Assembly (NCBI RefSeq): GCF_002305875.1 | Contig: NZ_CP022098.1 | Location: 1,798,001-1,862,000 of the forward strand | DNA from: Cystobacter fuscus | Lineage (GTDB): Bacteria > Myxococcota > Myxococcia > Myxococcales > Myxococcaceae | Direction of reading: 5' to 3' | DNA length: 64,000 bases | Shown here: one piece after another, positions 1 to 64,000 of the stretch | How positions within the stretch are numbered: position 1 is the stretch's first letter | Layout of the letters: each line of letters begins with the position of its first letter | The notes under the pieces: model-generated | What the model was told of the DNA's origin: nothing | Database searches by the model: none | The model's input: only the letters and a program-made list of their open reading frames with translations | Translations under genes and position numbers: made by a program

Positions 1-1
1 C

Positions 2-484
2 AAGCCGGACTGGAGCGGGCTGAATGACCTCACGCCCACCTCTCCGGACAGGACGGATGATTCCTTCATGATGTACGACTCCGGCTACTTCAACTCGTCG
101 GTGCGGGTGTATCCGCTCGGTTTCATCAGCGCGGTGGGCTCGGTGACGCACCCGTCCTGCGGCAAGCCCGAGTTCGCCGACATTCGTCTCGCTCGTGGGC
201 AGCCCTCGAGCTCCGACGACATCTTTCCGCCGCCCTACTGCTTCGTGCCGAGCAGCAAGGGGTGCACCTTCTGCACCGGAGATGGCGTCTCGCAGCCCGT
301 GCGCGGCGTCATCTTCTTCGAACCGGATGGCTCCGTGCGATTCGCCAACGCGGCGGGGACTGTCTCCAACCAGGGCGCGGCCTCCATCACCTTCCGGCCC
401 ACCGACAGTGGGTTGGAGAATGTCCAGGCCGTCGTCATCACCAACACCGGTCTTGTGCGGACCTTTTCGGCGTCCACGAGGTGA
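2..484 (+). CDS. FimU/GspH-type pseudopilin, C-terminal part (5' end outside window)
   Basis: The frame is open from the first bases of the window, so the start lies upstream. The visible 160 residues end in the beta-rich C-terminal half expected of FimT/FimU/GspH pseudopilins: a short VRVYPLGFISAVG strand, a Cys-containing loop, then GVIFFEPDGSVRF and ASITFRPTDSG, the usual 'F.pdGsv.f...tI.f' pattern of this fold. The hydrophobic prepilin helix would be in the missing part. The stop is followed 5 bases later by the pilV-like gene, so this is the upstream member of a minor-pilin operon (FimU-PilV-PilW-PilX-PilY1). Family knowledge: FimU is a minor pilin of the priming complex at the pilus tip. 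The family call rests on the C-terminal pattern plus context. Confidence 0.72.
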   Translation, partial: KPDWSGLNDLTPTSPDRTDDSFMMYDSGYFNSSVRVYPLGFISAVGSVTHPSCGKPEFADIRLARGQPSSSDDIFPPPYCFVPSSKGCTFCTGDGVSQPVRGVIFFEPDGSVRFANAAGTVSNQGAASITFRPTDSGLENVQAVVITNTGLVRTFSASTR

Positions 485-489
485 TTTCC

Positions 490-1065
490 ATGTTGCCAAG
501 GGGTTCCTCCCGCCCACGCCACGGCTTCACGACCATCGAGGCGCTCGTCGCCGCGGTGGTGTTCCTCCTGGGTCTCTCCGGTCTGCTCGGCGCGCTCACC
601 CAGGCGCGCAACGCCACCGCCCAGGCGCGCCGGTACATGCAGGCCACCGACATCGCCAATGACCTGGTCGAGCAGATACAACTCTGGGACATCAAGGACT
701 CGCGTCTGGCCAGCCCGGCGACCGGCGTGTGCAAGGACGATCCGATGGACAAGGCGGGCGCCCTGCTCCAGCCCGAGGCCTCCTCCGCGTTCCAGGCCTA
801 TGCGGCGTGCATGAAGGACGAGATCAACATCGCCTCCAACAAGTGGGCGGGTCTGAAGGATCCCACCTCCACCTTCGACAAGGGTCACGTCTTCAAGGAC
901 GAGCAGGGCAACATCACCAAGTACAGGCGCTTCTACAGCATCCTGGTGCAGGATGTGCGCCCGGGCGTCAAGCGCCTGCAGATCTGGGTGAAGGTTCGCT
1001 ACGACGACGCGGGCGAGCCGCGGGTCGTGACCACCCAGGCGATGCGTCTTCAGATGGGGAGCTAG
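490..1065 (+). CDS. pilV: type IV pilus minor pilin PilV
   Basis: 191 residues. It starts with a short basic leader ending RHG, then FTTIEALVAAVVFLLGLSGL: a type III prepilin signal cleaved after Gly, with the conserved Glu at position +5 and a hydrophobic assembly helix. The C-terminal domain has two visible Cys and a final beta segment (RLQIWVKVRYDD). I chose the ATG at 490; a GTG at 481, overlapping the previous stop, is in frame and is an alternative. Prepilin peptidase (PilD) would process it in the inner membrane. Its place between the FimU-like gene and pilW supports PilV. The stop is 2 bases before the next start, so translation is probably coupled. Confidence 0.85.
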   Translation: MLPRGSSRPRHGFTTIEALVAAVVFLLGLSGLLGALTQARNATAQARRYMQATDIANDLVEQIQLWDIKDSRLASPATGVCKDDPMDKAGALLQPEASSAFQAYAACMKDEINIASNKWAGLKDPTSTFDKGHVFKDEQGNITKYRRFYSILVQDVRPGVKRLQIWVKVRYDDAGEPRVVTTQAMRLQMGS

Positions 1066-1067
1066 AG

Positions 1068-2234
1068 ATGCGACAACGGCATGGTTTCTCCCTCATCGAG
1101 CTGCTGGTGAGCTCCGCCGTGACCTTCCTCACGGTGCTCACGGTCTCCGCGGCGTTCCTGAACTACTCCCAGTCCTTCTACACGCAGGCGGGCATCCGGG
1201 GTGGGCAGGCCTCGCTGCGGCAGAGTCACCTGATGGTGATCCGCAACCTGCGCATGGCGGGCTATGGCATGGAGCCGGCGCTGGCCTTCGGTTTTCCCGA
1301 TGGCTGGAAGCGCAGCGCGGCGAACAACAACAACATGTCCAACCGGCTCGTCTTCCGGATGCGCAACCCCGCGTTCAACGCCTTCGCTTCCTTGCCTCTG
1401 TCCGCCGCGTCCATCAACCTCTCCCAGCCGCTGAAGCAGACGCTGCGCGAGGGGCAGATCATCCAGGTCATGTGTGAAGGGGCTGTCGCCTGGTCCTACG
1501 CCCAGCTGAGCGCGGATGCGCCGGCCAAGAGCACGACCCTGTCGCTCAAGGGCGCGACCGGAAAGTTCCCCAACCTCAACGCCTTCACCGCGCCCTGCTT
1601 CGGCTCGGCGGGCGGCAAGATCAACATCTTCAAGATCGACGTCTACGACTACTCCCTGCGCTTCATCGATGACCGCCCCTATCTCTTCCGCCAGCATGGG
1701 ATTGGACCCGTTTCCTCGTCCGATCCCTATGGCGAGCCGGTGGCCGAGGACATCGAGGCGTTTCGCGTCACCTTCCTCCGGGAGGATGGCTCTCCCTTCC
1801 TGCCGGATCCCACGGCCGCCGCGCCTGACTACGACACGCCCGTGGACGATGCGCTGCGTGGGCCCACGAACAAGAGCCCGGCCAACATCCGCGCCGTCAT
1901 CGTGGGCATGGTGGCGCGCAGCAGCACCCGGGATCTGTCCACCACCGCGGACAACAAAATCCCCGCGTTCAGCAAGAAGGAGGATGCGGTGAAGGACTTC
2001 GATCCGACGACCAGCGCTCGTCCGCAGGACCTCCCGCTGGAAGACGAGATCGAAAACGACCGCGCCACCAACAAGAAGCTGGCGCCGGGCATCCGGCGGG
2101 TCGTGTCCGAGATGACCGTTCAGGTCCGCAACATGCGCTCCTCGGAGATGCCCCTGCCCATCTATTCGCTGGACTCGGGTGCCTGCAAGGGAGGCGCCGT
2201 TCCCAATGACAACTACAACTGTGCTGGCGGCTAG
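1068..2234 (+). CDS. pilW: type IV pilus minor pilin PilW
   Basis: 388 residues. The leader RQRHG is followed by FSLIELLVSSAVTFLTVLTV, a prepilin cleavage site with Glu at +5 and a hydrophobic helix. The long C-terminal domain is typical of PilW, the largest minor pilin. The text just after the helix (RQSHLMVIRNLRMAGYGMEP) matches the PilW habit of a long amphipathic helix followed by 'AGyg'. The ATG lies 2 bases after the pilV stop, so a further upstream start would overlap pilV. The C-terminus holds a Cys pair (GACKGG, YNCAGG) that may form a disulfide. It acts with PilV, PilX, FimU and PilY1 as the pilus-tip priming complex. Confidence 0.85.
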   Translation: MRQRHGFSLIELLVSSAVTFLTVLTVSAAFLNYSQSFYTQAGIRGGQASLRQSHLMVIRNLRMAGYGMEPALAFGFPDGWKRSAANNNNMSNRLVFRMRNPAFNAFASLPLSAASINLSQPLKQTLREGQIIQVMCEGAVAWSYAQLSADAPAKSTTLSLKGATGKFPNLNAFTAPCFGSAGGKINIFKIDVYDYSLRFIDDRPYLFRQHGIGPVSSSDPYGEPVAEDIEAFRVTFLREDGSPFLPDPTAAAPDYDTPVDDALRGPTNKSPANIRAVIVGMVARSSTRDLSTTADNKIPAFSKKEDAVKDFDPTTSARPQDLPLEDEIENDRATNKKLAPGIRRVVSEMTVQVRNMRSSEMPLPIYSLDSGACKGGAVPNDNYNCAGG

Positions 2235-2247
2235 AGAGGATTTTCCC

Positions 2248-2775
2248 ATGAAGAGACGCCTCGGCAGACGCGGTTCCGTGCTGTTGCTGGTGGTGGTGCT
2301 GTTGGCGGTGCTCAGCCTGTTGGCGGCCGCCGCCCTGTCCTTTTCCCGCAGCGAGCTGGGCGCGGTGAAGAACGAGCGCTCGGGCGATGAGCTGCTCGCG
2401 TGCGCGGACGCGGGCCGTCAGTACATGCTCTCGCGCTTCGACATGCTCGGGGGTTCGCCCCTGGACTTGAGCCCGGTGAACTTGAACCTCAACGCCGACC
2501 TCAGCAGCGCCGCCGCCAACTGCCCTCCGCTGGGCAGCGGCATCCCCGCGGACGCCCGGTGTATGCGCAGCGGCCACTTCGGACAGAAGATGTCAGTCAC
2601 GGGCGTGACGGCCGTCGCGAGCAATGCGGGCGGGAGTCGCCGTCAGCTGCGGGATTTGAGCAACAGTGTCGCACCGAATACGTTGGGGGGCGTTCCCCAC
2701 AAGATTACAGTCCACTGTCTGGATGAGAACGGACGAGGGACCGAAGTGGAATTCGTGGTCCGTTTTGGTCTCTAG
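2248..2775 (+). CDS. pilX: type IV pilus minor pilin PilX-like
   Basis: 175 residues from the ATG at 2248, chosen because AGAGGA sits 8 bases upstream and because the product then begins MKRRLGRRGSVLLLVVVLLAVL, a basic leader, Gly cleavage site and hydrophobic helix. In-frame upstream ATG codons would bury this leader inside the pilW overlap. Position +5 is not a clear Glu, as is common for PilX/GspK-type tip pilins. The sequence after the helix (SFSRSELGAVKNERSGDELLACADAG) resembles the PilX N-terminal region. It lies 9 bases upstream of pilY1, the partner that minor pilins place at the pilus tip. Assignment rests on helix type, size and gene order. Confidence 0.78.
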   Translation: MKRRLGRRGSVLLLVVVLLAVLSLLAAAALSFSRSELGAVKNERSGDELLACADAGRQYMLSRFDMLGGSPLDLSPVNLNLNADLSSAAANCPPLGSGIPADARCMRSGHFGQKMSVTGVTAVASNAGGSRRQLRDLSNSVAPNTLGGVPHKITVHCLDENGRGTEVEFVVRFGL

Positions 2776-2784
2776 GAGCCTTTC

Positions 2785-5700
2785 ATGATGCGAATCAACT
2801 TAGACACCCTTCGACGCGCGTGGAAGCCAGCCTTCTCACGCAAGGTGGCTCTGGCCTCGGGAGTGGTGGTGGTGGGGGCCGTGGGCCTGGCGGCCATGGA
2901 GAGCCGCTCGGGCCTGATTGGCACCCCGGATCCGGCGGCGTGCTGTACGAGCGCCGTGGCCACGGGCGACGCGATGATCAGCCCGGCCATCGGGGCGGAC
3001 AAGGACTTCTTCGAGGTCCCCTCCAGCCCGCCATCCATCATGTTCCTGCTGGGCAACAACCGGTCCATGCAGGAGTTCCCCACCTACCTTCCCGAGCCCA
3101 AGACTCCGAGTGCGCCCATCGCGACCGCCAAGCAAGGCGACAAGGGATATAGCGATCCAGCGTACGGCGACTTCACCGACACGGGCTGTTCCGACGCGGA
3201 GCTTGTCGATGCGATGAAGTGGTTCGACAAGGACAGTCCGGACCCGGAGAAGAACGGCTCCATCCCCTACGACAACGACTCCGATCTGGGCAGTCCCTTT
3301 TTCGATCCCAGCGTGTACTACCAATCGCGAGGTTGGCGTGTCGCCTGGAACGGAAACGGCGAGGATTATCCGTACTCCATGTCGCCGACGTTCGACAGCC
3401 TGACGAGCTATGACGCCGCTTCGGGCTGCCGGAATATCGCGAATGTCTACGAGTACTACAATCGCAATCCAATCTCCTACAATGAGTGCCTCAGCTGCCT
3501 GGCGAGCAAGGGCTGGTGGCGCGGTCCCATCATTCCCTTCGGCAAGAACACGAAGAATGGAACACTGGGCCCGAAGCAGTACGATGATGAGCCCACGTTC
3601 CCCAGCGAATCCAGGCGCAAGTGGGTGCTCAGCGGTCGCGTCCTCAACGTGCGCCCGCCCAAGTTCGTGGTGGCGCGCAAGGTGCTCAAGAATGTCATCG
3701 ATGAGGCCACCAACGTGCGCATGGGCGTGGCCACCTTCGGCGGGGACCGCGGCTGGTATGACCCGCCATGGGTTCTCCAGGACATCCTGCCCGGCTGCTC
3801 CTATTCCTACCCCGAGATGAACGAGGCGCAGCTCAACCGGCCCAAGCTGAGGGCAGCCGTCAACAACGTGGTGTTCAGGCACAACGAGCGTGCCATTGGC
3901 GAGGCCCTCTTTGGTCTGGGCGGCTACTTCTCCTCTCAGGGCCAGGACAGCCGGTGGTCGCTGTGGTTCGACCAGACCAACATTGGCAATACCACGGGAG
4001 GCAAGCACCCGAATTACTGGCCGGGCAATCCCTACGGTGGAACCATCGACAATCCCTACCCGCCCTACCAGACCGGTGGTGCCTACGGCAGGTCTTCGGA
4101 TGAGTGGCTCAAGGCGCAATACACGGACCCCGTGACGGGTGCTGTATTGCCAGGCCAGCGCTTCGAGCAGCCCGGGGATAACAAGTCCGTGTGCTTCGCC
4201 TGCCAGGTCAGCTCGATCATCGTCGTCACCGACGGCGCGCCCAAGTATGACAACTCGGTGCCCATCACCAAGATGATGAAGTTGTTGGTGGAGGCGGGTG
4301 CCCGCCACGAGTTGCCGGGCGGTCCGTTGGTCAAGTTCAGCCCCGAGAATCCGGAAACCAACCCAGACGTGGGCGGCATCAACTATTGCGGCGAGTTCGG
4401 GGTGGATAAGACTCAATGCGATTACACCGACTACAACTGGCCTCATGGCATGGGGGTGGGCAACAAGAACTTCATGGATGACGTGGCGTTCTTCCTGGCC
4501 CATTCGGACCTGCGTACGGCTGATTCTCGGGAAGCGCAGTCCAAGGGCGTCCAGTCGGTGCGCACGTATACCATTGGCTATGGCGACAACAGCCCCATGC
4601 TCCAGAGCATCGCCAAGGCGGGCAAGGGCAAGTTCTACCGGGCCGACAGCGGTCCCCAGCTGCGCGAGGCCCTCCTGGCCGCCCTGGGCGACATCAAGCA
4701 GCTGTCCACCTCCTTCGCCTCCGCCAACATCGCCGGCGTGCAGACCGGTGGCCTGCAGTCCTCCACGTTCGTGCCGCGCTTCGTGCCGCGCCGCAACCGC
4801 CCGTACGAGGGCCACCTCTACCGCTTCTTCTATTTCAACGAGTTCTCCCAGGGCTGCGAGAAGGTCGAGCCTGGCAAGACGCACGCTGCCGACTTGAACG
4901 GGGATGGGGACTGCGACGACGCCTTCTTCCTGGACAAGCCCTCGTCCTACAATGCCAAGGGAGAGCCCGTGTTCTCGCCGCAGGACATCGTCCAGGAGAA
5001 CGACGAGGGCGTCTGGGTCCAGGTCTACACCGCCACGGTGGACACCAAGGGCGTCCTCCGGGGAGGCACTCCCGCGGAGCCCTTCTGGGATCTGGCGGAG
5101 ACGCTCAACCTGCGCAAGGCGGGGACGAAGTGCAACCTCGACAACCCGCTCGATCCGCAGGGTGGCCGCTGCATCTTCACGCTCATCGACCGGAACAAGG
5201 ACGGCAAGTTCACCGACGCGGACAACCCCCCCGTGGAGTTCCACGAGGACAATGTGGCCGACCTCAAGGGTTACCTGCTGCCCTTCCAGGACAAATTCTG
5301 CGGCACGCTCTTCCCGAGGGCCGGCACTGGTACTGTCTGGACGGGCTCCGCCGCGGATCAGGAGCTGTGCGCCAAGCTGCTCATCCGGTTCGTGCGCGGC
5401 ATGGATGTCCTTGATTATGACGGCGACAACGTGCGCGCCGAGGGGCGGCCGTGCGCGGACGAGCTGCTCGATGCCGAGGCGCCGCCGGCCAGTTCGAAGC
5501 CGGATGCCGAGGATCTGCAGCACGCGAAGCGTCAGAAGACCTGCAAGCTCGCGGACATCTTCCACTCCACTCCCGTGACGGTGGAGCCGCCCGTGGATCC
5601 GTTCCTGTGCTCGCTGGGCCTGAGCAGCCAGTGCGTGTCCACGCTCTACGAGGACTTCAAGTACACGGTGACCTCGGAGCCGCTGTGCGGAACGGGCACG

Positions 5701-7971
5701 AGCGCCAAGCCTTGCTACAAGGCGACCCCCATGGCGACGCCCGTCTCCCAGACCAAGCGCTATGGCGTCTATAACGACTACATGGATGACCTGACGGTGT
5801 CCGCGCGCGACCGGATCGCGTTGGTGGGCTCCAATGGTGGCATGCTGCACGCCGTCCACGTGGGCAAGGCCATCCTGGATTCCACGACGGGGAAACCGAC
5901 CGGCTACGACGTCGGCACGGGACAGGAGATGTGGGCCTTCATTCCGCCGGACCTGATGCCCAAGCTGAACCAGATGATCCTGGTTCACGAGTACTTCGTG
6001 GACGGCACGGCCATGGTGCGTGACATCTGGGCGGATGGTGCTGTCTCGGGCACCCGCGATGGGGTGAAGCAGAAGGAGGAGTTCCGTACCATCGCCGTGG
6101 TGACCGAGCGGGCGGGTGGTCAGCGCTACATGGCGCTCGACGTGACGGATCCCTACCTCATGTTCAAGGCAGTCAAGGGGGGGACGGGCAGCGCCTTCAA
6201 GCCCTTCCGCTGGATGTTCCCCAATGCCTGCGACCCGGAGTCGCTGTCCATGGGGCAGTCCTGGTCGAACTTCGCGCCCAAGCCTCCGCCCATTGGGCCC
6301 GTGCGCCTCAAGAGCGCGGCGTCCAGCCCCGCCAGCGATCGGGACCGTGGTTGGGAGGAGCGCTGGGCGGCGGTGCTCAATGGTGGCTACAGCCCCGACC
6401 TGTCACGAGGTCGTGGCGTGTACATGGTGGATGCCTGGTCGGGTGAAAAGCTGTGGTCCGCGGAGGCTCGGCCCGGTGCCAATGCCGGCAACTACGCCGC
6501 CGTGCTCAACACCATGCAGCCCGTGGCGGCCTCGGCGTCGCTGGTGGACATTGGCAAGGGCGAGGGGCTGCAGCGCGACCTGGACGGCTTCTTCGACACG
6601 ATGATCGTCGGAGACATGGGCGGTCAGGTGTGGACCTTCCGCTTCAAGGAGCCCGGCGAGTTGGACACCACGACGGGTCAGGTGAAGAACTGGTTTGGTG
6701 CCCGCTCGCTGGAGGTCCAGCGCGACGACACCGCGGTCAACGGCCACCAGAAGGCGCCCTTCTTCCATGTCGCCTCCACGGTGCTGCAGCCGGACACGGG
6801 CTGGTTGCGCAGCTTCATTGGCACCGGAGACCGGCAGCATCTGCGCACCACGCCGGGCGAGGACTGCAGTGCGGATGACCTGCTCGCCTGCATCCGGCTC
6901 AAGTGCGACGTGAAGGCGTCCTTCATCGCCGAGGTGAATGGTCAGCAGCGCACCAGCACCATCGAGTACAAGGCCGGAGTGCTCACCAGCAACACGGAGA
7001 GCTGGCAGAACACCATCGGCGCGGCGTGCTCGGCCTCCAAGATGCAACTCACCGAGCTGAAGTACAGCTGCCCCGGGCCCGCCTACGGAACCACGGTCTA
7101 TGATGAGAAGACGTTGGCCACGGAGTCCAGCTGCGCGCTCACCAACGGCAACTGGGAGTGCAAGCGCTCGCCGCTCAACACGTCCGATCACCATGATCAG
7201 TTGCTCTCGCCGGACGAGCTGACCACGGTGGGAACCAACCGCTACTTCGGCTTCCACTCGTACGGTGGCAACAAGCGCATCTTCACCACCGCGGAGGGCG
7301 CGGTCGCGTTCGACAAGCTGCGCGTGACGGACAAGCCGAACGTCACCTGCGAGGGCCTCAACTGCTCGCTGGTGGATATGACCATTCTGGATAGCTACAT
7401 CTCGAAGCAGACCGCGGTGAATGGCGTGGAGCAGCGCTACATCTCCAACGTGAACCTCGCCAAGCTGAAGGCGATCGCCCCGGGCCCCGAGGCTCCGGGC
7501 TGGTTCATCCGCTACACCAACAGCAAGGCGGAGCGGACGGCGTCCGGCTCGACCGTGCTCGCGGGCGTCGTGTTCTGGTCCTCCTTCGCTCCGGTCACGG
7601 AGGCGGGAACGGACGTGTGCTCGCTGTCGGGAATGAACGACAGGTCCTACTCGTGGCAGGCGGATGCCATCACGGGCCTGCCGGATCAAGCCCAGGGCTT
7701 CAAGACGAACGATGGGTTCATCTTCTCGCGTGAGACCAAGACGGCGGCGCCTCCGGGCGAGCCGACTCCCGTCATCGCGATCTCCGCGACGGGTGGCATC
7801 CGCTACCAGGTGGCCCTCTCGGCCGCTGGCTCGGCGCCCGTCACCGAGACGCTGAGCAGCCGGAAGAACACGACGCCGGACATCTCGTGGATGGAGGTGC
7901 CCCGCAACCTCCACGAGTGCCGTCACGAGAACTCCGACGCCTGCAGCGACGGCGAGGTCGTCACTCCGTAG
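2785..7971 (+). CDS. pilY1: PilY1/PilC family pilus-tip adhesin
   Basis: 1728 residues with a hydrophobic N-terminal export segment (residues 21-38). A VWA-like region spans about 80-640: MFLLGNNRSM at 86-95 stands where the metal-ion site D-x-S-x-S would be, and VVTDGAP near 479 is the second VWA strand. Acidic EF-hand-like loops follow (DLNGDGDCDDAFF, DRNKDGKFTDADN, DYDGDN). The PilY1 beta-propeller domain occupies roughly 980-1700 (ALVGSNGGMLHAVH, MWAFIPPDLM, YMALDVTDPY). Family knowledge: PilY1 sits on minor pilins, promotes pilus assembly and adhesion, and binds calcium. The MIDAS lacks its Asp and first Ser, so metal binding there is doubtful. It closes the minor-pilin operon and is followed by a terminator. 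Confidence 0.9.
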   Translation: MMRINLDTLRRAWKPAFSRKVALASGVVVVGAVGLAAMESRSGLIGTPDPAACCTSAVATGDAMISPAIGADKDFFEVPSSPPSIMFLLGNNRSMQEFPTYLPEPKTPSAPIATAKQGDKGYSDPAYGDFTDTGCSDAELVDAMKWFDKDSPDPEKNGSIPYDNDSDLGSPFFDPSVYYQSRGWRVAWNGNGEDYPYSMSPTFDSLTSYDAASGCRNIANVYEYYNRNPISYNECLSCLASKGWWRGPIIPFGKNTKNGTLGPKQYDDEPTFPSESRRKWVLSGRVLNVRPPKFVVARKVLKNVIDEATNVRMGVATFGGDRGWYDPPWVLQDILPGCSYSYPEMNEAQLNRPKLRAAVNNVVFRHNERAIGEALFGLGGYFSSQGQDSRWSLWFDQTNIGNTTGGKHPNYWPGNPYGGTIDNPYPPYQTGGAYGRSSDEWLKAQYTDPVTGAVLPGQRFEQPGDNKSVCFACQVSSIIVVTDGAPKYDNSVPITKMMKLLVEAGARHELPGGPLVKFSPENPETNPDVGGINYCGEFGVDKTQCDYTDYNWPHGMGVGNKNFMDDVAFFLAHSDLRTADSREAQSKGVQSVRTYTIGYGDNSPMLQSIAKAGKGKFYRADSGPQLREALLAALGDIKQLSTSFASANIAGVQTGGLQSSTFVPRFVPRRNRPYEGHLYRFFYFNEFSQGCEKVEPGKTHAADLNGDGDCDDAFFLDKPSSYNAKGEPVFSPQDIVQENDEGVWVQVYTATVDTKGVLRGGTPAEPFWDLAETLNLRKAGTKCNLDNPLDPQGGRCIFTLIDRNKDGKFTDADNPPVEFHEDNVADLKGYLLPFQDKFCGTLFPRAGTGTVWTGSAADQELCAKLLIRFVRGMDVLDYDGDNVRAEGRPCADELLDAEAPPASSKPDAEDLQHAKRQKTCKLADIFHSTPVTVEPPVDPFLCSLGLSSQCVSTLYEDFKYTVTSEPLCGTGTSAKPCYKATPMATPVSQTKRYGVYNDYMDDLTVSARDRIALVGSNGGMLHAVHVGKAILDSTTGKPTGYDVGTGQEMWAFIPPDLMPKLNQMILVHEYFVDGTAMVRDIWADGAVSGTRDGVKQKEEFRTIAVVTERAGGQRYMALDVTDPYLMFKAVKGGTGSAFKPFRWMFPNACDPESLSMGQSWSNFAPKPPPIGPVRLKSAASSPASDRDRGWEERWAAVLNGGYSPDLSRGRGVYMVDAWSGEKLWSAEARPGANAGNYAAVLNTMQPVAASASLVDIGKGEGLQRDLDGFFDTMIVGDMGGQVWTFRFKEPGELDTTTGQVKNWFGARSLEVQRDDTAVNGHQKAPFFHVASTVLQPDTGWLRSFIGTGDRQHLRTTPGEDCSADDLLACIRLKCDVKASFIAEVNGQQRTSTIEYKAGVLTSNTESWQNTIGAACSASKMQLTELKYSCPGPAYGTTVYDEKTLATESSCALTNGNWECKRSPLNTSDHHDQLLSPDELTTVGTNRYFGFHSYGGNKRIFTTAEGAVAFDKLRVTDKPNVTCEGLNCSLVDMTILDSYISKQTAVNGVEQRYISNVNLAKLKAIAPGPEAPGWFIRYTNSKAERTASGSTVLAGVVFWSSFAPVTEAGTDVCSLSGMNDRSYSWQADAITGLPDQAQGFKTNDGFIFSRETKTAAPPGEPTPVIAISATGGIRYQVALSAAGSAPVTETLSSRKNTTPDISWMEVPRNLHECRHENSDACSDGEVVTP

Positions 7972-7984
7972 TCCCCTCGCTGGA

Positions 7985-8056
7985 CCGGGCCTCACGCCGA
8001 GGCCCGGGACTCGCGCTTCCCCTCTCCCCCACCGCGGGGAGAGGGGTTTTGTTTTT
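7985..8056 (+). terminator. tandem hairpins ending the pilin/pilY1 operon
   Basis: A 9-bp stem (CCGGGCCTC with GAGGCCCGG, 7985-7993/7999-8007) is followed by an 11-bp stem (CCCCTCTCCCC with GGGGAGAGGGG, 8019-8029/8036-8046). The second stem runs straight into TTTTGTTTTT. The T-tract is on the plus side only, so this terminates pilY1 and not the convergent peptidase gene. Confidence 0.85.
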
Positions 8057-8069
8057 CAGGGCCCGATGC

Positions 8070-10679
8070 TCAAGGCCCGACGATGGCGAGCGCGCAGCGC
8101 TCCAGGTCGATGAGCTCGCGGGCCACCGCGCGCACGTCCGCGGCCGTCACCGCCGCCACTCGCTCGGAGTAGTGCAGGAAGTTCTCCCGCCCCAGGCCGT
8201 AGCAGGCATCCAGCGCGATGAGCGCGGCGCGCGAGCCGTTGCGCTGCAGGCCAATCTCATGCGTGCCGATGAGGTGCTGCCGGGCCCGGGCCAGCTCGCC
8301 CTCGGGGATGGGCTCGTCGCGCATGCGCGTGAGCTGCTCGCGGATGCCCGCGAGCGCCGCCTCCACCTTCTCGGGGCTCGTGCCCATGTAGACGGCGAAG
8401 TAGCCCGGGTCCACGCCCTCCACGGAGAAGCTGCTGATGCTGTAGGCCATGGAGCGCTTGTCGCGCAGCTCCACGAAGAGCCGTCCGCCCTGGCCACTGA
8501 GCACCGTGGAGAGCACCTCCAGCACATATCGCCGGGAGTCATCCAGCCGCACGCCCTGGAAGCCCAGCACGAGGTGCGCCTGCGCGCGCGCCAGCTCCCG
8601 CTTCGTCGTCCGGGCGCTCTCGGGTGGGGGCTCGGGCCGCACCTCGGGCGGGGGCCGTGCCTGGCCCCGCGACGCGCCAAAGGCCTCGTGCGCGAGCGCG
8701 AACACCTCGTCCGCCCGCACGTCCCCCACCACGCACAGGGTGAGCTGGGACGGGTCCATGTGCGCGGCGTGATAGGCGCGCAGCGCTTCCGGCCCCAGTC
8801 GCTCCACCGACGCCTGTTCGCCCAGGGTCGGCAGCCGGTACGGGTGCGTCTGGAAGAGGGTGCGGTTGAAGAGATCGAACGCCACGCCGCTGGGCTTGTC
8901 CTCGCGCGTGACGATGTCCTGCACGAGCAGCGCGCGCTCTCGCGCCACCTCGGCCTCGGGGAAGAGGGGGTGGAGCAGGCAGTCCGCGAAGAGGCGGAAG
9001 GCGGGCTGGAAGTGGCGCGAGAGGAACTCGCCGCGCAGGCCCACCGTGTTGCGTCCCCCCATGCCCGACAGCGCGCCGGTGAAGGCATCGACGAGGTGGG
9101 AGATCTCCTCCGCGTCGTGCGTGGGCGTGCCCCGGGTGAGGGTGCGGCCCAGCAGCGTGGTGAGGCCGTTGGTCTCCGCCGTCTCGTAGCGCAGGCCGCC
9201 GGGGAACACGGCGCGCATGGCGAAGAGGGGCACGGCCCGCTCCTCCCGCACGAGGATGCGCGCGCCCGAGGGCAGTTGCTCCTCCACCACCCGGCCCGGG
9301 GTGGCGCGCGGGCTCCTGTCCTCCTCTCGCGGCGCGTGCCCGGCCACGGGGCGGGTCTTGGGCGTGCGGCGCTCGGGCAGCGGCGCGGAGGGCTCGCGGG
9401 GCACCCGGTCCAGAATCTCCTCGACCTGCTCCGCGCTGAAGGCGGCGCCGGGGGGCAGCAGTCCGGTGACGATGGCGTGCTCGAAGCGCAGGTAGCGCCC
9501 GGCCACCTCGCGCAACTGCTCGGGGGTCAGCCGCGCGATGGCCTCGTAGTAGCGCGCCTCCGCCTCCAGCTCTCCCATGGAGGACTGGTAGTGGCCGAGC
9601 TTGCGCGCCAGCCCCTGCACCGTCTCGCGCTGGTAGATGGCCTCGGACTCGATGAGGGCCTTCACCGTGGCGAGCTCCTCCTCGGGCACGAGCCCCGTGC
9701 GCAGCGCGGCCAACCCCCGCACCGTCTCCTCGAACGCCTGGGGCAGCTTGTCCGGGGGCAGGGTGAGGCTCGCGGCGAAGAGGCCCGGATCCCTCGGCGT
9801 GTACGCGTACGTGTGGATGTCATTGACGAGGCCGCGCTTGCGCTTGACCTCCAGCACCAGCCGGGAGGCCTCGCCCTGGCCGGAGATCATGGCGAGCGCG
9901 TCCAGCGCGGGCACGTCCGGGTGGTTGCCCTGGGGGATGGGGAAGGCGAGGTTGAGGTAGGCCTCCTTCACCTCGTCCGGGCGCAAGAGCACGCGGCGGT
10001 GGGTGAGCTGGGGCTCGCGCGGGCGCACGACACCACCCTCGTAGGGCCGCCCCCAGTCTCCCCCGAAGCACTCGTCCACCCACCCCCGCAGCTCCGCCTC
10101 GGTGAAGTCCCCGGTGGCCACCAGCACGAGGTTGCGGGGCGTGTAGTGTCGCCGGTAGAACTCGAGCACCTTGTCCCGGCTGAAGCTCCGCACGCTCTCC
10201 GCGGTGCCAATGACGGGGTGGCGGTAGGGGTGCTCCTGGTAGACGGTGGAGAAGAGATCCCTCGAGGCCCGACGGCTGGGCGTGTCCTGGCTGCGCTTGA
10301 TCTCCTCGCACACCACCTCGATTTCCCGCGCCAGCTCGCCCTCGTCGAAGGCCGAGGAGCGGATGGCATCGCCGAGGATGTCCAGCCCCATGCGGGCATA
10401 CTGGCTGGCGATGACGATGTGGTAGACGGTCTGGTCGAAGGACGTCCAGGCGTTGATTTCCCCCCCATGGGCCTCCACGTCGCGGGCGATCTCCCCGGGG
10501 GCGCGCCGGGCCGTGCCCTTGAAGAGCATGTGCTCGTGCAGGTGGGCGAGCCCGGCCTGGTCGGGGCGCTCGTCGGCGCTGCCCGCCTTGACCCACACCT
10601 GGAAGGCGGCCACCCGGGCGGCGTGCTGTTCCTCGAAGACGACGGTGAGTCCGTTGGGAAGTGTGTAGCGTTGAGCCAT
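8070..10679 (-). CDS. M16 family zinc peptidase, double-domain (pitrilysin/insulinase type)
   Basis: 869 residues holding two M16 units. The N-terminal unit (1-430) has the inverted zinc motif HLHEH at 46-50, followed by the family's LFKGT and a downstream acidic helix (EIEVVCEEIKRSQD) that supplies the third ligand. The C-terminal unit (about 440-860) repeats the fold but has NGLTTLLGR where the motif would be, so it is the usual inactive half. Start: ATG at 10679 gives MAQRYTLPNGL, the normal beginning of the domain; an upstream in-frame start would add an unrelated 13 residues. No signal peptide is evident. It is divergent from the coiled-coil gene with 159 bases between them. Substrate unknown. 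Confidence 0.9.
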   Translation of the reverse strand: MAQRYTLPNGLTVVFEEQHAARVAAFQVWVKAGSADERPDQAGLAHLHEHMLFKGTARRAPGEIARDVEAHGGEINAWTSFDQTVYHIVIASQYARMGLDILGDAIRSSAFDEGELAREIEVVCEEIKRSQDTPSRRASRDLFSTVYQEHPYRHPVIGTAESVRSFSRDKVLEFYRRHYTPRNLVLVATGDFTEAELRGWVDECFGGDWGRPYEGGVVRPREPQLTHRRVLLRPDEVKEAYLNLAFPIPQGNHPDVPALDALAMISGQGEASRLVLEVKRKRGLVNDIHTYAYTPRDPGLFAASLTLPPDKLPQAFEETVRGLAALRTGLVPEEELATVKALIESEAIYQRETVQGLARKLGHYQSSMGELEAEARYYEAIARLTPEQLREVAGRYLRFEHAIVTGLLPPGAAFSAEQVEEILDRVPREPSAPLPERRTPKTRPVAGHAPREEDRSPRATPGRVVEEQLPSGARILVREERAVPLFAMRAVFPGGLRYETAETNGLTTLLGRTLTRGTPTHDAEEISHLVDAFTGALSGMGGRNTVGLRGEFLSRHFQPAFRLFADCLLHPLFPEAEVARERALLVQDIVTREDKPSGVAFDLFNRTLFQTHPYRLPTLGEQASVERLGPEALRAYHAAHMDPSQLTLCVVGDVRADEVFALAHEAFGASRGQARPPPEVRPEPPPESARTTKRELARAQAHLVLGFQGVRLDDSRRYVLEVLSTVLSGQGGRLFVELRDKRSMAYSISSFSVEGVDPGYFAVYMGTSPEKVEAALAGIREQLTRMRDEPIPEGELARARQHLIGTHEIGLQRNGSRAALIALDACYGLGRENFLHYSERVAAVTAADVRAVARELIDLERCALAIVGP

Positions 10680-10838
10680 GGAACAGTCGACCCTGGCACT
10701 GGTAGGAGGGGGTGGCAAGGCGCCCGGTGCCCTCGGAGCCCCCTGACGTATGCCTGGAGACCAATCAGGAGGACGGGGCTCGTGCCGGGAGCGGTGTTGG
10801 GTGGAGAAGCGGTGGCGCGAGCGGTAACCTGGAAAGAC

Positions 10839-12326
10839 ATGGGGTCGTCAGAGGAAGTGGATCCACTTGCCGAGCTACGGGAGGGGCAGGGCTCGGACGC
10901 GGAGGCGGCCGCCACGGCCGCGCCTCCTCCGCTCCCCCCGCGCCGGGCGTCGGTGGCGCTCCGGCCCGCGATGACCCTGCCCGCCGTGCGCATGCCCACG
11001 CGCCCCTCGGCCTCGACGGCCGCGGCGGACCCTTTCGGTGAGCCCACCGAGCCTTCCGCTCCCCCCGAGGGCTCCCTCCCGGAGCGGCTGGACCATTTCC
11101 GCACGGTGCTGCGGCAGAAGGTGGAGACGCTCCAGCGCGCCCGGACCCTGTACGCGGAGCGGGAGGCGGAGTTGCGCACGGTGCGCGTCTCCGAGACCAC
11201 GCTGCGCGGCCAGCTGGTGGAGGCCCAGGGGCAGCTCAAGGCGCGCCCGGTCCAGAAGGAGTCCGCGGCGGCGCTCTCGCGCGAGTCGGCGCGCGCGGAG
11301 GTGGCCGAGGCCCGGGTGGCGCGGCTCGAGGCCGAGCTGCTCCAGGTGGAGGAGGACCGCAAGGATCTCTCGCGCTCGCTCGCCGACGTGGAAGCGGAGC
11401 TGGCGCGGCTGTCGGACGAGCTGGCTCGGGAGCGGGAGTCGCGCGGCGCGCTCGCCGAGGAGCTCATCGGGGCGAAGGAGGCGCTGTCGCTCGCGCAGGA
11501 CCGGGTGTCGGAGCTGGTGACCGAGCACCTCGAGACGCAAGGCGCGCTGGAGGCCGTCCGGGACGAGTACCAGGCCACCCTGGCCGAGCTGGAGCAGACC
11601 ACGGAGCGGCTGCGGGAGGCCGAGCGGGAGCGGGAGCTCGCCGCGGCGGAGCGCACGGGGTTGTCGGTGCGCGTGGGGCAGCTGGAGTCGCTGCTCTCGG
11701 ATGCCGAGTGGTCGAACAACTCGCTGGAAGAGGTGCGCGCGCACACCCTGGAGGTGGAAGCCGAGCGCGATGGGGCGCTGGCCGAGAGCGGGGATCTCTC
11801 CGAGAAGCTGGCGTTGGCGGAGGCGGAGGTGGAGCGGCTGCGCGAGCGGATGGAGTCGGAAGTGGCCGCGCTGGGCGAGGTGGTGGAGTCCGCCGAGGCG
11901 AACGTGGCGCGGCTGGAGGAAGAGCTGCGCACGGTGACGGCGGACCGGCAGGATCTCTCGCGCGCGCTGGCCGAGGTCGAGGCGGAGCTGGAGTCGCTCC
12001 GGAGCGCGAAGCAGGCAGCGCCCGAAGAAGACGAGGCGCGGGAGGAGGGCGCCGAGAGCCGGGCGCTCGAGGCCGAGGCCCAGGCGGAGCGGCTGCGCCA
12101 GCGGGTGAAGACGCTGGAGGTCGCGCTGGAGGGGGCGCGGCGCAAGAACCCGGCCCCGGCGCCGGACGCCGAGCTGCTCGCCGAACGCGACCAGCTCCGG
12201 GAGGACGTCGCCTCGATGAAGCGCAAGCTGATGGCGGCGGAGCTGGCGCTGGAGACGGCGGCCAGCCACAAGATGAAGGTGGCGCGACTGGAGGCGGAGC
12301 TCGCGCAACTGCGGAAGGCGAAGTAG
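10839..12326 (+). CDS. large coiled-coil protein of unknown function
   Basis: 495 residues. The first 85 are Pro/Ala/Ser-rich and probably disordered. From about residue 85 to the end the sequence is a continuous heptad-patterned coiled coil rich in Glu, Arg, Ala and Leu (for example VARLEAELLQVEEDRKDLSR, echoed later as VARLEEELRTVTADRQDLSR). The repeat of this block about 200 residues apart suggests internal duplication. No catalytic motif or membrane segment is seen. The stop lies 4 bases before hemW, so the two are probably cotranscribed, but no functional link is evident. I chose the ATG at 10839, past the stop region of the divergent gene; an upstream start is not excluded. A structural or scaffolding role is inference. 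Confidence 0.72.
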   Translation: MGSSEEVDPLAELREGQGSDAEAAATAAPPPLPPRRASVALRPAMTLPAVRMPTRPSASTAAADPFGEPTEPSAPPEGSLPERLDHFRTVLRQKVETLQRARTLYAEREAELRTVRVSETTLRGQLVEAQGQLKARPVQKESAAALSRESARAEVAEARVARLEAELLQVEEDRKDLSRSLADVEAELARLSDELARERESRGALAEELIGAKEALSLAQDRVSELVTEHLETQGALEAVRDEYQATLAELEQTTERLREAERERELAAAERTGLSVRVGQLESLLSDAEWSNNSLEEVRAHTLEVEAERDGALAESGDLSEKLALAEAEVERLRERMESEVAALGEVVESAEANVARLEEELRTVTADRQDLSRALAEVEAELESLRSAKQAAPEEDEAREEGAESRALEAEAQAERLRQRVKTLEVALEGARRKNPAPAPDAELLAERDQLREDVASMKRKLMAAELALETAASHKMKVARLEAELAQLRKAK

Positions 12327-12330
12327 GGGG

Positions 12331-13554
12331 ATGGACTTCGCGGGCCCCATCGACGCCCTCACGGGCACGCCCGCGGCGCGCTTCGGGCTGTACGTGCACT
12401 TCCCCTACTGCGTGTCCAAGTGCCCCTACTGCGACTTCGCGGTGGCGGTGGTGCGCGAGGTGCCCGAGGAGCGTTACGCCCGCGCGGTGCTCACGGAGCT
12501 GGACGCTCGGCTCGCGGCGGACCCCTCGTTGCGCGAGCGCACGCTGGAGTCCATCTTCCTCGGTGGGGGCACGCCGTCCCTGTGGCATCCCCGGTGGGTG
12601 GCGCACGTGCTGGAGGGCGTGGCGGCGCGGCTGCGGGTGGCGCCGGGCGCCGAGGTGTCCCTGGAAGCCAACCCGAGCCTCGCGGACGCCGGGCGTTTCG
12701 CGGGCTACCGGGCCGCGGGCGTCAACCGGTTGTCGCTGGGCGTGCAGTCCTTCCAGGCGGAGACGCTCCAGGCGCTGGGGCGCGAGCACTCGGGCGCGCA
12801 GGCGGTGGCCGCGTTCGAGACGGCCCGGCGCGCGGGCTTCGACGTGGTGTCCATGGACTTCATCTATGGCGTGCACGGCCAGACGCGCGCGCAGGTGGAG
12901 GCGGACGCGCGCCAGGCGGTGGCCCTCGAGCCCGAGCACCTGTCCACCTACGCGCTGACGGTGGAGCGCGAGGTGCTGGCCGTGGCCACGCCGCTGTCCC
13001 GGCAGCTCGACCAGGGCGTGCTGGCGCTGCCCTCGGACGAGGCCGTGGTGGAGATGGCCCAGACGGTGCGCGACGTCTACGCCGGGGGTGGACTGCACCG
13101 CTACGAAATCTCCAACCATGCCCGGCCGGGGTTCAGCTCGCGCCACAACGCGCTGTACTGGACCGGAGGCGAGTATCTCGCGCTGGGCGTGGGGGCCACG
13201 GGCATGTGGCTCACCTCCTCCGCGGGCGCCCCTCCCGAGGGCTCGCGCTACGTGAACCCGCGCGGCTCGGGCGCGTACCTGCGCGCGGTGGAGGAGGGTC
13301 GGCCGGTGGAGGCGAGCCGGGAAGCCCTGGGCCCCGAGGAGCTCTTCGCCGAGCGCCTGTCCATGGGGCTGCGGCTGCGCTCCGGCGTGGACTGGGAAGC
13401 GGTGTGTACACGCTACGGCCAGTCCCCCGAGCCCCGCCGGGCGGAGGTGGAGCGGCTGGTGCGCCATGGCCTCGCCCGGCTCGAGGGCGCCCGGCTCGTG
13501 CTCACCGACGCGGGCGCGGACGTGCACAGCGCCATCTGCGCGCGCCTGCTGTGA
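12331..13554 (+). CDS. hemW: radical SAM heme chaperone HemW (HemN-like)
   Basis: 407 residues. Near the N-terminus the sequence LYVHFPYCVSKCPYCDF carries the radical-SAM Cx3Cx2C cluster (Cys27, Cys31, Cys34) that binds a 4Fe-4S cluster and S-adenosylmethionine. GGGTPS follows at about residue 74, LEANPS is the SAM-contact strand, and NRLSLGVQSF is the HemN/HemW signature. It lacks the extra Cys of true coproporphyrinogen dehydrogenase HemN (Cx2CxC), which favours HemW, the heme chaperone that inserts heme into respiratory proteins. Length is close to the family's usual 380-410. The start ATG lies 4 bases after the coiled-coil gene's stop. It converges on the phosphatase gene with only 27 bases between them. 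Confidence 0.9.
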   Translation: MDFAGPIDALTGTPAARFGLYVHFPYCVSKCPYCDFAVAVVREVPEERYARAVLTELDARLAADPSLRERTLESIFLGGGTPSLWHPRWVAHVLEGVAARLRVAPGAEVSLEANPSLADAGRFAGYRAAGVNRLSLGVQSFQAETLQALGREHSGAQAVAAFETARRAGFDVVSMDFIYGVHGQTRAQVEADARQAVALEPEHLSTYALTVEREVLAVATPLSRQLDQGVLALPSDEAVVEMAQTVRDVYAGGGLHRYEISNHARPGFSSRHNALYWTGGEYLALGVGATGMWLTSSAGAPPEGSRYVNPRGSGAYLRAVEEGRPVEASREALGPEELFAERLSMGLRLRSGVDWEAVCTRYGQSPEPRRAEVERLVRHGLARLEGARLVLTDAGADVHSAICARLL

Positions 13555-13581
13555 GTCCCTCCGTGCTTGCCTCCCTGCTTC

Positions 13582-14526
13582 TCAGGGGGCGCCGATCGGC
13601 AGTTCCACGCGGCCCTCGGGGTAGAGGGCGGTGAGCTTGCCTCCGCGTATCTCCAGCGCCGCGAGGTGGTGGCCGTAGCCGGTGCTCAGGCCGGTGTCGA
13701 TGAACACCGCCTTGCCACCCCAGCGCGTGCGGATCTTCCCCTCGCGCTCGGTGGTGTGGCCCATCACCATGCGCCGGGCGCCGAAGCGGTCGAGCACCGT
13801 GTCGAGCGCCGCCTGCGTGCTCTCGTCCCCGAGCGCGTAGCCCCGAAACCACAGCGGCCCCTCGGGAGACTTCGCGCCTCCCGGGGGCTGTCCCTCGGTC
13901 AGGTCCTGGCGCACCCAGCGGTTGAGCTCGGCCAGGGTCTGGGCGGGCACCCCGGGGGCGATGCCACCGTGCACGAAGAGGGTGTCGTTGATGCGCACCG
14001 CCGCAGCATGGGTGCGCAGCCAGCGCCCATAGCGCCCCTGCGGCCCATAGGCGGCCCGGTGCCCGGCGAGTCCCCCCTCGGTGGGTCCGCTCGCCAGGTC
14101 CGCGAACGAGGCCAGCTCGCCAGGCGTGGCGTAGCGCAGGTCCCCGAGCATGTTCATCACCTCGTGGTTGCCCAGCAGCGCATGCACCCGTCCGCCCGCG
14201 GCGAGCGCCTCCTTCTCCAGCCGCATCAGCAGCTCGTAGGCCTCGCGCGTCTGGTCTCCCCGATCGGGAATGTCTCCCGTCTGCACCAGGTGCGTCTTGC
14301 CCCCGCTCCAGCGCCCCCGGGCGTCGATGAGCCCGGCCAGCTTCAGCACGGCCTTCAGCGCGTCCACGTCTCCATGCACGTCACCCACCGCCACCACGCG
14401 CTCCACGCCGGAGAAGGTCTCCGGGGTGTCTTGTTTCGCGCGCGACGGGAGCGACGGGGGGGTCGCCGCGAGCATCAAGGGAACCATCAACACCAGGAGG
14501 CCTGGGCGGGGGGCGGGGGACGACAT
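13582..14526 (-). CDS. secreted calcineurin-like metallophosphoesterase (Shewanella-like phosphatase type)
   Basis: 314 residues with an N-terminal signal peptide (MSSPAPRPGLLVLMVPLMLAA). The metallophosphatase motifs appear in order: GDVHGD (D-x-H), GDIPDRGDQ (GD-x-x-DRG), GNHEVMN (GNHE), and the C-terminal VMGHTTERE (GH) and DTGLS. These residues bind the two-metal centre. The order and spacing resemble Shewanella-like PPP phosphatases. Start: ATG at 14526, preceded by GAGGAAG 5 bases upstream; a more upstream ATG would put ten extra residues before the signal. The substrate, protein phosphate or other, cannot be told from sequence. It lies downstream of the OmpA/TSP3 gene but is separated from it by a terminator. 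Confidence 0.87.
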   Translation of the reverse strand: MSSPAPRPGLLVLMVPLMLAATPPSLPSRAKQDTPETFSGVERVVAVGDVHGDVDALKAVLKLAGLIDARGRWSGGKTHLVQTGDIPDRGDQTREAYELLMRLEKEALAAGGRVHALLGNHEVMNMLGDLRYATPGELASFADLASGPTEGGLAGHRAAYGPQGRYGRWLRTHAAAVRINDTLFVHGGIAPGVPAQTLAELNRWVRQDLTEGQPPGGAKSPEGPLWFRGYALGDESTQAALDTVLDRFGARRMVMGHTTEREGKIRTRWGGKAVFIDTGLSTGYGHHLAALEIRGGKLTALYPEGRVELPIGAP

Positions 14527-14556
14527 GGCTTCTTCCTCACGAGGGGGTGCATACAC

Positions 14557-14600
14557 AAAAGCGAACGGCGCGGGCAGGCCATCTCGCCTGTCCGCGCCGT
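14557..14600 (-). terminator. Rho-independent terminator of the OmpA/TSP3 gene
   Basis: A 15-bp stem with one G-T wobble (14565-14579 with 14586-14600, arms ACGGCGCGGGCAGGC and GCCTGTCCGCGCCGT) around a 6-base loop. On the minus strand it is followed within a few bases by TTTT. It stands 27 bases past the stop of the large surface-protein gene. Confidence 0.8.
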
Positions 14601-14626
14601 CCCTGTCCAGCGGGTCCGAAGGGGGA

Positions 14627-17600
14627 CTACGGGGTGTTCCGCACGTCCTTCCCGTTCATCCTCAGGATGTTGAACTCGACGCGGCGGTTGCTCTCCCGGC
14701 CCGTCGCCTTCTTGTTGTCGTCCACCGGCCGCGTCTCGCCAAACCCCATGGCATCCAGACGCTCCCCGGCGATGCCCTCGCGGATGAGGAAGGCACGCAC
14801 CTTGTCCGCGCGGCGCTGGGACAGCCGCAGGTTGTTCGCGTCATTGCCCTGGTTGTCCGTGTGTCCCTCCACGCGCAGCAGCTCGATCTGCGGGTTGGCC
14901 TTGAGCACCGAGGCCACCTGCTTCAGCAGGCTGAACGACTTGGGCAGGATGACGTCCCTGGCCGTGGCGAAATACACCTTGTCCAGGATGACGATGCGGT
15001 TGGACTCCAGGCGCACCTTGGACTTGCCCTGGTCCGGGCAGCCGTCCTCGTCCTTCACGCCGTTGATGATCTCCGGCTCGTTCGGGCACTGGTCCTTCGC
15101 GTCCGGCACGCCGTCCTGATCATTGTCCGGATCCGGGCAGCCATCCTCGTCCTGGAAGCCGTCCCTGTCCTCGGCCTGCAGGGGGCACTTGTCCTGCGAG
15201 TCCAACAGCCCATCCCCATCCGAGTCCTTGGCCGGAGCCTGATCCGGGCACCCGTCCTCGTCCTGGAACCGATTGATCGTCTCGGGCTCGTTCGGGCACT
15301 GGTCGGTCACGTCCGGACGTCCATCCTTGTCGTTGTCCCGATCCGGGCACCCATCCTGGTCCTCGAAGCCGTCCTTGTCCTCGGCCTTCGTGGGGCACTG
15401 GTCGGCCGTGTCCGGGATGCCATCGCCGTCCGTGTCGACGGGCGCGGCGGCGGGAGCGGCCTCGGGAGCGGCCTCGTCCGTGGGAGCGGTCTCGGGAGCG
15501 GCCTCGTCCGTGGGAGCGGCCTTGGGAGCGGCCGAGGCGCGCTCGCCGGGCTGGTGCCAGTCGATGCCCGCGAAGACGCGGAAGGCGGGCGTGCCGTAGC
15601 CCCGGGTGAGGCCCGGGCCGCCGCCCACGTGGGCCGACAGTCCGGGCGAGAAGCGGTACTGCAACGCCGCGAGCACCTCCAGCGGCAGCGCCCCGAAGCC
15701 CGTGTAGTTCAACCCGTACGAGCCCGCGAGGTTGGCTCGCAGCGCGAGCTTCTCGCTGAAGGGGATCTGCGCGCCCAGCGCGTACATCAGCTCGGTGCCG
15801 GTGCGCAGGTTGCGCAGCTGCTCCTCGCGCTGGATGTTGGCGCCCAGGTTGGCCACCAGCCGTGCGCCCTTGTCACGGCCCCACTCCACGACGAGCTGGG
15901 GCCGGGCGCTCACACCCGCGCCGCCGCGGAACGCCTCGCCTCTCGCGCTGGGCAGCAGCACGGGGACGACGAGACCCAGGCCGAAGTTCTCCGACGACAC
16001 CAGGTTCAGCTTGGGCACCAGCCGCACGTCGCTGAGGCCCGCGCCCGACAGCCCTTGCGCGAAGGCGGGGGTGAAGCCGGCATCCGACTCCGAGGACTGG
16101 TAGGTGATGGGCAGCACCACGCCCAGCTCGAACCGGTTCCACAGGGACAGCGAGCCCATCACATCCAGGGTCGCCTGGTGGGCGACGAGCTCGTAGACGT
16201 AGCGGTCCGTGGCCGGGTTGTAGAAGCCCAGCGGGTTGCTCGCGTAGTTGACCGAGGCCCCGAGGTGCCAGCCCAGGTGGTTGTCCACCCGCGAGCCGTG
16301 CACGCCGAGGATGTCCGTGGCGCCGGGACCGGGCTTGTAGCGCTGCACGTCGATGGACTGCGACAGCGGGGAGGGGGAGACGACCTGGGCGTCCGCCGCC
16401 GGAGCGGACAGCACGCCGGCGAGCCCCAGCAGTCCTCCGAGCACGCCCGGACGGGCCGTGCGCCGCGAGCGCAGCCACGGCAGGCCGAGCAGGGCCATGG
16501 TCAGCCACGCGAGCGGAGTGCCACCCGAGGTGCTGCAGCCCCGGCCGCCGATCAGCAGGTCATCGTTGCCATCCAGCGGGTTGGTGTGGGCCTTCGCCTC
16601 CTCGCCGTCGGACATGCCGCCGCCGTCGGTGTCGGGGTTGCGCGGGTCGGTCTCGCCGTCGTCCACGGTGCCGTTGTGGTTCTTGTCCTCCTCGCCGTCG
16701 GAGAGCCCATCGCCGTCGGTGTCCGGGTTGTTCGGATCCGTGCCGTGGGCGTTTTCGACTTTGTCGGGGAGGCCGTCACCGTCGGAATCGTCATCCGCGG
16801 GGTTGAGCGGATCGGTCTCGCCCTCGTCCACCTGGCCGTTGTGGTTCTTGTCCTCGGCGCCGTCGGACACGCCACCGCCGTCGGTGTCGGCCTTGCGTGG
16901 GTCGGTCTCGCCCGGGTCCACGGAGCCGTTGTGGTTCTTGTCCTCGAGGCCATCGGGCAGGCCGTCCCCGTCGGTGTCCGGGTTGTTCGGATTCGTACCC
17001 GTGGCGACCTCGATGTTGTCGGTGATGCCGTCCTTGTCGGAGTCGCGCGTGGGGTCGTCATCCGCGGGGTTGAGTGGGTCGGTCTCGCCCGGGTCCACCT
17101 GGCCGTTCTGGTTCTTGTCCTCGGCGCCATCGATCACGCCGCCACCGTCGGTGTCGGGGTTGCGCGGGTCGGTCTCGCCCGGGTCCACGGTGCCATTGTG
17201 GTTCCTGTCCTCGAGGCCATCGGGCAGGCCATCCGCATCGGAGTCGGTCTTGCGCGGGTCGGTCTCGCCCGGGTTCACGGAGCCGTCGTGGTTCCTGTCC
17301 TCGAGGCCATCGGGGAGCCCATCCCCGTCGGAGTCGGGCTTGCGCGGGTCGGTCTCGCCCGGGTCCACGGAGCCGTTGTGGTTCCTGTCCTCGATGCCAT
17401 CGAGGATGCCGTCCCCATCGGTGTCGGGGTTGTTGGGGTCGGTGTTCGTCGCCTTCTCGATGACGTCGATGATGCCGTCCCCGTCGGTGTCGCGCGTGAC
17501 GTCATCCGAGGTGTCGCGCGGGTTGGTCTCGCCCGGGTCGACGGTGCCGTTGTGGTTCGCGTCCTCGATGCCATCGGGCACGCCACCGCTGTCGGAGTCG

Positions 17601-20521
17601 GGGTTGCGCGGGTCGGTCTCGCCCGGGTCGACGGTGCCGTTGTGGTTCGTGTCCTCGACGCCATCGAGGATGCCGTCGCCATCGGAGTCGGTGTTGAGCG
17701 GATCGGTCTCGTCCGGATCCACGGTGCCATTGCCGTTGGCGTCCTCGACGCCATCCATGATGCCGTCCCCGTCGGTATCGGGGTTGTTCGGGTCGGTCTC
17801 GCCCGGGTCGACGGTGCCGTTGTGGTTCTTGTCCTCGATGCTGTCGGGGAGGCCATCGCTGTCGCTATCGAGGCCAACCACCCAGGTCCACACGGCAGGG
17901 GTCAGGTCCACGGCGCCCGAGTAGGTGCGGGCACGGACGCGGAAGGTGTACCGGCCATCGGGCAGATTGCTGTACGCGTAGGTGCCCTTCCTCGAGTTCG
18001 CGTCCGAGCACTTGATGAACGGGGCGCCATTGAGGCTGCAGTCGAAGCTGTGGATGCTACTGCTCGACGGCGGGATGCCCGTGAACGTGAAGTTGGCCGT
18101 CCCCGTGGTGCCGGTGGGCGCCGGGCCCGTGTCAATCGTCGTATCGGGCGGTTTGGCGTCGATGGTGAAGGGGACGCTCGCGGCGTCGCTGCGGTTGCCC
18201 GCCGCGTCCTGCGACGTGGCGCTGACGATGTGAGGGCCATCCGCGAGCAGGGGCGAGACGAGCCACCACTTGCCCGTGCTGTCGGCGGTGGCGCGGCCAA
18301 CCACCTGACCATCGACGCTCACGATGACCGTGGAGTTGGGCTCGGCGGTGCCTTCGAAGGTGGGGCGCTGAGTGGTGAGAACGGCATTGGCCGTGGGCGC
18401 GGTGATGGTAGGGGGCACTGGCTTCTGCGTGTCCACCGTGAATGTGACAGACGCCGACGGATCACTCGTTCCCTGATCGTTCGTGGCCACCGCCGTGACG
18501 GTGTGGCCGCCATCGCTCAGGGTCGTCGAGACGCAGGACCAGGTGCCCGAGGCCGTGGTCGTGGCGGTGCAGAGGGCGATGCCATTCTCGTAGACGGTGA
18601 CCGTGGTGCCTGGCAGCGCGGTTCCGCTGTACGTGGGCTGCGCGGTCGACACGGCGGAGCCCTGGGCCGGCGTCTGGATGACGGGCCTCGGGACGATGGC
18701 GATCTCGATGTCCGTGGAGCCCTGCCCATCCGGGTTGCGAGAGGGCGTGTCCACGGGCTCGATGCCCAGCACGCCGCCGGCCGTGATGATGGCCTGGTTT
18801 TCCACCTTGCCATTGCTGGCGTCGGACCTGACCTTCATCTGGAAGGAGATGCTGGTCCTCTCGGGCACGTCCCCGGGGACGAGGACACCCCTGAGCTGGC
18901 CGCCCTTGTTGTGGGTGGCCCCCTTGCCCAGGTAGACGGTGATGGTTTGCGTGGTGGCGTCGTAGTGGCCCACGTCGTCGCCCTTGGCATCCGTCAGGGG
19001 GCCCGGCACCTGGGTGTTGTCGCTCGCCGCCACGGTCAGCAGCTTGAGCGAGCCCGGCACATAGTCGAGCTTGTTGGTGGGCAGCTTGTCGGTAATGACC
19101 GTGTCGCGCGAGATGTCATCCCCGGTGTTCTCGGTGGAGATCGTGTACTCGATGATGTCGCCGGAGCGCGCGGTGCCGTCCGTGCGGGAGAGGTTCTTGA
19201 CGGACTTGATGGTGTTGACGAAGTCCGGGGCCTGGGTGGTGATGGAGGTGATGAAGCCCGCCAGCCAATAGCGATCGCCGGAGGTGTTGGCGCTGGCCGT
19301 GGCGTTCCTGTCACCCGCGGCCACGGTGACATCCACCACGTCCAGGTCCATGCCCGACATGCTGCCCGGGGTGCCGGTGAGCTGGGGCCGGTCGTTGCGG
19401 CTGCTGATGGGGTAGGAGTCGAAGACGCCGTCCGTGCCCGGGTCCGAGAGCGACAGCGGTGTGTCGGTGGAGATGGTGCCGCGCTTCGTGGTCCACGAGC
19501 GCGTGCTGTTGAAGAAGTTGTCCGGCGGATTGAGATCGTTGCCGAGGACCTTGCCGTTGAACGAGAAGGTGTCGCCGTGGTCGGGCAGGGGATCGTCACC
19601 CTCGAAGGCGACAACACCCAGCTTGGCGTCCGCGGCGTAGCTCGGCACGTGGAAGCCACTGAGGGTGAAGGTCGTGCCCGAGGTGCTCGCCACGACGCGC
19701 ATGCTGTCGAAGAGCTTCAAGTGCCGCTTGGTCGAGCCCGGCACCTCGTAGAAGACCGCCATCCACCAGGCGTCGAAGACGTACTCGGCGCTGAGCGTGT
19801 CCAGGGGCAGGGCCTGCACGTCACTGACCTGGTAGCGGCCCGCGCCGTATTGCCGGACGATGTCCGTGATGTCCGCCGTGGACTGATACTGGTACTCCTC
19901 GTTCCCCCCCACCGTGTACTGGAAGGCGTAGTCGTCGGCGTCGATGGGCTTGTCGAATCCCGCCACGCCCGGCCGGGACAGCCGGGCGGTGAGGTCCGGT
20001 TGCTGCAGCTTGTCGCCAGCGTCCTTGGTGGAGCGGGTGGCCGCCCAGTACAGGCGTGCGTGGACGATGGTTGCTCCGGCGGGCAGCGAGAGCGACGCCT
20101 GGCTCCGGGCGAGCAGTGGATTGATGCCGGTGGTGCTGGCGGGGGCGGGCTGGGTCGTGGCACCCGTGCTGTCGACCGTCCAGTCGTTCAGGGTCCAGAA
20201 GAAGTCCGGAGAGGTGTCGCGTCTGGTGCAGGCGGGATCTCCCGGCAGGGAGTTGCCGGAGCCCATCGGCGGCATCCGGCCGATGAGGGGCCGGGGTGTT
20301 GTGAGCGGGCGGCAGTCCTGCGCGAGCGTGTTGCCGATGAGGGCGAAGTCGCCGCGCAGGTCCTGCGCGAAGCGCAGCTTCGGCGGATCGTTGTTCCTGG
20401 GCTGGGCCTGGGCGCTTCCAGCCACCAGGGCCAGCGCGACGGTGAGCAACAGCGCCGGGGCACTGCTGCCCCACGCGGCTTCGCGCGGAGACGTCGGGGA
20501 GGGCGAGGAGGGATTTCTCAT
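14627..20521 (-). CDS. giant OmpA-family surface protein with Ig-like, TSP3 and internal MYXO-CTERM-like segments
   Basis: About 1964 residues from the ATG at 20521; another ATG at 20569 is possible and neither has a clear ribosome site. Order: signal peptide ending near AQAQ; a beta-rich region; a DUF11-like domain (about 435-600, YTISTENTGDDISRDTVITD); Ig-like domains (about 615-800); a long TSP3-type calcium-binding array (about 880-1310, DTDGDG/EDKNHNGTVDPGETDP units); then GCSTSGG, a hydrophobic stretch and RSRR near 1328-1350, resembling a MYXO-CTERM anchor. After it a second export-like segment (GLLGLAGVLSAPAADAQ) opens a beta-barrel-like domain, a second TSP3 set (DQCPNEPE type), and a C-terminal OmpA peptidoglycan-binding domain (VEGHTDNQGNDANN, LSQRRADKVRAFL). 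It looks like two proteins fused. Confidence 0.85.
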   Translation of the reverse strand: MRNPSSPSPTSPREAAWGSSAPALLLTVALALVAGSAQAQPRNNDPPKLRFAQDLRGDFALIGNTLAQDCRPLTTPRPLIGRMPPMGSGNSLPGDPACTRRDTSPDFFWTLNDWTVDSTGATTQPAPASTTGINPLLARSQASLSLPAGATIVHARLYWAATRSTKDAGDKLQQPDLTARLSRPGVAGFDKPIDADDYAFQYTVGGNEEYQYQSTADITDIVRQYGAGRYQVSDVQALPLDTLSAEYVFDAWWMAVFYEVPGSTKRHLKLFDSMRVVASTSGTTFTLSGFHVPSYAADAKLGVVAFEGDDPLPDHGDTFSFNGKVLGNDLNPPDNFFNSTRSWTTKRGTISTDTPLSLSDPGTDGVFDSYPISSRNDRPQLTGTPGSMSGMDLDVVDVTVAAGDRNATASANTSGDRYWLAGFITSITTQAPDFVNTIKSVKNLSRTDGTARSGDIIEYTISTENTGDDISRDTVITDKLPTNKLDYVPGSLKLLTVAASDNTQVPGPLTDAKGDDVGHYDATTQTITVYLGKGATHNKGGQLRGVLVPGDVPERTSISFQMKVRSDASNGKVENQAIITAGGVLGIEPVDTPSRNPDGQGSTDIEIAIVPRPVIQTPAQGSAVSTAQPTYSGTALPGTTVTVYENGIALCTATTTASGTWSCVSTTLSDGGHTVTAVATNDQGTSDPSASVTFTVDTQKPVPPTITAPTANAVLTTQRPTFEGTAEPNSTVIVSVDGQVVGRATADSTGKWWLVSPLLADGPHIVSATSQDAAGNRSDAASVPFTIDAKPPDTTIDTGPAPTGTTGTANFTFTGIPPSSSSIHSFDCSLNGAPFIKCSDANSRKGTYAYSNLPDGRYTFRVRARTYSGAVDLTPAVWTWVVGLDSDSDGLPDSIEDKNHNGTVDPGETDPNNPDTDGDGIMDGVEDANGNGTVDPDETDPLNTDSDGDGILDGVEDTNHNGTVDPGETDPRNPDSDSGGVPDGIEDANHNGTVDPGETNPRDTSDDVTRDTDGDGIIDVIEKATNTDPNNPDTDGDGILDGIEDRNHNGSVDPGETDPRKPDSDGDGLPDGLEDRNHDGSVNPGETDPRKTDSDADGLPDGLEDRNHNGTVDPGETDPRNPDTDGGGVIDGAEDKNQNGQVDPGETDPLNPADDDPTRDSDKDGITDNIEVATGTNPNNPDTDGDGLPDGLEDKNHNGSVDPGETDPRKADTDGGGVSDGAEDKNHNGQVDEGETDPLNPADDDSDGDGLPDKVENAHGTDPNNPDTDGDGLSDGEEDKNHNGTVDDGETDPRNPDTDGGGMSDGEEAKAHTNPLDGNDDLLIGGRGCSTSGGTPLAWLTMALLGLPWLRSRRTARPGVLGGLLGLAGVLSAPAADAQVVSPSPLSQSIDVQRYKPGPGATDILGVHGSRVDNHLGWHLGASVNYASNPLGFYNPATDRYVYELVAHQATLDVMGSLSLWNRFELGVVLPITYQSSESDAGFTPAFAQGLSGAGLSDVRLVPKLNLVSSENFGLGLVVPVLLPSARGEAFRGGAGVSARPQLVVEWGRDKGARLVANLGANIQREEQLRNLRTGTELMYALGAQIPFSEKLALRANLAGSYGLNYTGFGALPLEVLAALQYRFSPGLSAHVGGGPGLTRGYGTPAFRVFAGIDWHQPGERASAAPKAAPTDEAAPETAPTDEAAPEAAPAAAPVDTDGDGIPDTADQCPTKAEDKDGFEDQDGCPDRDNDKDGRPDVTDQCPNEPETINRFQDEDGCPDQAPAKDSDGDGLLDSQDKCPLQAEDRDGFQDEDGCPDPDNDQDGVPDAKDQCPNEPEIINGVKDEDGCPDQGKSKVRLESNRIVILDKVYFATARDVILPKSFSLLKQVASVLKANPQIELLRVEGHTDNQGNDANNLRLSQRRADKVRAFLIREGIAGERLDAMGFGETRPVDDNKKATGRESNRRVEFNILRMNGKDVRNTP
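16590..17885 (-). repeat. tandem imperfect DNA repeats encoding TSP3 calcium-binding units
   Basis: The coding DNA repeats blocks such as GGGTCGGTCTCGCCCGGGTC and GTTGTGGTTCTTGTCCTCGA (plus-strand reading) more than ten times across 1.3 kb. They translate to Asp/Asn-rich DxDxDG loops with intervening NHNGTVDPGETDP. Such near-identical units can change copy number by recombination. Confidence 0.85.
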
Positions 20522-20746
20522 GGAGGCAATGAGGTTGAAGCGGGGAGAAGGACGGCTCGCGGCGCTCATGCTGCAAGGCGAACGCCACCGGCCATTTCGC
20601 AGTTCAGCCTACGTCAGTCCCCTCTGGAGTCGCGAATCCGGGACCCCTTTCCACCTGCTTCTTCCAGGAGCCGCCCAGAACACCGTGCATTGTGGGGAAT
20701 CCAGGCGGGATGTTCGCCGGGCCTGGGAGTGTGGCGGAACGCCCCT

Positions 20747-20761
20747 GTGGCGAATCGCCAC
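20747..20761. promoter_or_regulatory. candidate operator palindrome in a divergent intergenic region
   Basis: GTGGCGAATCGCCAC is a 7-1-7 inverted repeat in the 311-base region between the OmpA/TSP3 gene (minus) and the TPR membrane-protein gene (plus). I see nothing else definite in this region. A regulatory role is only inferred from position and symmetry. Confidence 0.3.
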
Positions 20762-20832
20762 GCCTCCAGGGGCCCCATCGGCTGGCCCCACCCGCGCGCG
20801 GAAGCGGGGCCGCCTGATATGAGACAGCGCTC

Positions 20833-21636
20833 ATGAGCTACAGCTGGCTGTTGTGGATGGTGCTCGCGCGGGTGACGGGCAGCCCGGTGTTGTCGGCGTT
20901 GGGTGTGCTGGGGGTGCTGTGGGCGGTGGGGCGCTACAGCATGATCCTGCCCGGTCCCCTGCGGCTGCTGGGACGGTGGCGGCGCGCCGCGGCGCTGCGG
21001 CGGACGTTGCACGTCAATCCCCATGACCGGCGGGCGCGCTACGAGCTGGCGGAGCTGTGGGTGGGCTGGGGCCGGTACGCGGCGGCGGTGGAGGTGCTCA
21101 AGCCCAACCTGGAGGCGGGGGACGAGGACGTGTCCACGCTCTTCCTGCTGGGCGTGGCCTACCTGGGCGCGGGCGACACGGCCCGGGGCGAGCTGTTGCT
21201 GGACGAGGCCGAGAAGCTCGACCCCCACCACCAGATGGGGGCCATCGATCTGGAGCGCGGGCGCTTCCGCCTGGCGCGCGGTGACTTCCCGCGTGCCATC
21301 GAGGCCCTGCGGCGCGTGCGCGAGGCGCGTCCGGGCACGGTGGAGGGGCGGGTGCTGCTGGCGCGCGCCCTGGAGCGCGGGGGCCAGGATGGCGAGGGGG
21401 CCCTGGTGCGCGAGGAGGCCTGGAAGGAGTACGTGGCCGCGCCCGCCTTCCAGCGCCGCCGCGAGCGGCTGTGGGCGTGGCGGGCGCGCCCCAGCCGGCC
21501 CCTGGCCTACGGGGTGGCGCTGGTGGTGGGCCTCGTCCTCGTGGGAGCGCTGCTCGGCCGGATGGCGGATTCCGCCTCGAGCTGGGAAGCGGACGAGCAG
21601 GCCTGGGTGTCGGACGAGCCCGGCACCGAGGAGTAG
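20833..21636 (+). CDS. TPR-repeat inner-membrane protein
   Basis: 267 residues. An N-terminal hydrophobic segment (residues 4-30) is followed by basic RRAAALRR. The soluble region from about 50 to 200 has at least three tetratricopeptide-like helical pairs (RARYELAELWVGWGRYAAAVEVL, STLFLLGVAYLGAGDTARGELL, GRFRLARGDFPRAIEALRRV). A second transmembrane helix (about 223-243, YGVALVVGLVLVGALLG) and a short acidic tail follow. The TPR domain would then be on one side of the membrane between two anchors. TPRs usually scaffold protein complexes; no partner can be named. The next gene starts 44 bases downstream on the same strand and also carries TPRs, so the pair may be an operon. The start has no strong ribosome site. 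Confidence 0.72.
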   Translation: MSYSWLLWMVLARVTGSPVLSALGVLGVLWAVGRYSMILPGPLRLLGRWRRAAALRRTLHVNPHDRRARYELAELWVGWGRYAAAVEVLKPNLEAGDEDVSTLFLLGVAYLGAGDTARGELLLDEAEKLDPHHQMGAIDLERGRFRLARGDFPRAIEALRRVREARPGTVEGRVLLARALERGGQDGEGALVREEAWKEYVAAPAFQRRRERLWAWRARPSRPLAYGVALVVGLVLVGALLGRMADSASSWEADEQAWVSDEPGTEE

Positions 21637-21680
21637 GCGGGGCGGCTTTCGCGGGGAAAAACCGCTAGGCTCGGGGAACC

Positions 21681-23240
21681 ATGTTTTCGACCCCCGCCCA
21701 GGTCCTGAGGCAGCGCGAGGGGGCGCTCGCCGAGACACCCTTCGCCCTGCTGTTGCACTCGCTGGCCGTGGAGGAGCGCACGTGCACGCTGGAGCTCAAG
21801 GTGCGCCAGCGCGAGAAGCGCATCACCTTCGAGGACGGCGCGCCCGTGGCGAGCTCCAGCAACCTGCTGCACGAGACGCTGGGCAAGTTCCTGGTGGACA
21901 AGGGCAAGCTGTCGGAGGCGGACTACCAGAAGACACTCGCCGAGAGCGTGAGCACCGAGGTGCCCTTCGGCGGACTGGTGGTGCAGAAGGGCCTCATCAG
22001 CCCGTTCGACCTGTACAAGCAGATGCAGGCGAACATGGCGATGACGCTCCTGGACTGCTTCCGCTGGACGGACGCGCGCTACCGGCTCATCGCCGACATC
22101 GAGCCGCCGGACACCAGCGTGCGGATGAACACCGCGCAGCTCATCCTCACGGGCATCGCCAACGTGATGCCCTTCGACGAGGTGGCCACGCACTTCACCT
22201 TCACGGATGAGCGCCGCTTCGCCCAGGTGCCGGGCATCGAGGGGCCCAAGCTGTCCGCCAAGGACGCGCGGCTGTTCCAGGCGCTGCGCTTCCGGCCCAC
22301 CTTCCCCGAACTGATGGAGCGCTCGGGCATGGACACCGACGCCACGCTGCGCCGGCTCTACGCCTTCTGTGTGCTGGGGCTCGTGGACTTCGTGGAGGAG
22401 GTGGATGCGCGCCGGCCCGCCACGGCGGGGCCCGTCGCCGTGCCCGCCATGCCGCCTGGTCCCGCCCTCACGCCCTTGCCCGGCACCCTCGAGACGGTGG
22501 AGGTCCGGCCCCAGGGCATCCCCTTCTCCGACGAGGACGAGGCCGTGAAGAACGAGCTGCTCAGCGTCTTCCTGTCCCACCGCAGCCAGGATCCGTTCGA
22601 CCTGCTGGGCGTGCCGGAGAACGTGCAGCCGGTGGCGCTGCGCAAGGCCTTCCTGGCGCTGGCGGACAAGTTCTCGCCCCTGCGCTTCCACTCGGCGGAC
22701 CTCAAGGAGAAGGCCGAGGGGTTGCTCACCGCGTACGCGCGGGCGTACGGGGCGCTCTCCGAGGTGGAGCAGGCGACGCTGTGGCGCAAGCGCCGCCAGG
22801 CGGCACGCGAGAAGAAGGTGAACACGGGCCGGCCCTCCACGGCGGAGCAGTTCCGCATCCGCACGGACCTGCTGGACGCGAGCACCCAGTTCGACGAGGC
22901 GATGAAGCGGCTCAAGGCGGAGAACTTCGCGGGCGCGTTCGAGTACTTCGAGTACGCCTGCGACATCGATCCCAAGCCCCTGTACCGGGCCCACCGCGCG
23001 TGGGCGCGCTACCTGATGAAGCCCGAGTCCCACGGCAAGCTGGCGATGCAGGAGCTGCAGGACGTGCTCAAGCAGGAGCCCGGGTGCGAGGAGGGGTGGT
23101 TCTTCCTGGGTGAGGTGTCCCGGGGCGAGGGCCAGTGGGCGCAGGCCGAGGATGCCTACCGCAAGGCCTTCAAGATCAACCCGAAGAACCGCCAGTACGT
23201 GGACCTCGTCCAGGAGACGATGAAGCGCGTGAAGCGCTGA
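21681..23240 (+). CDS. PATAN (DUF4388)-DnaJ-like-TPR protein
   Basis: 519 residues. The N-terminal 110 residues look like a DUF4388/PATAN domain (VEERTCTLELKVRQREKRITFEDGAPVAS), a module frequent in delta-proteobacterial signalling and gliding proteins. The middle, about 300-380, has a J-domain-like helix set (DPFDLLGVPENVQPVALRKAFLALADKF) but with no visible HPD tripeptide, so Hsp70 stimulation is doubtful. The C-terminal 120 residues form TPR-type helices (FEYFEYACDIDPKPLYRAHR, WFFLGEVSRGEGQWAQAEDAY). No membrane segment or signal peptide. GGGGAA lies just upstream of the ATG. Probably in an operon with the preceding TPR membrane protein. Function unknown; a scaffold or signalling role is inference. 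Confidence 0.75.
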   Translation: MFSTPAQVLRQREGALAETPFALLLHSLAVEERTCTLELKVRQREKRITFEDGAPVASSSNLLHETLGKFLVDKGKLSEADYQKTLAESVSTEVPFGGLVVQKGLISPFDLYKQMQANMAMTLLDCFRWTDARYRLIADIEPPDTSVRMNTAQLILTGIANVMPFDEVATHFTFTDERRFAQVPGIEGPKLSAKDARLFQALRFRPTFPELMERSGMDTDATLRRLYAFCVLGLVDFVEEVDARRPATAGPVAVPAMPPGPALTPLPGTLETVEVRPQGIPFSDEDEAVKNELLSVFLSHRSQDPFDLLGVPENVQPVALRKAFLALADKFSPLRFHSADLKEKAEGLLTAYARAYGALSEVEQATLWRKRRQAAREKKVNTGRPSTAEQFRIRTDLLDASTQFDEAMKRLKAENFAGAFEYFEYACDIDPKPLYRAHRAWARYLMKPESHGKLAMQELQDVLKQEPGCEEGWFFLGEVSRGEGQWAQAEDAYRKAFKINPKNRQYVDLVQETMKRVKR

Positions 23241-23260
23241 GCCCGCTTCAGTGCACTCCT

Positions 23261-23692
23261 TCAGTGCACTACGGTGACGGGGCGGCCGGCGTGCTGGATG
23301 ACCCGGTCGCTCACCGAGCCGAGCAACCACTTGCCGCCCGCGTTGAGTCCACGGGCGCCCACGACGATGTGATCCGCCCCGAGCTTGTCGGCCATGGCGA
23401 CGATGGTGTCGGCGGGGCGGCCAATCTCCACCACCTTCTCCACCTGGGTCGAGGGCAGGTCCGCGGCCACCTCGTCGAGCAGGCGCCGCACGGCGGCGAG
23501 CTGCTCGGGGTCGCGCGGGACGCCGGAGATGAGCTCCGCGTCCATGAAGCCCAAGGGCAGGACGCGGGGCGGCTCGAGCACGAAGAGCAAGGTGACGCGG
23601 GCACGGGTCTGCTGGGCGAGGTCATGCCCGAAGCGGGCCGCCTTGCGCGAGGTGTCCGAGCCGTCGATCGCGACGAGGATGTGCTGAATCAC
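23261..23692 (-). CDS. universal stress protein (UspA family)
   Basis: 143 residues. The N-terminal strand IQHILVAIDGSDTSRKA, with its Asp, and the C-terminal GADHIVVGARGLNAGGKWLLGSVSDRVIQHAGRPVTVV contain the ATP-binding G-2x-G-9x-G-(S/T) pattern of nucleotide-binding Usp proteins. I chose the GTG at 23692 because AGGAGG lies a few bases upstream and the product then begins exactly at the Usp domain; a longer frame upstream encodes a low-complexity Pro-rich stretch. Family role: stress-induced cytoplasmic ATP-binding protein. The intergenic 168 bases up to the cold-shock terminator show nothing else I can name. Confidence 0.9.
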   Translation of the reverse strand: MIQHILVAIDGSDTSRKAARFGHDLAQQTRARVTLLFVLEPPRVLPLGFMDAELISGVPRDPEQLAAVRRLLDEVAADLPSTQVEKVVEIGRPADTIVAMADKLGADHIVVGARGLNAGGKWLLGSVSDRVIQHAGRPVTVVH

Positions 23693-23861
23693 GTCCGCCC
23701 TCCTGCTGGATGAGGAGCCCGGGTCCAGTGGCTCCTCTTCTTCAGGGTGGGGCGGGACGCGCCAGGGGCAAGCCGGGCGGGGACGGGAAAGCGGGGGAGC
23801 GGGCCAGGGTCCGCCGCCCCGAGAGCGGAGCGGGGAGGCGCTCACGGCACCCCTGAAATAC

Positions 23862-23893
23862 AAAAGGCCCAGCCTCACGAGGAGACCAGGCCT
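23862..23893 (-). terminator. Rho-independent terminator of the cold-shock gene
   Basis: On the minus strand, AGGCCTGGTCTC pairs along all 12 bases (with G-U pairs) with GAGGCTGGGCCT around a 5-base loop and runs into TTTTG. It begins 23 bases after the cold-shock stop codon. Confidence 0.8.
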
Positions 23894-23915
23894 GATGCGG
23901 GTTCAGCGCCTCGAC

Positions 23916-24119
23916 TCAGATCGGGCGGACGTTCTGCGCCTGCAGGCCCTTGGGGCCGCGGGCGACGTCGAACTCGACCCGCTGTCCCTCGGCCAGGGTG
24001 CGGAAGCCTTCGGTCTGAATCGCGGTGTGGTGGCAGAAGAGATCCTCGCCCCCGCCCTCCTGCGTGATGAAACCGAAGCCCTTCGCATCGTTGAACCACT
24101 TCACGGTACCAGTTGCCAT
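23916..24119 (-). CDS. cspA: cold-shock protein, CspA family
   Basis: 67 residues, one cold-shock domain. RNP1 is KGFGFITQ (13-20) and RNP2 is DLFCHHTAI (26-34). The usual VFVH of RNP2 is here LFCHH. The protein begins [17 protein letters not shown], the standard start. These proteins bind single-stranded nucleic acid and melt RNA structure. The gene has its own terminator and about 130 bases of upstream non-coding sequence before the DUF2252 gene's stop, room for a 5' untranslated leader. It is monocistronic by position. Confidence 0.95.
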
Positions 24120-24247
24120 TTCGTCGCGTCTTCTTTCTTGTCCGGCCGCATGAGTTGCACCGGATGCCTCACTCATTTCGAGTGTGACTTCCCACGTATC
24201 CCACATCCAGGGGTGAATAGCCAGAGCCCGCCGGTGGATTCGTCCGC

Positions 24248-25723
24248 CTACTCGCCCTCGTCCTGGGCGGGCAGGCGTCCGTCGCGCACGGCCTTGCGGA
24301 AGAGCTGGTAGTCGCGCTCGTTCTGGTCGGCGTAGGCGCGGGCGAAACGGCACAGGGCCCGGTCGAAGACGTCCCCCCGGCCGAGGTAGCCCCGCAGCAC
24401 CGCGGCATCCCCTCCGCGCGCATGGGCCCGGGCCAGCGTCCGGCCGCACAGGGCCGCGTACTCGCGCAGCCCCCGGGGTGACAGCCGCTCCACGTCCGTG
24501 GAGCCCTTCATGTCGCGCAGCTGCCGCACGTAGAAGTCGCGGCCGCCCACCTGGCACCAGCCGAGGAAGATGTCACTGGCGGCCTGCATGAGCCGTTGCC
24601 CCTCCACCACGCGCTGCCCGGCGTTGGGGTAGGGGCTCGCGCCGGCGAAGGGCTCGAGCACCGAGGGGCCCGCCTCCTTCACCTGGAGGAAGAGAGGATC
24701 CCTCGCGTGCGCGCCGAGCAGCAGCGCGAGGTAGCAGCGCGTGCCCACGCTGCCCACGCCCACCACCTTGCGCGCCACGTCCACCACCTGGTAGCGGCGC
24801 ACGAGCGTGCCGCGGTCCCCCTGGAGCGAGGACAGATAGCCCTCGCCCACCACCTGGAGCACCTCGGCGAGCATCTCCGCGTGCTCGCGCGGGGGGTGCA
24901 CCACCAGGGGCGGGTCGTCGATGATGCAGCGGCGGCCCTCGCGCAGCTCGGTGAGCTTGGGCAGGGTGGCCAGTTGCGTGCGCCGACGCGCCTGGGCGAG
25001 TGTCTTCTCCGCGCTCGCCGGCTCCTCCCGGTAGAGCGTGCGGCGCAGCTCCTCGGCGTCCACGCGCGCGTACCACACGTCCAGGTAGGACCACTTGGAC
25101 AGGGTGCGCATCCAGCGGCGGTAGCCGCGCACGCACGCCTCCACCGCCTCCTCGCACCGTGCCTCGGAGTCGCCGTTGGATCGGCCCGCCACCCAGACGC
25201 TCACCGCCAGGCGCTTGAGATCCCACTCCCATGGGGCGGGCAGCGTCTCGTCGAAGTCGTTCACGTCGAAGACGAGGTTGCGCTCGGGGGTGGCGAACAT
25301 GCCGAAGTTGGCCAGGTGTGCGTCGCCGCAGGCCTGCACCTTGAGGCCCACGCTGGGGGTGCGCGCCAGATCGTTGGCCATGAGCATCGCCGAGCCGCGC
25401 AGGAAGGCGAAGGGATCCACCCCCATGCGCGCGTGGCGGATGGGCACCAGCGAGGGCAGCCTCCCCACGTTGGACGCCTCCAGCAGGGCGATGGGATCCG
25501 GCCGCGCCTTGTCCGCCTTCCAGAAGGCGTGGGCCTCGCGCGGCGTCTTCTCGCGCAGGGCGCGCCCCAGCCGCTTGCGCTCGGCGCGCACGGGGATGTG
25601 CTCGGGGACGAGCGCGGGCCCCGCCTCGGGCTCGGTCAGATCGTGCTCGACCTCCACCGGGGGCGAGGGCCGGAGGGCTCGAATGCGGCGCAAGGTACGG
25701 CGGGCCTGGATGCGAGCGGACAT
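24248..25723 (-). CDS. DUF2252 family protein
   Basis: 491 residues. The DUF2252 core is recognisable: [21 protein letters not shown], then [50 protein letters not shown]. The GDAHLANFG and FDVNDFDE segments resemble the catalytic and metal-binding loops of aminoglycoside-phosphotransferase-like kinases, so a kinase-like fold is inferred. Near the C-terminus [13 protein letters not shown] and [12 protein letters not shown] are also typical. No signal peptide. Actual substrate unknown. It is the only gene of its unit, between the cold-shock gene and the divergent NTF2-like gene. Confidence 0.85.
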
Positions 25724-25830
25724 GCGCCCAACCTAAGCACTCGTCCCTCCGACTGGAGGCGCCCTTCACTGTTCAACCCGAGGCGGTACACGCTTCCCGG
25801 GCCCGGTGGCGGTGCTTACCGTGGGCAGCC

Positions 25831-26433
25831 ATGAAGACCGCGTCCACGTCGGGAAGAGAACAGGGGCAGTCCAGGATCGGCGGAGATCGGGAGTTGATCC
25901 TCAAGCTGGAGGAGCGCTTCCGGCGCATCACGCACCTGCTCTACGACACGCGCATTCCGGAGCATGTGCTGGACGAGGAGCTGGTGCCCTACCTGGGGGA
26001 GGACATCCGCTTCATCGACCCCTGGCAGACGGGGGCGGGGCGGGAGACCTACCGGCGCGGCGCCGCGGGCTTCCACTGCATGTTCCGCTTCGACTTCGAC
26101 ATCCTCCAGCTCAACGTCCAACTGGAGCCGGGCAACGAGAAGGGGCGGGTGCTCGTCGACGGAACCATGAACCTGAGGCAGTTCGACTGGCTCTACGTCT
26201 ATCCGCTGCGCACCTTCCTGGCCTACGACTTCTCCCTGGAGCGCCCCTTCACCGGCGGCGAGCCCCACCCCCTCATCCATCGGCACGAGGAGATGTGGAG
26301 TCTGGGCGACATGATCGAGGCCGTGCCCGGAGTGGGCTGGGTCTACAAGACCCTCTTCCGGCCTGGCTTCAGCTACGGCTTCCTGGCGGCCTCCGCGCTC
26401 TGCCGCCGCAAGCAGCAGCGGAGCGCGGTGTAG
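25831..26433 (+). CDS. hypothetical protein, NTF2/SnoaL-like (DUF2358-like)
   Basis: 200 residues. The central part (IPEHVLDEELVPYLGEDIRFIDPWQTGAGRETYRRGAAGFHCMFRF, then VDGTMNLRQFDWLYVYPLRTFLAYDFSL) has the alternating helix/strand pattern and 'FIDPW' feature of DUF2358/SnoaL-like NTF2-fold proteins. A conserved-looking HRHEEMWSLGDMIEAVPGVGWVYK follows. The fold is commonly a small-molecule binding or isomerase scaffold, but no catalytic set is obvious. No signal peptide or membrane segment. The start ATG is the first in frame after the divergent promoter region shared with the DUF2252 gene. I would call it hypothetical with moderate fold support. Confidence 0.65.
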   Translation: MKTASTSGREQGQSRIGGDRELILKLEERFRRITHLLYDTRIPEHVLDEELVPYLGEDIRFIDPWQTGAGRETYRRGAAGFHCMFRFDFDILQLNVQLEPGNEKGRVLVDGTMNLRQFDWLYVYPLRTFLAYDFSLERPFTGGEPHPLIHRHEEMWSLGDMIEAVPGVGWVYKTLFRPGFSYGFLAASALCRRKQQRSAV

Positions 26434-26457
26434 GCTCACGAGGCGGGGTGACTCAAC

Positions 26458-26952
26458 TCAGATGCTGGGGGGCTCGACCGGGGGCGGGATCTGGACGCCA
26501 GGGGTCTGGCCGCCTTCCAGGTTGACCGGACCCTCGCCCGGGGCCGACTCGAACTTGTCCTGGAAGAACTCCTTGCCCGGCTGGCCCTTGCCCTCCTTGA
26601 GCTGCTTGACCGCATCCATCAGGGCCTGGAGCAGCTGCTCGATGCCCTGCTTGCCCTCGGCGCCCTCGGGTCCACCGGCGCCCTCGGGGCCACCAGCGCC
26701 CTCCTTGCCACCGGCACCCTCCTTGCCACCAGCGCCCTCCTTGCCACCCAGCGCGGCCTTCAGCTGCTCGATGAGCTGCTTGAGCTGCTGCGGATCGATG
26801 CCCAGCTTCTGCGCGAGCTGCTCGATGGCCTTCTGGTCACCCTGCAGCGCCTTGCCCAGCAGCTGCGCCTCGGGCGTCTGCTGCGTGTTGCCGGTCTCGG
26901 GGGTGGTGGGGGTGTAGATATTGCCGCGGGGACCAACGCCAGAAACGCCCAT
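26458..26952 (-). CDS. small Gly/Gln-rich repeat protein, unknown function
   Basis: 164 residues, no Cys, no signal peptide. Residues 25-68 are Gln-rich amphipathic helix (AIEQLAQKLGIDPQQLKQLIEQL). Then come five near-identical 6-residue units GGKEGA/GGPEGA, a second helix (GIEQLLQALMDAVKQLKEG), and a Pro-rich tail. The 18-bp DNA repeats for the units lie at about 26660-26750. The composition (Gly/Gln-rich, heat-stable-looking, Cys-free) superficially recalls harpins, but I see no specific signature. Upstream is an exact-spacing sigma-54 promoter and two tandem palindromes, so expression is probably activator-dependent. It is transcribed alone; the plus-strand neighbour converges on it. Confidence 0.7.
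   Translation of the reverse strand: MGVSGVGPRGNIYTPTTPETGNTQQTPEAQLLGKALQGDQKAIEQLAQKLGIDPQQLKQLIEQLKAALGGKEGAGGKEGAGGKEGAGGPEGAGGPEGAEGKQGIEQLLQALMDAVKQLKEGKGQPGKEFFQDKFESAPGEGPVNLEGGQTPGVQIPPPVEPPSI
26660..26750 (-). repeat. 18-bp tandem repeats encoding GGKEGA/GGPEGA
   Basis: About five consecutive 18-bp units, differing mainly at the Lys/Pro codon, lie inside the small Gly/Gln-rich gene. The length is a multiple of three, so copy-number change would keep the frame. Confidence 0.8.
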
Positions 26953-27020
26953 GGTATGCCTCGTGTGCTAGGGGGGAAGGGGACTTCTCGACCACCGTTC
27001 TCGGTGACGAGGGAGACCAT

Positions 27021-27036
27021 AGCAGGGCGTGTGCCA
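27021..27036 (-). promoter_or_regulatory. sigma-54 (RpoN) type promoter
   Basis: On the minus strand the sequence TGGCACACGCCCTGCT has the -24 element TGGCAC and the -12 element TGC, with the GG and GC pairs separated by the required 10 bases. It lies about 70 bases before the ATG of the Gly/Gln-rich protein gene and points to it. Confidence 0.7.
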
Positions 27037-27134
27037 ATCCCCCAAAGCCCCCTCGAAATGCGTAACCCCTTGAAATGACGTGAGGGCCGAGGGCGCCCTG
27101 GTGACTGCCGTTCTGGAGGAGATGTCGGACTCCT

Positions 27135-27170
27135 GGTGACGTCTGTCATCCCCTGGTGACGTCTGTCACC
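27135..27170 (-). promoter_or_regulatory. two tandem palindromic activator-type sites
   Basis: GGTGACGTCTGTCACC (27155-27170) is a perfect 6-4-6 inverted repeat. GGTGACGTCTGTCATC (27135-27150) is the same with one change. Their centres are 20 bases apart, nearly two helical turns. They lie about 100-150 bases upstream of the sigma-54 promoter, the usual place for an enhancer-binding protein. Confidence 0.6.
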
Positions 27171-27192
27171 ACCCCGGCTGGGACTCGGGACA

Positions 27193-28380
27193 CTAGGGCT
27201 TCAGGGCGGTGACGAAGCGCGCCTTGCCGCCCTCCACCTTGAGGATCACCGCCTGCTTCACCGCGTCACGGTTGGCGTCCAGGGTGATGTTGCCGCCCAC
27301 GCCGGGGAAGTCGCGGGTGGCCGCGATCGCGTCGCGCAGGGCGGGGCCCGACAGATTCGGCGCGCGCTTCATCGCGTCGATGGCCAGCCGCGCGGCGTCA
27401 TAGGCGAGCGCCCCCACGCTGTCGGGCACCTGGCCGTAGGCGGCCTTGTAGCGGGCGATGAACGCCTGGAGCTGCGGATCCGGGTTCTCCTCCGAGTAGT
27501 GGTTGGAGTAGTAGCTGCCCTCGATCGCCTCGCCCCCCAGCTCGAAGAGGCGGGCGGAGTCCCAGCCATCTCCGCCGAGCAGGGGCAGGGTCAGCCCCAG
27601 CTCCCGCGCCTGACGGGCGATGATGCCCATGTCGGTGTAGTACCCGGGCACGAAGAGCCCCTCGGGCCGGGTCTTCTTGAGCGTGGTGAGCTGGGCGCGG
27701 AAGTCCGTATCTCCCTTGGAGTAGCTCTCGGTGGCCACCACGCTGCCGCCCAGCTCGGTGAACTTCCGGCGGAACTCGTCCGACAGGCCCACCGAGTACG
27801 CGCTCTTGTTGTCCTGGAGCACCGCCACGCGATTGAGGTGCAGATGGTCATGGGCGAACCGGGCCATCACCTCGCCCTGGAACGGATCGATGAAGCAGAC
27901 GCGGAAGATGTAGTCGCCCTTCTTCGTGACGGCGGGGTTGGTGGAGGTGGGGGTGATCATCGGCACCCCGGCCGCCTGCGCCTTGTCCGCCATGGCCATC
28001 GAGTTGGACGAGGCGGCCTCGCCGAGGATCACCACCACGTGGTCCTGGCTGATGAGGCGCGCGGCCGCCTGGGCCGCCTCCTCGGGCTTGCCCTGGCTGT
28101 CATAGACACGCAGCGCCAACGGGCGGCCCTTCACCCCGCCCGCGGCATTGGCGTCCTGGAGGGCCATGGAAATGCCCTGGCGCGCGGAGAGGCCGAAGGT
28201 GGCCTCGCTGCCGGTGAGGCTGCCCACCTGTCCCACGAGGATGGGCGTGGAGTCCGAGGGGGTTGGCTTCGAGGCCTCGGCGGGTGTGGCGGCGGGAGGC
28301 GCGGCGGGCGGTGCCTTCTTCTCACAGGCGGCCACGAGCACGGCGAGCGCGGTGAGCAGCAATGACGGGGTGCGGCGCAT
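27193..28380 (-). CDS. branched-chain amino acid-type ABC transporter substrate-binding lipoprotein
   Basis: 395 residues. The N-terminus MRRTPSLLLTALAVLVAAC is a lipoprotein signal with Cys19 as lipid site, followed by a Pro/Ala linker. The mature domain is a Leu/Ile/Val-binding type periplasmic protein (type I fold): ILVGQVGSLTGSEATFGLSARQGISMALQDANAAGG, AAARLISQDHVVVILGEAASSNSMAMADKAQAAGVPMITPTSTNP, and FVPGYYTDMGIIARQARELGLTLPLLGGDGW. The ligand is not predictable from this. No permease or ATPase gene lies next to it, so it may serve transporter genes elsewhere or a sensor. Start: ATG at 28380, the only one giving a proper lipoprotein signal. Confidence 0.88.
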   Translation of the reverse strand: MRRTPSLLLTALAVLVAACEKKAPPAAPPAATPAEASKPTPSDSTPILVGQVGSLTGSEATFGLSARQGISMALQDANAAGGVKGRPLALRVYDSQGKPEEAAQAAARLISQDHVVVILGEAASSNSMAMADKAQAAGVPMITPTSTNPAVTKKGDYIFRVCFIDPFQGEVMARFAHDHLHLNRVAVLQDNKSAYSVGLSDEFRRKFTELGGSVVATESYSKGDTDFRAQLTTLKKTRPEGLFVPGYYTDMGIIARQARELGLTLPLLGGDGWDSARLFELGGEAIEGSYYSNHYSEENPDPQLQAFIARYKAAYGQVPDSVGALAYDAARLAIDAMKRAPNLSGPALRDAIAATRDFPGVGGNITLDANRDAVKQAVILKVEGGKARFVTALKP

Positions 28381-28588
28381 GGGACGAACACTCCAGGCAA
28401 AGGGGGGGCTGGGGCGGACTTCTAACCCGGGCGCTCCGGCGAAGACCTCGTGACACGGGGAGTGTGGTTGTGTCGTATATTGAAGGTGTCTGGCGGTGAA
28501 AGTGTGGCAACAGGCAACTCGTGGAGTCGTTGGGCGACAATTCAGGTGTCCGCCTGTCAATGTAGGCCCGCCTGGAAGGACCGCTCCG

Positions 28589-29410
28589 ATGATGCTGCGC
28601 TCGACGACCGCTCCCCTTCGTTCCTCTCCTGTCTTCCCGGCCGCCGCGTCCGAGAGCCTCCGGCCCGCTCCGCCCGCGGTTTCGGCGCGTCCCCTCCACG
28701 CGACCCTCGACAGCTTCCAGCCCACGGCGCGCCGGGGTCTGCCTTCTCTTGGAACGGACACCACCGGCTCCACGCCCTCGCCCACGACGCCCTCGCCGTA
28801 TGACGGGCTCAAGGACAAGGCGCTCATCCAGGCGCTGCATGACGCCTCGGCCCAGCACAAGGACCTTGGCTACAACCAGGCGCGGAAGATCATCTTCACC
28901 ACGCTGGACAACCATGATGGCCAGGTGACGTGCGTGTACACGGGCCGCGAGGTGACCACGGACAAGATTCCCAGCGCCAACGACATGAACACCGAGCACA
29001 CGTGGCCGCAGTCGAAGGGCGCCACGGGCCCGGCCAAGAGTGACCTGCACCACCTCTTCCCCACGGACAGCAAGGCCAACTCCATCCGGAGCAGCTACCC
29101 GTTCGGCGAGGTGAAGGAGGTGAAGTGGAGCCAGAACGGCGCGAAGTTCGGCAAGGACGCGAAGGGCAACACCGTCTTCGAGCCGCCCGACGCGCACAAG
29201 GGCAACGTGGCGCGAGCCCTCTTCTACTTCTCCACCGTCTACGGCAAGCCGATTCCCGCCGGAGACGAGGCGGTGCTCAAGCAGTGGAACCACCTGGACC
29301 GGGTGGACGCCGCGGAGCTGGCGCGCAACACCGCCATCGAGAGCTACCAGGGCAACCGCAATCCCTTCGTGGATGACGCCCTGCTGGCCGACCGCATCGC
29401 CGACTTCTAG
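28589..29410 (+). CDS. endonuclease I family nuclease
   Basis: 273 residues. The catalytic segment TEHTWPQSKGATGPAKSDLHH (about 135-155), followed by LFPTDSKANSIRSSYPFG, is the endonuclease I/NucM pattern: His in EHTWP, then the metal-binding DLHHLFP with Asn in KANSIR. These enzymes cut DNA and RNA non-specifically with a single metal ion, usually in the periplasm or outside. The N-terminal 75 residues are Ser/Pro/Ala-rich with no clear signal peptide. Start: first of two ATGs at 28589, with GGAAGGA 8 bases upstream. Stop is close to the metallopeptidase gene, so cotranscription is possible. Confidence 0.87.
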   Translation: MMLRSTTAPLRSSPVFPAAASESLRPAPPAVSARPLHATLDSFQPTARRGLPSLGTDTTGSTPSPTTPSPYDGLKDKALIQALHDASAQHKDLGYNQARKIIFTTLDNHDGQVTCVYTGREVTTDKIPSANDMNTEHTWPQSKGATGPAKSDLHHLFPTDSKANSIRSSYPFGEVKEVKWSQNGAKFGKDAKGNTVFEPPDAHKGNVARALFYFSTVYGKPIPAGDEAVLKQWNHLDRVDAAELARNTAIESYQGNRNPFVDDALLADRIADF

Positions 29411-29497
29411 GCCCGCGTGGGAGGGCTCGCCTCCCTGGCCGCCGCCGTGCTCGGCCGGCCTGTTCTTCCGGGCTCCTGCTCCCTACCTCAAGGGAGC

Positions 29498-30562
29498 ATG
29501 ATGCCACCGGTCCAGACCGACCTGATGCGGGAGAAGCACTCCACCGAGCACGGCGAGGGGCGGGGAAGACTGTCTCCCCAGCGCGAGGCCCTGCTCCAGG
29601 CGCGCATCAAGGATCTCTCGCTGCGCCTCGCCGGCACGCCGCTCGAGCGCCACATCGCCCAGCTCCACGCGGAGCTGGAGGCGAGGGGCATCTCCTTCAA
29701 ACCCCAGTGCTACCTGTCCGACGAGTGGGGTTGCCCCTCGGGCGTGCCGGTCATCGGCCTGCCGTTCTACCTGGCCGACCCGAACCTGCTCTCCATCGAG
29801 GCGGACCTCGGGGGCGGGGCGGAGAGCGAGGCGGAGATCCTCATGTATCTGCGCCACGAGGCGGGCCACGCCTTCAACTACGCCTACCGGCTCTACGAGT
29901 CGGAGGAGTGGCTGCGCGTGTTCGGCGACTATTCGCGGCCCTACCGCGACGACTACAAACCCCAGCCGTTCTCGCGCCGCTACGTCACGCACATCTCCGG
30001 CTGGTACGCCCAGAAGCACCCGGACGAGGACTTCGCCGAGACCTTCGCCGTCTGGCTCACGCCCGGCAGTGATTGGGCGCGGCGCTACCAGGGGTGGGGC
30101 GCGCTGCGAAAGCTCCAGTACGTGGACGAGACCGTCAAGCGCCTGGGCCGCACCGAGCCGCTCGTGCGCTTGAACACGCCAGATTTCACCACCGAGGAGA
30201 TGGAAGGCACGGTGCTCGACCACTACCGCCAGCGCGAGCTGGACGAGAAGGTGGACGTGGAGCTGCGCAATGCCTTCGACCAGTCGCTGGAGGACATCTT
30301 CGAGGGCCCGGGCGAGGCGCCGGTCCGGGCGGAGACGCTCGTGCGCGCCGAGCGCCAGCGCTTGATGGCCCTGGTGAGCCAGTACTCGGGGGTGGGCCGG
30401 GGCGTGGTGCGCGCGCTGGTGGACCACCTGCTCGAGCGCACCTCCGACATGAACCTCACGCTGCACCCGGACGACAGCCGGGAGGCCATCTGCCGCCTCG
30501 TGTCGCTCGTGACGGTGCTGTCCATGAACTACCTCTACACCGACCGCTTCTTCGAGGAATGA
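29498..30562 (+). CDS. putative zinc metallopeptidase, partner of ATP-grasp gene
   Basis: About 354 residues. HEAGH at 120-124 (in LMYLRHEAGHAFNYAYRLY) is an HExxH zincin motif. Downstream HPDEDFAETFAVWLTP supplies an acidic EDxAE ligand region, as in the putative zinc-binding metallopeptidase family. No signal peptide is seen. Start is uncertain: two adjacent ATGs at 29498/29501 follow AAGGGAG closely, and another ATG at 29525 is possible. The stop is 4 bases before the ATP-grasp ligase gene, so the two are cotranscribed. This pairing recurs in bacterial genomes as far as I recall; a shared role in making or trimming a peptide is inference. Confidence 0.78.
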   Translation: MMPPVQTDLMREKHSTEHGEGRGRLSPQREALLQARIKDLSLRLAGTPLERHIAQLHAELEARGISFKPQCYLSDEWGCPSGVPVIGLPFYLADPNLLSIEADLGGGAESEAEILMYLRHEAGHAFNYAYRLYESEEWLRVFGDYSRPYRDDYKPQPFSRRYVTHISGWYAQKHPDEDFAETFAVWLTPGSDWARRYQGWGALRKLQYVDETVKRLGRTEPLVRLNTPDFTTEEMEGTVLDHYRQRELDEKVDVELRNAFDQSLEDIFEGPGEAPVRAETLVRAERQRLMALVSQYSGVGRGVVRALVDHLLERTSDMNLTLHPDDSREAICRLVSLVTVLSMNYLYTDRFFEE

Positions 30563-30566
30563 CGCC

Positions 30567-31601
30567 ATGAGCCCGCTCTCCCTGCGCATCGCGGTCCTGC
30601 ACTACCAGCCCAAGGACGAGCCCGCCGACGTGGTCACGGAACAGGTATCCGCCGCGCTCCGGGACGCGGGACACACGCCCGTGCTCCTGCGCGTCGACGA
30701 GAGCATCACGGACCTGGTGAGCCAGGTGGCGCGCAGCGGCGCCGACCTCGTCTTCAACCTGTGCGAGACCTTCGCCGAAGACTACCGGCTGGAGGTGAAC
30801 GTGGCGGCGGTGCTGGAGCTGGCGCGCATGCCCTTCACGGGCTCGGGGACGGCGGGGCTGCTGCTCGCGCAGGACAAGATCCTCACCAAGCAACTGCTGC
30901 AATTCCACGGCGTGCTCACGCCCCGCTTCGCCACCTTCGATGGCACGTCCTTCGAGGCCCATGGCGACCTGTCCTTTCCCCTCATCGTCAAGCCGGCCCG
31001 CTCGGACGCGAGCATGGGTCTGGGCGTGGAGCGGGACATGGAGGGCCTGGCGCGCCGGGTGCGCATGATTCGCGAGGAGTACGACGACGAGGCGCTCGCG
31101 GAGGAGTTCATCGAGGGCCGCGAGGTGTACGTGGGCGTGCTCGGCGACCACGCGCGGCCCCAGGTGCTGCCCGTGGTGGAGCTCGACTTCGGCACGAAGT
31201 GGAGCCGCAAGCGGATGAAGATCGCCGACCGGGAGGTGAAGTTCGGCCCCGAGGGCCCGGGCGAGCCCCATCTCGTGATGCCCCATGACTTGTCGGACGA
31301 GCTGCGCGGGCGCATCGAGCGCGCCGCGGTGAGTGCCTTCCGGGCGCTCAAGCTGCGCGACTACGCGCGCATCGACTTCCGCGTGTCCAGCACCACCAAC
31401 GAGCCCTACCTGCTCGAGGTGAACCCCAATCCCTACCTGGAGGCGAAGTGCGAGGTGGCCATGGGGGCGCGGGAGCTCGGCCTGTCCTACCCCCAGCTCA
31501 TCCAGCGCATCGTCGAGACGGCGGCGCGGCGCTACGGACTGGACCGGGACAAGCTCCAGTCCGCCCCGGCTCCGGCCGTCGAGCCCGCGCCCCTGGGCTG
31601 A
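30567..31601 (+). CDS. ATP-grasp ligase, D-Ala-D-Ala ligase-like
   Basis: 344 residues. The N-terminal preATP-grasp domain is followed by the ATP-grasp core: QDKILTKQLL, FPLIVKPARSDASMGLG (Lys and glycine-rich loop that bind ATP), EEFIEGREVYVGVLGD, and RIDFRVSSTTNEPYLLEVNPNPYLEAK, where Glu and Asn in EVNPNP bind magnesium. This is the D-Ala-D-Ala ligase superfamily. Substrate-binding residues differ enough that I would not name it Ddl. Sited directly after the metallopeptidase gene. It may join amino acids or peptides by an acyl-phosphate mechanism. No regulator adjoins; the next gene has its own promoter. Confidence 0.85.
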   Translation: MSPLSLRIAVLHYQPKDEPADVVTEQVSAALRDAGHTPVLLRVDESITDLVSQVARSGADLVFNLCETFAEDYRLEVNVAAVLELARMPFTGSGTAGLLLAQDKILTKQLLQFHGVLTPRFATFDGTSFEAHGDLSFPLIVKPARSDASMGLGVERDMEGLARRVRMIREEYDDEALAEEFIEGREVYVGVLGDHARPQVLPVVELDFGTKWSRKRMKIADREVKFGPEGPGEPHLVMPHDLSDELRGRIERAAVSAFRALKLRDYARIDFRVSSTTNEPYLLEVNPNPYLEAKCEVAMGARELGLSYPQLIQRIVETAARRYGLDRDKLQSAPAPAVEPAPLG

Positions 31602-31627
31602 AGAACCGGTAGCTCCCTCACTCCTCG

Positions 31628-31656
31628 TTGACGGGGCGGGGGAGGGGCCTTATAAC
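31628..31656 (+). promoter_or_regulatory. sigma-70 type promoter of tetR gene 1
   Basis: TTGACG (31628-31633), a 17-base spacer, then TATAAC (31651-31656). The palindromic operator begins at the next base, so a bound repressor would cover the start of transcription. The transcript leader before the ATG would be only about a dozen bases. Confidence 0.75.
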
Positions 31657-31674
31657 GGAGTGAACGCTCACTCC
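31657..31674. promoter_or_regulatory. TetR operator 1 (autoregulation)
   Basis: GGAGTGAACGCTCACTCC, an 18-bp near-perfect palindrome that ends one base before the ATG of the TetR gene and abuts its -10 box. It matches operator 2 at 32317 except at one base. Confidence 0.8.
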
Positions 31675-32292
31675 ATGGTCACTTCCCGCTCACATCGCCG
31701 CTCCGCGCAGGACGCCTCGTCGGCCCCCAAGGTGCCGGAGAAGGAGGAGGCCATCCTCGAGGCCATGCAGGCGCTGGTGGCCGAGCACGGGTTCCACGGG
31801 ACCTCGACGGACATGATTGCCTCGCGAGCGGGCGTGGGCGCCGGCACCATCTACCGCTACTTCGCCACCAAGGACGAGCTCGTCCTGCGCGTCTATGACC
31901 GCATCAAGACGCTAGGGGCCTCGTTGGTCTTCCAGGGGGATGCGCCGGGCCAGCCCCTGCGCGAGCGGTTGCACCGCGCGTGGCGCAACACCGCGCGCTC
32001 GCAGCTCGCCAACCGCGACGCCTGCTTCTTCCTCGCGCAGTTCTACAACTCGCCCTACGTCAAACAGATACCTCCCGAGACGCTCGATCGCTTCGCCCGG
32101 CGCATGGAGGAACTGCTCGCGGAGGCCATTCGCGCCCAGGTGGTGCGCGACATGCCCCCGGCCGTGTTCAATGCCCTCTTCTTCGAGCCGCTCATGAGCC
32201 TGGTGCGCAGGCACCACCTCGGTCAGGTGGTGCTCGATGACACCCTCCTCGAGCGCGTCCTCGAGGGCTGCTGGAACGCCATCCGGCTGTAG
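31675..32292 (+). CDS. TetR/AcrR family transcriptional regulator 1
   Basis: 205 residues. The N-terminal helix-turn-helix is clear: ILEAMQALVAEHGFHGTSTDMIASRAGVGAGTIYRYFATKDELVLRVY, with the TetR recognition-helix signature GTIYRYF. The C-terminal 140 residues are the ligand-binding, dimerisation domain. I chose the ATG at 31675; a GTG at 31660 lies inside the operator and would follow the -10 box by 3 bases, so it is unlikely. The gene sits under an operator that recurs before the following dehydrogenase gene, so it most probably represses itself and that gene until a ligand (perhaps a lipid or small alcohol/ketone) releases it. Confidence 0.9.
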   Translation: MVTSRSHRRSAQDASSAPKVPEKEEAILEAMQALVAEHGFHGTSTDMIASRAGVGAGTIYRYFATKDELVLRVYDRIKTLGASLVFQGDAPGQPLRERLHRAWRNTARSQLANRDACFFLAQFYNSPYVKQIPPETLDRFARRMEELLAEAIRAQVVRDMPPAVFNALFFEPLMSLVRRHHLGQVVLDDTLLERVLEGCWNAIRL

Positions 32293-32316
32293 CCGTCTCT
32301 TTTTTTGTCCTTCTTC

Positions 32317-32334
32317 GGAGTGAGCGCTCACTCC
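32317..32334. promoter_or_regulatory. TetR operator 2 (dehydrogenase gene)
   Basis: GGAGTGAGCGCTCACTCC, a perfect 18-bp palindrome 49 bases before the ATG of the short-chain dehydrogenase and 24 bases after the tetR stop. Confidence 0.82.
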
Positions 32335-32383
32335 GGAGGCGTCGCGGTCCAACGTGGTCCAAGTCCAACCTGGAGGAAGTCCC

Positions 32384-33175
32384 ATGTCGATGAACGCTGA
32401 AACCCACCCTGCCTCGCGCGGCCTGCTCGCCAACAAGATCGCCTTCATCACCGGCGCGGGACGGGGCATCGGAGCTGCCTCCGCGCACCTCTTCGCCCGC
32501 GAGGGGGCGTCCGTGATGCTGGCGTCCCGGACCGAGTCGGAGCTGCGCTCGGTGGTCGAGGAGATCCGCGCCGCGGGCGGCACCGCCGACTACGTGGTGG
32601 CCGACCTGAGCGACGCCGCCAGCATCCAGAAGGCCGTGCGGGCCGTGGTGGAGCGCTACGGCCGCCTCGACATCGCGTTCAACAACGCGGGCATCGCCAC
32701 CCCGCCGGGGCCGCTGGTCGACGTGGACGAGCGCCACTTCGATCAGCTCACCGCCGTCAACTACAAGGGCGTCTGGCTGGCCATGCGTGAGGAGATCAAG
32801 GCGATCCGCGCCACCTCGCGCACCGGCGCCATCCTCAACAACAGCAGCGTCGGCAGCTTCGCGGGCAACCCCACCCTGGGAGCGTACGGCGCGGCCAAGC
32901 GGGCCATCAACAGCCTCACCGAGACCGCGGCCATCGAGTACGGGGCCGAGGGCATCCGGGTCAACGCCATCGCGCCCGGCACCACGATGACCGAGATGAT
33001 CCAGCGCTGGGTCGACGCGGAGCCCAACATCCTCCAGACGCTCAAGGTCCGCACGCCGCTGGGCCGCGCCGCCCAGCCCCACGAGATCGCCGAGGCGGCC
33101 GCGTGGCTGCTCAGTGATCGCGCCTCCTACGTCACCGGGGTGGTCATGCGCGTGGACGGCGGGATGCGCGCGTAG
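32384..33175 (+). CDS. short-chain dehydrogenase/reductase (SDR, classical)
   Basis: 263 residues. Rossmann cofactor motif TGAGRGIG (about 23-30), the stabilising NNAG, catalytic Ser in NNSSVGS, and the YGAAK pair (Tyr-x3-Lys) mark a classical NAD(P)-dependent SDR. ASRTES after the second strand suggests NADP preference. The C-terminus RVDGGMRA is typical. Start ATG at 32384 has GGAGGAAG just upstream; an alternative GTG further up lacks one. A TetR-type operator precedes it, so the adjacent regulator probably controls it. Substrate not predictable. The last 32 bases overlap the convergent TetR gene 2. Confidence 0.93.
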   Translation: MSMNAETHPASRGLLANKIAFITGAGRGIGAASAHLFAREGASVMLASRTESELRSVVEEIRAAGGTADYVVADLSDAASIQKAVRAVVERYGRLDIAFNNAGIATPPGPLVDVDERHFDQLTAVNYKGVWLAMREEIKAIRATSRTGAILNNSSVGSFAGNPTLGAYGAAKRAINSLTETAAIEYGAEGIRVNAIAPGTTMTEMIQRWVDAEPNILQTLKVRTPLGRAAQPHEIAEAAAWLLSDRASYVTGVVMRVDGGMRA

Positions 33176-33803
33176 GCGCCGCCGGCTTCGCGGTGGCCGC
33201 GTGGAACAGGTCGACCAGCTCGCGCGAGGACTCCTCGAGGTCGACCTTGTCGCCATACGTGATGCGCTGCACCAGCACGCCGTCGATCGCGGACCGGACC
33301 GCCACGGCCATGTGGCGGGGAGAGAACCGCCGGAACTCTCCCTCGGCCTGGCCCTGGCGGAAGATGTTCTGCAGGAACTCGAGGCCCGGTTCGTAGGAGC
33401 GGGCGTCGAGGACGGGCTTGCCCTGCGGGGTGCGCAGGCCGTTCCAGATCTCCAGCAGTGCGATGGAGTGCGGGCCGTGGGTCCCGATGAACGCGATGCT
33501 GCCCTCGATGTAGATGCGCAGCTTGTCACTTGCCCGTGGCTGCTGTTCGACCCGCGGCAGCACCGCCTTCGCCGCCAGAGTGATCACCTCGGCGTAGACC
33601 TGCGCGATGAGCTCCTCCTTGCCCGCGAAGTGGTAGGAGATGACGCCCTTGCTGATGCCCGCGCGCTCCGCGATCAGGGCGAGCGAGGCCTGCGCATAGC
33701 CATGGGTGGAGATGATGTCGATCGCGCACTGGACGATCTGCGCGCGGCGAGCCTCCTCGAGGAATGAGCTCCGAGGGCCTTTCGAGCGGGTTCCCGATGT
33801 CAC
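33144..33803 (-). CDS. TetR/AcrR family transcriptional regulator 2
   Basis: 219 residues starting at GTG (33803). The helix-turn-helix IVQCAIDIISTHGYAQASLALIAERAGISKGVISYHFAGKEELIAQVY is canonical. The C-terminal domain (IYIEGSIAFIGTHGPHSIALLEIWNG) resembles TetR_C regulators that bind hydrophobic ligands. The 3' end overlaps the convergent dehydrogenase gene by 32 bases. It is divergent from the alpha/beta-hydrolase lipoprotein gene across 145 bases that hold a promoter and a symmetrical repeat, so the hydrolase is its likely target. Confidence 0.9.
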   Translation of the reverse strand: MTSGTRSKGPRSSFLEEARRAQIVQCAIDIISTHGYAQASLALIAERAGISKGVISYHFAGKEELIAQVYAEVITLAAKAVLPRVEQQPRASDKLRIYIEGSIAFIGTHGPHSIALLEIWNGLRTPQGKPVLDARSYEPGLEFLQNIFRQGQAEGEFRRFSPRHMAVAVRSAIDGVLVQRITYGDKVDLEESSRELVDLFHAATAKPAAPTRASRRPRA

Positions 33804-33866
33804 GGTTGGATGCTGTCACGGCCTCCCGGGTGCATCAAGCCACACGCCTGGTGGGAGCCCGTGCAT

Positions 33867-33911
33867 TTGACCTGATTTGACCGGCTGGCTAAAAATCAGG
33901 CCAGTGGGTCA
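33867..33911 (+). promoter_or_regulatory. promoter with overlapping inverted repeat before the hydrolase gene
   Basis: TTGACC (33867-33872), 17 bases, then TAAAAA (33890-33895). Over it lies TGACCggCTGGC (33878-33889), a 10-base spacer, and GCCAGtgGGTCA (33900-33911): two outer 5-bp and two inner 5-bp arms that match perfectly. A second TTGACC begins at 33877. The arrangement fits a repressor site for TetR 2. Confidence 0.55.
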
Positions 33912-33948
33912 GTTCTTGGGCCGGGTGTTCAAATCTGGGAGACGCTGC

Positions 33949-34800
33949 ATGTTGAAATCAGTCGTGGTCACCGTCGTGATGGCTTGCGTGGCACTCACGG
34001 GCTGCGAGAGCCCCACGGCCCCGGACGTCCCGGTGGAACCCGTCGACGGGTGGTTCACCGCCAGCGATGGGGTGAAGCTGCACTACCTGGAGTATGTGGG
34101 GCAGGGCACGCCCGTCGTGCTCCTGCACGGCTACATGGGGACGGCGAGCGGGGCGTGGGTGGCTCCGGGCTTCGCACCGGCCCTGGCGGAGCGTCACCGG
34201 GTCATCCTGCTCGACCAGCGGGGACATGGTGAGAGTGACAAGCCACATGAGCCCTCGGCATACGGAGAGCGCATGGCCACCGACGTCATCGAGCTCATGG
34301 ACCATCTGGAGATCGGCCGGGCCCACATCGGCGGCTACTCCATGGGAGGCTCGATGACGCGCGTGCTGATGGCCAGGATTCCGGAGCGATTCATCACGGC
34401 CGTCATCGGAGGTGCGGGCGTGGAGGAGACCGACGAGGCGCTCAAGGCCGCCGCCGAGGCGCTCGATCCGAAGGGAACGGATCCCGATGAGGCGTGGATC
34501 CTGGAGGAGTTCGCCCGTGCGCAGGAGGGCCAGCCCAAGCCCGACATGGTCGCGGTCGAGGCCGTGGCCGCGGCCTGGACCACCTGGTGGCCCCAGCCGA
34601 TCGACCTGACCCGGATCGACTTCCCCGTGTTGGCCGTGAACGGAGAGTTCGACAATCCCTACTCGAGGACCACGCGCATGACGCGCGAGCTGAAGCAGTT
34701 CGAGAACGTCATCCTTCCGCGACGCTCGCACCTCACGGCCATCGTCGACCCGCTGCACCTCCAGCGCCTCGTGACGTTCATCGATAGCCACGATTCGTAA
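33949..34800 (+). CDS. alpha/beta-hydrolase lipoprotein
   Basis: 283 residues. MLKSVVVTVVMACVALTGC is a lipoprotein signal with Cys19. The alpha/beta-hydrolase core has the oxyanion segment VVLLHGYMG, LLDQRGHGES, nucleophile elbow GGYSMGGS, acid site VNGEFDNP and catalytic His in RRSHLTAI. Start ATG at 33949 has GGGAG about 10 bases upstream; the reading frame extends upstream but would destroy the signal. It probably acts in the cell envelope on an ester or related substrate. It is divergent from TetR 2 with a repressor-like repeat over its promoter. Confidence 0.88.
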   Translation: MLKSVVVTVVMACVALTGCESPTAPDVPVEPVDGWFTASDGVKLHYLEYVGQGTPVVLLHGYMGTASGAWVAPGFAPALAERHRVILLDQRGHGESDKPHEPSAYGERMATDVIELMDHLEIGRAHIGGYSMGGSMTRVLMARIPERFITAVIGGAGVEETDEALKAAAEALDPKGTDPDEAWILEEFARAQEGQPKPDMVAVEAVAAAWTTWWPQPIDLTRIDFPVLAVNGEFDNPYSRTTRMTRELKQFENVILPRRSHLTAIVDPLHLQRLVTFIDSHDS

Positions 34801-34938
34801 GGGGAGCGGGCCTGGGGGGAGGTGATGGACGCCGAACGTTGCCCCCGGGGGCGATTGCCGGGCGTCCGTCCTTCCTCTTGACTGGGGGCGCTGGCGCGCA
34901 TCCCCATGCCGGGGAGCGGCTGCGGGAGGTGGTCCCCG

Positions 34939-36174
34939 ATGAGCCTTCATCTCGTGCTCGTACCCGGCTTCGGTGGGTTCGATGCCCTCGGTACCCTGCG
35001 CTACTACGAAGGTGTCACCCGTGTGCTGGAAGAGACACCGCTCGTCCTGCACTACTTTCCCAACCTGCCCACCGCCAGCGTGCGCACCCGCGCCGAGCAG
35101 ATGCTCGCCTTCCTCGACGAGCGCTGGCGGCGCAAGGAGATCCGCTCGGGAGATGAAATCCACCTGGTGGGCCACTCCACCGGCGGGCTGGATCTGCGCC
35201 AGCTCCTGTGGCGCTACCGGGAGTTGGAGGAGTCCAAGGACCTGCGCCGCGCGGACTCCGCCCTGGAGGTGCTCAGCCACATCCGCTCCGTGCAGTTCCT
35301 CTCCACGCCCCAGCGTGGCACGAACCTGGTGCGCCGGATGAACCAGCCGCTGGTGCGCTCCCTGCTCATCCGCCCCCTCTTGCGCACCTTCTTCGAGAGC
35401 GCGCGGGCCCTGCGCGAGCGGGGTACCTCGGTGAGCGGCCGGCTCTTGCGCCGCGTCCTGCGGCGCGGCAAGCGCGTGGAGTCGGACAACTGGATCGACG
35501 CGTTGCTCGACACACTGGAGGGCTGCTACTCGCGCGAGGGGGCATACTCGAGCGCGCTGGCCCGCGCCTCGTACTTCGAGCTGCTGCGCTGGCTGCTGCA
35601 CATGGCCAGTGACTCCTCGGCCCTGAGCGATCTGAGCCCCGTGCACCTCGGCGACGCTCCGCTCAGCCCCGCGCACGTGGACGATCCCGAGAGCGAGCGG
35701 CGCTTCCTCGTCGAGCACGGCATCCGTTACGCCTCCATCGTCACCGTGGCGCGGCCCAGGTCGGAGCACTGGTTCGACCTCTTCAACCAGCTCTACGCGC
35801 TCACGGCCGAGTCACCCGTCGCTCGGCTGGGTCCGCCACGGGCCGTGCAGAAGCTGTTGGACCCCCGGACCACGCAGATGCTCTCGTTGAGCGACAACGA
35901 TGGGCTCGTCAACACCGTGTCCCAGGTCTGGCCGGACGCGGCGTCGTGCTACCTCGTCGACGCGGACCACGCGGACGTCATCGGGCACTACCAGGAGGAG
36001 AGCGCCGGGGACACGCACGGCGCCCTCAAGCGCTACGATCTGCTCAACTCCGCCTCGGGCTTCGACGCGGCGACCTTCCACGAGGTATGGACGCGGATCG
36101 CCTCGTTCGCCCAGGGGCGGTCCTACGCCGGATCGGGCCGCGCGTCGCGCCGTTCGTCCGCGGCACCGGGATAG
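34939..36174 (+). CDS. lipase-like alpha/beta-hydrolase
   Basis: 411 residues. LVLVPGFGGFDALGTLRYYEGV near the start is a lipase-type oxyanion region, and EIHLVGHSTGGLDLRQLLW holds the nucleophile elbow GHSTG. The late segments MLSLSDNDGLVNTVSQVWP and LVDADHADVIGHYQEE may carry the catalytic Asp and His (as in family I lipases and PGAP1-like proteins). No signal peptide. Start ATG at 34939 with GGGAGG upstream. It lies 138 bases after the lipoprotein hydrolase; no clear operon. Substrate not predictable. Confidence 0.82.
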   Translation: MSLHLVLVPGFGGFDALGTLRYYEGVTRVLEETPLVLHYFPNLPTASVRTRAEQMLAFLDERWRRKEIRSGDEIHLVGHSTGGLDLRQLLWRYRELEESKDLRRADSALEVLSHIRSVQFLSTPQRGTNLVRRMNQPLVRSLLIRPLLRTFFESARALRERGTSVSGRLLRRVLRRGKRVESDNWIDALLDTLEGCYSREGAYSSALARASYFELLRWLLHMASDSSALSDLSPVHLGDAPLSPAHVDDPESERRFLVEHGIRYASIVTVARPRSEHWFDLFNQLYALTAESPVARLGPPRAVQKLLDPRTTQMLSLSDNDGLVNTVSQVWPDAASCYLVDADHADVIGHYQEESAGDTHGALKRYDLLNSASGFDAATFHEVWTRIASFAQGRSYAGSGRASRRSSAAPG

Positions 36175-36201
36175 CCTCCGCGCCGGTGTACACTGCGGCG
36201 C

Positions 36202-36633
36202 ATGCCGGACCCTTCCCCGCACGGCTCCTCCTCACGCTCACGCGCGATGTTGGTGCCGTGCCTGTTGCTCCTCGTCATGTTGGGACTGGGCTCGCGCTCC
36301 GCGGTGGCCCGTCAGGTGTTGCCGGGCTTCGTCACCGAGTACGCGGGCGACACGCTGTGGGCCACCCTCGTCTACGTGGGGATTCTGCTGCTCTGGCCCC
36401 GGCTCTCCGTGGGGCGGGCCGCGGCGGGCGCGCTGGGCTTCTCCGTGGTGATTGAACTCAGCCAGCTCTTCCATCCCCCCTGGCTCGATGCGCTCCGCGC
36501 CAACCCCTTCGTCGCCCTGGTGCTGGGGCGCGGGTTCCTCGTGTCGGATCTCTTCTGCTACGCGGTGGGCGTGGCGCTCGGGGTGGGGATTGATATGGGG
36601 TTGTTGTCTCGGAGTTCCCGGGCGCGGCCGTGA
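36202..36633 (+). CDS. DUF2809 family membrane protein
   Basis: 143 residues with four predicted transmembrane segments (about 16-32, 52-67, 71-90 and 108-130). The first loop has LGSRS and FVTEYAGDTLWATLVYVG, the DUF2809 pattern; ELSQLFHPPWLDALRANPF follows in the second loop. No function is known for the family. It starts 27 bases after the lipase-like gene stop and may be cotranscribed. It is the last ordinary gene before the AT-richer Rhs island. Confidence 0.8.
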   Translation: MPDPSPHGSSSRSRAMLVPCLLLLVMLGLGSRSAVARQVLPGFVTEYAGDTLWATLVYVGILLLWPRLSVGRAAAGALGFSVVIELSQLFHPPWLDALRANPFVALVLGRGFLVSDLFCYAVGVALGVGIDMGLLSRSSRARP

Positions 36634-36671
36634 TGCCGCTGGAAGCGGGGAGCTCGCTTCCAGGCGGAACC

Positions 36672-36830
36672 GTGTCCTATTCGCAGTAATCGATGACGGC
36701 CTGTGCGTAGTTGCTCGTCCTGCCCCACGAGCCGTAGATGTCGCGGTTACGTGCCCCGGTCGTCTACCGCGTGCAGCCCGTGAATGATCAGGTCGACAGT
36801 ACCGTGATACCCCCGGAGCCTGCTCCAGTT
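36672..36830 (-). pseudogene. degraded gene fragment, family not recognised
   Basis: Minus-strand translation gives TVDLIIHGLHAVDDRGT in one frame and, one base on, NRDIYGSWGRTSNYAQAV to a stop at about 36676. The two pieces read as one protein tail with a single frameshift. I do not recognise the family. The rest of the stretch 36634-36858 holds nothing else I can name. Confidence 0.4.
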
Positions 36831-36858
36831 CAACATCCTCTCAGAAAGGGCTTGGCTT

Positions 36859-37131
36859 CTATTTGAGCGATGATCGACTGCAATCACAGAGAATACGCAC
36901 ATTCGGCGTCACCTCCGTGAACTGGCCACAAGCAGCAAAGTTCGACCCCTCGATTGTTGAGACAATCCGGCCGAGCACGAACACCTCGCTCGCGACACGC
37001 ATCGAGCATCCCTTCTCACTCACCTGTGAGACTTGAATTCCGTGGTGAGTTCTGCCTTCGAATATTGGAACCAAGAATCGACCCAAAAGAACACCAACAA
37101 TCAAAACGAGCGGGAGCATGAGGCGCCTCAT
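36859..37131 (-). CDS. small membrane-anchored protein, candidate immunity protein of the Rhs toxin
   Basis: 90 residues. Residues 3-22 form a hydrophobic export/anchor segment (LMLPLVLIVGVLLGRFLVPI); the rest is soluble with four Cys. It matches no family I know. Its ATG shares a base with the stop of the Rhs C-terminal domain (TGATG) and AAGGGAG lies 9 bases upstream, so it is translated from the same message. Position straight after a polymorphic-toxin C-terminus is where immunity genes sit, so that role is inferred. The envelope location suggests the toxin acts outside the cytoplasm. A TTG one codon upstream is an alternative start. Confidence 0.6.
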   Translation of the reverse strand: MRRLMLPLVLIVGVLLGRFLVPIFEGRTHHGIQVSQVSEKGCSMRVASEVFVLGRIVSTIEGSNFAACGQFTEVTPNVRILCDCSRSSLK

Positions 37132-38087
37132 CAAAAAGCTCCCTTACACGCGGCCTCGATATCAACCGCTGCGCATCCGGCGGTCGGGGGATCGAGCATG
37201 CCGGGCAGTGTGTTGCGGTCGCGCAACCCCTTACCATTGTTGACGATTGCACACGCGTGCGAAGCCTCATGGATCAAGGTCGACGCCAGTGCGGGAATAT
37301 ACGCCGAATCATTGCACATCCTCTCATTCATGCTGTAGCTCCGCTCGCCCGTGACAAAGTGGATCGACTCACGCGCCCTTTTCCCGTCGTAGCCTGACGG
37401 ATCGTTTGTTCGTGTCGGTTTTAGTTCTCCCAAATCTTGGAAGAGCGCTTCAGGACCCGTTCCGGTCGCGAGGATCGCGCAAATGTCGCATCCTCCATTG
37501 CACTTAGCGAGTGCCTCCTGACACTTACAGTTTTTGTCACCGCTGGTGCCAGCACATCCCGCCCATTTTTGAGCAAGCCACTCAGCGGCCTTCCAATTGG
37601 AACACTTGGTTGGGTCATCAACCGTGTAGTTGCCTGTTGGATCGGTCCAGTTGATCGGGTTTGATTTGGCGTAGCCATACGTCGGCGACCTAACCATTAA
37701 TGAGTCCACCACCGCCATCGGTTCTGGCTGCAGGTACCGACCGATGCTTGGGTCGTAGTAGCGGTTCCAGTTCTCGAAGAGGTCCGTCTCGACGTCGTGG
37801 TACTGGCCGGGGAAGCGCAGCGGCGTCCAGAAGGGTTGGGCTCCCGTCTGGTAACGCTGGTACTCATAGCCATCCAACACCACGCCCTGGGACGTCATGT
37901 TCTCCGGCCCACCGGGCCAAACCAACCTCACGCTCGCACGCCCCGTGGAAGGGGTCACCCAGCCCGACCAGGTCCGCCCTCGGCCCGCTCCCGACACGGA
38001 CGCCAACACCGTTCCCAGGTCCGCATCCACCACCTCCACCTGTCCCGCCGTCAGGTCCACCTGGTGGAACATCGCTCGCATCCTCAC
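37131..38087 (-). CDS. Rhs C-terminal part: core end plus HEASH metallopeptidase-like toxin domain (frame 3 of a broken gene)
   Basis: 318 residues as an open frame, but the frame extends up to about 38136 (APWRWEQPTGSSPLANHATS) without a start. Residues about 80-155 are the Rhs core end: FENWNRYYDPSIGRYLQPEP and SNPINWTDPTGN, after which the variable C-terminal domain begins. That domain (about 156-318) is Cys-rich and contains LIHEASHACAIV, a HExxH zincin motif at 273-277, so a peptidase toxin is inferred. Codon use is less GC-rich than in neighbours, as is usual for exchanged toxin tips. As sequenced it is out of frame with the Rhs repeats upstream. Confidence 0.7.
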   Translation of the reverse strand: MRMRAMFHQVDLTAGQVEVVDADLGTVLASVSGAGRGRTWSGWVTPSTGRASVRLVWPGGPENMTSQGVVLDGYEYQRYQTGAQPFWTPLRFPGQYHDVETDLFENWNRYYDPSIGRYLQPEPMAVVDSLMVRSPTYGYAKSNPINWTDPTGNYTVDDPTKCSNWKAAEWLAQKWAGCAGTSGDKNCKCQEALAKCNGGCDICAILATGTGPEALFQDLGELKPTRTNDPSGYDGKRARESIHFVTGERSYSMNERMCNDSAYIPALASTLIHEASHACAIVNNGKGLRDRNTLPGMLDPPTAGCAAVDIEAACKGAF

Positions 38088-41000
38088 GGATGTTGCATGG
38101 TTCGCCAGCGGCGAGGACCCCGTGGGCTGTTCCCATCGCCATGGTGCCCGAGGACACGCGCAGGCCGCGCAACCGCCCCGTCAAATCCGAGTTCGTCGCG
38201 GAGGGGAAGCTGGTGGAGCAACCCGCGGGCGGCACCGAGCCGTCATCCCCCAGGCCGTACTCCACCGTCATGGAGCCACTCGCTCCGGGCTGGTTCAACG
38301 TGTAGCCCCGCAGCCCGCCGTACGGCTCCCAGGAGACGTTGCTCAGCAGCCGCCGCGTCGTCCACGCCGTCCCGTCGTACAGCGTCACGTCCACCGCGCT
38401 CACCCGGTTGGTGTTGCCTCCCGTCCCGTACACATACGTCACCGTCCGCCCGTTTGGGTACGTCACCGACTGGAGGTTGCCGTTGGGCGTGTAGATGTAG
38501 CGGGTGTGCGGGTTCGCGTTGGCCTCGGCACCACACGTGGTAGCCCCCGCTCTCACGCGAATCTCCCCCAGCACGTTGCCCCACAAGTCATACGAGAACC
38601 AGGTGGTGCCGAAAGAGTCCTCGCGGTAGCGAAGCCGGCCCTTGCTGTATTCCACCGCCGGGCAACTCGAAGGAGGCATTACCTGGTCATCGTAGCCCAG
38701 ACGATAGAGCAGCTCGCTCTCCGCGGCATGCACCCGCTGGACGGAGACCAGGCGCGAGAGCATGTCGTAGGTGGAGAATACATACTCGCCGGCCTGACGC
38801 ATGGCCGCCGTCTCCTTCACCACCTGGTTGCCCTGGGGGTTATAGGCATAGCGCACCGGGCCATCGGCGTGCGGCAGGGACACCTCCACCACCTGGCCAA
38901 AATCGTCATACGTGTACACGGACGCGGGGTGAACGCAGGTGGCGAACGTGTCCGTGGACTGACAGCCCACCTTCACTCCGGACACGTTGCCCTGCACGTC
39001 ATAGGTGAAGAGCGTGCGCTGGGAGACGCCGTCCTCCGGATACTCGTCCACCTGCACCAGTCGGTTGGCCCGGTCATAGGCCAGCGAGGAGCACAGCTGC
39101 GACAGCGGCGTGCCGTTCTCCGGTGCTCCCATTCCCGTCTTCACCCCACCACACCACGCGGGCGGGCTGTTGAAGGCGTGCCCCACTCCCGTCAGGTTGT
39201 CCGCGCCATCGAAGGACTTCGCCGCCGTGAAGCTCCCCGCGCCTTCTCCCCACTGGCTCCACGTCGGCCGCTTGTGCGCGTCCGCCGCGTATTTCATCAC
39301 CCGCCTCGTCTGCGTCCCGGTCCCCGTCTGGCTCAGGAATCGCTCCTCTTTCAGCGTTCCATCGGGCCAGTAGGCGTAGACGGTCTTCTCCGTCCAGCCC
39401 GTCCCCTCCGCCCCACGGGCTCGCGCCACCCACTGGAGTTTGTCCGACATCGCACCACTGGTGCAGCGCCCGTCCAGCGAGGAACCCGTGCGGTAGCAGA
39501 AGACATCGAAGTCTCCCTCGGGATGGCTGATGTAGCTCAAGTACTTGTCGCTCTGATAGCCGTAGATGGTGATTTTCGACGGAGACCCATTGTAGTCACC
39601 TTCTTCCGTCCTCACGAGCCGGTCTTCATTGTAATGGCTCTCGATGGTCCACCCACTGTTGCCGTCGATGATGGTCTCGATGCGGCTTGAATCGGAATTG
39701 AAATCGTAAAGGTGCCCCGTCACCGAGCCGAGCGAATTCGGACTCACCGGGCCTCCGGCGGGGTAGACGATCTCCTGGGACAACCGGTTGGCATGCGCGC
39801 CAGTGGCGTCCGGCTCGAAATACACGTAGCGCGTCACAGGATAGGGCGCCGTCGTGGGACAATCCGTGGCGGACTCGCTGGCCACCCAGCATGGACCATG
39901 AATCTCCCTCACCCGGCCCAATGGATCCTCCTGGTCTCCATTGAAGGTGGTGAGCAAGAAGGTGCCCACGAAACGGCGTTCGGTCGTCCAGGTGCCGTTG
40001 CCGCCGCGGACCCGCGTCCAACCGGAGCGAATGAGGGCCTTCGTGCGGTCCGTTCCGGGGGCATAGACGTGAAGCATGCGCTTGCGCTCCGCGATCCCCC
40101 CCAGGACACTGGCCTCCTCCTCCACCTGCGGCAGTTGCTGACCGTTGGAGTAGGTATAGGTGTACCGTGTTTCCTCCAGGGCCCCCGTCCCGAGCATGTC
40201 CGAGGCACCCCGCTTGACACTGGCGAGTTCCAGTCGTGGAGAGGCTTCGGGGGACAAGGAGTAGCCAAACACCTGCCAGTTGTCCCGCTTGTCCTTGCGC
40301 GCGATTTCCTTGCCGGGGTTTCCGGGCGACGAGCAGGTCCACTCCGAGCGGACCGAGCCCGGGCTGCAGGCACCACTCACCGAGCACGCATCCTGGGTCT
40401 GGTACATGCGCGGCGCATGCTCCTGGCCATGGTTGGAGAGCGTCGCATAGGTGCTCGACAGGCCGGCGGCCCCCTCATCGCCGTCACCCCGTCCGGCGTA
40501 GGAATCCACCGCCTGGCGCACCTGGGGCGTCCGGCCGCAGCAGTTGGAACCCGGTTGGCATGCTCCCGCCGTGGGCTCCCAGGAAAGCGAGGCGTCATGG
40601 CCTCCTCCTGTCGCCGAGTCCACACGCCCGTCCGGCCCGTACGTATGCCGCACCAGCAGCACTCCCGCCTCCGAGCGCTGAAACGCTCCCGCCGCGTAGA
40701 GATAGCGCTCCAGGCGCGCACGCTTTTCCGCCTGTGCGATACGCCCCGGTCGCTCGATCCCTCCGTGCGTGGTGTAGGCGTACACCACCGAATCCTTCGG
40801 TTTGCCCTGGTATGCCAGAGTGCGCACCCGGTCGATGACACAGTCCACGCCCCCCGTGGAACGCGCAAGCGTACGGTAGTCGAAGCGTAGACTCGCTCCG
40901 GCGGGGCTCTGCACACTGGAGAGATAGGGGACGCCCGGACTGCTTCCCGGCGCGCCCTGCGCGCAATCGTCCAGCTCGGGCTGGGCATAGCTCAGCTGCG

Positions 41001-41541
41001 CCAAGTCGATTCCCGCACCGGAGACCACTCGGGACAATAAATAGCGGCGCCTCCCCTCTCGCGGTGCCAGGAAGAGGGATTCGTAGACCAGCAGCGTTCC
41101 ATTCGACTGGCGCAGCTCATAACCCATGGGCGTCCGCCTCAAGCGCTCTGGACGGGACTGGTTTCCTTCCGCGGGCACGGCCTCACAAGTCGAGCCCGGG
41201 CACGGGAGGAAACGCAACAAGCCTCCATCCGGCGTACGGACACTCCAGTGGTACTGGTGTTCCACCACGACACTCAGCCAGTTGTGCCACCATTCCACGG
41301 ACTCGGGATTGTTGGGGCTCCCGCCAAAGGGCTTGGGCACCCCCACCAGGGGAGCGTCGTATATCCATTCATCGGCCCGAGAGCTGAATGTCCGCTCGAA
41401 GGTCAAGGTGGTGAGGCCATCCTCTACACGAAGATCCTCCGCCTGCTCGAAGCTGGAACCCGAGGCGAGATTGACGGGATCGTATCCGTAGAGGCATCGA
41501 TTGCTTCCCACGGGCCCTCCCCCATCGAGTTCTCCGGGCAC
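37864..41541 (-). CDS. Rhs/YD-repeat protein, main repeat region (frame 2 of a broken gene)
   Basis: 1225 residues of open frame. The beginning GSNRCLYGYDPVNLASGSSFEQAEDLRV, then LTFERTFSSRADEW, is the DUF6531-type entry to Rhs proteins. Many YD-type repeats follow (RLVQVDEYPEDGVSQRTLFTYDVQGNVSG, VYTYDDFGQVVEVSL, RYIYTPNGNLQSVTYPNGRTVTYVYG), which would build the beta-cocoon. The first codons are not a real start: the signal-peptide part lies in another frame upstream (see 41424-42221). At the other end the true homology stops near 38130 (LTGRLRGLRVSSGTMAMG), and the last 85 codons are out of frame. Toxin delivery across a membrane is the family role. Confidence 0.8.
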   Translation of the reverse strand: MPGELDGGGPVGSNRCLYGYDPVNLASGSSFEQAEDLRVEDGLTTLTFERTFSSRADEWIYDAPLVGVPKPFGGSPNNPESVEWWHNWLSVVVEHQYHWSVRTPDGGLLRFLPCPGSTCEAVPAEGNQSRPERLRRTPMGYELRQSNGTLLVYESLFLAPREGRRRYLLSRVVSGAGIDLAQLSYAQPELDDCAQGAPGSSPGVPYLSSVQSPAGASLRFDYRTLARSTGGVDCVIDRVRTLAYQGKPKDSVVYAYTTHGGIERPGRIAQAEKRARLERYLYAAGAFQRSEAGVLLVRHTYGPDGRVDSATGGGHDASLSWEPTAGACQPGSNCCGRTPQVRQAVDSYAGRGDGDEGAAGLSSTYATLSNHGQEHAPRMYQTQDACSVSGACSPGSVRSEWTCSSPGNPGKEIARKDKRDNWQVFGYSLSPEASPRLELASVKRGASDMLGTGALEETRYTYTYSNGQQLPQVEEEASVLGGIAERKRMLHVYAPGTDRTKALIRSGWTRVRGGNGTWTTERRFVGTFLLTTFNGDQEDPLGRVREIHGPCWVASESATDCPTTAPYPVTRYVYFEPDATGAHANRLSQEIVYPAGGPVSPNSLGSVTGHLYDFNSDSSRIETIIDGNSGWTIESHYNEDRLVRTEEGDYNGSPSKITIYGYQSDKYLSYISHPEGDFDVFCYRTGSSLDGRCTSGAMSDKLQWVARARGAEGTGWTEKTVYAYWPDGTLKEERFLSQTGTGTQTRRVMKYAADAHKRPTWSQWGEGAGSFTAAKSFDGADNLTGVGHAFNSPPAWCGGVKTGMGAPENGTPLSQLCSSLAYDRANRLVQVDEYPEDGVSQRTLFTYDVQGNVSGVKVGCQSTDTFATCVHPASVYTYDDFGQVVEVSLPHADGPVRYAYNPQGNQVVKETAAMRQAGEYVFSTYDMLSRLVSVQRVHAAESELLYRLGYDDQVMPPSSCPAVEYSKGRLRYREDSFGTTWFSYDLWGNVLGEIRVRAGATTCGAEANANPHTRYIYTPNGNLQSVTYPNGRTVTYVYGTGGNTNRVSAVDVTLYDGTAWTTRRLLSNVSWEPYGGLRGYTLNQPGASGSMTVEYGLGDDGSVPPAGCSTSFPSATNSDLTGRLRGLRVSSGTMAMGTAHGVLAAGEPCNIREDASDVPPGGPDGGTGGGGGCGPGNGVGVRVGSGPRADLVGLGDPFHGACEREVGLARWAGEHDVPGRGVGWL

Positions 41542-42221
41542 GCAGCCTCGTCCACCGCACCATCGCAGTCGTTGTCCTGGCCATCCGCGCAGATTTCCGC
41601 GCCACAGGACAAGCCACCGTCACCGCCCGCGTCCGGACTCGTCGCGGCCCCACCGTCCTGCAGGCAGACCGTCCCACCGAATCCGTCTTCATCCGTCTCC
41701 CCATCGAGATCATTGTCCTTGCCATCACACACCTCGGACTCCGACACCGGGTACATGCACATCACGACGGGGTCGAAGAATTCATTTCCACTCGCGGTCT
41801 CCGTCAGTTGAGCATCCGGATTGACCACACACTGCCCCTGACCAAAAGCACCAGGCTTCACGCAATCCAAGTCGCTGTTGCATTCCCACTGAGGCCCCTT
41901 CGCACAGGCATTGAGGCCCAGGTTCCCAAGGAACAGATAGTCTCTTCGAGCCTCGGGAGGCACGTTGCCCGCACCATCGGTGGCATAACGAGTACACCGC
42001 GGACTCCCCACGGTTCCGCCGGGGCAACTGCAGTCCCAGGTGATGATGGAAGCACCGACTCCATCGGGATTGGAGCGCAGTTCGTGATAGCCAAAATCAT
42101 GGGCATGAGCGGAAGTCATGGCCAACAGACAAAATAGCATGACCAGACAAGCAGCAGACGACCAGGATGCACCAGATGACACGATGGGTCTGGTAAAACA
42201 AGGAGAATTCTTGTTCGTCAT
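41424..42221 (-). CDS. N-terminal secretion and Cys/Asp-rich segment of the broken Rhs protein (frame 1)
   Basis: 265 residues from the ATG at 42221. A signal peptide (ends near TSAHA) is followed by a Cys-rich domain and two MopE-like metal-binding units, EVCDGKDNDLDGETDEDG and ICADGQDNDCDGAVDEAAC. From about 41530 onward the reading leaves the family: one missing base in the CCC run of TGCCCGGAG would restore the frame into the Rhs part (PGELDGGGPVGSNRC). So this is the exported front of the Rhs protein. I see no good ribosome site. The last 35 residues are frameshift product. Confidence 0.68.
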   Translation of the reverse strand: MTNKNSPCFTRPIVSSGASWSSAACLVMLFCLLAMTSAHAHDFGYHELRSNPDGVGASIITWDCSCPGGTVGSPRCTRYATDGAGNVPPEARRDYLFLGNLGLNACAKGPQWECNSDLDCVKPGAFGQGQCVVNPDAQLTETASGNEFFDPVVMCMYPVSESEVCDGKDNDLDGETDEDGFGGTVCLQDGGAATSPDAGGDGGLSCGAEICADGQDNDCDGAVDEAACPENSMGEGPWEAIDASTDTIPSISPRVPASSRRRIFV

Positions 42222-42305
42222 GAATAAACACTCAGGCAATAGAAGATTAATCCGTCTCGAGAACGCACCCATCCCTGATCGACGAATGGCTCGGATAAGG
42301 AAGGC

Positions 42306-42668
42306 TCACGGATCCGAGGTGGCATCAACCTTCGTAGCGGGCGGAACGCACAATCGCCTCTTGTATGCCGGGAATAATTCAGAGCAGCGCCAGTTCGCGG
42401 GGCAGTCCTTTTGCTCTTGGCAGGACTGACTGCACACATATCCCTCGTGGCGGTCCGGCTTCACATGAATGCAGATGCCAGACAGGCATGCGCTGGCTCC
42501 GTTCTCCCCGCAGTCTTCCCCAAGTTGCTTCGTCGCCCTCTCGGCACGCAGCGGACGTGGTTCCGTCAGCGGCTGCGGTTCCACCTCGACCCGAGACTCG
42601 TTCTCTGTTTTTCCGCAGCCTGCCCAGACTCCAGTGACGAGCCCCATTACGACAACAATCCACTTCAT
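42306..42668 (-). CDS. Cys-rich lipoprotein
   Basis: 120 residues. MKWIVVVMGLVTGVWAGCG is a lipoprotein signal with Cys at residue 18. The mature part has ten Cys in a pattern LGEDCGENGASACLSGICIH...YVCSQSCQEQKDCPANWRC, which suggests disulfide-linked loops outside the cytoplasm, as in small myxobacterial EGF-like or 'CxSGxC' lipoproteins. Start: ATG at 42668, preceded by GGAAAGAAAG. It lies 85 bases upstream of the Rhs front on the same strand, so it may belong to the toxin operon as an accessory or anchoring protein. Function unknown. Confidence 0.7.
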   Translation of the reverse strand: MKWIVVVMGLVTGVWAGCGKTENESRVEVEPQPLTEPRPLRAERATKQLGEDCGENGASACLSGICIHVKPDRHEGYVCSQSCQEQKDCPANWRCSELFPAYKRRLCVPPATKVDATSDP

Positions 42669-42860
42669 GCATGATTCTTTCTTTCCAGGAAAACAGGCTT
42701 GTTTCCATTGAGTGACCAGCGATTTTCGACGTCTCTGGCCACTGCTCTCTACCCCACCCTCCACGCAAGCGCTGTGAACTGGGTCACATCCTGAGCGAGA
42801 AATCTCGATTGAATCCAGGGCGGGTAACTTTTTTTTGCGCTGGAAATAATGTTGCCAACT

Positions 42861-43465
42861 TCATTGAATTCGCCACGGCTCCAAAACATAGTTCCAGTCA
42901 CCATGGAAATCATCGTGTCGTAGCGCCAACTCCTTCATTTCCGCCTTCTTGAACTCGACCCCCGTAGGATATTGCCGTTTGTCCAAGCGAGCCTTGACGC
43001 GCAGCCCCTTGGTTGTTCTCGTGCTTCCAATGCGATTGACCACGGTCTCAAAGCTGGTCAGCGGCTTGCCCCTCCAGTTCTGGGTGATGTGACAGAAGAG
43101 CTGATGCTCTATCTTGTTCCACTTGCTCGTTCCTGGCGGAAAGTGGCACACATGGATGTGCAACCCCGTCTCGTCAGCGAACCTCTGCAGTTCGATCTTC
43201 CAGGCACGTGTGCGATAGTCGTTGCTGCCTCCTGCATCGGCTGTAATGAGCAACTCCGTCGCTGTGGGATAGGCTGGTCGGAGCCCATCGTTTTCCACCA
43301 CTGACCAACCGATGCGACGGCAAAGGTCGGTGTGTCATGATCGCGCCCGACACTGACCCATGCCTTGTTTCGGCTCATGTCGAAGACGCCGTAGGGGATC
43401 GCCTTGCCCAACGCCTCTTGGGTGTTGATGGTCACCAGGAAGCGCAGGCTCCTGGTCATGGGTCG
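42861..43465 (-). pseudogene. decayed ISAzo13-family transposase fragment
   Basis: Two minus-strand frames together read NTQEALGKAIPYGVFDMSRN, then GRDHDTPTFAVASVGQWW, then (frameshift near 43290) TELLITADAGGSNDYRTRAWK, FPPGTSKWNKIEHQLFCHIT, DDFHGDWNYVLEPW. This is the C-terminal half of an ISAzo13-type DDE transposase, related to the copy at 53.9-55.2 kb but clearly diverged. The N-terminal half is missing. No terminal inverted repeats are found. It marks an old insertion between the Rhs island and the SUKH gene. Confidence 0.82.
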
Positions 43466-43502
43466 CCGGGGTTCAATACTACTCTCAGCCGGACAACTGA
43501 CG

Positions 43503-43985
43503 ATGGCCACGCCCATGAGCAGCTTGCTCGAAGAGGTCTCCCGCGAGCATTTCCCGTATCCCCCCGCCACGCCCGAGGAGCTCGAGGACTTCGAGCGGCG
43601 GGTGGGCTGGCGGCTGGACCCGGACCTGCGGGCCTTCTACCTGCACTGCAATGGGGCGGAGCTGATCGAGCGGTTGCCCGATTCGCCGTATCAGATCCTG
43701 CCTCTGGCGGAGATCACCCGGGCGCGGGTGGCCATCTTCGGAGAGCGAGGCGATGATGACGAGCACGGTCCCGCCTCGCTGTACACCCTGTGTGATGTCC
43801 AGGACGGGGACTACGTCCTGGTGGATGTGAGCCGGCAGGAGAACGGCCGCTACCCCCTCATGGACGGCTACCATGAGGCGTGGCCGAACGCGGAGTACTG
43901 CGGGCCCGTGGCCAGCTCCTTCGCGGAGTTCCTGGAGGCGGTGATGCGCTCCCGACGCCCCGTGTACTGGCTGGGCGGGAAGTAG
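43503..43985 (+). CDS. SMI1/KNR4 (SUKH) family protein
   Basis: 160 residues. The sequence PATPEELEDFERRVGWRLDPDLRAFYLHCNGAEL is the SUKH signature (helix, 'G..lP.dlr.fy...nG'), and later YVLVDVSRQENGRYPLMDGYHE and SFAEFLEAVM fit the family. SUKH proteins are frequent immunity proteins in polymorphic toxin systems, so an orphan immunity role is likely given the broken Rhs gene and IS remnant next to it. Two ATGs at 43503 and 43515 are possible; the second begins directly at the domain. No toxin gene adjoins. Confidence 0.8.
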   Translation: MATPMSSLLEEVSREHFPYPPATPEELEDFERRVGWRLDPDLRAFYLHCNGAELIERLPDSPYQILPLAEITRARVAIFGERGDDDEHGPASLYTLCDVQDGDYVLVDVSRQENGRYPLMDGYHEAWPNAEYCGPVASSFAEFLEAVMRSRRPVYWLGGK

Positions 43986-44059
43986 GTTCGCGGGTCGGCC
44001 ACTCGCCTCTTCCCCCCAAGCGGGCGCTTCCTCCCTCGTCCGGGCACGATTTTTAATGC

Positions 44060-44074
44060 GGACCAGATTGGTCC
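44060..44074. promoter_or_regulatory. candidate operator upstream of the suf operon
   Basis: GGACCAGATTGGTCC, a 6-3-6 perfect inverted repeat 71 bases before the Rrf2-type regulator start. Its position suggests autoregulation by the encoded iron-sulfur sensor. Inference from symmetry and place only. Confidence 0.5.
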
Positions 44075-44145
44075 TGTTTAAAAGCCCCTGACGCGGTGGT
44101 GTCCCCCGGGTAGTCCGGGCGCCCCCCTGGTGGGAGAGATTCCGA

Positions 44146-44645
44146 ATGCTCCGGATGAGCAAGATGACCGACTACGGCATCGTGCTGCTGACCGAGCTGG
44201 CGCGCGCCTCGGGCGAGACGCGTACGGCGAAGGAACTGGCGGCATGTACCCACGTGCCCCTGCCCTCGGTGAGCAAGGTGCTCAAGGGCCTTCAGGGCTC
44301 GGGACTCCTCGTGTCCCACCGGGGCGCGAGCGGTGGCTACGGCCTGTCCCGCCCCGCCCAGGGCATCCTCCTCACGGAGATCATCGCCGCGCTCGAGGGC
44401 CCGGTTGCCTTCACCGAGTGCGGCGCCCATGGCACCCCGCACGCCAGCGGTCCGTGCGAGCTGGAGACCGTCTGCCGGGTCCGTGGCCACTGGCGCATCA
44501 TCAACCGCGCCCTCCAGGACGCGCTCGGGCGGCTGACCCTGGCCGACCTCTGCGCCCCCGTCTCGCGCCTGTCCCCCCTGGCCGAGCATCCCCCTTCGAC
44601 TCCCGCCCCGATTCCCACCCCGGTCACCCTGCGAGGAACCCCAGC

Positions 44646-44649
<4 letters not shown>
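44146..44649 (+). CDS. Rrf2 family Fe-S regulator of the SUF operon
   Basis: 167 residues. The winged helix [60 protein letters not shown] is the Rrf2 domain. The cluster-binding loop has three Cys ([27 protein letters not shown]), the IscR/SufR pattern for a Fe-S cluster. This type ('SUF system Fe-S cluster assembly regulator') senses the cell's Fe-S status and controls the suf genes. The stop overlaps the sufB start by 4 bases (ATGA). A palindrome lies upstream. Alternative start: ATG at 44155. Confidence 0.9.
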
Positions 44650-46857
<2,208 letters not shown>

Positions 46858-46861
<4 letters not shown>

Positions 46862-48183
46862 CGGACGAGGGGCTGCGCTACTACCTCGATCTGGCCGAGC
46901 GCTTCCAGGCGGAGCGCGCCGCGGGGGCTCCCGCGTGGCTGCGCGCGCTGCGGCAGGACGGCATCGAGCAGCTCGCGCGCCAGGGGTTTCCCACCACGCG
47001 CAACGAGGACTGGAAGTACACGAACGTGTCCTCCGTGAGCTGCCAGTCCTTCTGCCCCGTGCACACCGTGCACGAGGCGAGCATGGAGGCGGCGGTGGAG
47101 CTGCAACGCCTGCCGGGCCCCGGCGCGCGGCTGGTGTTCGTGGACGGCCGCTTCGTGCGCGAGCTGTCCCGGCTGGACGGCCTGCCCGAGGGGCTCCAGG
47201 TGCGCAGCCTGCGCGAGGCGCTCGAGGAGGGCGCGCCGCTGGAGGAGCTCGTGGGTCAGCGGGCCCGCGCGGAGTCGAGTGCCTTCACCGCGCTCAACGT
47301 GGCGCTGCTGGAGGAGGGCGCGTGGGTGGACGTGGCGCCCGGCACGGTGTGCGCGGATCCCGTGCAGCTGCTCTTCCTCGCGCGCGGCGTGGCCACGCTG
47401 TCGCTGGCCAGCCCCCGGGTGGTGGTGCGCGCCGGGGCGAACAGTGAGCTCACGCTCGTGGAGAGCTACGTGGGCGTGTCGCCCGGCGTGTCCTTCACCA
47501 ACGCGGTGACGGAGGTGGTGCTCGGGGATGGCGCGCGGGTGACGCACCTCAAGCTCCAGGCCGAGTCCGAGGTGGCCTTCCACATCGGCTCGCTGCACGT
47601 GGAGCAGGGCCGGGACAGCCGCTTCGCCTCGCATGTGCTCTCGCTGGGTGGCGCGCTCGCGCGCAACGAGGTGCATGCGCTCTTCAAGGACCGGGGCGGT
47701 GAGGCCACGCTCAACGGGTTGTACGTGGGCCATGGCACCCAGCACCTGGATCAGTGGACGAACCTGGACCATGCGCAGCCGGACTGCACCAGCCGCGAGC
47801 TGTACAAGGGCGTGCTGGACGACAACGCCCGGGGCACCTTCCACGGCAAGGTGATGGTGCGCCCGGATGCGCAGCACACCGACGCGCGGCAGAACAATCG
47901 CAACCTCCTCCTGTCGGAGACGGCGTCGGCGGAAGCGAGGCCCCAGTTGGAGATCCTCGCGGATGACGTGAAGTGCGCGCACGGTGCGACGGTGGGCCGG
48001 CTGGACGAGCAGGCGCTGTTCTATCTGCGCTCGCGAGGTATTCCCCGGGGCGAGGCGGAGCGGCTCCTGACGCTCGCCTTCGCCACGGAGGTGGTGAGCG
48101 CCATTCCCCTGGCGTCGCTGCGCACCCAGGTGGAGGAGCTGCTCACGCAAAAGCTTCCCGGAGTGAAGGAGGGTCGGGCATGA
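46858..48183 (+). CDS. sufD: Fe-S cluster assembly protein SufD
   Basis: 441 residues from a GTG at 46858 that overlaps the sufC stop by 4 bases. The beta-helix core shared with SufB is seen (HIGSLHVEQGRDSRFASHVLSLGGALARNEV, QHLDQWTNLDHAQPDCTSRELYKGVLDD, RGTFHGKVMVRPDAQHTDARQNNRNLLLSE), and the C-terminal CAHGATVGRLDEQALFYLRSRGI. The front FPTTRNEDWKYTNVSS is the SufD N-terminal signature. SufD pairs with SufB and helps iron acquisition. Confidence 0.96.
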
Positions 48184-49409
48184 GTGGAGCAACCCTGGAC
48201 ATGGCGCGCATCCGCGCCGACTTCCCCATCCTCCACCAGGAGGTCCGGGGAAGGCCGTTGGTGTACCTCGACAGCGCGGCCACCACGCAGAAGCCCCGGG
48301 CCGTCATCGACGCCCTGGTGCACTACTACACGCACGACAACGCCAACGTGCACCGCGGCGTGCATGCGCTCTCCGAGCGTTCCACCCAGGCCTACGAGGG
48401 CGCGCGCGAGCGGGTGCGCCGCTTCATCAACGCGCGCGAGACGAAGGAGATCATCTTCGTGCGCGGCTGCACCGAGGCCATCAACCTGGTGGCGCAGACG
48501 TATGGCCGCTCCAGGGTGGGCCCGGGCGACGAGGTGCTCATCACCGCCATGGAGCACCACTCGGACATCGTGCCCTGGCAGATGCTCTGCCAGCACGTGG
48601 GCGCCACGCTCAAGATGGTGCCGGTGGACGAGCACGGGGAGCTGCGGCTGGACCTGCTCGACACGCTGCTCACCGAGCGCACGCGCCTGCTCGCGGTGAC
48701 GCACGTGTCCAACGCGCTCGGCACGGTGAATCCCATCAAGGAGATCACCCGGCGGGCGCACGCGCGGGGCGTGCCCGTGCTCGTGGACGGCGCCCAGGCG
48801 ATGCAGCACTTCCGCGTGGACGTGCAGGACCTGGACTGCGACTTCTACACGCTGTCCGGACACAAGATGTTCGGCCCCACGGGCATCGGCGTGCTGTACG
48901 GCAAGGCTCAAGTGCTCGAGACGCTCCCGCCCTGGCAGGGCGGTGGCGACATGATCCTCACCGTCACGTTGGACAAGACCGTCTACAACCGGCTGCCCTA
49001 CCGCCTGGAGGCGGGGACTCCGGACATCTCGGGCGCGGTGGGGCTGGCGGCGGCGCTGGACTACCTCGACTCGGTGGGGCGGGAGGCCATCGCGGCGCAC
49101 GACCGGGAGCTGCTGGAGTACGGCACTCAGGCCCTGGAGACCGTGCCGGGGTTGCGGCTCATGGGTCGGGCGCGGGAGCGCTCGGGAGTGCTGTCCTTCC
49201 TGATGGAGGACGTGCACGCGCACGACGTGGGCACCATCCTGGACCGCGAGGGCGTGGCCATCCGGGCGGGCCACCACTGCGCGCAGCCCCTGCTGGCGTG
49301 CTTCGGCGTGGCGGCCACGGTGCGCGCGTCCCTGGCCCTGTACAACACGCGCGAGGACATCGACGCGCTGGTGCGCGGGCTGCACAAGGTGCGGGAGGTG
49401 TTCGCATGA
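48180..49409 (+). CDS. sufS: cysteine desulfurase SufS
   Basis: 409 residues. A PLP enzyme of the SufS type: YLDSAATTQKPRAVID at the start, EHHSDIVPWQ, DGAQAMQHFRVDVQDLDCDFYTLSGHKMFGPTGIGVLYG with the PLP lysine in SGHK, and the catalytic Cys in RAGHHCAQPLL. It removes sulfur from cysteine and hands it as persulfide to SufU. The start overlaps the sufD stop by 4 bases; the stop overlaps sufU in the same way. Length is usual. Confidence 0.97.
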   Translation: MSGATLDMARIRADFPILHQEVRGRPLVYLDSAATTQKPRAVIDALVHYYTHDNANVHRGVHALSERSTQAYEGARERVRRFINARETKEIIFVRGCTEAINLVAQTYGRSRVGPGDEVLITAMEHHSDIVPWQMLCQHVGATLKMVPVDEHGELRLDLLDTLLTERTRLLAVTHVSNALGTVNPIKEITRRAHARGVPVLVDGAQAMQHFRVDVQDLDCDFYTLSGHKMFGPTGIGVLYGKAQVLETLPPWQGGGDMILTVTLDKTVYNRLPYRLEAGTPDISGAVGLAAALDYLDSVGREAIAAHDRELLEYGTQALETVPGLRLMGRARERSGVLSFLMEDVHAHDVGTILDREGVAIRAGHHCAQPLLACFGVAATVRASLALYNTREDIDALVRGLHKVREVFA

Positions 49410-49858
49410 GTTCGGAACTGCAGGACCTCTACCAAGAGGTGGTGCTGGAGCACGGCAAGCGTCCGCGCAACTTCCGCGAGGTGGAAGGCGCGAACCGGCG
49501 CGCGGATGGCTACAACCCGCTGTGTGGGGATCAGCTCACCGTGACGCTGCGCATGGACGGCGACGTCATCCGGGACGTGGGGTTCGTGGGGCAGGGGTGT
49601 GCCATCTCCCGCGCCTCGGCGTCGTTGATGACGGGCGCGGTGAAGGAGCTGTCCCGGGCGGATGCCGAGCGGCTCTTCGAGCTGGTGCACCGGCTGGTGA
49701 CGGAGGGCCCCGAGGGCCTGGACCTGGAGGCGCTGGGCAAGCTGGCGGTGCTCTCCGGGGTGAGTGAATTCCCCTCGCGCGTGAAGTGCGCGAGCCTGGC
49801 CTGGCATGCGTTGCGCGCGGCGCTCGAGGGCAAGGACGCCTCGGTGTCGACGGAATAG
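49406..49858 (+). CDS. sufU: Fe-S cluster assembly sulfur-transfer protein SufU
   Basis: 150 residues. It has the three Cys and Asp of SufU/IscU-like proteins: NPLCGDQ, GQGCAISRASASLM, and RVKCASLAWHAL. The 19-residue insertion between the second and third Cys regions is typical for SufU (zinc-binding form) and not IscU. SufU takes the persulfide from SufS. Start overlaps the sufS stop by 4 bases. Its presence in place of sufE fits Gram-positive-like and many deltaproteobacterial SUF systems. Confidence 0.95.
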   Translation: MSSELQDLYQEVVLEHGKRPRNFREVEGANRRADGYNPLCGDQLTVTLRMDGDVIRDVGFVGQGCAISRASASLMTGAVKELSRADAERLFELVHRLVTEGPEGLDLEALGKLAVLSGVSEFPSRVKCASLAWHALRAALEGKDASVSTE

Positions 49859-49867
49859 GGAGGACAG

Positions 49868-50422
49868 ATGAGAGGGCTACAGACACCGCTCGCACGCGAC
49901 TGCGAGGTGACGATGATCCCGAGCGGCGAGCGGGTGGTGGTTCCCGCCGGCACCGAGGTCCGGGTGCTCCAGACGCTCGGCGGCAACGTGACCGTGCAGG
50001 GTGATTACGGGCAGCTCATGCGCATCGACGAGAAAGATGTCGAGGTGCTGGGCGAGGACTACCTGAAGCAGAACGCGAAGCCCGCCGAGGAGCAGCCTCA
50101 GAGCGGGGAGTTCGACCCGGAGAGCGTCTGGGCGCAGTTGCGCACGGTGTACGATCCGGAGATTCCGGTGAACATCGTGGAGCTGGGGCTCGTGTACGAG
50201 TGCAAGAGCACGCCGCTGCCGGAAGGTGGGCACAAGGTCGAGATCCAGATGACGGTGACGGCGCCCGGGTGTGGCATGGGTCCCGTGCTGGTGGACGATG
50301 TGCGGCGCAAGGTGGGTGACCTGCCCGGGGTGAAGGAGGCGGACGTGCAGCTCGTGTGGGATCCGCCGTGGGACCAGAGCCGCATGTCCGACGTGGCGCG
50401 GCTGGAGCTGGGCTGGATGTAG
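49868..50422 (+). CDS. sufT: Fe-S assembly protein SufT (DUF59/MIP18)
   Basis: 184 residues. The C-terminal 105 residues are a MIP18/DUF59 domain: VWAQLRTVYDPEIPVNIVELGLVYE, VEIQMTVTAPGCGMGPVL with the conserved Cys, and VQLVWDPPWDQSRMSD. The N-terminal 80 residues, with RDCEVTMIPSGERVVVPAGTEVRVLQTLGG, are the extra domain that marks SufT. SufT is a maturation factor for Fe-S proteins. GGAGGA stands just before the ATG; the gap to sufU is 9 bases, so it belongs to the operon. Confidence 0.93.
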   Translation: MRGLQTPLARDCEVTMIPSGERVVVPAGTEVRVLQTLGGNVTVQGDYGQLMRIDEKDVEVLGEDYLKQNAKPAEEQPQSGEFDPESVWAQLRTVYDPEIPVNIVELGLVYECKSTPLPEGGHKVEIQMTVTAPGCGMGPVLVDDVRRKVGDLPGVKEADVQLVWDPPWDQSRMSDVARLELGWM

Positions 50423-50439
50423 TTCAGAGCGGGGTGGTC

Positions 50440-51231
50440 ATGAGCGTGCTTGTCGAGAAGAACGGCCCTGTCACCACGGTCATCCTCCACCGGCCCGAGG
50501 TGCGCAACGCCGTGGATGGACCCACGGCCGAGGCCCTGGCCGCCGCCTTCCGCGAGTTCGACGCCGACCCGGACGCGAAGGTCGGTGTCCTCTTCGGCGA
50601 GGCGGGCACCTTCTGCGCGGGCGCGGACCTGAAGGCGGTGAGTGAGGGACGGCTCAACCCCCTCTCGCCCGAGGGGGATGGTCCCATGGGCCCCTCTCGG
50701 ATGTTGCTGGACAAGCCCGTGGTGGCGGCGATCTCCGGCCACGCCGTCGCGGGTGGGCTGGAACTGGCCCTGTGGTGCGATCTCCGGGTGGCCGAGGAGG
50801 ACGCCGTGCTGGGCGTGTTCTGCCGCCGCTGGGGCGTGCCGCTCATCGATGGGGGCACGGTGCGTCTGCCCCGACTCATCGGCCTGTCCCGCGCGATGGA
50901 TCTCATCCTCACGGGCCGTCCGGTCTCCGCCCAGGAGGCCCTGGGCATGGGGCTCGTCAACCGCGTGGTTCCCCGGGGAGGCGCGCGCGAGGCCGCCGAG
51001 CAACTGGCCCGGCAGATCGCCTCCTTCCCCCAGGAGTGCATGAAGGCGGATCGGCGCTCGGCGTATGCCCAGGCGGACCTGTCGCTCCCGGAGGCGCTGC
51101 TCCAGGAGTTCCAGGGAGGCCGTCGGGTGGTGGAGTTGGAAGGACTGGCGGGGGCGAAGCACTTCGCCGGAGGCGCCGGCCGCCACGGCCAGTTCGATCA
51201 GGCCCGCTCCTACCCGTCAGGGGATGTCTGA
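50440..51231 (+). CDS. enoyl-CoA hydratase/isomerase family (crotonase) protein
   Basis: 263 residues. The crotonase fold shows [16 protein letters not shown], the oxyanion hole [13 protein letters not shown], and [28 protein letters not shown], with GLE(L) and a Cys/Asp pair at the second catalytic segment. Substrate-specific Glu pairs of true enoyl-CoA hydratase are only partly present, so the reaction is open. The ATG at 50440 lies 17 bases after the sufT stop, so it could be read through from the suf operon, but no link to Fe-S assembly is apparent. The last 15 bases overlap the convergent acetyltransferase gene. Confidence 0.9.
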
Positions 51232-51693
51232 CAAATCCCGTCCGAGAAACAGGGCGCCTGGGATGGGGTTGAACACATAGGGCTCGATCGGCTTGAACCC
51301 CAGCGAGGTATACAGCCCGATTGCCGCGGCCATGTCGGGCAGGGTGTCGAGGCAGATGCGCTGATAGCCGATGGCACGCGCCTCCTCGCAGAGCTGCTCG
51401 ACGAGGTGTCGCCCGAGTTGCTCGCCGCGCGCGGCGGGCCGGACATACAAGCGCTTCATCTCGCACGTCTCCACGCTGAGCGGCCGCAGCGCCACACACC
51501 CCAGGGCCCGTGCTTCCCGCCGAGCGATCAGCAGCCGCCCGCGCGGTGGTGCGTACTTGCCCGGCAGGTCCGCCAGCTCGGACTCGAAGTCCTGAAAGCC
51601 CAGGTCGATGCCCAGGCTTTCGGCGTACTCGCGAAACAGCTCCCGCACGAGCGGCAGGTCGGATGGGAATCGCGCGGGTTCAATGGCAAGCAT
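51217..51693 (-). CDS. GNAT family N-acetyltransferase
   Basis: 158 residues. Acetyl-CoA binding motif A is [38 protein letters not shown] (R/Q-x-x-G-x-G/A pattern), preceded by the strand [16 protein letters not shown] and followed by the motif B region [12 protein letters not shown]. The start [27 protein letters not shown] is typical of short MarR/GNAT-type enzymes. Substrate unknown. It lies 9 bases downstream of the MocR-type regulator on the same strand and may be cotranscribed with it. Confidence 0.9.
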
Positions 51694-51702
51694 GGCCGGG
51701 CT

Positions 51703-53151
51703 CTACGCGAGTGTACGTGCGAGGCTGCCGAGGGTGGCCATGGCGGCTTCCAGGCGGGGGCTCCAGGCCTGCCCGCAGTTGAGGCGGATGCAGTGCGTGT
51801 AACGGGGCTGCGCGGAGAAGATGTGCCCCGGTGCGATGCTGATGCCCGCCTCCAGCGCCCGCGCGTGCAGGACGAGCGCGTCCACGGTGGGCGGTAGCTC
51901 CACCCACAGCAGCGAGCCGCCCGTGGGGCGGGAGACGCGAGTGCCCTCGGGGAAGTGCTCGCAGATGGCCTCCGTCATCCGTTCCACCTGTGAGGCGAGC
52001 CGCCGCCGCAGCACGCGCAGGTGTTTGTCATAGCCGCCGCTGGCGAGGAAGCGCGCCACCGCGAGCTGCGGCAGCGTGGGCGTGGCCGTCGTGTGGGCGA
52101 ACTTGAGCAGCTCGATGCGCTCCTGGAAGCGCCCGGGCGCCACCCACCCCACCCGGAAGCCCGGCGCGAGCGTCTTGGACACCGAGCCGCACAGCAACAC
52201 CAGCCCCGCGCGGTCGAATGACTTGCAGGTGCGGGCGCGCTCCAGGCCGTAGTGCAGGTCGCCGTAGATGTCGTCCTCGATGAGCGGAATCTCGCGACGG
52301 GCGAGCATCGCCACCAGGCGGGCGCGATTCTCCTCGGGCATGCAGGCGCCGAGCGGGTTGCTGAAGCTGGGCACCACCAGCACGGCGGCCACGCGGCGCT
52401 TGTCGAGGGCGGCCTCCAGCGCGTCCAGCTCCAGGCCGTGGCGCGGGTGGCTGGGAAGCTCCAGCGCGCGCAGGCCGAGCGACTCCATGGCCTGGAGGGT
52501 GCCGTAATAGGCGGGGGACGCGATCGCGACGGTGTCGCCCGAACGCGCCACGGCGGCGAGGCTGAGGTAGACGGCCTCGGTGGCGCCGCAGGTGGTGATG
52601 AAGTCGTCGGGGGACAGCGCGCAGCCCCAATCCAGCGCGCGGCGAGCCACCTGGCGGCGCAGCTCCAGGCAGCCGGGAGGCATGTCGTAGCCGATGGCGT
52701 CGGGGCGCTGGCGGGACAGCATCACCATGTCGCGGTGGAGGCGGGGGCCGGGCAGCAGCTCGGGCGCGGGCACGGCGGCGCCGAGCTGCACCATCCGCGC
52801 GTCACGGGTGGCCTGGTACACGCGGGCCACGAGGGCGCTGCTGCTGGGGGGCGTGGCGGTGGTGAGGGGGCGGGAGACGCGAGGCTCCTCGAGGCGGAGG
52901 CGCTCGCGGCGGCGCACGTAGTGGCCGGACTGGGGCCTCGTCTCCACGAGGCCGAGCGACTCCAGGTGGAGGTAGGCCTGGAGGACGGTGGAGATGCTCA
53001 CCCGCTCGCGCAGGCTGAGCTGCCGCACCGAGGGCAACCTGTCCCCGGGCCGCAGCGTGCCGGCGGCCATGGCCTCCGCGAGCCGCTCGGCGACTTGTTC
53101 ATAACGCCGGGGCCGGGAGGCCTCCACCACCGCTCCCATCGCCGTGTCCAA
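51703..53151 (-). CDS. MocR/PdxR-type GntR regulator with aminotransferase domain
   Basis: About 482 residues. The N-terminal GntR winged helix (RYEQVAERLAEAMAAGTLRPGDRLPSVRQLSLRERVSISTVLQAYLHLESLGLVETRPQSGHYVR) is joined to a fold-type I aminotransferase-like domain (YGTLQAMESLG, VVPSFSNPLGACMPEENR, EDDIYGDLHY, LCGSVSKTLAPGFRVGW with the PLP Lys). Start: TTG at 53151 has AGGAGG 7 bases upstream; an ATG at 53139 is an alternative. MocR proteins respond to PLP or amino compounds. It is divergent from the DUF2917 gene, a likely target. Confidence 0.9.
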   Translation of the reverse strand: MDTAMGAVVEASRPRRYEQVAERLAEAMAAGTLRPGDRLPSVRQLSLRERVSISTVLQAYLHLESLGLVETRPQSGHYVRRRERLRLEEPRVSRPLTTATPPSSSALVARVYQATRDARMVQLGAAVPAPELLPGPRLHRDMVMLSRQRPDAIGYDMPPGCLELRRQVARRALDWGCALSPDDFITTCGATEAVYLSLAAVARSGDTVAIASPAYYGTLQAMESLGLRALELPSHPRHGLELDALEAALDKRRVAAVLVVPSFSNPLGACMPEENRARLVAMLARREIPLIEDDIYGDLHYGLERARTCKSFDRAGLVLLCGSVSKTLAPGFRVGWVAPGRFQERIELLKFAHTTATPTLPQLAVARFLASGGYDKHLRVLRRRLASQVERMTEAICEHFPEGTRVSRPTGGSLLWVELPPTVDALVLHARALEAGISIAPGHIFSAQPRYTHCIRLNCGQAWSPRLEAAMATLGSLARTLA

Positions 53152-53251
53152 GGGTCCACCTCCTTCGAGACGCGCGACCGCGTCCCATCGGGAACACATA
53201 ACCAGCGGGGCCTCGCCCGCCCAGATACAGCTGCGCGGGTGGGCAACCAGC

Positions 53252-53274
53252 ACAGTTCATCCCGCCGCAACTGT
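53252..53274. promoter_or_regulatory. candidate regulator site between mocR-type and DUF2917 genes
   Basis: ACAGTT (53252-53257), 11 bases, then AACTGT (53269-53274): a spaced 6-bp inverted repeat in the 202-base divergent region. MocR-type dimers bind such spaced or direct repeats. Inference only. Confidence 0.4.
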
Positions 53275-53353
53275 ACCCCTCACAATTCAACTCGCCTGAA
53301 TCTGTTCCGCATGGGGCCCCGGGCGCATGTTCACCCTCGAAGGAGGAACAGTG

Positions 53354-53650
53354 ATGGCAACAGCAATGCTCCGAGGACTGTGGCAGGCCGTGAGGCCGCA
53401 CCACCGGACGGCGCGAGGAAAGACGAAGGGGCCGGAGCAGGTGGTGCTCGAAGAAGGAGCGGTGTGGAGCTGCCGCGTGCGGGCGGGGGGGCTACGGCTC
53501 ACCTGCTGCGAGGGCCTGCTCTGGCTCACCCACGAGGGGGAGCCGACGGACAAGGTGGTGAAGGCGGGGGGCTCGGTCCGGCTGGACGGTCCGGGGCTGG
53601 TGGTGGTGCAGGCGCTGCGTCCGGCACGCTTCGGCCCGAGCGAACCCTGA
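53354..53650 (+). CDS. DUF2917 family protein
   Basis: 98 residues. The core LEEGAVWSCRVRAGGLRLTCCEGLLWLTHEGEPTDKVVKAGGSVRLDGPGLVVVQALRPARF is the DUF2917 pattern (W-T-x-E-G, then G-ss-v-x-l, then v-v-q-a-l). Start: ATG at 53354 with AGGAGGAA 5 bases upstream. Function of the family is unknown; it is often beside aminotransferase-type regulators. It is divergent from the MocR-type regulator, which probably controls it. A hairpin follows the stop. Confidence 0.87.
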   Translation: MATAMLRGLWQAVRPHHRTARGKTKGPEQVVLEEGAVWSCRVRAGGLRLTCCEGLLWLTHEGEPTDKVVKAGGSVRLDGPGLVVVQALRPARFGPSEP

Positions 53651-53659
53651 ACCGTGCGA

Positions 53660-53691
53660 GCGGGAGGCCTGGGGGAACTTGGGCCTCCCGC
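53660..53691 (+). terminator. hairpin after DUF2917 gene
   Basis: GCGGGAGGCC pairs with GGCCTCCCGC around a 12-base loop, beginning 9 bases after the stop. No clear T-tract follows, so it may be a Rho-dependent end or only an RNA-stabilising stem. Confidence 0.5.
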
Positions 53692-53700
53692 CTGTCGCGG

Positions 53701-53763
53701 GTTACTGCAACAGCTTCTGCTTGATGAAGGTGCCGGAGGGCGTGAGGGCCGAGGCAGGCCAGT
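53701..53763 (-). pseudogene. C-terminal gene fragment, family not recognised
   Basis: Minus-strand reading gives ASALTPSGTFIKQKLLQ to a TAA stop at 53701, a protein-like tail with the high-GC codon use of the region. It is cut off where the Imm26-like fragment begins, so it marks a recombination junction. Confidence 0.35.
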
Positions 53764-53912
53764 TCCCGGTGGTGCTCGCCCATCCATACCCGAAATCATG
53801 GGAACTCATCGGGTGGAGAGACATTGAGGAGCGTCTGACTCAACCCATTGTCCAATTCAGCTTGGAAGTGGGTCCGACCCGTCGCTGTACGATTTTCGAT
53901 AACCTTGGGGGG

Positions 53913-55247
53913 CTGGAGGAAATAACTTTTCCCTTTCAGGAAAGCACACAACCCGTCGCAAGGGGATGTCTTATGGCTACTTGGGAAGGAGCATGTAGTT
54001 CCATTCTCCATGGAAGTCATCGCGCTTGAGTTTCAATGCTTCCACCTCGTCGTCACGTACCTTGATGCCCGTGGGGTAGTCCGCCATGTCGAGACTGGCC
54101 TGAATGTGGAGTCCCTTTGCCGTTGTCGTGCTGCCAATCAGATTGACGATGACTTCTCGGCTCTCCAACGGGCGTCCGCGCCAGTTGTGAGTAATGTGGC
54201 AGAACATGCGATGTTCGATTTTGTTCCACTTGCTGGTGCCAGGTGGCAGATGGCTACGGCCATCCGCAAGCCCGTTTCGTCCGCCAGATGCTGCAACTCC
54301 ACCTTCCACAGTCGGGCACGGGCGCTGTTGCTACCGCCACTGTCGGCGATGATGAGCAACTCCTTTGCCTTCGGGTAGCGTACGACGCCCATCTCCAACC
54401 ACCATGTCCGAATGGTTGCGAGCGCGAAGGCCGGGGTGTCATGCGTTACCCCAACGCTCACCCAGCCTTCGTTGGCTCCCACATCGTAGACGCCATAGGG
54501 CAGGGCTTTGCCCAGCTCCTTGTCTACGAAGTCGTAGGCGCGCACTTGAGGTGGCTGGCCCTTTGGAGTCCACTCTCGCCCAGCATTCTTGAAGTCCCCC
54601 ACCAGTTCCTTCTTCTTGGCGTCCACGGAGATGACCGGAGAGCCTCGCCCCTGGAACTCCTTCACCCGGGCGTTCACGTACTCGAACTGCGCATTGCGAT
54701 CCGTGTGTTGGGCCCCCTCATGGGTCTTACGATTGCTCTGCATGCTATAACCCTGCCGGTGGAGAATCTCGCCCACCGTATGGGCGCTGATGCCATGGCC
54801 CTGGTTGTGCAACTCCTCTGCGAGTTTCAAAGTGCTCTTGCACGTCCAACGCAACGGAGAGGTGGGATCGCCGCGGGTCACTGGGTCAACCAATGCTTCG
54901 AGGTCCGCCAGCAACGTTTCATCCCTTGCGGTTGCCTTCTTTCGGCCTCCACCGGGTCGACGTGCGCGGTACACCTCTAGCGGAATGCCTTGCTTCAGTT
55001 CCCTCATTCCCCGTCGAATCGTTGGCAGCGACAGTCCTGTAGCTTGGGCGACCAGCCGAGCTCCTTTGGACCCCATCGCAATGGCCTCTGCTGCCGCCCA
55101 CCGTCGACGGACCGCCTCATTCATGCCAGCGCGCAGTGCTTCGTACTTGCTCTGGATGACTTTTAGCAATGCGCCCTCGTCCATCCGCCTTCCTCACTGC
55201 CGAGTTCATTGGAGCAACAACTGAAAGGGAAAAGTTATTTCCTCCAG
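53913..55247 (-). mobile_element. ISAzo13-family insertion sequence
   Basis: About 1335 bp with perfect 27-bp terminal inverted repeats: left 53913-53939 (beginning CTGGAGGAAATAAC) and right 55221-55247 (its exact reverse complement, ending TTATTTCCTCCAG). One transposase gene fills it on the minus strand. It inserted within an Imm26-like gene. A target duplication is not certain; TTGG occurs near both ends, but its distance to the repeats differs by 2 bases. The perfect repeats indicate a recent insertion. Confidence 0.88.
53977..55184 (-). pseudogene. ISAzo13-family transposase, frameshifted
   Basis: The first 300 or so codons from ATG 55184 read MDEGALLKVIQSKYEALR, a helix-turn-helix (GLSLPTIRRGMRELKQG), SVDAKKKELVGDFKNAGREW, VYDVGANEGWVSVGVTHDTPAFALATIRTWW and IIADSGGSNSARARLWK: a DDE transposase of the ISAzo13 (Rhodopirellula-type) family. 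Near 54245 the frame breaks; the rest (LPPGTSKWNKIEHRMFCHIT ... DDFHGEWNYMLLPK, to 53977) is one frame over. The final catalytic part is thus cut off, so the element probably cannot move on its own, unless frameshifting occurs. Confidence 0.88.
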
Positions 55248-55430
55248 CCTCCATTGGCAATGAGAGAGAGGCGTCTCCCAGAGAATGTATTGGGCTCGAG
55301 CCAGCGACTGTTTGGGAACCACACGGTGTCGAGAACCGTCTCCTCGGCTCCTCCACCTGTGGGCTCGCCTCCGTCCCCGCTTGAGTGAGGCTGCGCTCCA
55401 CACCCGGATTGAATTACAACCGGGAGCGTT

Positions 55431-58400
55431 GTGCGGGCAGCCGCACCCCACTTGGAGAGAGCATTGCAACGAGCACTCGCGACGACAGCACTCATCATCC
55501 TGTGTTGTGCGGCGTGCGCAACGGTGGAGAAGGCTCCAGCGGACGCACGGTTGGTGGAGGCACAAAAGGCGTTTGATGAGGGAAAAAAACTGATGGAAGC
55601 GGAGCGGTACGCGGAGGTGGTGCCGCTGGCCGAGCGCGCGCTGGAACTGCGGGAAGCAGCTCTCGGGGAAACGCATCTGGAGGTGGCCAGGTGCCTCAAC
55701 CTTCTCGGTGATGCTCTTCAAGCACAGGGACGCTATACGCGAGCCGAGCCCATCCTTCAGCGTGGACTCGCGATTCGGGAAGTGGCCCTCGGCAAGAGTC
55801 ACCCCGATGTCGCCAACTCGCTCAACAACCTCGCCATCCTCTACGAGGCTCAGGGGCTCTACGCACAGGCCAGGCCGCTGCTGGAGCGTTCGCTCGCGAT
55901 TCGGGAAACGGCCCTCGGCAAGCACCATCCCGCTGTCGCCGGCTCGCTCAACAACCTCGCCCGCCTCTACGAGGTTCAGGGGCTCTACGCACAGGCCCAA
56001 TCGCTGTATGAGCGTGCGCTCGCGATCAAGGAGACGGCCCTCGGCAAGAGCCATCCCGATGTCGCCAACTCGCTCAACAACCTCGCCAACCTCTACGGGG
56101 ATCAAGGGCTCTACGCACGGGTCGAGCCGCTGCTGGAGCGTGCGCTCGAGATCAAGGAGACGGCCCTCGGCAAGAGCAGTCCCGCTGTCGCCATCATTCT
56201 CAGCAACCTCGCCATCAATCACTGGAATCAGGGGCTCTACGCACGGGCCGAGCCGCTGCTGGAGCGTGCGCTCGCGATTCAGGAGGAGGCCCTCGGCAAG
56301 CACCATCCCGCTGTCGCCAACACGCTCAACAGCCTCGGCGTCCTCTACAAGACGCAGGGGCTCCTCGCACGGGCCGAGCCGCTGCTGGAGCGTGCGCTCG
56401 CGATTCAGGAGGAGGCCCTCGGCAAGCACCATCCCGCTGTCGCCAACTCGCTCAGCAACCTCGCCCGCCTCCATGAGGCTCAGGGGCTCTACGCACGGGC
56501 CGAGCCGCTTCTGGAGCGTGCGCTCGCGATTCAGGAGGAGGCCCTCGGCAAGCACCATCCCGCTGTCGCCAGCTCGCTCAGCAAACTCGCCCTCCTCTAC
56601 CAGGCCCAGGGGCTCTACGCTCGGGCCGAGCCGCTGCATGAGCGCGCACTCGCGATTTGGGAAACGGCTTTCGGCCGGCACCATCCCGACGTCGGCCATT
56701 CGCTCAACAACCTCGCCGACCTCTACCTGGCTCAGGGGCTCCACGCACGGGCCGAGCCGCTGTATGAGCGTGCGCTCGCGACTTTTGATGCGGCCCTCGG
56801 CAAGAGTCATCCCAACATCTCCCGCTCGCTCAACGGCTTGGCTCGACTCCGCCTGGCGCAGCAGCGCCTCGACGAGGCCCTGCCGCTCTTCGAGCGCGCC
56901 ATCACCGTCTCCGAGAAGCACCTGCGCCAGGAGGTTCTTGGCTCCTCCGAGGCGGGCCTGGCCAGACTCCTGCAGCTTCTTCGCGACGAGGAGGAAGGCC
57001 TCTACTCGCTCGTCCGCGTGCGCCCGGACAATGCCCGCGTGCGGCACCTCGCGCTCTCCGCCGCGCTCCTTCGCAAGGGCCGTTCCGTCGAGGAACTCGC
57101 GGACACCTCTCGCATCATCTACCGAGGACTGGGGCAGGCCGATCGCGAGGCCTTCGAGCGCTTGCGCGCCTTGCGCACCCAGCGCTCCAAGCTGTCGCTC
57201 TCAGGCTCCGGCAGCCTCTCGCCCGCCGACTACCAGCGGCGCCTCGAGGAGCTCGCCACCCAGAGCGATGCCATCGAAGCCGACCTCTCCAAGCGCTCGG
57301 AGCCCCTGCGCGCCCACTCCGCGCTGCCTCCTCCCGCGGAAATCATCGAGCGCGTGGCGGCAGCCCTCCCCAGGGAGGGTGCGCTCATCGAGCTCATCAC
57401 CTACCGCGACAGCCCGCTCGTGCCCGAGCCCGGGACTCCTCCCTCGGGGAGTCCGGGCGAGCTGCGCTACCTCGCGCTCCTGCTCTTCGCCGATGGCCGC
57501 ACCGCTGCCCTCGACCTGGGTCCCGCCGCGCCCATCGACCGCGCCGCTCAGCGCCTGCATGACGCGCTCGCCAGCCGCGCCGTCTCCTATCAATCCGCCG
57601 CCCAGGCCCTCTACGCGCTCGCCTTCCGTCCCCTGGTGCCGCTGCTCGGCAAGGCGCAGCGCCTGTTCCTCTCGCCCGATGGGCAGCTCTCCCTCATCCC
57701 CTTCGCCGCGCTCCACGACGGCAGCCGCTTCCTCGTCGATGCCTGGGACCTCACCTATCTCACCTCGGGCAAGGACCTGCTTCCCCGCCCCGAGGACAGC
57801 ACCCCCCCACGTGCCATGGTCGTCCTGGCCGACCCCGAGTTCGACTCCGCCGCGCCTTCCCTGGCCGCGCGGGCCGAACCCGTCTCCGCCGAGCGCTCCG
57901 CCCCCCTCGAGCGCTTCTTCTCCACGCCGCGCTCCGTCGTCTTCGACCAGCCCTGGCCACCGCTGCCCGGCACGCGCAAGGAGGCCGAGGCCATCCAGCG
58001 CCTGCTTCCCCAAGCCCAGCTCCTCCTGGGCCGCGACGCCACCAAGGAGGCGCTGCTGAAACTGCCCACGCCGGGCCTGCTGCACATCGCCACCCACGGC
58101 TTCTTCCTGGAGGATGCCCCTGTCCCAGCGGGCACGCGCGCGGTGAAGTACTTCGGCGCCGTGGGCGAAGCCGGCCCGACGCGGCGTCCCCCCGACCCGT
58201 TGCTGCGCTCCGGCCTGGTGCTCGCGGGCGCGCACGCTCCGGAGGCACAGCCTGGCTCGCGCCGCCGGGAAGACTCGCTGGTGACGGCGCTGGAGCTGGC
58301 CGGTCTCAACCTGTGGGGCACGCAGTTGGTGGTGCTGTCGGCCTGCGACACCGGGAGAGGGGACATCAAGCTCGGCCAGGGCGTCCATGGCTTGCGCCGG

Positions 58401-58658
58401 GCGCTGATGGTGGCCGGGGCGCAGACGCTGGTGACGAGCCTCTGGAAGGTAAATGACGAGACGACGCGGGAGTTGATGGAGAGCTACTACGGCGGCCTGC
58501 TCTCCGGCCAGGGCCTCACCGCGGCGCTAGGCACCGCGATGCGGACGCTGCGCCAGAAGCATCCGCATCCTCACTTCTGGGCGCCTTTCATCCTCCTCGG
58601 AAAGGACGGGCCCCTGCGCGGGCTGACCCCGCACACCGGGGCTCCACCCATTCCCTGA
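55431..58658 (+). CDS. TPR-CHAT (caspase-like) protein, putative lipoprotein
   Basis: 1075 residues from a GTG at 55431 (GGGAG 4 bases before); a TTG at 55464 is an alternative. The N-terminus has a hydrophobic run ending ILCCAACATVEK, a lipoprotein-like signal. From about 45 to 490 there are some eleven 42-residue TPRs of the kinesin-light-chain type (YARAEPLLERALAIQEEALG / HHPAVANSLNNLA). The C-terminal CHAT domain, about 720-1060, has the His of LLHIATHGFF (about 889) and the Cys of LVVLSACDTG (about 972), the caspase-type dyad. CHAT proteins are proteases; partner-activated cleavage is known for some. It lies just past the IS, in a toxin-rich zone. Confidence 0.9.
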   Translation: MRAAAPHLERALQRALATTALIILCCAACATVEKAPADARLVEAQKAFDEGKKLMEAERYAEVVPLAERALELREAALGETHLEVARCLNLLGDALQAQGRYTRAEPILQRGLAIREVALGKSHPDVANSLNNLAILYEAQGLYAQARPLLERSLAIRETALGKHHPAVAGSLNNLARLYEVQGLYAQAQSLYERALAIKETALGKSHPDVANSLNNLANLYGDQGLYARVEPLLERALEIKETALGKSSPAVAIILSNLAINHWNQGLYARAEPLLERALAIQEEALGKHHPAVANTLNSLGVLYKTQGLLARAEPLLERALAIQEEALGKHHPAVANSLSNLARLHEAQGLYARAEPLLERALAIQEEALGKHHPAVASSLSKLALLYQAQGLYARAEPLHERALAIWETAFGRHHPDVGHSLNNLADLYLAQGLHARAEPLYERALATFDAALGKSHPNISRSLNGLARLRLAQQRLDEALPLFERAITVSEKHLRQEVLGSSEAGLARLLQLLRDEEEGLYSLVRVRPDNARVRHLALSAALLRKGRSVEELADTSRIIYRGLGQADREAFERLRALRTQRSKLSLSGSGSLSPADYQRRLEELATQSDAIEADLSKRSEPLRAHSALPPPAEIIERVAAALPREGALIELITYRDSPLVPEPGTPPSGSPGELRYLALLLFADGRTAALDLGPAAPIDRAAQRLHDALASRAVSYQSAAQALYALAFRPLVPLLGKAQRLFLSPDGQLSLIPFAALHDGSRFLVDAWDLTYLTSGKDLLPRPEDSTPPRAMVVLADPEFDSAAPSLAARAEPVSAERSAPLERFFSTPRSVVFDQPWPPLPGTRKEAEAIQRLLPQAQLLLGRDATKEALLKLPTPGLLHIATHGFFLEDAPVPAGTRAVKYFGAVGEAGPTRRPPDPLLRSGLVLAGAHAPEAQPGSRRREDSLVTALELAGLNLWGTQLVVLSACDTGRGDIKLGQGVHGLRRALMVAGAQTLVTSLWKVNDETTRELMESYYGGLLSGQGLTAALGTAMRTLRQKHPHPHFWAPFILLGKDGPLRGLTPHTGAPPIP
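55700..56870 (+). repeat. 126-bp tandem repeats encoding TPRs
   Basis: Each unit of 126 bp codes for 42 residues. Adjacent units are up to about 90 percent alike by eye (the GGGCCGAGCCGCTGCTGGAG and GGCAAGCACCATCCCGCTGT blocks recur), which points to recent unit duplication. Copy number could vary without loss of frame. Confidence 0.85.
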
Positions 58659-58770
58659 ACAATCCCGTGAATCGGCTTTGCTCAGTAGCCCGCAGAGTGC
58701 ACGGTGGCGCTGAGTATCGAGGACATCCACAGGTCGATGCCGCCCGGTGGGGTAGGGTCTTGAGCATGGG

Positions 58771-59130
58771 ATGTATTTCTTTCGTGGAGCATCTTCATTG
58801 AAGGTGACGCACTCGGCCACGGCCCTGGCGGATGGCCGCGTGCTGGTGACGGGCGGCCTCGTCGACAACGCAGACGAGTGCCTGGGCTTCAACTGCCTGG
58901 CCTCGGCCGAGGTGTACAACCCGGCCACGGGCACGTGGACGGCCACGGGGGACATGCACTCGCCCCGGCGCCGTCACTCGCTCACCCCGCTGAACGGCGG
59001 CCTGGTGCTGGCGGTGGGTGGCTATGATGACTCCACGGGCATCCACACCTCCGCCGAGCTGTATGACCCGAACGCCGGGGCGTGGTGCACCACCGGCACG
59101 AGCGAAGTGTACGGCCTGGGCGGCAGGTAG
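58771..59130 (+). pseudogene. kelch-repeat protein fragment
   Basis: 119 residues with two kelch motifs: HSATALADGRVLVTGGLVDN...ASAEVYNPATGTWTATGDM and HSLTPLNGGLVLAVGGYDDSTGIHTSAELYDPNAGAW. Myxobacterial kelch proteins usually have six or more blades and a signal peptide; here both ends are lacking. Immediately after the stop another protein tail begins in a different frame, so this is a recombination remnant. The 112 bases before it (58659-58770) show no feature I can name. Confidence 0.7.
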
Positions 59131-59265
59131 TCCGCGCCCTCGCCGAGCTACCCGAGCGCAGCTACACCACACTCGACGAGTGGGTGGCGGCTGTTCGGCG
59201 CGCATTGCTCCGCCACCCACCTACGGCTCCGCTCCCCTGGACAAAATCTATGTCCGGGTGAGTAA
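59131..59265 (+). pseudogene. C-terminal protein fragment, family not recognised
   Basis: The frame reads VVRALAELPERSYTTLDEWV, then AAVRRALLRHPPTAPLPWTK, to a TGA at about 59265. There is no start. It is joined straight to the kelch fragment, so it is a piece of another gene left by rearrangement. Confidence 0.35.
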
Positions 59266-59370
59266 GCTTCGTCCATGACTATGCTCACCCTACAGATCGA
59301 GGATACGCGCACCGGACTGGTGGAGAATCGGACCCTCGGTGATTGGCTCAAGCACGTCAGGGAGCACCCC

Positions 59371-60045
59371 ATGAAGACAATCTCTCATTTTACCGCGGCG
59401 ATGATGTGCGTTGGAGCCCTGGTGGGTTGTGGAGGCGAACTCGAGCAGCAGCCCCAGCGCTTCGTGCGGGGGGAGCAAGCGCGGAGCACCGGCATCGCCC
59501 GGCAGCAGCTCACCGAGTGCGAGACGTGGACGTACGACATGCGGTCGCCCATCCAGTACACGCCGCCTGGCGGATACACCATCCAGAGCGTGACGGGCTC
59601 GGGCTCCTGGACCGCCGATCCCACTCGCACCGAGTACGTCGATCTCACTTGCCCGCGCCTGAGCGACGCCGTCGGCTACTCGTCGACCTACACGAAGAGC
59701 TTCGACTCCTACTACAACGACAACTCCGGGAGTTGCACGTACACCTTCTGCTCCTCCATGGCTTCGCAGTGCGGCCAGGAGACCGTGACGTTCTCGCCCT
59801 ACCAGGCCATGTCGTACTGGGTGCCGTACGGAGCCATCCAGGCGGTGGTGTTCAACTCGGGAAGCTGGAATGCGTATAGCCCGCCCAACCCCAACGGCGG
59901 TGATCCCCAGCCGTGCCGCTCTCTGAACAACTGGGTGGGCTCCGCGCACATCGCCCAGGAGTTCGACAGCGCCTACAGCGACAACAGCGGCGCGGGTTGC
60001 ACGTATACCATCTATTACGGTACCGGCGCGTACTGCGCTCCGTGA
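59371..60045 (+). CDS. secreted Cys- and Tyr-rich lipoprotein, unknown function
   Basis: 224 residues. MKTISHFTAAMMCVGALVGCGG is a lipoprotein signal with Cys20. The mature protein has two related segments, TKSFDSYYNDNSGSCTYTFC and AQEFDSAYSDNSGAGCTYTI, an internal duplication of about 20 residues, and several paired Cys. I recognise no family. The ATG at 59371 has GGGAG 7 bases upstream; a longer frame upstream lacks a signal. It appears intact, unlike its neighbours. The codon use is that of the genome. Confidence 0.65.
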   Translation: MKTISHFTAAMMCVGALVGCGGELEQQPQRFVRGEQARSTGIARQQLTECETWTYDMRSPIQYTPPGGYTIQSVTGSGSWTADPTRTEYVDLTCPRLSDAVGYSSTYTKSFDSYYNDNSGSCTYTFCSSMASQCGQETVTFSPYQAMSYWVPYGAIQAVVFNSGSWNAYSPPNPNGGDPQPCRSLNNWVGSAHIAQEFDSAYSDNSGAGCTYTIYYGTGAYCAP

Positions 60046-60184
60046 CGGAGACTCGTCATCATCCACTCCTGGGCGATGCACCCGCGGGAGGTTCCTGCTT
60101 GTCCGACAACCCCTTCCGCGCCTGCCTGCCGGCATGGGAGGGTCCGGGCCCCGGCAGCAGTTCCAGCCACAGGAGGACCCGCGA

Positions 60185-60340
60185 ATGATGACGCTCTACG
60201 GCTTTGGCCGTGTCCACGAGAAGGTACATGGCGTGACGCGCGACCTGCGCGCCCTATGGATGCTCGAGGAGAGCGGCCTGCCCTATCGGGTGCACGGCCT
60301 GGATCACTCCGCCGCCTCGGGCGAGCCCCGGAACTTCAGG
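60185..60340 (+). pseudogene. glutathione S-transferase N-terminal fragment
   Basis: MMTLYGFGRVHEKVHGVTRDLRALWMLEESGLPYRVHGLDHSAASGE is a thioredoxin-fold GST start (beta-alpha-beta, 'ralWmLeE.glpy'). After about residue 52 the sequence turns into an unrelated frame. The remaining 150 residues of a normal GST are missing. Remnant. Confidence 0.65.
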
Positions 60341-60399
60341 TACGCCGCCAGGAACGCGTGCGTCGCCGCCAGCACCGCGAAGCCGGTGGGCTCGCTCTC

Positions 60400-60640
60400 A
60401 CGAATGAGGATGTACATCTCGTGTTGCACGTATGTCGCACGCGGGCGCAAGGGGTAGGCCGAGTACTCCGACCACCTCTCTACGCGTGTCCGGGCTCAGG
60501 TGGGCATAACGCATCGTCATGCCGATGGTGGGCATACCTCATCAGTTCCTGGATGACCTTGAGCGGGACGCCCCGCCTGGCGAGATGGCTGCGGTAGGCG
60601 GGGCGCAGGTCGTGCCAGTAGCTCCGCTCCTCGCGTTCGC
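60400..60640 (-). pseudogene. tyrosine recombinase (phage-type integrase) C-terminal remnant
   Basis: On the minus strand, REERSYWHDLRPAYRSHLARRGVPLKVIQELM then, after a frameshift, GMPTIGMTMRYAHLSPDTRREVVGVLG. HDLRP holds the second catalytic His/Arg pair and MRYAHLSP the Tyr of tyrosine recombinases. The rest of the enzyme is absent. It suggests that an integrated element once ended here. Confidence 0.68.
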
Positions 60641-60676
60641 TGTCCCTTCGTTGACTGCTTCACCGTCAAAGCGGTT

Positions 60677-61393
60677 GTGGACGGTGAGCAGACCCCCATC
60701 GACATCGCGGACAAGTTCTACGGCACACACTTCGGAGATGTTTCTGGATGGGTTCAAGGCCGGTATCCCCCAAAGGGCTCTGCGCATCCGGCTACCATCG
60801 CGATGGAGATCCTTATTCACCAGGCGCCTGACGGCGCAGTGGAGGTGACGACAAGCGCGCCCTTGGCCCAACCTGAATCGGTGTCCCCGCCCCGTGCTCC
60901 TCCCAGTGGATGGCCAGATGCGGAATCCGACAGGAAAAGCAAAAAGAAACGCGGTCGTCTCTATGTGACCTACAGAAAGATCAACAAGAAAACGAACCTT
61001 TACTGCGCTGGCCGGACCAGCATGGTCGTTGATCTCGGCTTGCCCCTTGACCTCCAGGCACAGCTGGCCCTTCGGTTCCGAGACAGGAATCATCATATTG
61101 ATGAGAACGAAGACCCGAAGGATGCTTCATTTGCTCAAGCACAACTTGATGTGTTCGACATTGGAACCGCCGTTGACTACAATCTGCGGTATGATGATCC
61201 AGCGTATTGGCGGATTCGCGGAAGGGATCAGCAACTGATAGACTTTAGTGGAGGCGCCCAGTCCGACACGGGCAAGCCCCATCGAACCGAGAACGTCGTG
61301 CGCGCCGTGGCAAAAGACAACCCGCGGGGCAGACGGTTTCACGATGCTGCCACGATTCGCTGGGGCGAACTTCACCGTTACACTGGATACTAG
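60677..61393 (+). CDS. polymorphic-toxin C-terminal domain, GIY-YIG-like nuclease (inferred), 5'-truncated
   Basis: 238 residues from a GTG at 60677, though the frame is open further up (FTVKAVVDGEQTPIDIADKFYG, LysM-like). A Lys/Arg/Ser/Pro linker (about 70-95) leads to the C-terminal domain: GRLYVTYRKINKKTNLYCAGRTS, RDRNHH, YWRIRGRDQQLIDFSGGAQSDTG, AVAKDNPRGRRFHDAATIRWG. I recall this as an Rhs-tip toxin module; YVTY...AGRT with RGRDQ suggests a GIY-YIG-type nuclease, which is inference. An immunity gene starts 4 bases after the stop. The delivery part of the protein is missing, so this is an orphan toxin module or pseudogene. Confidence 0.62.
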   Translation: MDGEQTPIDIADKFYGTHFGDVSGWVQGRYPPKGSAHPATIAMEILIHQAPDGAVEVTTSAPLAQPESVSPPRAPPSGWPDAESDRKSKKKRGRLYVTYRKINKKTNLYCAGRTSMVVDLGLPLDLQAQLALRFRDRNHHIDENEDPKDASFAQAQLDVFDIGTAVDYNLRYDDPAYWRIRGRDQQLIDFSGGAQSDTGKPHRTENVVRAVAKDNPRGRRFHDAATIRWGELHRYTGY

Positions 61394-61396
61394 GAC

Positions 61397-61852
61397 ATGC
61401 TGCCAACGCATAAACCAGGTTCATTTTGGAGAATTCCCCTCCCAGACGGTTCCTTCGGCTATGGAAGGGTTCTCGAATTGCATTTCGATGCCTTCTACGA
61501 TTACAGGACCACCAGTCCAGACTCGGACCTGGACAGGATCGCATCCAGGCCCGTTCTTTTCAGGATCATGGTCAAGTATCCCTACCCGAAGTCATGGAAG
61601 TTCATTGGGTGGAGAGAGATTGAGGAGCGCCTGACGCAACCCATTGTCCAATTCAGAATGGAAGTGGGCCCACTCCGGCGCTGTTGGATTTTCGACACCC
61701 TCGGCAATTCGAGAGAGGCGTCCCCCCAAGAGTGTGTTGGGCTCGAGCCAGCGTCTGTTTGGGAGTCCCACGGTGTCGAGGAACGTCTGCTCGATGCCTT
61801 CATGGGGCGGCCCAACGACAGTTTGGTGCGCATGTGGAAGGAGTTGGAGTAG
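61397..61852 (+). CDS. Imm26-family immunity protein
   Basis: 151 residues. The start GSFWRIPLPDGSFGYGRVLE is the Imm26 signature (G-x-F-x-I-P-L-x-D-G-x-x-x-y-G-R-V). The middle FRIMVKYPYPKSWKFIGWREIEERLTQPIVQF and the end REASPQECVGLEPASVWESHGVEERLL are shared with the split copy at 53.8-55.4 kb. Imm26 proteins are cytoplasmic partners that bind and block a toxin. Only 3 bases separate it from the toxin stop, so the two are coexpressed. Most probably it protects against the preceding domain. Confidence 0.85.
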   Translation: MLPTHKPGSFWRIPLPDGSFGYGRVLELHFDAFYDYRTTSPDSDLDRIASRPVLFRIMVKYPYPKSWKFIGWREIEERLTQPIVQFRMEVGPLRRCWIFDTLGNSREASPQECVGLEPASVWESHGVEERLLDAFMGRPNDSLVRMWKELE

Positions 61853-61868
61853 CAGAGTGCCTTTAGGA

Positions 61869-61910
61869 CATGCGGCCAACACACAACCCAGGTTCATTCT
61901 TGAGCCTGGG
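61869..61910 (+). pseudogene. start of a second Imm26 copy, truncated
   Basis: TAGGACATGCGGCCAACACA and following bases parallel TAGGACATGCTGCCAACGCA at the start of the intact gene, giving MRPTHNPGSFLSLG beside MLPTHKPGSFWRIP. The match ends after about 45 bases. So a tandem copy was cut off here. The rest of the stretch to the IS (61911-62067) shows no feature I can name. Confidence 0.6.
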
Positions 61911-62067
61911 TTGTTCACGAAGAGCGGCGGAACTCTTGCATCATCGCTGATGATCATGTGAGCGATGCAGCGATTCTTGCAGAGGACAGACCCGCCTGTT
62001 GCGCCGCCTCGCTTGCCTGGACGCCCCAAAGGTCAATACCCTGTCGCACTTGGTGGCCTTTCTCCTG

Positions 62068-63821
62068 CTAGAACACCGACCGATTTGATTTTTTAGTAAA
62101 ATCAGGGATTTACGTGAGGGGATGGACAACAGGGGCTGAATTTGATCAGGTCGGCACATGACCTTAGCCGTCAGTCCGCCGAAGGTGACCGGAGAGATAG
62201 CTCGATGGACTCCTCCGCGGGAGTTGAACGAGCAAGAGCAACAGATTGTCGAACGGATGAGCCGTAACGGCAAGCTGTTCGCTTTTCTGCGTCTGAATCG
62301 GCACAAGCTGATGGATGAGGCTTTTCAGGCGGAACTGGCCTCCATGTACCGCCAGACAGGAGCAGGGAAAGTGGCTATAGCACCCGGGCTGATGGCAATG
62401 GCAATACTCTTACAGGGATACATGGGAGTGTCGGATGCCACCCTGGTGGAACTGACGGTCTTCGACTTGAGAGTGCAGATGGTGTTGGGCTGGTTGGGTC
62501 ACAGCGAGCCGGCGTTCTCCCAGGGCTCGTTGTATGAGTTTCGTCAGCGGCTGATGAGAAACCAAATGGACCGGCGCCTCCTGGAGAAGACAGTCGAGGT
62601 GGCGCGGGAACAGAAAGAGTTCGGTGAGCGAAAGCTCAAGACGCTGTTGCGAGTGGCGATTGACTCAAAGCCACTGGAGGGAGCTGGCCGGGTAGAGGAC
62701 ACCATCAACCTGGTAGGACACGCAGCGCGCAAGGTGATGATGTGCGTGGCGAAGCTGCTGGGATGTTCCAAGCAGCAGGCCTGCCGAGAGGCGGGTATTC
62801 CCTTGTTGTTGGAAAAAAGTATCAAGAAGGGATTGGATGTGGACTGGAGCGAAGCGGGGCAGAAAAAGAAAGCGCTGCAAGCCCTGCTCGAGCAAGTGGA
62901 AAGCATGATGTCCTGGCTAAGAAAGAATCTGGCAGAGGAGATGGAAGAGGAGCCTTTGAGGGAACACGTTCAGACTCTCGAGCAGATTCGCAAGCAGGAC
63001 CTGGAGCCGGACCCAGAAGGAGGAGGTGTCCGCGTTCGCCAGCAAGTGGCGGAAGAGAGACGAGTGTCGGTAGAAGATGGGGAGATGCGTCATGGACGCA
63101 AGAGCAAAAGCAAGCGCTTCAACGGATTCAAGCAGCATGTGGCCACGGCGCTGGACGAAGAACTCATCCTGGCATGTGCTGTGACGCCCGCCAACCGACC
63201 TGAAGCGGAGGCAACACCGGCGCTTGAGAAGGACATGGAGAAGCAAGGAGTGAAGATTGACGAGTTACACATAGACCGGGGGTATATCAACAGCAGTATC
63301 GTGGACAGCGTGCTCGAGGAGGGAGGGGAAGTGCTGAGCAAGCCGTGGAAGGCACGCAATGGGGAGTTGTTCGCGAAGTCAGACTTCAAAATAGATATGC
63401 GAAGCCGGACCATCACGTGTCCGGAGGGGAAGACAATGCGCTTCGAACTGGGAAAGACAGTCGAATTCGCGACAAAGGACTGTGAGACTTGTCCATTGCG
63501 CGAGAAATGTACACAAGCCCAGATAGGACAAGGACGGACTGTGGCAATCAGTGAAGATGAAGCGCTCCAGCACAAGTTGCGCAAATTAATGAAGACACCT
63601 GCTGGGCGAGAGCGACTCAGGAAGCGAGTAGGGGTGGAACATCGACAAGCCCATATAGCGCGACGACAGGGGCGTCGTGCGCGCTATCGGGGCGTGCGTA
63701 AGAACGTCTTTGATCTACGACGTGCGGCCAGCATCCAGAATTTGGAGACATGGCAACGCCATCTAGAGTTGTCCCAGCAGCAGGTGGGATGATGTGGTTT
63801 TTAAATCGGTCGGTGTTCTAG
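62068..63821 (+). mobile_element. IS1182-family insertion sequence
   Basis: 1754 bp bounded by perfect 19-bp terminal inverted repeats: CTAGAACACCGACCGATTT at 62068-62086 and AAATCGGTCGGTGTTCTAG at 63803-63821. One intact transposase gene. Target duplication is not determined. The flanking sequences differ in gene content, so it may stand at a rearrangement point. Confidence 0.9.
62158..63792 (+). CDS. IS1182 family transposase
   Basis: 544 residues, complete. The N-terminal domain ARWTPPRELNEQEQQIVERM and LAIAPGLM-type region precede the DDE catalytic domain: LLRVAIDSKPLEGAG (first Asp), LHIDRGYINSSIVDSVLEEGG (second Asp), and the C-terminal Cys-rich DCETCPLREKCTQA and RKRVGVEHRQAHIARRQGRRARYRGVRKN (Glu in VEH). 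This order is typical of IS1182. The start ATG is 72 bases from the left repeat. Nothing suggests damage, so the element may be active. Confidence 0.95.
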   Translation: MTLAVSPPKVTGEIARWTPPRELNEQEQQIVERMSRNGKLFAFLRLNRHKLMDEAFQAELASMYRQTGAGKVAIAPGLMAMAILLQGYMGVSDATLVELTVFDLRVQMVLGWLGHSEPAFSQGSLYEFRQRLMRNQMDRRLLEKTVEVAREQKEFGERKLKTLLRVAIDSKPLEGAGRVEDTINLVGHAARKVMMCVAKLLGCSKQQACREAGIPLLLEKSIKKGLDVDWSEAGQKKKALQALLEQVESMMSWLRKNLAEEMEEEPLREHVQTLEQIRKQDLEPDPEGGGVRVRQQVAEERRVSVEDGEMRHGRKSKSKRFNGFKQHVATALDEELILACAVTPANRPEAEATPALEKDMEKQGVKIDELHIDRGYINSSIVDSVLEEGGEVLSKPWKARNGELFAKSDFKIDMRSRTITCPEGKTMRFELGKTVEFATKDCETCPLREKCTQAQIGQGRTVAISEDEALQHKLRKLMKTPAGRERLRKRVGVEHRQAHIARRQGRRARYRGVRKNVFDLRRAASIQNLETWQRHLELSQQQVG

Positions 63822-63959
63822 GAGAGGGAGAGGGCTGGATCGGAGGGGCCGAGAAGGGCGGCAGCCGGGGCCAGCAAGGCCGCGCGCCGCGCCGGGACAC
63901 GGGACGGTGCAACCCCTTGGGGCACACCCCTGCCCTGGCTGCCCTCGCTTGCTGCCGGC

Positions 63960-64000
63960 TCACCGGTCGAGGGGCCGCCGGGCGAACACGTCGACGAGGT
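63960..64000 (-). CDS. possible C-terminal end of a minus-strand gene continuing beyond the window
   Basis: The minus strand reads LVDVFARRPLDR to a TGA at 63960. High-GC codon use fits the host. Too short to name. The 138 bases between the IS right end and this stop hold no feature I can name. Confidence 0.3.
   Translation of the reverse strand, partial: LVDVFARRPLDR

What the first reader, a model, noticed from the sequence alone, without database searches (positions are those of the whole stretch)
26458..27170. Sigma-54 promoter with two spaced palindromes driving a small repeat protein
A -24/-12 element with exact spacing (27021-27036) and two 6-4-6 palindromes 20 bases apart, about 100-150 bases upstream, form a complete enhancer-binding-protein control region. 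The only gene it serves encodes a Cys-free, Gly/Gln-rich protein with GGKEGA units. Sigma-54 activators control development and surface functions in myxobacteria, so this may be a developmentally or signal-induced small secreted or structural protein of unknown kind.
Basis: partly seen in the sequence, partly recalled or inferred. Interest (0 to 1): 0.6.

Follow-up and report, generated by a model that had tools for sequence, protein, structure and literature searches.

The report
Sigma-54 predation-effector regulon in myxobacteria
The switch in front of this small protein gene is one of many matching switches that one type of regulator appears to throw across predatory soil bacteria, and most of the genes they control look like secreted enzymes for attacking other cells.

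Summary
On the minus strand the -24/-12 element (27021-27036) and two GGTGACN4GTCACC palindromes (27135-27150, one mismatch; 27155-27170, perfect) are real. I add an IHF-like site (27063-27075) and a third, half-degenerate palindrome (27100-27115). The palindromes and -24/-12 are invariant in both congeners that carry the gene.

The palindrome occurs 17 times in this genome (reversed control 0). A palindrome-plus-promoter pattern gives 168 hits in 49 of 96 family genomes (control 2). All 26 genomes with paired palindromes carry one subfamily of FHA-domain sigma-54 activator. Twelve of 37 paired sites lie within 85 bp of its gene (expected 0.01), so it is the probable activator.

Controlled genes are mostly proteins without signal peptides, with Ser/Thr/Pro-rich N-termini and M4, M91 (XopG/HopH-like), calpain, transglutaminase, lytic transglycosylase or thaumatin domains. 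Many share a DGFD/DSFE tag, which also sits in a protein of the type III secretion cluster. The window protein is a small, Cys-free, acidic, non-enzymatic member with a degenerate tag (DKFE).

Best reading: a predation-effector regulon with the window protein as a harpin-like helper. Control is well supported; secretion and function are inferred.

The parts
26458..26952 (-). Controlled gene: 164-aa Cys-free, Gly/Gln-rich acidic protein; helices ~27-69 and ~99-119 flank the GGKEGA/GGPEGA repeat; degenerate DxFE tag (FQDKFES) at residues ~130-136; no signal peptide
   Evidence: ORF; orthologs 86% and 73% identical in two congeners only, aligned; helices from a low-confidence model; composition; no Pfam/NCBIfam family
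27021..27036 (-). -24/-12 sigma-54 promoter element TGGCACACGCCCTGCT; predicted start of transcription near 27010 (inferred)
   Evidence: only exact match in the window; invariant in 3 species
27063..27075 (-). IHF-like site TTTCAAGGGGTTA (one mismatch to WATCAANNNNTTR), 26 bp upstream of the -24 element
   Evidence: 23 of 60 homologous spacers have <=1 mismatch against 0.4 expected in shuffled spacers; positions cluster at 14, 26-28 and 38-39 bp; conserved in congeners
27100..27115 (-). Third, degenerate palindrome (half-site GGTGAC on +, GTCACC on -, intact)
   Evidence: direct reading; half-site conserved in 3 species; the 20 + 35-37 bp triple spacing recurs at other regulon promoters
27135..27150 (-). 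Upstream activator palindrome 2 (one mismatch)
27155..27170 (-). Upstream activator palindrome 1 (perfect GGTGACN4GTCACC)

Best explanation
The region is a sigma-54 enhancer-type promoter: 2-3 GGTGACN4GTCACC activator sites, an IHF-like bend site and a -24/-12 element. It belongs to a regulon spread over Cystobacterineae and probably switched on by one subfamily of FHA-domain enhancer-binding protein (in this genome C1:51089-52468), itself encoded beside a Ser/Thr kinase. Likely sequence of events: contact with prey or a surface signal changes kinase activity; FHA-phosphopeptide recognition activates the EBP (inferred); EBP oligomers on the palindromes contact RNAP-sigma54 through an IHF-bent loop (inferred from anatomy); a battery of scattered effector-like genes is made at once. 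The window product is a small non-enzymatic member of that battery, most likely an exported harpin-like helper or structural factor for delivery of the enzymatic members, possibly through the myxobacterial T3SS-like predation apparatus. Shown: promoter anatomy, conservation, regulon, linkage of sites with the EBP gene, effector-type domains. Inferred: EBP-site binding, signal, export route, role of the window protein.
For: Elements real and conserved. 17 vs 0 palindromes in the own genome. Paired palindromes: 38 vs 0 in 96 genomes. Composite palindrome-promoter: 168 vs 2. IHF-like site enriched and phased. EBP with sigma-54 activation, FHA and Fis-type HTH domains, GAFTGA loop visible in its sequence, in the same gene cluster as regulon promoters. 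All 26 genomes with paired palindromes have the EBP (p = 7e-7, not corrected for relatedness), and 12 of 37 sites lie <=85 bp from its gene, expected 0.01. Downstream proteins: Pfam M4, M91, calpain C2, transglutaminase, SLT, LysM-SLT, thaumatin; NCBIfam XopG/HopH. D[GSAKT]F[DES] tag: 15 occurrences in 30 distinct proteins vs 2.9 expected from neighbouring genes. The same tag is conserved in a protein encoded inside the T3SS cluster across genera. In 9-Mb g19 genomes the kinase-EBP locus is flanked by DSFE- and DGFD-tagged genes.
Against: No expression, binding or secretion data. T3SS loci themselves lack the palindromes, and T3SS is present in 94 of 96 genomes, so co-occurrence cannot link it to the regulon. 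Two regulon members (L081, L083) begin with a signal-peptide-like stretch and another (L030) looks like a cytoplasmic regulator. The tag in the window protein is degenerate (DKFE; DKYE in one ortholog). The window gene occurs in only 3 of 96 genomes.
Confidence: 0.62

Rival explanations
1. A sigma-54/FHA-EBP regulon for development (fruiting body or spore assembly); the window protein is a structural or matrix component and the enzymes remodel the cell's own wall.
For: FHA-EBPs in Myxococcus xanthus were described in the context of fruiting body development (Jelsbak et al. 2005, title only, cited in PMC6971385). Lytic transglycosylases and transglutaminases could act on self.
Against: M91 (XopG/HopH-like), calpain, M4 and thaumatin domains without signal peptides, and the tag shared with a T3SS-cluster protein, fit export better. 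Regulon content is lineage-variable, unlike developmental core genes.
Confidence: 0.18
2. The palindromes bind a different regulator (for example a repressor or another EBP), and the neighbouring FHA-EBP is itself a target or a bystander.
For: No binding data. Several paralogous EBPs of the subfamily exist per genome. A perfect 16-bp palindrome could suit many dimeric regulators.
Against: Sites lie 63-145 bp upstream of -24/-12 with a phased IHF-like site, the activator layout. Twelve of 37 sites abut this EBP's gene in genomes of two genera, in two different loci with different EBP paralogs.
Confidence: 0.15
3. Regulon real, but the window protein is cytoplasmic, for example a chaperone or assembly factor, not an exported protein.
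For: Small, helical, acidic, no enzymatic domain, no signal peptide; degenerate tag.
Against: Glycine-repeat and Pro-rich tail composition is unusual for a chaperone; similar-sized tagged helical proteins are regulon members in other genera (L168, L174).
Confidence: 0.3

Closest known systems
FHA-domain enhancer-binding proteins and the sigma-54 regulon of Myxococcus xanthus (Jelsbak et al. 2005, cited in PMC6971385)
   Same: FHA + AAA+ + Fis-type HTH activators with sigma-54 promoters in myxobacteria
   Different: No published binding site, regulon or effector link matching this palindrome was found in the searched library. That study concerned development; the paper itself was not read here.
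Myxococcus 'needleless' T3SS* and Kil (Tad) predation apparatus (PMC12075869; T3SS phylogeny PMC3459982)
   Same: Same lineage; T3SS cluster present in this genome; T3SS* required for prey lysis, effectors invoked but not named in the passages read; a T3SS-cluster protein carries the tag seen in the regulon proteins
   Different: No experimental link between the regulon and T3SS*; machinery genes lack the palindromes
Harpins (HrpZ, HrpN, Hpa1) of plant-pathogen T3SSs
   Same: Works-like: Gly/Gln-rich, Cys-free, acidic, small, non-enzymatic; hrp genes are under sigma-54-dependent control in some pathogens (own knowledge)
   Different: No sequence family match; secretion and elicitor activity untested
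M91 / XopG-HopH-AvrPtoH type III effectors
   Same: Regulon proteins L033 and L066 match Pfam M91 (2e-12, 1.5e-16); L033 matches NCBIfam XopG weakly (4.6e-5, below cut-off)
   Different: Myxobacterial N-termini and export route unknown

Membership tests
Sigma-54 enhancer-dependent promoter | GG-N10-GC -24/-12 element close to consensus | tested here: met
   TGGCACACGCCCTGCT, unique exact match in the window, invariant in congeners
Sigma-54 enhancer-dependent promoter | Upstream activator sites about 80-200 bp from the start | tested here: met
   Two palindromes plus a half-site at 27100-27170; 17 vs 0 genome-wide
Sigma-54 enhancer-dependent promoter | DNA-bending (IHF) site between activator sites and promoter | tested here: met
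   One-mismatch WATCAANNNNTTR at 27063-27075; enriched 23 vs 0.4 across the regulon. Binding itself untested.
Sigma-54 enhancer-dependent promoter | Transcription requires sigma-54 | not testable with these tools
   needs an expression assay
FHA-domain EBP (candidate activator) | FHA domain + sigma-54 activation AAA+ with GAFTGA + Fis-type HTH | tested here: met
   Pfam PF00498, PF00158, PF02954; GAFTGA in the sequence
FHA-domain EBP (candidate activator) | Binds the GGTGACN4GTCACC sites | not testable with these tools
   indirect: 26/26 co-occurrence, 12/37 sites within 85 bp of its gene
Harpin | Gly-rich, Cys-free, small, acidic | tested here: met
   20% Gly, 12% Gln, 0 Cys, pI 4.8
Harpin | Sequence match to a harpin family model | tested here: not met
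   no Pfam or NCBIfam harpin match; therefore not filed as a harpin
Harpin | Secreted by a T3SS | not testable with these tools
   -
T3SS effector set | Effector-type catalytic domains without Sec signal | tested here: met
   for several regulon members, not for the window protein
T3SS effector set | Genes linked to, or co-regulated with, T3SS machinery | tested here: not met
   no palindromes in the two T3SS loci
T3SS effector set | Shared signal with a T3SS-cluster protein | tested here: inconclusive
   DGFE/DSFE tag in p203 orthologs and in half of the regulon proteins; significance of the tag unknown
T3SS gatekeeper (SctW) for the conserved cluster protein L024:10894-12159 | Sequence or fold match | tested here: inconclusive
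   no match; partial-confidence model

The most novel reading that the evidence does not exclude
The palindrome/FHA-EBP regulon is the effector repertoire of the myxobacterial T3SS-like predation machine. Its substrates carry a new sorting or docking tag, (Q/T)D(G/S)F(D/E), in a disordered N-terminal region, read by a T3SS-cluster protein (p203) bearing the same tag or by its partners. The window protein is a non-enzymatic translocation helper of this system.
Probability: 0.33. Interest if true: 0.88.

Novelty: new variant of a known kind. Interest (0 to 1): 0.7.

Why it matters
Myxobacteria kill and lyse prey on contact. A T3SS-like complex is needed for prey lysis, but the passages read of the recent paper name no effectors for it (PMC12075869). 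A single DNA signature that picks out, from whole genomes, a set of effector-like enzymes together with their probable master activator would give a testable list of predation effectors in five genera, including Myxococcus-sized genomes. It would also tie phosphorylation signalling (kinase-FHA-EBP) to weapon production.

Tried and rejected
The search for related loci with the window protein gave no relatives, because the family is restricted to the genus. Pfam/NCBIfam on the window protein gave only chance-level hits. I suspected that the conserved cluster protein L024:10894-12159 was a T3SS gatekeeper: no family, sequence or fold match was found, so the idea was dropped; it is used only as a neutral marker. 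Co-occurrence of the regulon with T3SS was uninformative, since SctV is in 94 of 96 genomes. BLAST of regulon proteins against the T3SS cluster gave no convincing homology; only the short tag is shared. The GGKEGA repeat as the key feature was rejected because it is not conserved. Isolated perfect palindromes inside coding genes (L027, L028, L029, L031) lack a -24/-12 and were left out. Structure prediction of the window protein has low confidence (pLDDT 59) and was used only for helix positions.

Full report
1. The window is G000:C1:1798001-1862000 of a 12.35-Mb single-contig myxobacterial genome. On the minus strand, upstream of a 164-codon ORF (26458-26952), lie a -24/-12 element TGGCACACGCCCTGCT (27021-27036), the only zero-mismatch match in 64 kb, and two palindromes at 27135-27150 and 27155-27170. 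No sigma-70-like promoter or terminator was found in the region. By layout the promoter serves one gene: the downstream neighbour is convergent and the upstream neighbour ends at 27193.

2. Two further elements complete the anatomy. A degenerate third palindrome (27100-27115) keeps one GTCACC half, giving spacings of 35 and 20 bp like other regulon promoters. An IHF-like sequence TTTCAAGGGGTTA (27063-27075) lies 26 bp upstream of the -24 element. Over 60 promoters of the same type, a <=1-mismatch IHF consensus occurs in 23 spacers against 0.4 expected after shuffling, with positions concentrated at 14, 26-28 and 38-39 bp upstream of -24, i.e. on one face of the helix. In the two congeners that hold the gene, palindromes, half-site, IHF-like site and -24/-12 are unchanged, while the protein has drifted to 86% and 73% identity (alignment).

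3. It is a regulon. The palindrome has 17 exact copies in the own genome against 0 for its reversed control, and 14-26 in congeners against 0-2. Paired palindromes give 38 hits against 0 in 96 family genomes, in 5 of 26 genera. A composite of palindrome + 64-94 bp + -24/-12 gives 168 hits against 2, in 49 genomes. In the own genome the set includes C1:44.9-48.7 kb (two promoters), the window, 3.903, 4.982, 8.196, 10.282 (weaker -24/-12, TGGCCTCTTTCTTGCT), 10.494, 11.641 and 11.980 Mb.

4. The probable activator. Beside the first cluster stands an EBP with FHA, sigma-54 activation and Fis-type HTH domains and a GAFTGA loop, preceded by a Ser/Thr kinase gene. The kinase-EBP unit is conserved next to palindrome promoters in other genera. 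Members of this EBP subfamily occur in 61 of 96 genomes, including all 26 with paired palindromes (Fisher p = 7e-7, not corrected for relatedness). Twelve of 37 paired sites lie within 85 bp of such an EBP gene, 16 within 5 kb; uniform placement would give 0.01. Binding is inferred, not shown.

5. What the regulon encodes. The downstream ORFs typically start 'M-x-I-S-x-x-R-S-S' and have Ser/Thr/Pro-rich N-terminal ~50 residues; few have a signal peptide and 37 of 59 lack Cys. Pfam finds M4 thermolysin, M91 effector protease, calpain C2, transglutaminase, SLT and LysM-SLT lytic transglycosylase, and thaumatin domains. NCBIfam gives a sub-threshold XopG/HopH match to L033. Exceptions are two alpha-lytic-type proteases with signal-peptide-like starts (L081, L083) and one protein that looks like a cytoplasmic regulator (L030). 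Half of 30 distinct proteins carry D[GSAKT]F[DES], 15 occurrences against 2.9 expected from neighbouring genes; the background itself contained unlisted regulon-like members, so the contrast is conservative. In the window protein the tag is degenerate (FQDKFES).

6. Link to secretion. The genome has a T3SS cluster with SctN, SctQ, SctU, SctV and SycD-type chaperones and a second SctV locus. Neither carries the palindrome, and T3SS is nearly universal in the family (94 of 96 genomes), so co-occurrence says nothing. But a 203-aa protein encoded inside the cluster, whose orthologs are only 36-59% identical between most genera, keeps KDGFES, KDSFES, KDAFET or SDGFES in a disordered stretch, the same tag as the regulon proteins. 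In 9-Mb g19 genomes the kinase-EBP locus is flanked by DSFE- and DGFD-tagged genes, with palindrome and -24/-12 before the latter. This is suggestive, not proof.

7. Mechanism. Most likely: signal, kinase, FHA-EBP, palindromes, IHF-bent loop, RNAP-sigma54, coordinated production of predation effectors; the window protein is a non-enzymatic harpin-like helper. Steps up to the regulon are supported by sequence; signal, binding, export and role are inferred. The literature describes a needleless T3SS* needed for prey lysis and invokes effectors without naming them in the passages read (PMC12075869), an early-branching Myxo T3SS (PMC3459982), and an AvrRxo1 homolog in Cystobacter fuscus active in plants (PMC4938570). 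FHA-EBPs are known from development (Jelsbak 2005, cited in PMC6971385). No paper in the searched library describes this palindrome or regulon.

8. Caveats. Genomes are related, so p-values are optimistic. ORF calls in related loci are my own GC-frame calls. The XopG match is below the curated cut-off. The composite pattern also hits three genomes without the EBP (G009, G012, G047), once each, which may be chance.

Noticed in passing
L057:11110-11331 and 11599-11820 (G000:C1:3.321 Mb): Two identical tandem 73-aa ORFs of needle-subunit size inside the T3SS cluster; homologs in g1, g3, g5, g7 and g19 genomes. The Myxococcus system is called needleless, so these deserve a look.
   Followed up: partly
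L057:10352-10963: 203-aa T3SS-cluster protein with a conserved DGFE/DSFE/DAFE tag across genera.
   Followed up: yes
L024:10894-12159 and homologs in 38 of 96 genomes: Conserved protein of the kinase-EBP cluster with a disordered N-terminus and a helical C-terminal half; no known family or fold found.
   Followed up: partly
L024:4688-6730 (-): Regulon protein with four long internal repeats and weak EF-hand matches; other EF-hand-like repeat proteins sit behind paired palindromes in g19 genomes.
   Followed up: no
L057:17407-18501 (-): FHA-like protein encoded beside SctV.
   Followed up: no
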